Source: Bacteroides sp. (GTDB lineage Bacteria > Bacteroidota > Bacteroidia > Bacteroidales > SM23-62). Taken from it: a stretch of 11,807 nucleotides of DNA. Of this stretch, positions 1 through 11,807 are shown in pieces; the stretch's first letter is position 1, and each line of letters opens with the position of its first letter. Where the stretch lies: assembly GCA_030592145.1 (NCBI GenBank), contig JAUVKJ010000019.1, forward strand, positions 1-11,807, in the 5' to 3' direction. The notes under the pieces are model-generated. The model saw nothing but the letters and a program-made list of their open reading frames with translations, ran no database searches and was not told where the DNA came from. Position numbers and translations under genes: made by a program.

Positions 1-960
1 AGGCTTCGCCCGCTGGTCAAGGGGATATTCCGGATTGCTTTCCAGGCCCAGGAAAGCTATGGCTCAACTCCCGGTGTGCTTATCGTTCCGGTGGGCATAG
101 ATTATTCCAGCTACACTAATTTCAGGGGAGATATATTCATCCAGTATGGTGAACCCATCGAGGTCAGTGAATATTACGCCGCCTACCGGGAAAATCAGCC
201 CAGGGCCATGAACATGATCCGTGAAAGGCTGGCCGCGGAGATGAGAAAATATATCATTGATATTCAATCTGAGGAGCATTATGATACCTATATGCTGCTT
301 CGCCTGGTCTACAACAGGAGAATGCGTGAACGCATGGGCTTCCGGAAAACGGACCTGTATCACCGATTGCTGGCCGACCAGCATATGATCCGGGAACTTG
401 CCAGGGTTGAATCGGAACAGCCGGAGAAAATATCCCCCCTTTCTGAAATGGGCAGGGAGTACATGGAGGGCGTGGATAAATTCCGTATGCGGGACTGGGT
501 TTTCAGCAGGCCCCGCTATTCACTACCTGTTTTGATCCTTGCAGATCTGGGCATGCTGCTCATGCTTCCTGTTTTTTTGTACGGGGCGATCACTAACTAT
601 TTTCCCTACTGGCTTCCTGCGAAGATCTCCGGGAAATTCAAAGACCCGCAGTTCCACAGCACGGTTAAATTTGTGCTGGGCATCTTCCTTTTCCCGGTTT
701 ATTATTTAATCCTTTTTATAGCGGTATGGATATTTGCCGAACCGGCCTGGATCAAATGGGCTTTCCTTGGCAGCCTGCCCCTGACCGGACTGTTCGCCCA
801 TACCTGGTTCCTCTGGTTTAAAAAACTCAGGTCACTGTGGAAATACCAGCTCCTGACACTCGTTCGCAACAAGTCACTGGAAAGGCTGAAAGAACTCAGG
901 AATCAAATGGTTGATCTGACGGAATCACTGATCCCGGATCCCATGTCACAGGATGCTTAG
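1..960 (+). CDS. PlsC-type 1-acyl-glycerol-3-phosphate acyltransferase family protein, C-terminal part (5' truncated)
   Basis: The reading frame is open from base 1 and stops at TAG 958-960, so the true start lies upstream. The first ~55 codons match the end of a PlsC (PF01553-type) domain: a basic amphipathic stretch (LRPLVKGIFRIAFQAQE), then LIVPVGIDYSSYTNF and IQYGEP, which correspond to the last conserved acyltransferase block. The catalytic HX4D and EGTRS-type motifs would lie upstream and cannot be checked. Family members transfer an acyl chain to (lyso)phosphatidate in membrane lipid synthesis. The remaining ~260 codons are a long extension: a charged, probably helical region (about 180-480), then hydrophobic segments at about 520-610, 670-740 and 750-822, then a basic/acidic helical tail. 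Similar long membrane-bound extensions are known in Bacteroidota PlsC-like proteins, but the exact acyl acceptor cannot be assigned. The gene is followed by a 75-bp gap and the VOC gene on the same strand. Confidence 0.8.
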   Translation, partial: RLRPLVKGIFRIAFQAQESYGSTPGVLIVPVGIDYSSYTNFRGDIFIQYGEPIEVSEYYAAYRENQPRAMNMIRERLAAEMRKYIIDIQSEEHYDTYMLLRLVYNRRMRERMGFRKTDLYHRLLADQHMIRELARVESEQPEKISPLSEMGREYMEGVDKFRMRDWVFSRPRYSLPVLILADLGMLLMLPVFLYGAITNYFPYWLPAKISGKFKDPQFHSTVKFVLGIFLFPVYYLILFIAVWIFAEPAWIKWAFLGSLPLTGLFAHTWFLWFKKLRSLWKYQLLTLVRNKSLERLKELRNQMVDLTESLIPDPMSQDA

Positions 961-1007
961 GTTTGTTGCTTTACAGCATTTTATCAGGATAAGTGTACAG
1001 GAATTTC

Positions 1008-1015
1008 TACCTTTG
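1008..1015 (+). promoter_or_regulatory. Candidate Bacteroidota -7 box (TACCTTTG) for the VOC gene
   Basis: TACCTTTG fits the Bacteroidota -7 consensus TAnnTTTG, and its 3' end is 20 bp before the ATG at 1036. No clear TTTG -33 box lies at the usual ~19 bp spacing, so this is a partial match. A GAGGA stretch at 1028-1032, close to the ATG, may act as a ribosome binding site. Confidence 0.4.
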
Positions 1016-1035
1016 CAAAAATTTGTTGAGGAACT

Positions 1036-2127
1036 ATGAGGAAAGAAAAACTTAAGGAAAAAATTATCAGCGGAATTCAGCAGATCGGGATAGGTGTCGA
1101 CAATCTCCGCGAAGCATGGCAGTGGTACAGGGAACATTTTGGGATGGACATCCGGGTATTTGAAGAAAAGGCTGTGGCAGATCTGATGCTGCCCTATACA
1201 GGGGGACAACCCCAGGCCAGGCATGCAGCCCTTACCTTGAATCTGCAGGGAGGCGGGGGATTTGAGATCTGGCAATACACCAAAAGAACACCCGTGCCTC
1301 CTAAAAACAAGATCCACCTGGGCGATCTGGGTATTTATGCCGCCAAAATCAAATCAAGTGATATACATGAGAGTTACGCTTTCTTTAAAGAGAGGAACCT
1401 CAACATTAACGGCATTTGCACAGATCCGGCAGGAGAGGAACACTTTTTTGTTAAAGATCCCTATGATAACCTGTTCCAGGTGGTAAGAGACGACACTGTA
1501 TTCAGGAACGAGAAAAAGCCTACCGGTGCCACCTTCGGAGCATGGATCGGCGTATCTGATGTGGACAAAGCACGTAAACTCTACAGCGGCATCCTTGGAT
1601 ATGACGTCGTGATCTATGATAAAGAAGGAAAGTTTGATGATCTGGGTTGTCTGCCGGGCGGAGAATATACATTCAGAAGGATCCTCCTGAAGCACAGTAA
1701 AAATGTGCGCGGCACCTTCAGCCGGCTCTTCGGACCCAGCCAGATTGAACTTATCCAGGTAAAGGACAAGCAGCCCAATAAGATCTATGAAGGCAGGCAG
1801 TGGGGAGACCTGGGATTCATCCATCTGTGCTATGATATCAGGGGAATGGATGCACTCCGGACGGAATGTAAGGAGAAAGGCTTCCCCTTCACGGTAGATT
1901 CAAGCCAAAAGCACAACGAGACTTTTGACATGGGCGAAGCGGCCGGCCATTTTTCCTATGTGGAAGATCCGGACGGGACCCTGATCGAATTCATTGAATC
2001 GCATAAATTACCAGTAATTAAAAAGCTGGGCTGGTATATTAACCTGAAAAAAAGGAACCCTGATAAACCACTGGCCAACTGGATCCTTAAGGCGCTTAAA
2101 TACAACAGGATAAAGAACAAGAAGTAA
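1036..2127 (+). CDS. Two-domain VOC (glyoxalase/dioxygenase superfamily) protein
   Basis: A 363-residue cytoplasmic protein with no signal peptide. It has two bimodular VOC domains, i.e. four beta-alpha-beta-beta-beta units. Domain 1 is about residues 12-155 (starts QIGIGVDNLREAWQWYREHFG, ends KDPYDNLFQVV). Domain 2 is about 165-325 (starts GAWIGVSDVDKARKLYSGILG, ends EDPDGTLIEFIE). This layout resembles extradiol dioxygenases and HPPD-like enzymes. In domain 2, H263 (in GFIHLCYDI) and E318 (in LIEFIE) sit where VOC metal ligands usually fall, with H305 nearby. The equivalent strand of domain 1 (LGIYAAKI) has no histidine, so domain 1 may be structural. A basic, lysine-rich tail of about 35 residues follows domain 2. 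The substrate cannot be inferred; neither the upstream lipid acyltransferase gene nor the convergent efflux operon gives a clear hint. The start was chosen because it is the first ATG after the -7-like box and precedes the first VOC strand by only ~13 residues. Confidence 0.8.
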   Translation: MRKEKLKEKIISGIQQIGIGVDNLREAWQWYREHFGMDIRVFEEKAVADLMLPYTGGQPQARHAALTLNLQGGGGFEIWQYTKRTPVPPKNKIHLGDLGIYAAKIKSSDIHESYAFFKERNLNINGICTDPAGEEHFFVKDPYDNLFQVVRDDTVFRNEKKPTGATFGAWIGVSDVDKARKLYSGILGYDVVIYDKEGKFDDLGCLPGGEYTFRRILLKHSKNVRGTFSRLFGPSQIELIQVKDKQPNKIYEGRQWGDLGFIHLCYDIRGMDALRTECKEKGFPFTVDSSQKHNETFDMGEAAGHFSYVEDPDGTLIEFIESHKLPVIKKLGWYINLKKRNPDKPLANWILKALKYNRIKNKK

Positions 2128-2129
2128 AA

Positions 2130-5100
2130 CTAACGTGTATACATGCGGTAGAGAACAGGGACCACCAGAAGGGACATAAAGGTGGAGACCAGCAGTCCCC
2201 CGATTATGGTCCACCCCATGGGCGCCCAGAGGGAGCCTCCCCTCAGGGTCAGCGGCAAAAGCCCCCCAATAGTCGTAAGTGTCGTCAGCACAATCGGCGT
2301 AAAACGGGTTTCTCCCGCCAGTTTGATGGCCTCTACTTTCTCCATGCCTTCTTTCACCAGTTTGTTGATGTAATCTACCAGGATGATTGAATTGTTTACA
2401 ACGATCCCGATCAGGCTGATCAGGCCGATAAAAGCCGTAAATGAAAAACTATAACCTGTTATAAACAGTGCCAGCACGGATCCGATCATGGCCAGGGGGA
2501 AGGCTGAAAAAATGATAAAGGGCTGGGTGAAGGATCTGAACTGCAGGACCAGTACGGCAAAAATGGCGATCAATGCAATGATGCTGGCACGCATCATTCC
2601 CCCAAAGCTCTCATCACGGCTTTCCAGCTCACCCGTAAAAAAGTACCGGTAATCTGCCGGAAGGGGATAATCTTTGAATCTCGCGTTAAGCCTTTCCACA
2701 ATTTCATCAAGGGAATGATCCTTTTTCACATCGGCAGTAATGGTTCCATTCCGCTCCATATCAAAATGGGTAATGATCCCCGGGGCTTCCTTCAGTTCAA
2801 GCCGGGCCAGTTGTTTCAGGGGAACGGCCCGACCTGAAAGGGAGGTCACGTAGATCCTGTCGAAATCCTCCAGCCTGGCCCTTTCCCGGAGTGGAAGCCT
2901 CAATACGATATTGTATTCATTTCCCTCCTTATCCCTGAAACTGGAAACCTGTGTGCCGGTAATGGCCGTCCTGACGGTCCTGTCAATTTCAAAGACCGGC
3001 ACGCCCAGCATACTTGCCTTGTCACGGTTGATATGAACATAGAAATCCGTACTCGACCGGTTCAGAGAGTTTTCTATATTCACAAGGCCTTCTTCCTGCC
3101 TCACCATGTCCTCCAGATCACCGGATATCTTCTTTAAAAGCTCCATGTTCGATCCCGTGATCTTTATGGTAAGTGGCGCTTCAATAGGCGAACCCTGCTC
3201 GAATTCCTTCACATTGATACGTGCGCCCGGATATTCCATAAAAACGTTTCGAAGTGATGCGATCAGTGCATCGAATTCCTCAATCTCGTATCTATTCAGC
3301 TCCACAAAGATTTCCGCATAGTTCTTTTCAAATCTTTTGGGGAAAATATTATAGTAGATACGTGGATTCCCATGTCCCACATTGCTTGCATAATGCTTCA
3401 CCAGCGGAATGGTATCGAGCATTTCTTCAACCTGCCTGGCCACAGCGTCCGCCTTACGGATATTTGTACCCTCGGGTGTATGAATGCGGATCATGAACTG
3501 GGGTTTCTCAGCCTTGGGGAAAAAACTCACACCTACAAAACGGAACAGGACTAAGGACCCGGAAATCAGCAGCAGGGAAATCAGGATTACCAGTCCCCTT
3601 CTCCTCAGGGCAAAATCAAGGGTCCGGCGATAGGGTCCCCCGATCAGGTATTTCAAAAAGAACTTCAGGTTGTACTCTCTTTTTGGGGGACCCGGAACAT
3701 GTTTCCTGAGAAATACACTACTCAGGTAAGGTGTCAGTAGAAGGGCTATGATCAGGGAAGCAAACAGGGTATAGATCACCGTAACCGGCATGCTCTGCAT
3801 AAACCGGCCTGCTTTATCGGGCATGGACATGATGGGAACAAAGGCCAGCATGGTAGTGGCAGTTGCAGAGATGATGGGCCAGCCCAGCTGGACACTTCCT
3901 TTTTCGGCAGCTTCCCTGCGTGAATGGCCCAGTCCGATGAACCGCTCTGTATTTTCCACGATCACGATGGAATTATCAACCAGGAGTCCAAGAGCAATGA
4001 CCAGCCCGGCAATGGAGATCTGCTGCAGGCCAAACCCTGAAAGATCCACGAAGCCCAGCCCGATCAGTATCGATAGTGGAATGGCAATGATGACCAGCAG
4101 GGATGCCCTGAATCCCAGGGAAAAAAATATCAAAAGTCCCACAAGAAGAATCCCGAACAGCAGGTTGCCCAGGAAACCGTTGATCCGTTCATCCACACTT
4201 TCCGCCTGGCTGAATACCGTGATCAGCTGTATCTCCTTATCGAGGCTGGCTTTATGATCCTCAACTACACGATCCAGTTCCCCGGTAATCCGGAAGATGT
4301 TATACCCCTCTTTCTGCCTGACGGAAAGGAAAATTGCGCGTGACCCCTTATACCTTGCGATATAGTTATTATCCTCATAATCAAAGTCCACCGATGCTAT
4401 ATTCTCCAAATAAATATTCCTTCCCATATAGGAACTTACAATTGTACGGCGTATCTCCTCCAGGTTCTGGTACGATCCGCTGGTCCTGATGCCGAAATCC
4501 CTTTCCCCGATCTCCATGCTTCCACCAGGAATATTGGCATTGTTACTGAGTATGGATCGCGTTACCTGGTCGATTGATATATACATCTGGGACATTTTCT
4601 CCAGATCGAGGGATACCCTTACCTCTTCTTCGGGGACCGCCAGTATCTCGACCAGCTTTACGCCAGGCACTTTCCCCATCTTCTTCTTAAGCTTTTCTGC
4701 CTCCTTTTCCAGGAAGGCAAATTCAGCGGTTTCTGAAACCATCGCCAGTTGCATCATGACAACGTCGGTGCTGCTCCATTCGAGGATATCCACATCGTAG
4801 ATCTCCTCCGGGAGTTCACTGCGAATGCTGCTCACCTGCCGGCTGACCTCATCGAATTTCTCACCCGGATCGGTGTTGAAGGTAAACTCGACCGATGTGA
4901 TCAAAATACCATCACGCATGGTGGTTTCCATCCGTTTGATATCATCCAGCTCATTCAGGGCTTCCTCCAGCGGAGTTGCAACCAGTTGCTCAAGGTCAAC
5001 GGGATTGCTGCCCGGGTATATAATGATGACACTGGCACCCGGTATATCAAGTGGAGGATCCTCCGACCTGGGCATGGTAAAAAAGGAAGTGATCCCCACC

Positions 5101-5168
5101 ATCAACAGCAATCCGAAAGCCGTGAGGGTAAACTGGTAGTTCTGAATGGCAAGTCCGGGTATCCTCAT
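2130..5168 (-). CDS. RND-family efflux permease (AcrB/MexF-like, ACR_tran)
   Basis: A 1012-residue inner-membrane proton-driven pump, the usual length for the family (AcrB is 1049). The N-terminal part has the first transmembrane helix (FTLTAFGLLLMVGITSFF), then the porter-domain hallmarks SEDPPLDIPGA, YPGSNPVDLEQLVATPLEEA and LDDIKRMETT. TM4 carries LGLLVDNSIVIVENTERF, with D398 and N399 at the positions of AcrB D407/D408. TM10 carries GIVVNNSIILVDYINKL, with N925 in place of AcrB K940. A second porter half and second membrane half follow in the standard duplicated order. An in-frame ATG at 5240 would add 24 residues but would overlap the adaptor gene by 62 bp. The ATG at 5166-5168 lies 10 bp after the adaptor stop and gives the conserved start MRIPGLAIQN, so I use it. 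It is the last gene of the tetR-tolC-adaptor-permease operon. Substrate is unknown; the sequence points to the hydrophobic/amphiphilic-drug type and shows none of the features of heavy-metal pumps. Confidence 0.93.
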   Translation of the reverse strand: MRIPGLAIQNYQFTLTAFGLLLMVGITSFFTMPRSEDPPLDIPGASVIIIYPGSNPVDLEQLVATPLEEALNELDDIKRMETTMRDGILITSVEFTFNTDPGEKFDEVSRQVSSIRSELPEEIYDVDILEWSSTDVVMMQLAMVSETAEFAFLEKEAEKLKKKMGKVPGVKLVEILAVPEEEVRVSLDLEKMSQMYISIDQVTRSILSNNANIPGGSMEIGERDFGIRTSGSYQNLEEIRRTIVSSYMGRNIYLENIASVDFDYEDNNYIARYKGSRAIFLSVRQKEGYNIFRITGELDRVVEDHKASLDKEIQLITVFSQAESVDERINGFLGNLLFGILLVGLLIFFSLGFRASLLVIIAIPLSILIGLGFVDLSGFGLQQISIAGLVIALGLLVDNSIVIVENTERFIGLGHSRREAAEKGSVQLGWPIISATATTMLAFVPIMSMPDKAGRFMQSMPVTVIYTLFASLIIALLLTPYLSSVFLRKHVPGPPKREYNLKFFLKYLIGGPYRRTLDFALRRRGLVILISLLLISGSLVLFRFVGVSFFPKAEKPQFMIRIHTPEGTNIRKADAVARQVEEMLDTIPLVKHYASNVGHGNPRIYYNIFPKRFEKNYAEIFVELNRYEIEEFDALIASLRNVFMEYPGARINVKEFEQGSPIEAPLTIKITGSNMELLKKISGDLEDMVRQEEGLVNIENSLNRSSTDFYVHINRDKASMLGVPVFEIDRTVRTAITGTQVSSFRDKEGNEYNIVLRLPLRERARLEDFDRIYVTSLSGRAVPLKQLARLELKEAPGIITHFDMERNGTITADVKKDHSLDEIVERLNARFKDYPLPADYRYFFTGELESRDESFGGMMRASIIALIAIFAVLVLQFRSFTQPFIIFSAFPLAMIGSVLALFITGYSFSFTAFIGLISLIGIVVNNSIILVDYINKLVKEGMEKVEAIKLAGETRFTPIVLTTLTTIGGLLPLTLRGGSLWAPMGWTIIGGLLVSTFMSLLVVPVLYRMYTR

Positions 5169-5178
5169 GTTTGGGTTT

Positions 5179-6222
5179 TTACTTATCCGCACCTGTGATT
5201 TCAACAGGGCTTCCTTCTCTAAGGTACTGGGCACCTTCAATAATTATCTCTTCCCCGGCCAGGAGACCGCTGCTTAACACGACTCCATGATCCGTAAATG
5301 CTTCGATCTGAATTTTTCGCCGCCGGGACTTCCCATCAACCAGCATATACACGTATCCGGTTAACCCGGCGCCATCCACCACCGACTCAAACGGGATTAT
5401 AATCTTTTCCTTTTCATCGGAAGGACAGACCTCAACCCGGGCAATAAATCCGGAAATAAGTTTTTCGGGTTTCCGTAGTATCCGTATCTCGATCTCATAG
5501 GTTCCTGTATAGGGATCAGCCGCCGTCCCGATCTCCGATACCATCCCCATAAAAACCTGGTCATGGTAAGCATCGAAAAAGATCCTTGCAGAATCCAGCA
5601 TGCTTACCCGGATCACGTCCCGGTCCGTCAGGTTTGCCCGAACCACCCAGTCGTCCTGGGTAAAGGCAAAAATGAATACGGGATGGCCCGGCGCGATGAT
5701 CTCATTGGCCTCCGCAATCTTCTTCAGGATCTTACCGTCTGCCGGTGCACGGATGGAGGAATACTGCAGGTTGAAACGGGCGATCCTGTCATTGGCCCTG
5801 GCTATTTCAAGGGCTGTTTTCGCATTTTCGTATTGTTCCAGGGTAGCGACACTGTCGCGGTAAAGATTTTCCGCCCTCTGGTGATCTCTTTCCGCTTTGT
5901 TAAGGACCAGTCCGGCCTGAATTACCTGTGAGCGGATTTCCTCAAAATTGAGTTCAGCCAGCAATTGATCCTTTTTAACGGATTGCCCCTCATCCCCCAG
6001 TATCCTGCGAATGACGCCCCCTGTTTTGAAACTCAGTTTGGATTCCGTTTTCGTTGACAATTTGCCGGTACAACGAACCGGGGACACATAATTTGACATG
6101 CTGACCCTGAGAATACGCACGCCCACGGCAGGTGCCGGCGGTTCTTCCTTCTGCCCTGTTTTACAGCCGGATGCCATCATCATGAACCATAGTCCCAGGC
6201 TTAGCAATGTTTTTGTCTGCAT
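5179..6222 (-). CDS. Efflux RND transporter periplasmic adaptor subunit (membrane fusion lipoprotein)
   Basis: A 347-residue HlyD/AcrA-type adaptor linking the RND permease to the TolC-like channel. The N-terminus is a lipoprotein signal with a lipobox-like ASGC; C20 would be the lipidated residue anchoring it in the inner membrane. A short Pro/Glu-rich linker follows. One half of the lipoyl/barrel-sandwich domain is at about 60-95 (LSFKTGGVIRRILGDEGQSVKKD), a rather short alpha-helical hairpin at about 96-150, and the second lipoyl half at about 153-185 (SSIRAPADGKILKKIAEANE). A beta-barrel spans about 190-265 and a membrane-proximal domain runs to the end. The gene starts 11 bp after the tolC-like stop and ends 10 bp before the permease start, so the three pump genes are clearly cotranscribed. 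Confidence 0.92.
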   Translation of the reverse strand: MQTKTLLSLGLWFMMMASGCKTGQKEEPPAPAVGVRILRVSMSNYVSPVRCTGKLSTKTESKLSFKTGGVIRRILGDEGQSVKKDQLLAELNFEEIRSQVIQAGLVLNKAERDHQRAENLYRDSVATLEQYENAKTALEIARANDRIARFNLQYSSIRAPADGKILKKIAEANEIIAPGHPVFIFAFTQDDWVVRANLTDRDVIRVSMLDSARIFFDAYHDQVFMGMVSEIGTAADPYTGTYEIEIRILRKPEKLISGFIARVEVCPSDEKEKIIIPFESVVDGAGLTGYVYMLVDGKSRRRKIQIEAFTDHGVVLSSGLLAGEEIIIEGAQYLREGSPVEITGADK

Positions 6223-6233
6223 AAGCGTAAGTA

Positions 6234-7607
6234 TTAGTAAGATTGTTCTTCAAGCGGGTAAATACAGGCAATTCTTTCCAGCTCGGCATATTTGATATGG
6301 TAATCAAACCTGCTGATGATCAGGCGCTCTTCGGCCTGTGTCATACTGGTCCGTGCATCTATAAACTCGATCAGGGAAGCCTGTCCCTCCCTGAACTTCC
6401 GGTTGACCACGCGATATACATTTTTCGCACTCAACAGCTCCTCTCCCGCCGCCCTGATGGATTCCCGGGAAGCCAGCAGATCGTAATGTGCATCCAGTGT
6501 CTGCAGGCGGATCTGCTTTTCCGTTTCCTCGAGTTGGGCATTCCGCAACTCCCGCTCCATTCTTGCTTCTCCGATCTTTGCCTTCTTCTGGAAACCATGA
6601 AAGATATCCCAGCGCAATACAAGGGAAGCGAATAAATAATCATACCTCATGTTAAACTCGTAGTTACGACCCTGAAATCCGTAGTCAACTGCTGCATACA
6701 AACTCGGCATCCGGTCCATTTGGTTCATACTCAGGTAATTGTCAGCAACCCTCGAATAAGACCTCAACATTTCCAGTTCCTCCCGGTTCCCGACCGCACG
6801 CATCGTCAGATCTCCAAGGGCCAGCAATTCCGGCATGGAATCGTATGCGGCATCTGAAACAATTTCCGATTCGAAAGGCCTGTTCAGAAGGAAATTAAAG
6901 TAGGCCCTGGCAACCTGGTTGTTTTTCCGGGCTTCGGCCGTCTGCTGATCCAGCTTACTTAGTTCTGCCCTCGAACGGTAAACATTGTCAATAGTCACCT
7001 TGTTATTTTCGTACAGTTTTTCATTAACCCTGATATTTTCCATTAAAAGCTCCCGGGTTTTATCAAGCAACTGAAGCAATCTGAGTGTTTTTCTGTAATT
7101 GAAATACGAGGTTTTAATCTCGGCAACAAGCTGTCTCTGATAAGCTTCAGCATCCGCCTTCATCGCATTGCTCATTTCACGGTTGATGCGCGTGTTATAG
7201 TAGATCTTCGGATCCAGGATGGGCTGAACCAGCCGGATCTTGGTCTCATGTTCGGTGGGCCGGTAAAACGCGAAGTTCATATTTTCTATGTCCGGAAAAT
7301 GAACCTCGCCCTGGAGTCTGTTCAGAGTCTGGTATACCGGGTTCAGCATTATTCCCACCGGGAATTCAATGAGCCGGCCACCTTCGGCGGCAGAGTACCT
7401 CATATTGAGGCTGATGTCGGGGTAAAAAAGGGATTTTGACTGTTTTAGTACCTGCAGGCTTTTCTGGTAATTCACCTCCTTCTGTTTCAGGGCCAGATTG
7501 TTTTTGAGTCCCGCGCAAATATAGCTTTCGAGAGACTCCCCCTGTCCTGCCAGCTTGCCTGTGAGTCCGCAGAAAACCAGTATCAGAATAAGCTTCGCCA
7601 ATTTCAT
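6234..7607 (-). CDS. TolC-family outer membrane efflux protein
   Basis: A 457-residue outer-membrane channel component (OEP family, PF02321 type). The N-terminus is a Sec signal peptide (MKLAKLILILVFCGLTGKLAG), probably cleaved near residues 20-22. The mature part opens with SLESYICAGLKNNLALKQKEV, the typical start of the first OEP repeat. The rest consists of long alpha-helical segments (about 130-240 and 330-450) interrupted by beta segments, including DISLNMRYSAAE and PSLYAAVDYGFQG, which would form the outer-membrane barrel. The C-terminal repeat ends with the usual helix around FREGQASLIEFIDARTSMTQAEERLI. Length is normal. It lies 36 bp after the tetR stop and 11 bp before the adaptor gene, consistent with one polycistronic message. 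Confidence 0.92.
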   Translation of the reverse strand: MKLAKLILILVFCGLTGKLAGQGESLESYICAGLKNNLALKQKEVNYQKSLQVLKQSKSLFYPDISLNMRYSAAEGGRLIEFPVGIMLNPVYQTLNRLQGEVHFPDIENMNFAFYRPTEHETKIRLVQPILDPKIYYNTRINREMSNAMKADAEAYQRQLVAEIKTSYFNYRKTLRLLQLLDKTRELLMENIRVNEKLYENNKVTIDNVYRSRAELSKLDQQTAEARKNNQVARAYFNFLLNRPFESEIVSDAAYDSMPELLALGDLTMRAVGNREELEMLRSYSRVADNYLSMNQMDRMPSLYAAVDYGFQGRNYEFNMRYDYLFASLVLRWDIFHGFQKKAKIGEARMERELRNAQLEETEKQIRLQTLDAHYDLLASRESIRAAGEELLSAKNVYRVVNRKFREGQASLIEFIDARTSMTQAEERLIISRFDYHIKYAELERIACIYPLEEQSY

Positions 7608-7629
7608 GGATATTGATTTATATTCATAT

Positions 7630-7646
7630 TGAGATGGTTTATCTCA
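7630..7646. repeat. Short inverted repeat over the tetR stop codon
   Basis: TGAGAT and ATCTCA form a 6-bp perfect inverted repeat with a 5-nt loop. It overlaps the tetR stop (7644-7646) and lies 23 bp before the tolC-like start. It has no T-tract, so it does not look like a terminator. It could be a weak RNA hairpin between the regulator and pump genes, or chance. Confidence 0.3.
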
Positions 7647-8294
7647 TCGGGTTTCGTGTTTTGATCCAAGACTGCCATGAGAGACTATTTCAAGGTGGGT
7701 CTGAAGGATATCATCGGCTTTCAGGTCAAAGATCTCGTACAGATCAGCCTTGTTGGTAAGAACGACCAGGATCCCGAGCATCTGTGACCAGAGGGTTGCT
7801 GAAAATACCTCCGGCAACAGATCAGCCCGCATGGAGCCATCCTCAATTCCCCGGGCCACCTGCCGGCTGACCAGGGCCAGGGGCGATTGCTCCTTCAGGT
7901 ATACCTGTATCTGCTCCTGGTCAATGTTCAGTTCATTCATGCGGATGGTCTCAAAGTGCATGAAAAGGTTAAAATAATCCCGGTATTCTTTTGAAAACCG
8001 GATGAAAGATCCTGCCAGGGCCAGCAAATTTCTGTATCCGTCGCTCTCGTCAGAAAGATTGTCATTCATCATTCTCATCAGGATGTCCGAACCCCGCATG
8101 AATATGGCGAACTGCAGGTCATCCCTGCTTTTAAAATACAGGTACAGTGTCCCCTTGCTTAGCTCTGCTTCTTCGGCAACCTCATCCATGGTTAAATTTT
8201 CAAACCCCCTGGTAAAGAATATCCGTTCGGCGGCATCGATAATATCATTTCTTCTTTGCTGCTTCTCCCGTTCTTTTCGTTCGGCTATTCCCAT
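7644..8294 (-). CDS. TetR/AcrR-family transcriptional regulator of the efflux operon
   Basis: A 216-residue regulator. Residues about 12-60 form a TetR_N DNA-binding domain: DIIDAAERIFFTRGFENLTMDEVAEEAELSKGTLYLYFKSRDDL, with the helix-turn-helix at about 34-53 and the family's characteristic GTLYLYF recognition-helix end. The C-terminal ~150 residues are all-helical and variable, as expected for a ligand-binding/dimer domain. It is the first gene of the minus-strand operon and is followed after 36 bp by the tolC-like gene. Two related palindromes lie in its leader (see the operator entries), which fits autorepression and repression of the whole pump, relieved by a small ligand. The ligand is unknown. 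The start is set by the ATG at 8292-8294, which directly abuts operator-like site 1. Confidence 0.92.
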   Translation of the reverse strand: MGIAERKEREKQQRRNDIIDAAERIFFTRGFENLTMDEVAEEAELSKGTLYLYFKSRDDLQFAIFMRGSDILMRMMNDNLSDESDGYRNLLALAGSFIRFSKEYRDYFNLFMHFETIRMNELNIDQEQIQVYLKEQSPLALVSRQVARGIEDGSMRADLLPEVFSATLWSQMLGILVVLTNKADLYEIFDLKADDILQTHLEIVSHGSLGSKHETR

Positions 8295-8295
8295 A

Positions 8296-8316
8296 TTAAT
8301 GACTTAAGGTTATTAA
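8296..8316. promoter_or_regulatory. Candidate TetR operator, site 1 (abuts the tetR start codon)
   Basis: A 21-bp palindrome: half-site TTAATGAC, spacer TTAAG, half-site GTTATTAA (one mismatch to the perfect GTCATTAA). One more pair (A8295/T8317) extends it to 23 bp. It ends one base before the ATG of tetR. The size and symmetry are typical of TetR dimer operators. It shares its half-site with site 2, centred 37 bp upstream. Confidence 0.6.
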
Positions 8317-8332
8317 TTTACCTCTTATTAAT

Positions 8333-8353
8333 TATATGACTCTCGGTCATTAA
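8333..8353. promoter_or_regulatory. Candidate TetR operator, site 2 (at the predicted transcription start)
   Basis: Half-site TATATGAC, spacer TCTCG, perfect half-site GTCATTAA. The inner ATGAC/GTCAT arms are a perfect inverted repeat. The half-site and the 5-bp spacer match site 1. It begins 4 bp downstream of the -7 box of the minus-strand promoter, so bound repressor would cover the predicted transcription start. Confidence 0.6.
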
Positions 8354-8357
8354 CAAG

Positions 8358-8389
8358 CAAAAGTATAATAATAGGGACTAAATCCAAAA
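8358..8389 (-). promoter_or_regulatory. Bacteroidota-type promoter of the tetR-efflux operon
   Basis: On the minus strand, TTTG at 8388-8385 (within TTTTG) is followed by exactly 19 bp and then TACTTTTG at 8365-8358. This matches the Bacteroidota -33/-7 consensus (TTTG, ~19 bp, TAnnTTTG) at every defined position. Transcription should begin around 8350-8354, giving a leader of roughly 55-60 nt that contains both operator-like palindromes. The promoter sits in the 108-bp gap after the superoxide dismutase stop, so the efflux operon is probably expressed separately from that gene. Confidence 0.7.
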
Positions 8390-8402
8390 TCTCAAGAAGG
8401 AA

Positions 8403-9131
8403 TCAATCGGGGATAAGGATAAACCGCCCGGCGACAAAATCCCAGTTCACTACATTCCAGAAGGCAGCAATATAATCTGCCCTGCGGTTCTGGTATTTCA
8501 GGTAATAGGCATGTTCCCATACATCAATGGTCAGGAGGGGAAATCCTTGTACTCCGGCGATATCCATCAGGGGATTATCCTGGTTCGGAGTAGAAGTAAC
8601 CACCAACCCGGTGCCGGTTTTCACAAGCCAGGCCCAGCCTGAACCAAAACGGCTTGCCGCAGCAGATGAAAAGCTCTTACGGAAGTTCCCGTAGCTGCCA
8701 AAACTTTTCTCAAAAGCTTTCAGAAGATCTCCTTTTGGTTCACCGCCACCCTTAGGCGATATGCTTTTCCAGAATAATTTGTGATTGAAGAATCCACCGC
8801 CGTTATTCCGGATCCCGGCAGGGTACCTGCTAACCTGCCGGAACATTTCCCTGATACCTGTTTCACCCAGGCCGGCTTCCTTAACGGAAGCATTGAATTT
8901 CCGGGTATACCCGGCATGATGCTTACTATGGTGGATCTCCATGGTCATTGCATCAATATAGGGTTCCATGGCATCGTAGGCATAATCAAGTTCGGGTAAT
9001 TTATAAAGGTCTTCTCCGTGGCTGACTGCGGTAAGCATGCCGGCCGCTTTCAGAGTCCCCGGCACAGTCCCTGCAATAGCCCCTCCGATACCAAGAATCG
9101 CGCTGTTTTTCAGAAAAGTTCGCTTGTCCAT
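8403..9131 (-). CDS. Fe/Mn-family superoxide dismutase with N-terminal export signal
   Basis: A 242-residue protein that converts superoxide to hydrogen peroxide and oxygen. Residues ~42-240 align throughout with bacterial Fe/Mn SODs (LPELDYAYDAMEPYID near the start, DVWEHAYYLKYQNRR near the end). Metal ligands are visible: H67, H117, D203 and H207, equivalent to E. coli SodA H26, H81, D167 and H171. The gateway residues Y75 and H71 are also present. GGG at 111-113 and Q184 in NQD match the manganese-type arrangement (E. coli G77 and Q146), so Mn or cambialistic use is more likely than strict Fe use. Unlike cytoplasmic SodA/SodB it carries ~35 extra N-terminal residues: KRTFLK followed by a hydrophobic Gly/Ala-rich segment, which looks like a Tat or Sec signal with KR in place of RR. 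A periplasmic location is therefore inferred. It is divergent from the sigma gene and upstream of, but probably not cotranscribed with, tetR. Confidence 0.93.
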   Translation of the reverse strand: MDKRTFLKNSAILGIGGAIAGTVPGTLKAAGMLTAVSHGEDLYKLPELDYAYDAMEPYIDAMTMEIHHSKHHAGYTRKFNASVKEAGLGETGIREMFRQVSRYPAGIRNNGGGFFNHKLFWKSISPKGGGEPKGDLLKAFEKSFGSYGNFRKSFSSAAASRFGSGWAWLVKTGTGLVVTSTPNQDNPLMDIAGVQGFPLLTIDVWEHAYYLKYQNRRADYIAAFWNVVNWDFVAGRFILIPD

Positions 9132-9157
9132 TTTAACGTGTTTGTTATTTCTAAGAA

Positions 9158-9165
9158 CAAATATA
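9158..9165 (-). promoter_or_regulatory. Candidate -7 box (TATATTTG) for the superoxide dismutase gene
   Basis: On the minus strand TATATTTG fits TAnnTTTG and ends 26 bp before the SOD start codon. No TTTG -33 box is seen at the usual spacing; the nearest TTG is 25 bp upstream. A single-box match only. Confidence 0.4.
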
Positions 9166-9223
9166 GTATTATTAAATGTTTATTTATAATCAATTTAGAT
9201 AAGGTGGGCAAAGGCTTATCACT

Positions 9224-9248
9224 TTTAACATATAATTAAGTATTTTTG
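9224..9248 (+). repeat. Upstream copy of the TTTAACATATAA element
   Basis: TTTAACATATAA (9224-9235) is repeated exactly at 9310-9321, 86 bp further on. The following bases (TATTTTTG, 9241-9248) also fit a TAnnTTTG -7 box, but no -33 box is present. Aligned with the copy at 9312-9334, this copy matches at 16 of 23 positions. It may be a second sigma- or regulator-related site in the sod-sigma gap, or AT-rich coincidence. Confidence 0.3.
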
Positions 9249-9287
9249 GCAAACCGGGAAATCTGCTGCTCCCAGAATCAGTATTCA

Positions 9288-9304
9288 GATAAAATATTTT
9301 TATC
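9288..9304. repeat. 7-bp inverted repeat in the sod-sigma intergenic gap
   Basis: GATAAAA and TTTTATC form a perfect 7-bp inverted repeat around TAT. It lies just upstream of the ECF-like element at 9310-9336. It is very AT-rich, so it would be a weak RNA hairpin; a protein-binding site is the more plausible role if it has one. Confidence 0.35.
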
Positions 9305-9309
9305 AAATA

Positions 9310-9336
9310 TTTAACATATAACAGAAGATTTTGTGC
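9310..9336 (+). promoter_or_regulatory. Candidate ECF-sigma autoregulatory promoter upstream of the sigma gene
   Basis: TTTAAC (9310-9315), 16 bp, TGTGC (9332-9336). The stretch 9312-9334 aligns without gaps with 11356-11378 upstream of porP: 17 of 23 identical, including TAACATAWAACAG. It is 43 bp upstream of the sigma ATG, in the right orientation for autoregulation. The AAC motif 16 bp before a GT core is the usual architecture of ECF promoters. The GT core is less canonical here (TGT) than at porP (CGT). Confidence 0.4.
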
Positions 9337-9379
9337 AACCATTTCCGGCCTGCCTGAGTCTTTACGATAGTTAATTTTT

Positions 9380-9943
9380 ATGCTGGATGAAAAGGAAATA
9401 ATTGAAGGATGTTGCCGGAATGAGAGAAAAGCTCAGAAAGCTCTGTATGAGCGATATGCTTCAATATTACTTGGAGTCTGCATACGGTATTCAGGAAGAA
9501 GGGATGAAGCGGAGGATATTCTGCAGGACGGTTTGATCAAGGTATATTTTAACATAAAGGATTTTGCAGGTAAGGGATCCTTTATCAACTGGATGAAAAA
9601 GATCATGGTAAATACAGCTATAACACATTATCACAGAAACCTGAAACATCATTATCACCAGGATATTGAAGACATCAGGGAAACGGATATTGAGGGGACT
9701 TCTCTGGATACGGCTGAATTTACACGTGAAGAACTGTTGAAGGTCATTAAGGGCCTGCCCCATGGCTACAGGATGGTGTTCAACCTGTATGCCGTTGAAG
9801 GTTTTAAGCATAAAGAAATTGCGAGGATGCTTGAAGTCGATGTAAACACATCAAAATCACAATATTCCAGGGCCAAGAGCCTGATCCGTAAAAAGCTGGG
9901 ATCATTAAAAAAAATAGCAGAAAAGACAGATGAGCAGGAATGA
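9380..9943 (+). CDS. ECF-type RNA polymerase sigma factor
   Basis: A 187-residue sigma-70-family factor of the extracytoplasmic-function class: only regions 2 and 4 are present. Region 2 is about residues 22-90 (YERYASILLGVCIRYSGRRDEAEDILQD, with the core-binding DEAEDILQDGLIKVY at 42-56, then FINWMKKIMVNTAITHYHR for -10 recognition). An acidic linker (about 95-115) follows. Region 4 is about 117-173, with its helix-turn-helix in GFKHKEIARMLEVDVNTSKSQYSRAKSLIRKKL. Length and layout are normal for Bacteroidota ECF factors. Its stop codon overlaps the start region of the next gene, a membrane protein that fits as its anti-sigma factor; such pairs keep the sigma factor inactive until a signal arrives. 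It is divergent from the SOD gene across a 248-bp gap that contains the repeats and candidate promoter listed separately. Confidence 0.93.
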   Translation: MLDEKEIIEGCCRNERKAQKALYERYASILLGVCIRYSGRRDEAEDILQDGLIKVYFNIKDFAGKGSFINWMKKIMVNTAITHYHRNLKHHYHQDIEDIRETDIEGTSLDTAEFTREELLKVIKGLPHGYRMVFNLYAVEGFKHKEIARMLEVDVNTSKSQYSRAKSLIRKKLGSLKKIAEKTDEQE

Positions 9944-11258
9944 TCTGAATATGGAAAAACTGTTTCGTACACAGATGGAATCTTACACTGTGGACCCATC
10001 CCCTGGATTGTGGCAGAAGGTCCATGCAAAGATACTGTGGAAGCAATTCCTGTCATTCAGCTTCCAGACCTTCAATGTATACTACCTCGCCGCGGCCATC
10101 TCACTTGCCGGGATCGGGACCTATGCATGGCTTTCCGATCCGGGAACTGCTGAGCAGGAGCAGTCGGTCCGGGTTTTACCGGAAAGCGATACAAACATTC
10201 CTTCGGAACCCTCTCCTGACGCTGCTGCAGTGGAACAGGAAGCAGTAAAAGGTGCAGAGGCTTTTTCACCGGGGGTCCAAACGCAGGATTCAGTCGTACA
10301 TTCAGACCGTGTAAGTAGTTCAGTTCCCCCGGATGCTGCTACGGAAACCAGACAGGCCTCCCAGCCTGCAGAAGATCAGGATATCAAAAAATCTTCCCTC
10401 GTATCGCCCGAACCTGAAGCCGGTGATCAAACCGGTCAGGAGTCAGGCACATTCCTGGTAAAAGCCGGCTTCAATGCAAGCCTGTTAAGCGGATGTTCAC
10501 CCCTTGCAGTGAACTTCGAGAACCTGTCGGAGAATGCCGTTCAATATAACTGGATCTTCAGCGACGGCGGCAGTTCCACAGAAAATAACCCATCCTATAT
10601 CTTCGACGAACCCGGCGAATACGAAGTGATCCTGAAGATCATCGGGAAGGATGGTCTCGAATACACCACACGGCAAACCATCCGGGTGTTCGAAACGCCC
10701 AAGGCACTCTTCGAACTTGATGAAGATGCGGATCTTACAAACAACCAACCGGTCTACTTTTATAATTACTCCCGAAGTGCAGACTATTATGAATGGGATT
10801 TTGGAGACCGGCAGCATTCCAACCTTGCGGAGCCCATTCACTACTATAATCAGCCGGGAAGTTACAATATCAAGCTAAAGGTCTGGACCGATAAGCAGTG
10901 CTATGATTCCCTTGTCATCATGAATGCCTTTACAGGTCCTGAAAACGAGATACGTTTCCCGAATGCCTTCATCCCGAACATGACAGGTCCCACAGGCGGA
11001 TATTATGATGTGAACGATATTAGTAATACGGTATTCCATCCGCACGTATCGGGCGACCTGATAGAATACAAGCTAAAAATTTTCAACCGGCAGGGACTGC
11101 AGATATTCGAGAGTAACGATGCCGCTTTCGGGTGGGACGGATATTACCAGGAGAAACTCGCAGCTCAGGACGTATACATCTGGAAAGCCAGGGGCAAATT
11201 CAGCAACGGCAAGACTTTCGTAAAAAGCGGTGATGTCACGCTTATCAAGCACCACTAA
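9930..11258 (+). CDS. Putative membrane anti-sigma-like protein with two PKD domains and a T9SS type B C-terminal domain
   Basis: 442 residues with four parts. Residues 1-46 are cytoplasmic and include LFRTQMESYTVDPSPGLWQKVHAKIL, resembling the short N-termini (acidic, Pro-rich, then W..(V/I)) of Bacteroidota membrane proteins encoded beside ECF sigma genes. One transmembrane helix is at about 47-68. A Ser/Pro/Glu/Gln-rich, probably disordered linker of ~100 residues (70-172) follows. Two PKD domains come next, at about 175-254 (YNWIFSDGGSSTENNP) and 258-333 (YEWDFGDRQHS, QPGSYNIKLKVW). The last part, 341-442, is a gliding-motility/T9SS type B domain (RFPNAFIPN, KLKIFNRQGLQIFES, GWDGYY, DVYIWKARG, GDVTLIK). 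The start region overlaps the sigma gene by 14 bp; an alternative ATG at 9951 would remove 7 residues. There is no cleavable signal peptide, so the protein should stay in the inner membrane with its PKD and type B domains in the periplasm. A role as sigma regulator is inferred from context and the N-terminus, not shown. Confidence 0.82.
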   Translation: MSRNDLNMEKLFRTQMESYTVDPSPGLWQKVHAKILWKQFLSFSFQTFNVYYLAAAISLAGIGTYAWLSDPGTAEQEQSVRVLPESDTNIPSEPSPDAAAVEQEAVKGAEAFSPGVQTQDSVVHSDRVSSSVPPDAATETRQASQPAEDQDIKKSSLVSPEPEAGDQTGQESGTFLVKAGFNASLLSGCSPLAVNFENLSENAVQYNWIFSDGGSSTENNPSYIFDEPGEYEVILKIIGKDGLEYTTRQTIRVFETPKALFELDEDADLTNNQPVYFYNYSRSADYYEWDFGDRQHSNLAEPIHYYNQPGSYNIKLKVWTDKQCYDSLVIMNAFTGPENEIRFPNAFIPNMTGPTGGYYDVNDISNTVFHPHVSGDLIEYKLKIFNRQGLQIFESNDAAFGWDGYYQEKLAAQDVYIWKARGKFSNGKTFVKSGDVTLIKHH

Positions 11259-11353
11259 CATCTATCTTGCTAAATATCCTGAATCCCGGTTCATGTAATC
11301 TCCTCAATGATTGCTCAAACAATTGCCTGCTTTTATGGAAATCCGTGACATTT

Positions 11354-11380
11354 TGTAACATAAAACAGCCTCTTTCGTTT
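11354..11380 (+). promoter_or_regulatory. Candidate ECF-sigma promoter for the PorP/SprF gene
   Basis: TGTAAC (11354-11359), 16 bp, CGTTT (11376-11380): an AAC motif and a CGT core at ECF-promoter spacing. It matches 17 of 23 positions with the element upstream of the sigma gene. Predicted transcription would start near 11386, leaving a leader of about 125 nt before the GTG at 11514. The 255-bp gap 11259-11513 also contains a hairpin (next entry) and a weaker housekeeping-like TATCTTAG at 11479-11486, one mismatch to TAnnTTTG, without a clear -33 box. Confidence 0.45.
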
Positions 11381-11389
11381 AATTTAGTA

Positions 11390-11408
11390 TTCTGAAACCT
11401 TTTCAGAA
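11390..11408. repeat. 8-bp perfect inverted repeat (hairpin) in the porP leader region
   Basis: TTCTGAAA and TTTCAGAA are exact reverse complements separated by CCT. The repeat begins 9 bp after the CGTTT box, so in a transcript from that promoter it would lie almost at the 5' end. No T-run follows directly, so a Rho-independent terminator for the upstream genes is unlikely. A 5' stabilising hairpin or a protein site are alternatives. Confidence 0.5.
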
Positions 11409-11513
11409 GTGATTTGTTAATATCTTTTTACAAAGGAATGCCTGAAAAATCGATATTTTCAAGCTTGCTGTTTTTGGCTATCTTAGTAGATTAATCGATT
11501 CGCAACCAGATAC

Positions 11514-11807
11514 GTGAAGAAACTTATCATTATATCGTCCCTTTCACTTCTATGTTTCTTTACGTTTGCACAGGACCCCCAGCTTACTCAATTTTATTCC
11601 GCTCCTTTATACCTGGCACCCTCTTTTGCAGGAGCAACCCAACAGCACCGGCTGGCCGGCACCTATCGTAACCAGTGGCCCGGTGTCCCCGGTGCCTTTG
11701 TGACCTATACATTTTCATATGACCACTTCTTTGAGAATTTCAACAGTGGACTCGGACTATTTATCATGCGTGATGAAGCGGGCTCCGGTGATCTCAGCAC
11801 AACCAAT
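11514..11807 (+). CDS. PorP/SprF family type IX secretion system membrane protein, N-terminal part (3' truncated)
   Basis: 98 codons are visible; the frame is still open at the window end, and family members are usually ~300-340 residues. A signal peptide (KKLIIISSLSLLCFFTFA) ends in FA-QDPQ. It is followed by the family signature QDPQLTQFYSAPLYLAPSFAGATQ; the usual form has NP where this has AP. Then come NQWPG and beta-strand-like FVTYTFSYDHFF and GLGLFIM, the start of the outer-membrane barrel. PorP/SprF proteins work with the T9SS; F. johnsoniae SprF is needed for secretion of SprB, which has a type B C-terminal domain. The GTG at 11514 is the only reasonable start: an in-frame TAG lies at 11487-11489, no ATG intervenes, and the next Met codon is far inside the domain. 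It follows the PKD/type B gene after 255 bp, and the pairing of such genes suggests a functional partnership. Confidence 0.9.
   Translation, partial: MKKLIIISSLSLLCFFTFAQDPQLTQFYSAPLYLAPSFAGATQQHRLAGTYRNQWPGVPGAFVTYTFSYDHFFENFNSGLGLFIMRDEAGSGDLSTTN

Follow-up and report, generated by a model that had tools for sequence, protein, structure and literature searches.

Comparative genomics supports a T9SS-linked circuit encoded at one end of the window, the 11,807-nucleotide stretch of Bacteroides sp. DNA analysed here, where the genes of an ECF sigma factor, an anti-sigma-like protein and a PorP/SprF carrier lie in a row (Table 1). The anti-sigma is probably a Dma-like regulator with its barrel provided by a separate gene, in trans: it would dock on PorP, and the state of the carrier would control the release of sigma. 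Its N-terminus would keep the ECF sigma bound to the inner membrane; one TM helix followed by a disordered tether would extend a pair of PKD domains, and behind them a type B sorting domain, in the direction of the outer membrane. There the type B domain may dock on the product of the next gene, whose state (free, loaded with real cargo, or translocon-engaged) would be relayed to the anti-sigma and lead to release of sigma. The freed sigma would transcribe the operon to which it belongs, probably including the carrier gene, plus genes of type B cargo in relatives. A cell with such a circuit may read the state of its export system and adjust its genes accordingly.

The three-gene layout described in the initial annotation (a sigma gene, an anti-sigma-like gene with PKD and type B domains, and PorP/SprF) is confirmed by coordinates and by Pfam, with Sigma70_r2, Sigma70_r4_2, PKD and PorP_SprF all above their cut-offs in the window. 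The sigma gene overlaps the gene of the 442-aa protein by 14 bp. Its product consists of regions 2 and 4 only (PF04542 and PF08281), as an ECF factor does; the best NCBIfam match, TIGR02985, reaches 91.6 bits, below its cut-off of 126.4. The PorP/SprF gene lies 3′ of the 442-aa gene, opens with a GTG start and runs off the contig end. Contig C183 from the window's genome, joined to it by an identical overlap of 141 bases, completes the gene, and the remainder there scores 168.5 bits with PorP_SprF.

Table 1. Features of the sigma/anti-sigma/PorP locus, in positions of the window.
Feature	Position	Strand	Evidence
Promoter motif TGCAACCATTT-N13-GTCTT	9334..9362	+	GCAACC begins 45 bp 5′ of the sigma start codon
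ECF sigma factor, 187 aa	9380..9943	+	Sigma70_r2 50.6 bits, Sigma70_r4_2 51.6 bits, both above cut-off
Anti-sigma-like protein, 442 aa	9930..11258	+	Pfam, alignment, AlphaFold2
Putative cytoplasmic anti-sigma-type domain, residues 1-49	9930..10076	+	Homology
Probable single TM helix, residues 50-68	10077..10133	+	AlphaFold2 helix; hydropathy 1.39, family median 1.89
Variable disordered linker, residues 71-171	10140..10442	+	Mostly pLDDT <50; conservation poor
PKD domain 1, residues about 180-253	10467..10688	+	Pfam, AlphaFold2, fold match
PKD domain 2, residues about 259-335	10704..10934	+	Pfam, AlphaFold2, fold match
T9SS type B sorting domain, residues 341-442	10950..11255	+	Pfam, NCBIfam, alignment, profile comparison
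PorP/SprF carrier, first 98 aa	11514..11807	+	PorP_SprF (PF11751) 84.3 bits; remainder on contig C183

Assignment of the N-terminus to an anti-sigma-type domain is supported by profile comparison. It is homologous to the N-termini of barrel-bearing anti-sigma-like proteins (97.0% and 99.7%), which sit behind ECF sigma genes, the barrel-bearing rows compared being sigma neighbours found with a model of the window protein's own N-terminus. We infer that this domain binds the sigma factor. AlphaFold2 (mean pLDDT 77.5) places helices at residues 8-16, 27-41 and 50-68, then disorder, then confident beta domains, a model in which the single TM helix and the long disordered tether of the Dma layout are both present. 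The third helix is weakly hydrophobic over its 19 residues. A cleaved signal peptide, named in the initial annotation as a finding that would speak against a cytoplasmic N-terminus, is not indicated as far as the sequence tells: 49 conserved, partly helical residues stand before the hydrophobic helix in the alignment and the model. The charge pattern round the helix is uninformative on topology, an excess of K/R before relative to after it being found in only 28/106 homologues, and the positive-inside rule was dropped as topology evidence. These 106 sequences of 400-520 aa were aligned from among the 120 listed of 397 homologues in all; they strongly conserve the N-terminus and the type B domain, and their linker is variable.

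At the other end of the protein, the type B domain falls slightly below both curated cut-offs (CHU_C 25.2 against 27; TIGR04131 24.7 against 35). CHU_C exceeds its cut-off in 7/9 scanned anti-sigmas of the same architecture, at 27.9-56.5 bits, with L043 (20.5) and L109 (24.2) below it, and TIGR04131 does so in 2/8. When the final 110 residues of the family were matched as a profile against seven type B cargo proteins, the probability was 99.8%, and the domain is near-invariant in the anti-sigma family, with 43-48% identity to several large cargo CTDs. In the 442-aa protein it is a variant in which GPxGGYY replaces the usual GDGxND. PKD, PKD and type B domain stand where the Dma layout has a C-terminal beta-barrel. 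A sequence-based search of solved structures returned PKD-type matches only for the anti-sigma and nothing significant for PorP. In a fold search, the matches of which covered parts outside the anti-sigma N-terminus, the PKD parts matched solved PKD domains and the remaining matches were common beta-sandwich folds.

Two reports describe the binding of type B domains to cognate PorP/SprF carriers, the genes of which mostly lie directly downstream (PMC12618676, PMC9143113). At the loci compared here, a sigma gene stands directly upstream in 49/51 found via the C-terminal part and 40/40 found via the N-terminus, and in 29/29 and 29/29 loci of two other sets, the second of which overlaps the 40/40. 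The lack of a conserved sigma neighbour, which the initial annotation had named as refuting its reading, is not what was found, and of the three-gene order it proposed to look for, the sigma part holds in nearly all loci. The PorP part holds in several clades and is rare in the N-terminus set: PorP is directly downstream in 45/50 loci of the C-terminal-part set (20/24 after removal of near-copies) and in 2/20 CTD-type loci of the N-terminus set, so the linkage is clade-bound. Behind the CTD-type anti-sigma of L043, a type A gene follows. The anti-sigma has a dedicated type of PorP, in which one cysteine of the C-tail is invariant (tail IPCPEF in the completed protein); CTD-type genomes that encode it away from the anti-sigma have it too. 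Co-transcription of PorP with sigma and anti-sigma is likely from sequence, as no terminator-like site was found on the + strand in 9100-11807. A separate PorP promoter was considered and rejected, as the 46 anti-sigma/PorP gaps hold no ECF motif and no excess of TAnnTTTG (7/46; 3-14 in 20 shuffles).

Upstream of the operon, a motif TGCAACC..GTC starts some 45 bp 5′ of the sigma gene. GCAAC-N18-GTCT recurs in 26/51 upstream regions of same-order sigma genes, compared with at most 10 in five shuffles. The only exact match to the strict motif in the window's genome is the sigma operon. Relatives were searched with TGCAACYNTTTN13GTCNT and, as a control, with the reversed pattern. The 26 genomes of the CTD group, 24 of them typed by a CTD-bearing pair (the other two, one barrel-type and one untyped, are without a match), gave 34 matches against 2 reversed. 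Three are sigma operons, two lie at contig ends, and the other 29 were examined. Behind these stand six genes with a type B and one with a type A domain above cut-off, one with CHU_C at 26.6 (cut-off 27), one in which a sorting domain was looked for and none found, and one that was compared with the type B model built here alone and did not match it. Five more are cut by contig ends, five are short or other ORFs, and nine sites have no ORF by the rule used. Type B accordingly makes up 6/7 of the targets with a T9SS signal above cut-off, on a background of 16-31% (P 0.0006; 0.04 by genus).

The barrel group of 15 genomes (two untyped and one carrying both kinds, all three without a match) gave 20 matches against 0 reversed, of which 3 are sigma operons and 17 were examined. 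Four of these precede genes with a type A domain above cut-off; one is cut, six precede other ORFs and six none. At 4/4, type A does not exceed background (P 0.29), and enrichment was rejected. The genes directly behind barrel-type anti-sigmas were scanned in 12 loci hand-picked from 20: ten have type A above cut-off, one scores 25.4 (cut-off 27) and one is cut. The gene in this position at L182 scores 54.5 for type A and also 28.2 for CHU_C.

Several known systems share parts of this arrangement. Dma is a 'dual membrane-spanning' anti-sigma carrying an outer-membrane barrel (PMC13088901). The comparison runs through the barrel-bearing relatives of the same layout, which are likened to Dma1/2 by layout: an N-terminal sigma-binding domain (putative here, from homology to those relatives), one TM helix, a long disordered tether, an outer-membrane part and an adjacent ECF sigma. 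The difference lies in the C-terminus, where the barrel gives way to a PKD pair with a T9SS type B domain behind it, and the PorP barrel is a separate gene. On this comparison, anti-sigmas that cross the envelope may be built from modules, one cytoplasmic domain being joined either to a barrel in cis or to a signal that addresses one in trans. With type B T9SS cargo such as SprB/SprF and Fjoh_3952/3951, as described in PMC12618676 and PMC9143113, the protein shares the type B CTD (slightly below cut-off here), the preceding PKD and the neighbouring PorP/SprF; it differs in what appears to be an anti-sigma-type N-terminus with a TM helix instead of a signal peptide, and in a sigma gene before it. 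The PorA-PorXY-SigP system of Porphyromonas gingivalis also has a CTD protein acting upstream of an ECF sigma controlling T9SS genes, but PorA is a small surface protein that acts via a two-component system, and the CTD protein there is no anti-sigma (PMC7712824).

No anti-sigma bearing a T9SS signal was found in the one open-access library searched. A precedent from another system is FlgM, a soluble anti-sigma of sigma-28 that carries an export signal, is exported whole by the type III system and so frees sigma for late cargo. Both anti-sigmas bear an export signal and have export cargo in the regulon (a putative one here); unlike FlgM, the anti-sigma of the window carries a TM helix, and the export system in question is the T9SS. 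To our knowledge, how T9SS carriers and machinery are matched to cargo is largely open outside PorXY-SigP. Anti-sigmas bearing an export signal, a shared motif and cargo behind the motif make this matching directly testable.

The initial annotation's reading of the locus as a circuit sensing T9SS status is borne out in part, by the anti-sigma-type N-terminus, the conserved sigma, the clade-wise PorP, the ECF-like motif and the type B cargo targets. That the sigma factor and the surface protein are chance neighbours is highly improbable. The outer flanks, too, are conserved in many loci, so that gene order is in part plain synteny and changes slowly in this lineage, but a chance neighbourhood was rejected on the adjacency of sigma across families, flanks and partner C-termini. 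Cleavage in the linker, which would turn the outer part into a T9SS-exported surface protein and leave an N-terminal remnant to regulate sigma, would suit the long, variable linker and a PorP directly behind, as for normal type B cargo; it is improbable given an alignment of 106 homologues that holds no conserved cleavage site and both halves joined in one protein in 106/106.

Sensing of another signal, such as a surface ligand or envelope damage, with a type B domain that just places the anti-sigma at the outer membrane or surface, is less likely than not. Surface proteins often contain PKD domains. Dma2 is proposed to sense an unknown glycan (PMC13088901), and PorP-like barrels serve as anchors for proteins with a type B domain (PMC9143113); the match between the anti-sigma's signal and its type B targets would, however, be a coincidence or a result of shared location. 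An export checkpoint of FlgM-like sign, in which a working T9SS/PorP pulls or captures the type B domain and inactivates the membrane-bound anti-sigma, so that cargo is made only when exportable, is rather unlikely; its sign is opposite to that of the initial annotation, in which blocked export or scarce PorP would free sigma. The anti-sigma does bear an export signal and, in relatives, genes behind the motif encode type B cargo, as with FlgM, and the C-tail cysteine of this PorP type is invariant, such cysteines in SprF being described as linking the carrier to the moving track (PMC12635249). Yet simple export needs neither a TM anchor nor PKD domains, and neither pulling nor cleavage is seen in the sequence evidence. 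Deletion of Dma frees its sigma (PMC13088901), and loss of contact as the trigger fits equally. We would advance only tentatively the corollary that the anti-sigma wears its cargo's type B signal, on which a working T9SS/PorP acts to free sigma for type B cargo; since same-order sister sigmas with barrel anti-sigmas are linked to type A cargo, the sensor would then match the cargo branch it controls. For the Dma-like regulator with a barrel in trans, the points to be weighed are the adjacent PorP in only 2/20 loci of one set, the partial synteny, a motif confined to its own operon in the window's genome, the lack of an ECF motif before PorP, the many motif sites before lipoproteins, short ORFs or no ORF, the type A gene behind L043 and a type B domain below cut-off; with these counted, it is still the reading we judge probable.

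A search allowing one mismatch in 12 genomes gave 46 matches against 15 reversed, with several lipoprotein-like genes and one barrel among the targets. Many motif sites stand before lipoproteins, short ORFs or no ORF. A possible weak motif also lies near a response-regulator gene in two genomes (G000 and G004).

The three genes lie at the end of the window as the initial annotation had described them: an ECF sigma gene overlaps by 14 bp the gene of a 442-aa protein, and a PorP/SprF gene begins behind them and runs on past the last base. The window is the whole of contig C322 in a draft genome of 2.0 Mb (346 contigs, 73% complete). The final 141 bases recur unchanged at the start of C183, another contig of this genome, which completes PorP with a tail reading IPCPEF. 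Beyond PorP, C183 has genes matching those for an OmpH-like protein and a glycosyltransferase that stand behind PorP in relatives. The gap between the anti-sigma and PorP genes has the conserved stretches TTTCGTTTAATT and ATCGATATTTTCAA in common with one congener (L080) and only TTTCGTTTAATT with another (L084); it may hold a promoter or a leader of some kind.

Features of the window and their coordinates
Feature	Coordinates	Remark
TetR-type regulator adjoining three genes	2130-8294	Genes resemble RND efflux pump, adaptor and outer-membrane factor
Divergent Fe/Mn superoxide dismutase gene	8403-9131	
Promoter motif site	9334-9362	Only exact strict match in the window's genome
ECF sigma gene	9380-9943	
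Gene of the 442-aa anti-sigma-like protein	9930-11258	
Anti-sigma/PorP gap	11259-11513	
PorP/SprF gene	11514, running on	

By homology, the N-terminus of the 442-aa protein is an anti-sigma-type domain. As sole query, its 68 positions find matches in 71 of 392 genomes of the phylum, its own counted. The matching gene stands directly behind a gene recognized by the window's sigma model in 29/29 further loci (L051-L079), and within about 360 bp behind such a gene in 29/29 loci from the same order (L140-L168). Pfam outer-membrane barrel families are found in five of the eight scanned proteins of the first set (two over the cut-off, three under) and in five of ten of the second (one over), and a model from ten presumed barrel proteins matches 28 of 117 sigma partners, a figure to which the ten themselves contribute. 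Comparing the N-terminal profile of the proteins ending in a T9SS type B domain (CTD type) with that of barrel proteins gives a match at 99.7% for the same order and at 97.0% for other orders, for rows that a model of this N-terminus had itself retrieved; thus one kind of predicted cytoplasmic domain is followed either by a barrel or by PKD domains and a T9SS signal. In a sigma tree of 79 rows, made by a quick method and weakly supported at many forks, the CTD and barrel kinds neighbour each other within one same-order group. Five same-order loci (L153, L162, L163, L164 and L168) carry the domain twice in tandem ahead of the transmembrane helix.

The barrel-type relatives share the layout outlined for the dual membrane-spanning anti-sigmas (Dma), namely an N-terminal domain, a transmembrane helix, a disordered tether and a barrel (PMC13088901). 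No anti-sigma with a T9SS sorting domain was found in the searched excerpts of open-licence papers, where the nearest known cases are PorA-PorXY-SigP (PMC7712824) and, in Flavobacterium psychrophilum, T9SS genes preceded by a promoter motif of ECF type (PMC9723704).

A search with peptides from the PKD/CTD region yields 60 named loci, all labelled MAG; with the window, 55 have the N-terminal model. Sigma is directly upstream in 49 of the 51 loci having 700 bp upstream (misses L108, L138) and PorP comes next in 45 of the 50 having 700 bp downstream (misses L085, L087, L089, L112, L125), but flanking genes are also kept in many of these loci, so the order is not fully independent evidence. With sigma near-copies removed, PorP is next in 20/24, among anti-sigmas down to 32% identity. 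One contig labelled Acidobacteria (L085) bears a close copy of the pair, its sigma 70% identical to the window's, and is probably a mis-binned Bacteroidota contig. The N-terminus alone matches in 143 of 295 same-order genomes. Sigma adjoins in all 40 regions fetched round such matches, of which 20 coincide with loci of the L140-L168 set. PorP, however, comes next in only two of the 20 CTD-type regions (L180, L191) and in none of the 20 of barrel type, a few of the 40 having less than 1 kb downstream and L205 being typed as barrel by its terminus only. PorP adjacency is therefore a trait of certain clades, the window's included: of the proposed three-gene order, the sigma neighbour is general, while the PorP neighbour is clade-limited.

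The sigma genes also share a promoter motif. GCAAC-N18-GTCT is present upstream of 26 of 51 same-order sigma genes, whereas five shuffles reach at most 10. Aligned sites read TGCAACC(A/T)TTT-N13-GTC(T/A), with GCAACC mostly starting 42-48 bp ahead of the start codon. Sites scoring at least 9 precede 37/45 CTD, 8/25 barrel and 3/8 short-tailed partners, and all eight such barrel loci are the eight from the window's order. Genome-wide, a slightly looser pattern gives 34 matches versus 2 reversed controls in the CTD group (26 genomes) and 20 versus 0 in the barrel group (15 genomes); most sites stand before short, cut or no ORFs. T9SS signals over the cut-off in genes behind the motif are six type B and one type A in the CTD group and four type A, no type B, in the barrel group (Fisher 0.015), the anti-sigma types of G501 and G540 having been checked for this assignment. 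The five genomes that supply type B targets have a background type B share of 16-31%, values that are upper bounds in two of them because type A counts there are at least 150; against it, at least six of seven has P = 0.0006, or P = 0.04 with one vote per genus. For the barrel group, 4/4 type A does not exceed background (P 0.29). Of 12 scanned genes that come immediately after a barrel-type anti-sigma gene, 10 encode a type A signal over the cut-off; these secreted, often PKD-rich proteins (L181-L186, L190, L193, L203, L206) possibly belong to a parallel circuit serving type A cargo. CTD-type loci are followed by a type B gene at L046 and, with one gene between, at L357; L043, followed by a type A gene, is a counterexample.

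Judged by its tail, the PorP with a C-tail cysteine would be a dedicated carrier. The cysteine is present in 49/49 PorPs of 300-380 aa at L080-L139, 47 of them with PCPEF, and in four of 29 examined (of 66 listed) from eight genomes. L004 of the window's genome is one of the four; G678, G499 and G016 contribute one each, not next to the anti-sigma gene. G016 has a further, weaker match with a KCPQF tail, and in G013 a PCPEF carrier lies about 6 kb away from the anti-sigma gene. The five genomes named here each encode a CTD-type anti-sigma. For SprF, a disulfide from C-tail cysteines to the moving track is described (PMC12635249). Some large cargo proteins, those at L133, L134, L392, L271 and L319 (the last two being motif targets), share 43-48% CTD identity with the window's protein; for motif target L269, which is followed by a PorP-OmpA gene, the figure is only 23%. 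At L134:1-9721 the position ahead of PorP that the anti-sigma gene occupies elsewhere is taken by a giant cargo gene bearing a CTD, and PorP is followed by two genes of the sizes expected for the OmpH-like protein and the glycosyltransferase. Competition between the anti-sigma and real cargo for a single carrier is therefore possible.

According to PMC12618676 and PMC9143113, a type B domain binds its cognate PorP/SprF carrier, the gene of which is usually the next one downstream. As such a domain is fused here to one of anti-sigma type, the 442-aa protein is most simply read as a status reporter that joins sigma to carrier: it would span from sigma to the outer-membrane carrier and report the state of PorP or of the T9SS. 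When Dma is lost its sigma is described as set free (PMC13088901), and lost outer contact may therefore well do likewise here. If so, a shortage of free PorP would lead to more PorP. The sign could also be the opposite. The anti-sigma FlgM is the model for this, its sigma being freed by export activity, and the cargo genes among the motif targets fit that sign better than a shortage sensor.

The superoxide dismutase encoded upstream of the sigma gene starts with a twin-arginine-like leader (MDKRTFLKNSAILGIGG) and is thus perhaps exported; such a gene is also near the sigma/anti-sigma pair at L109.
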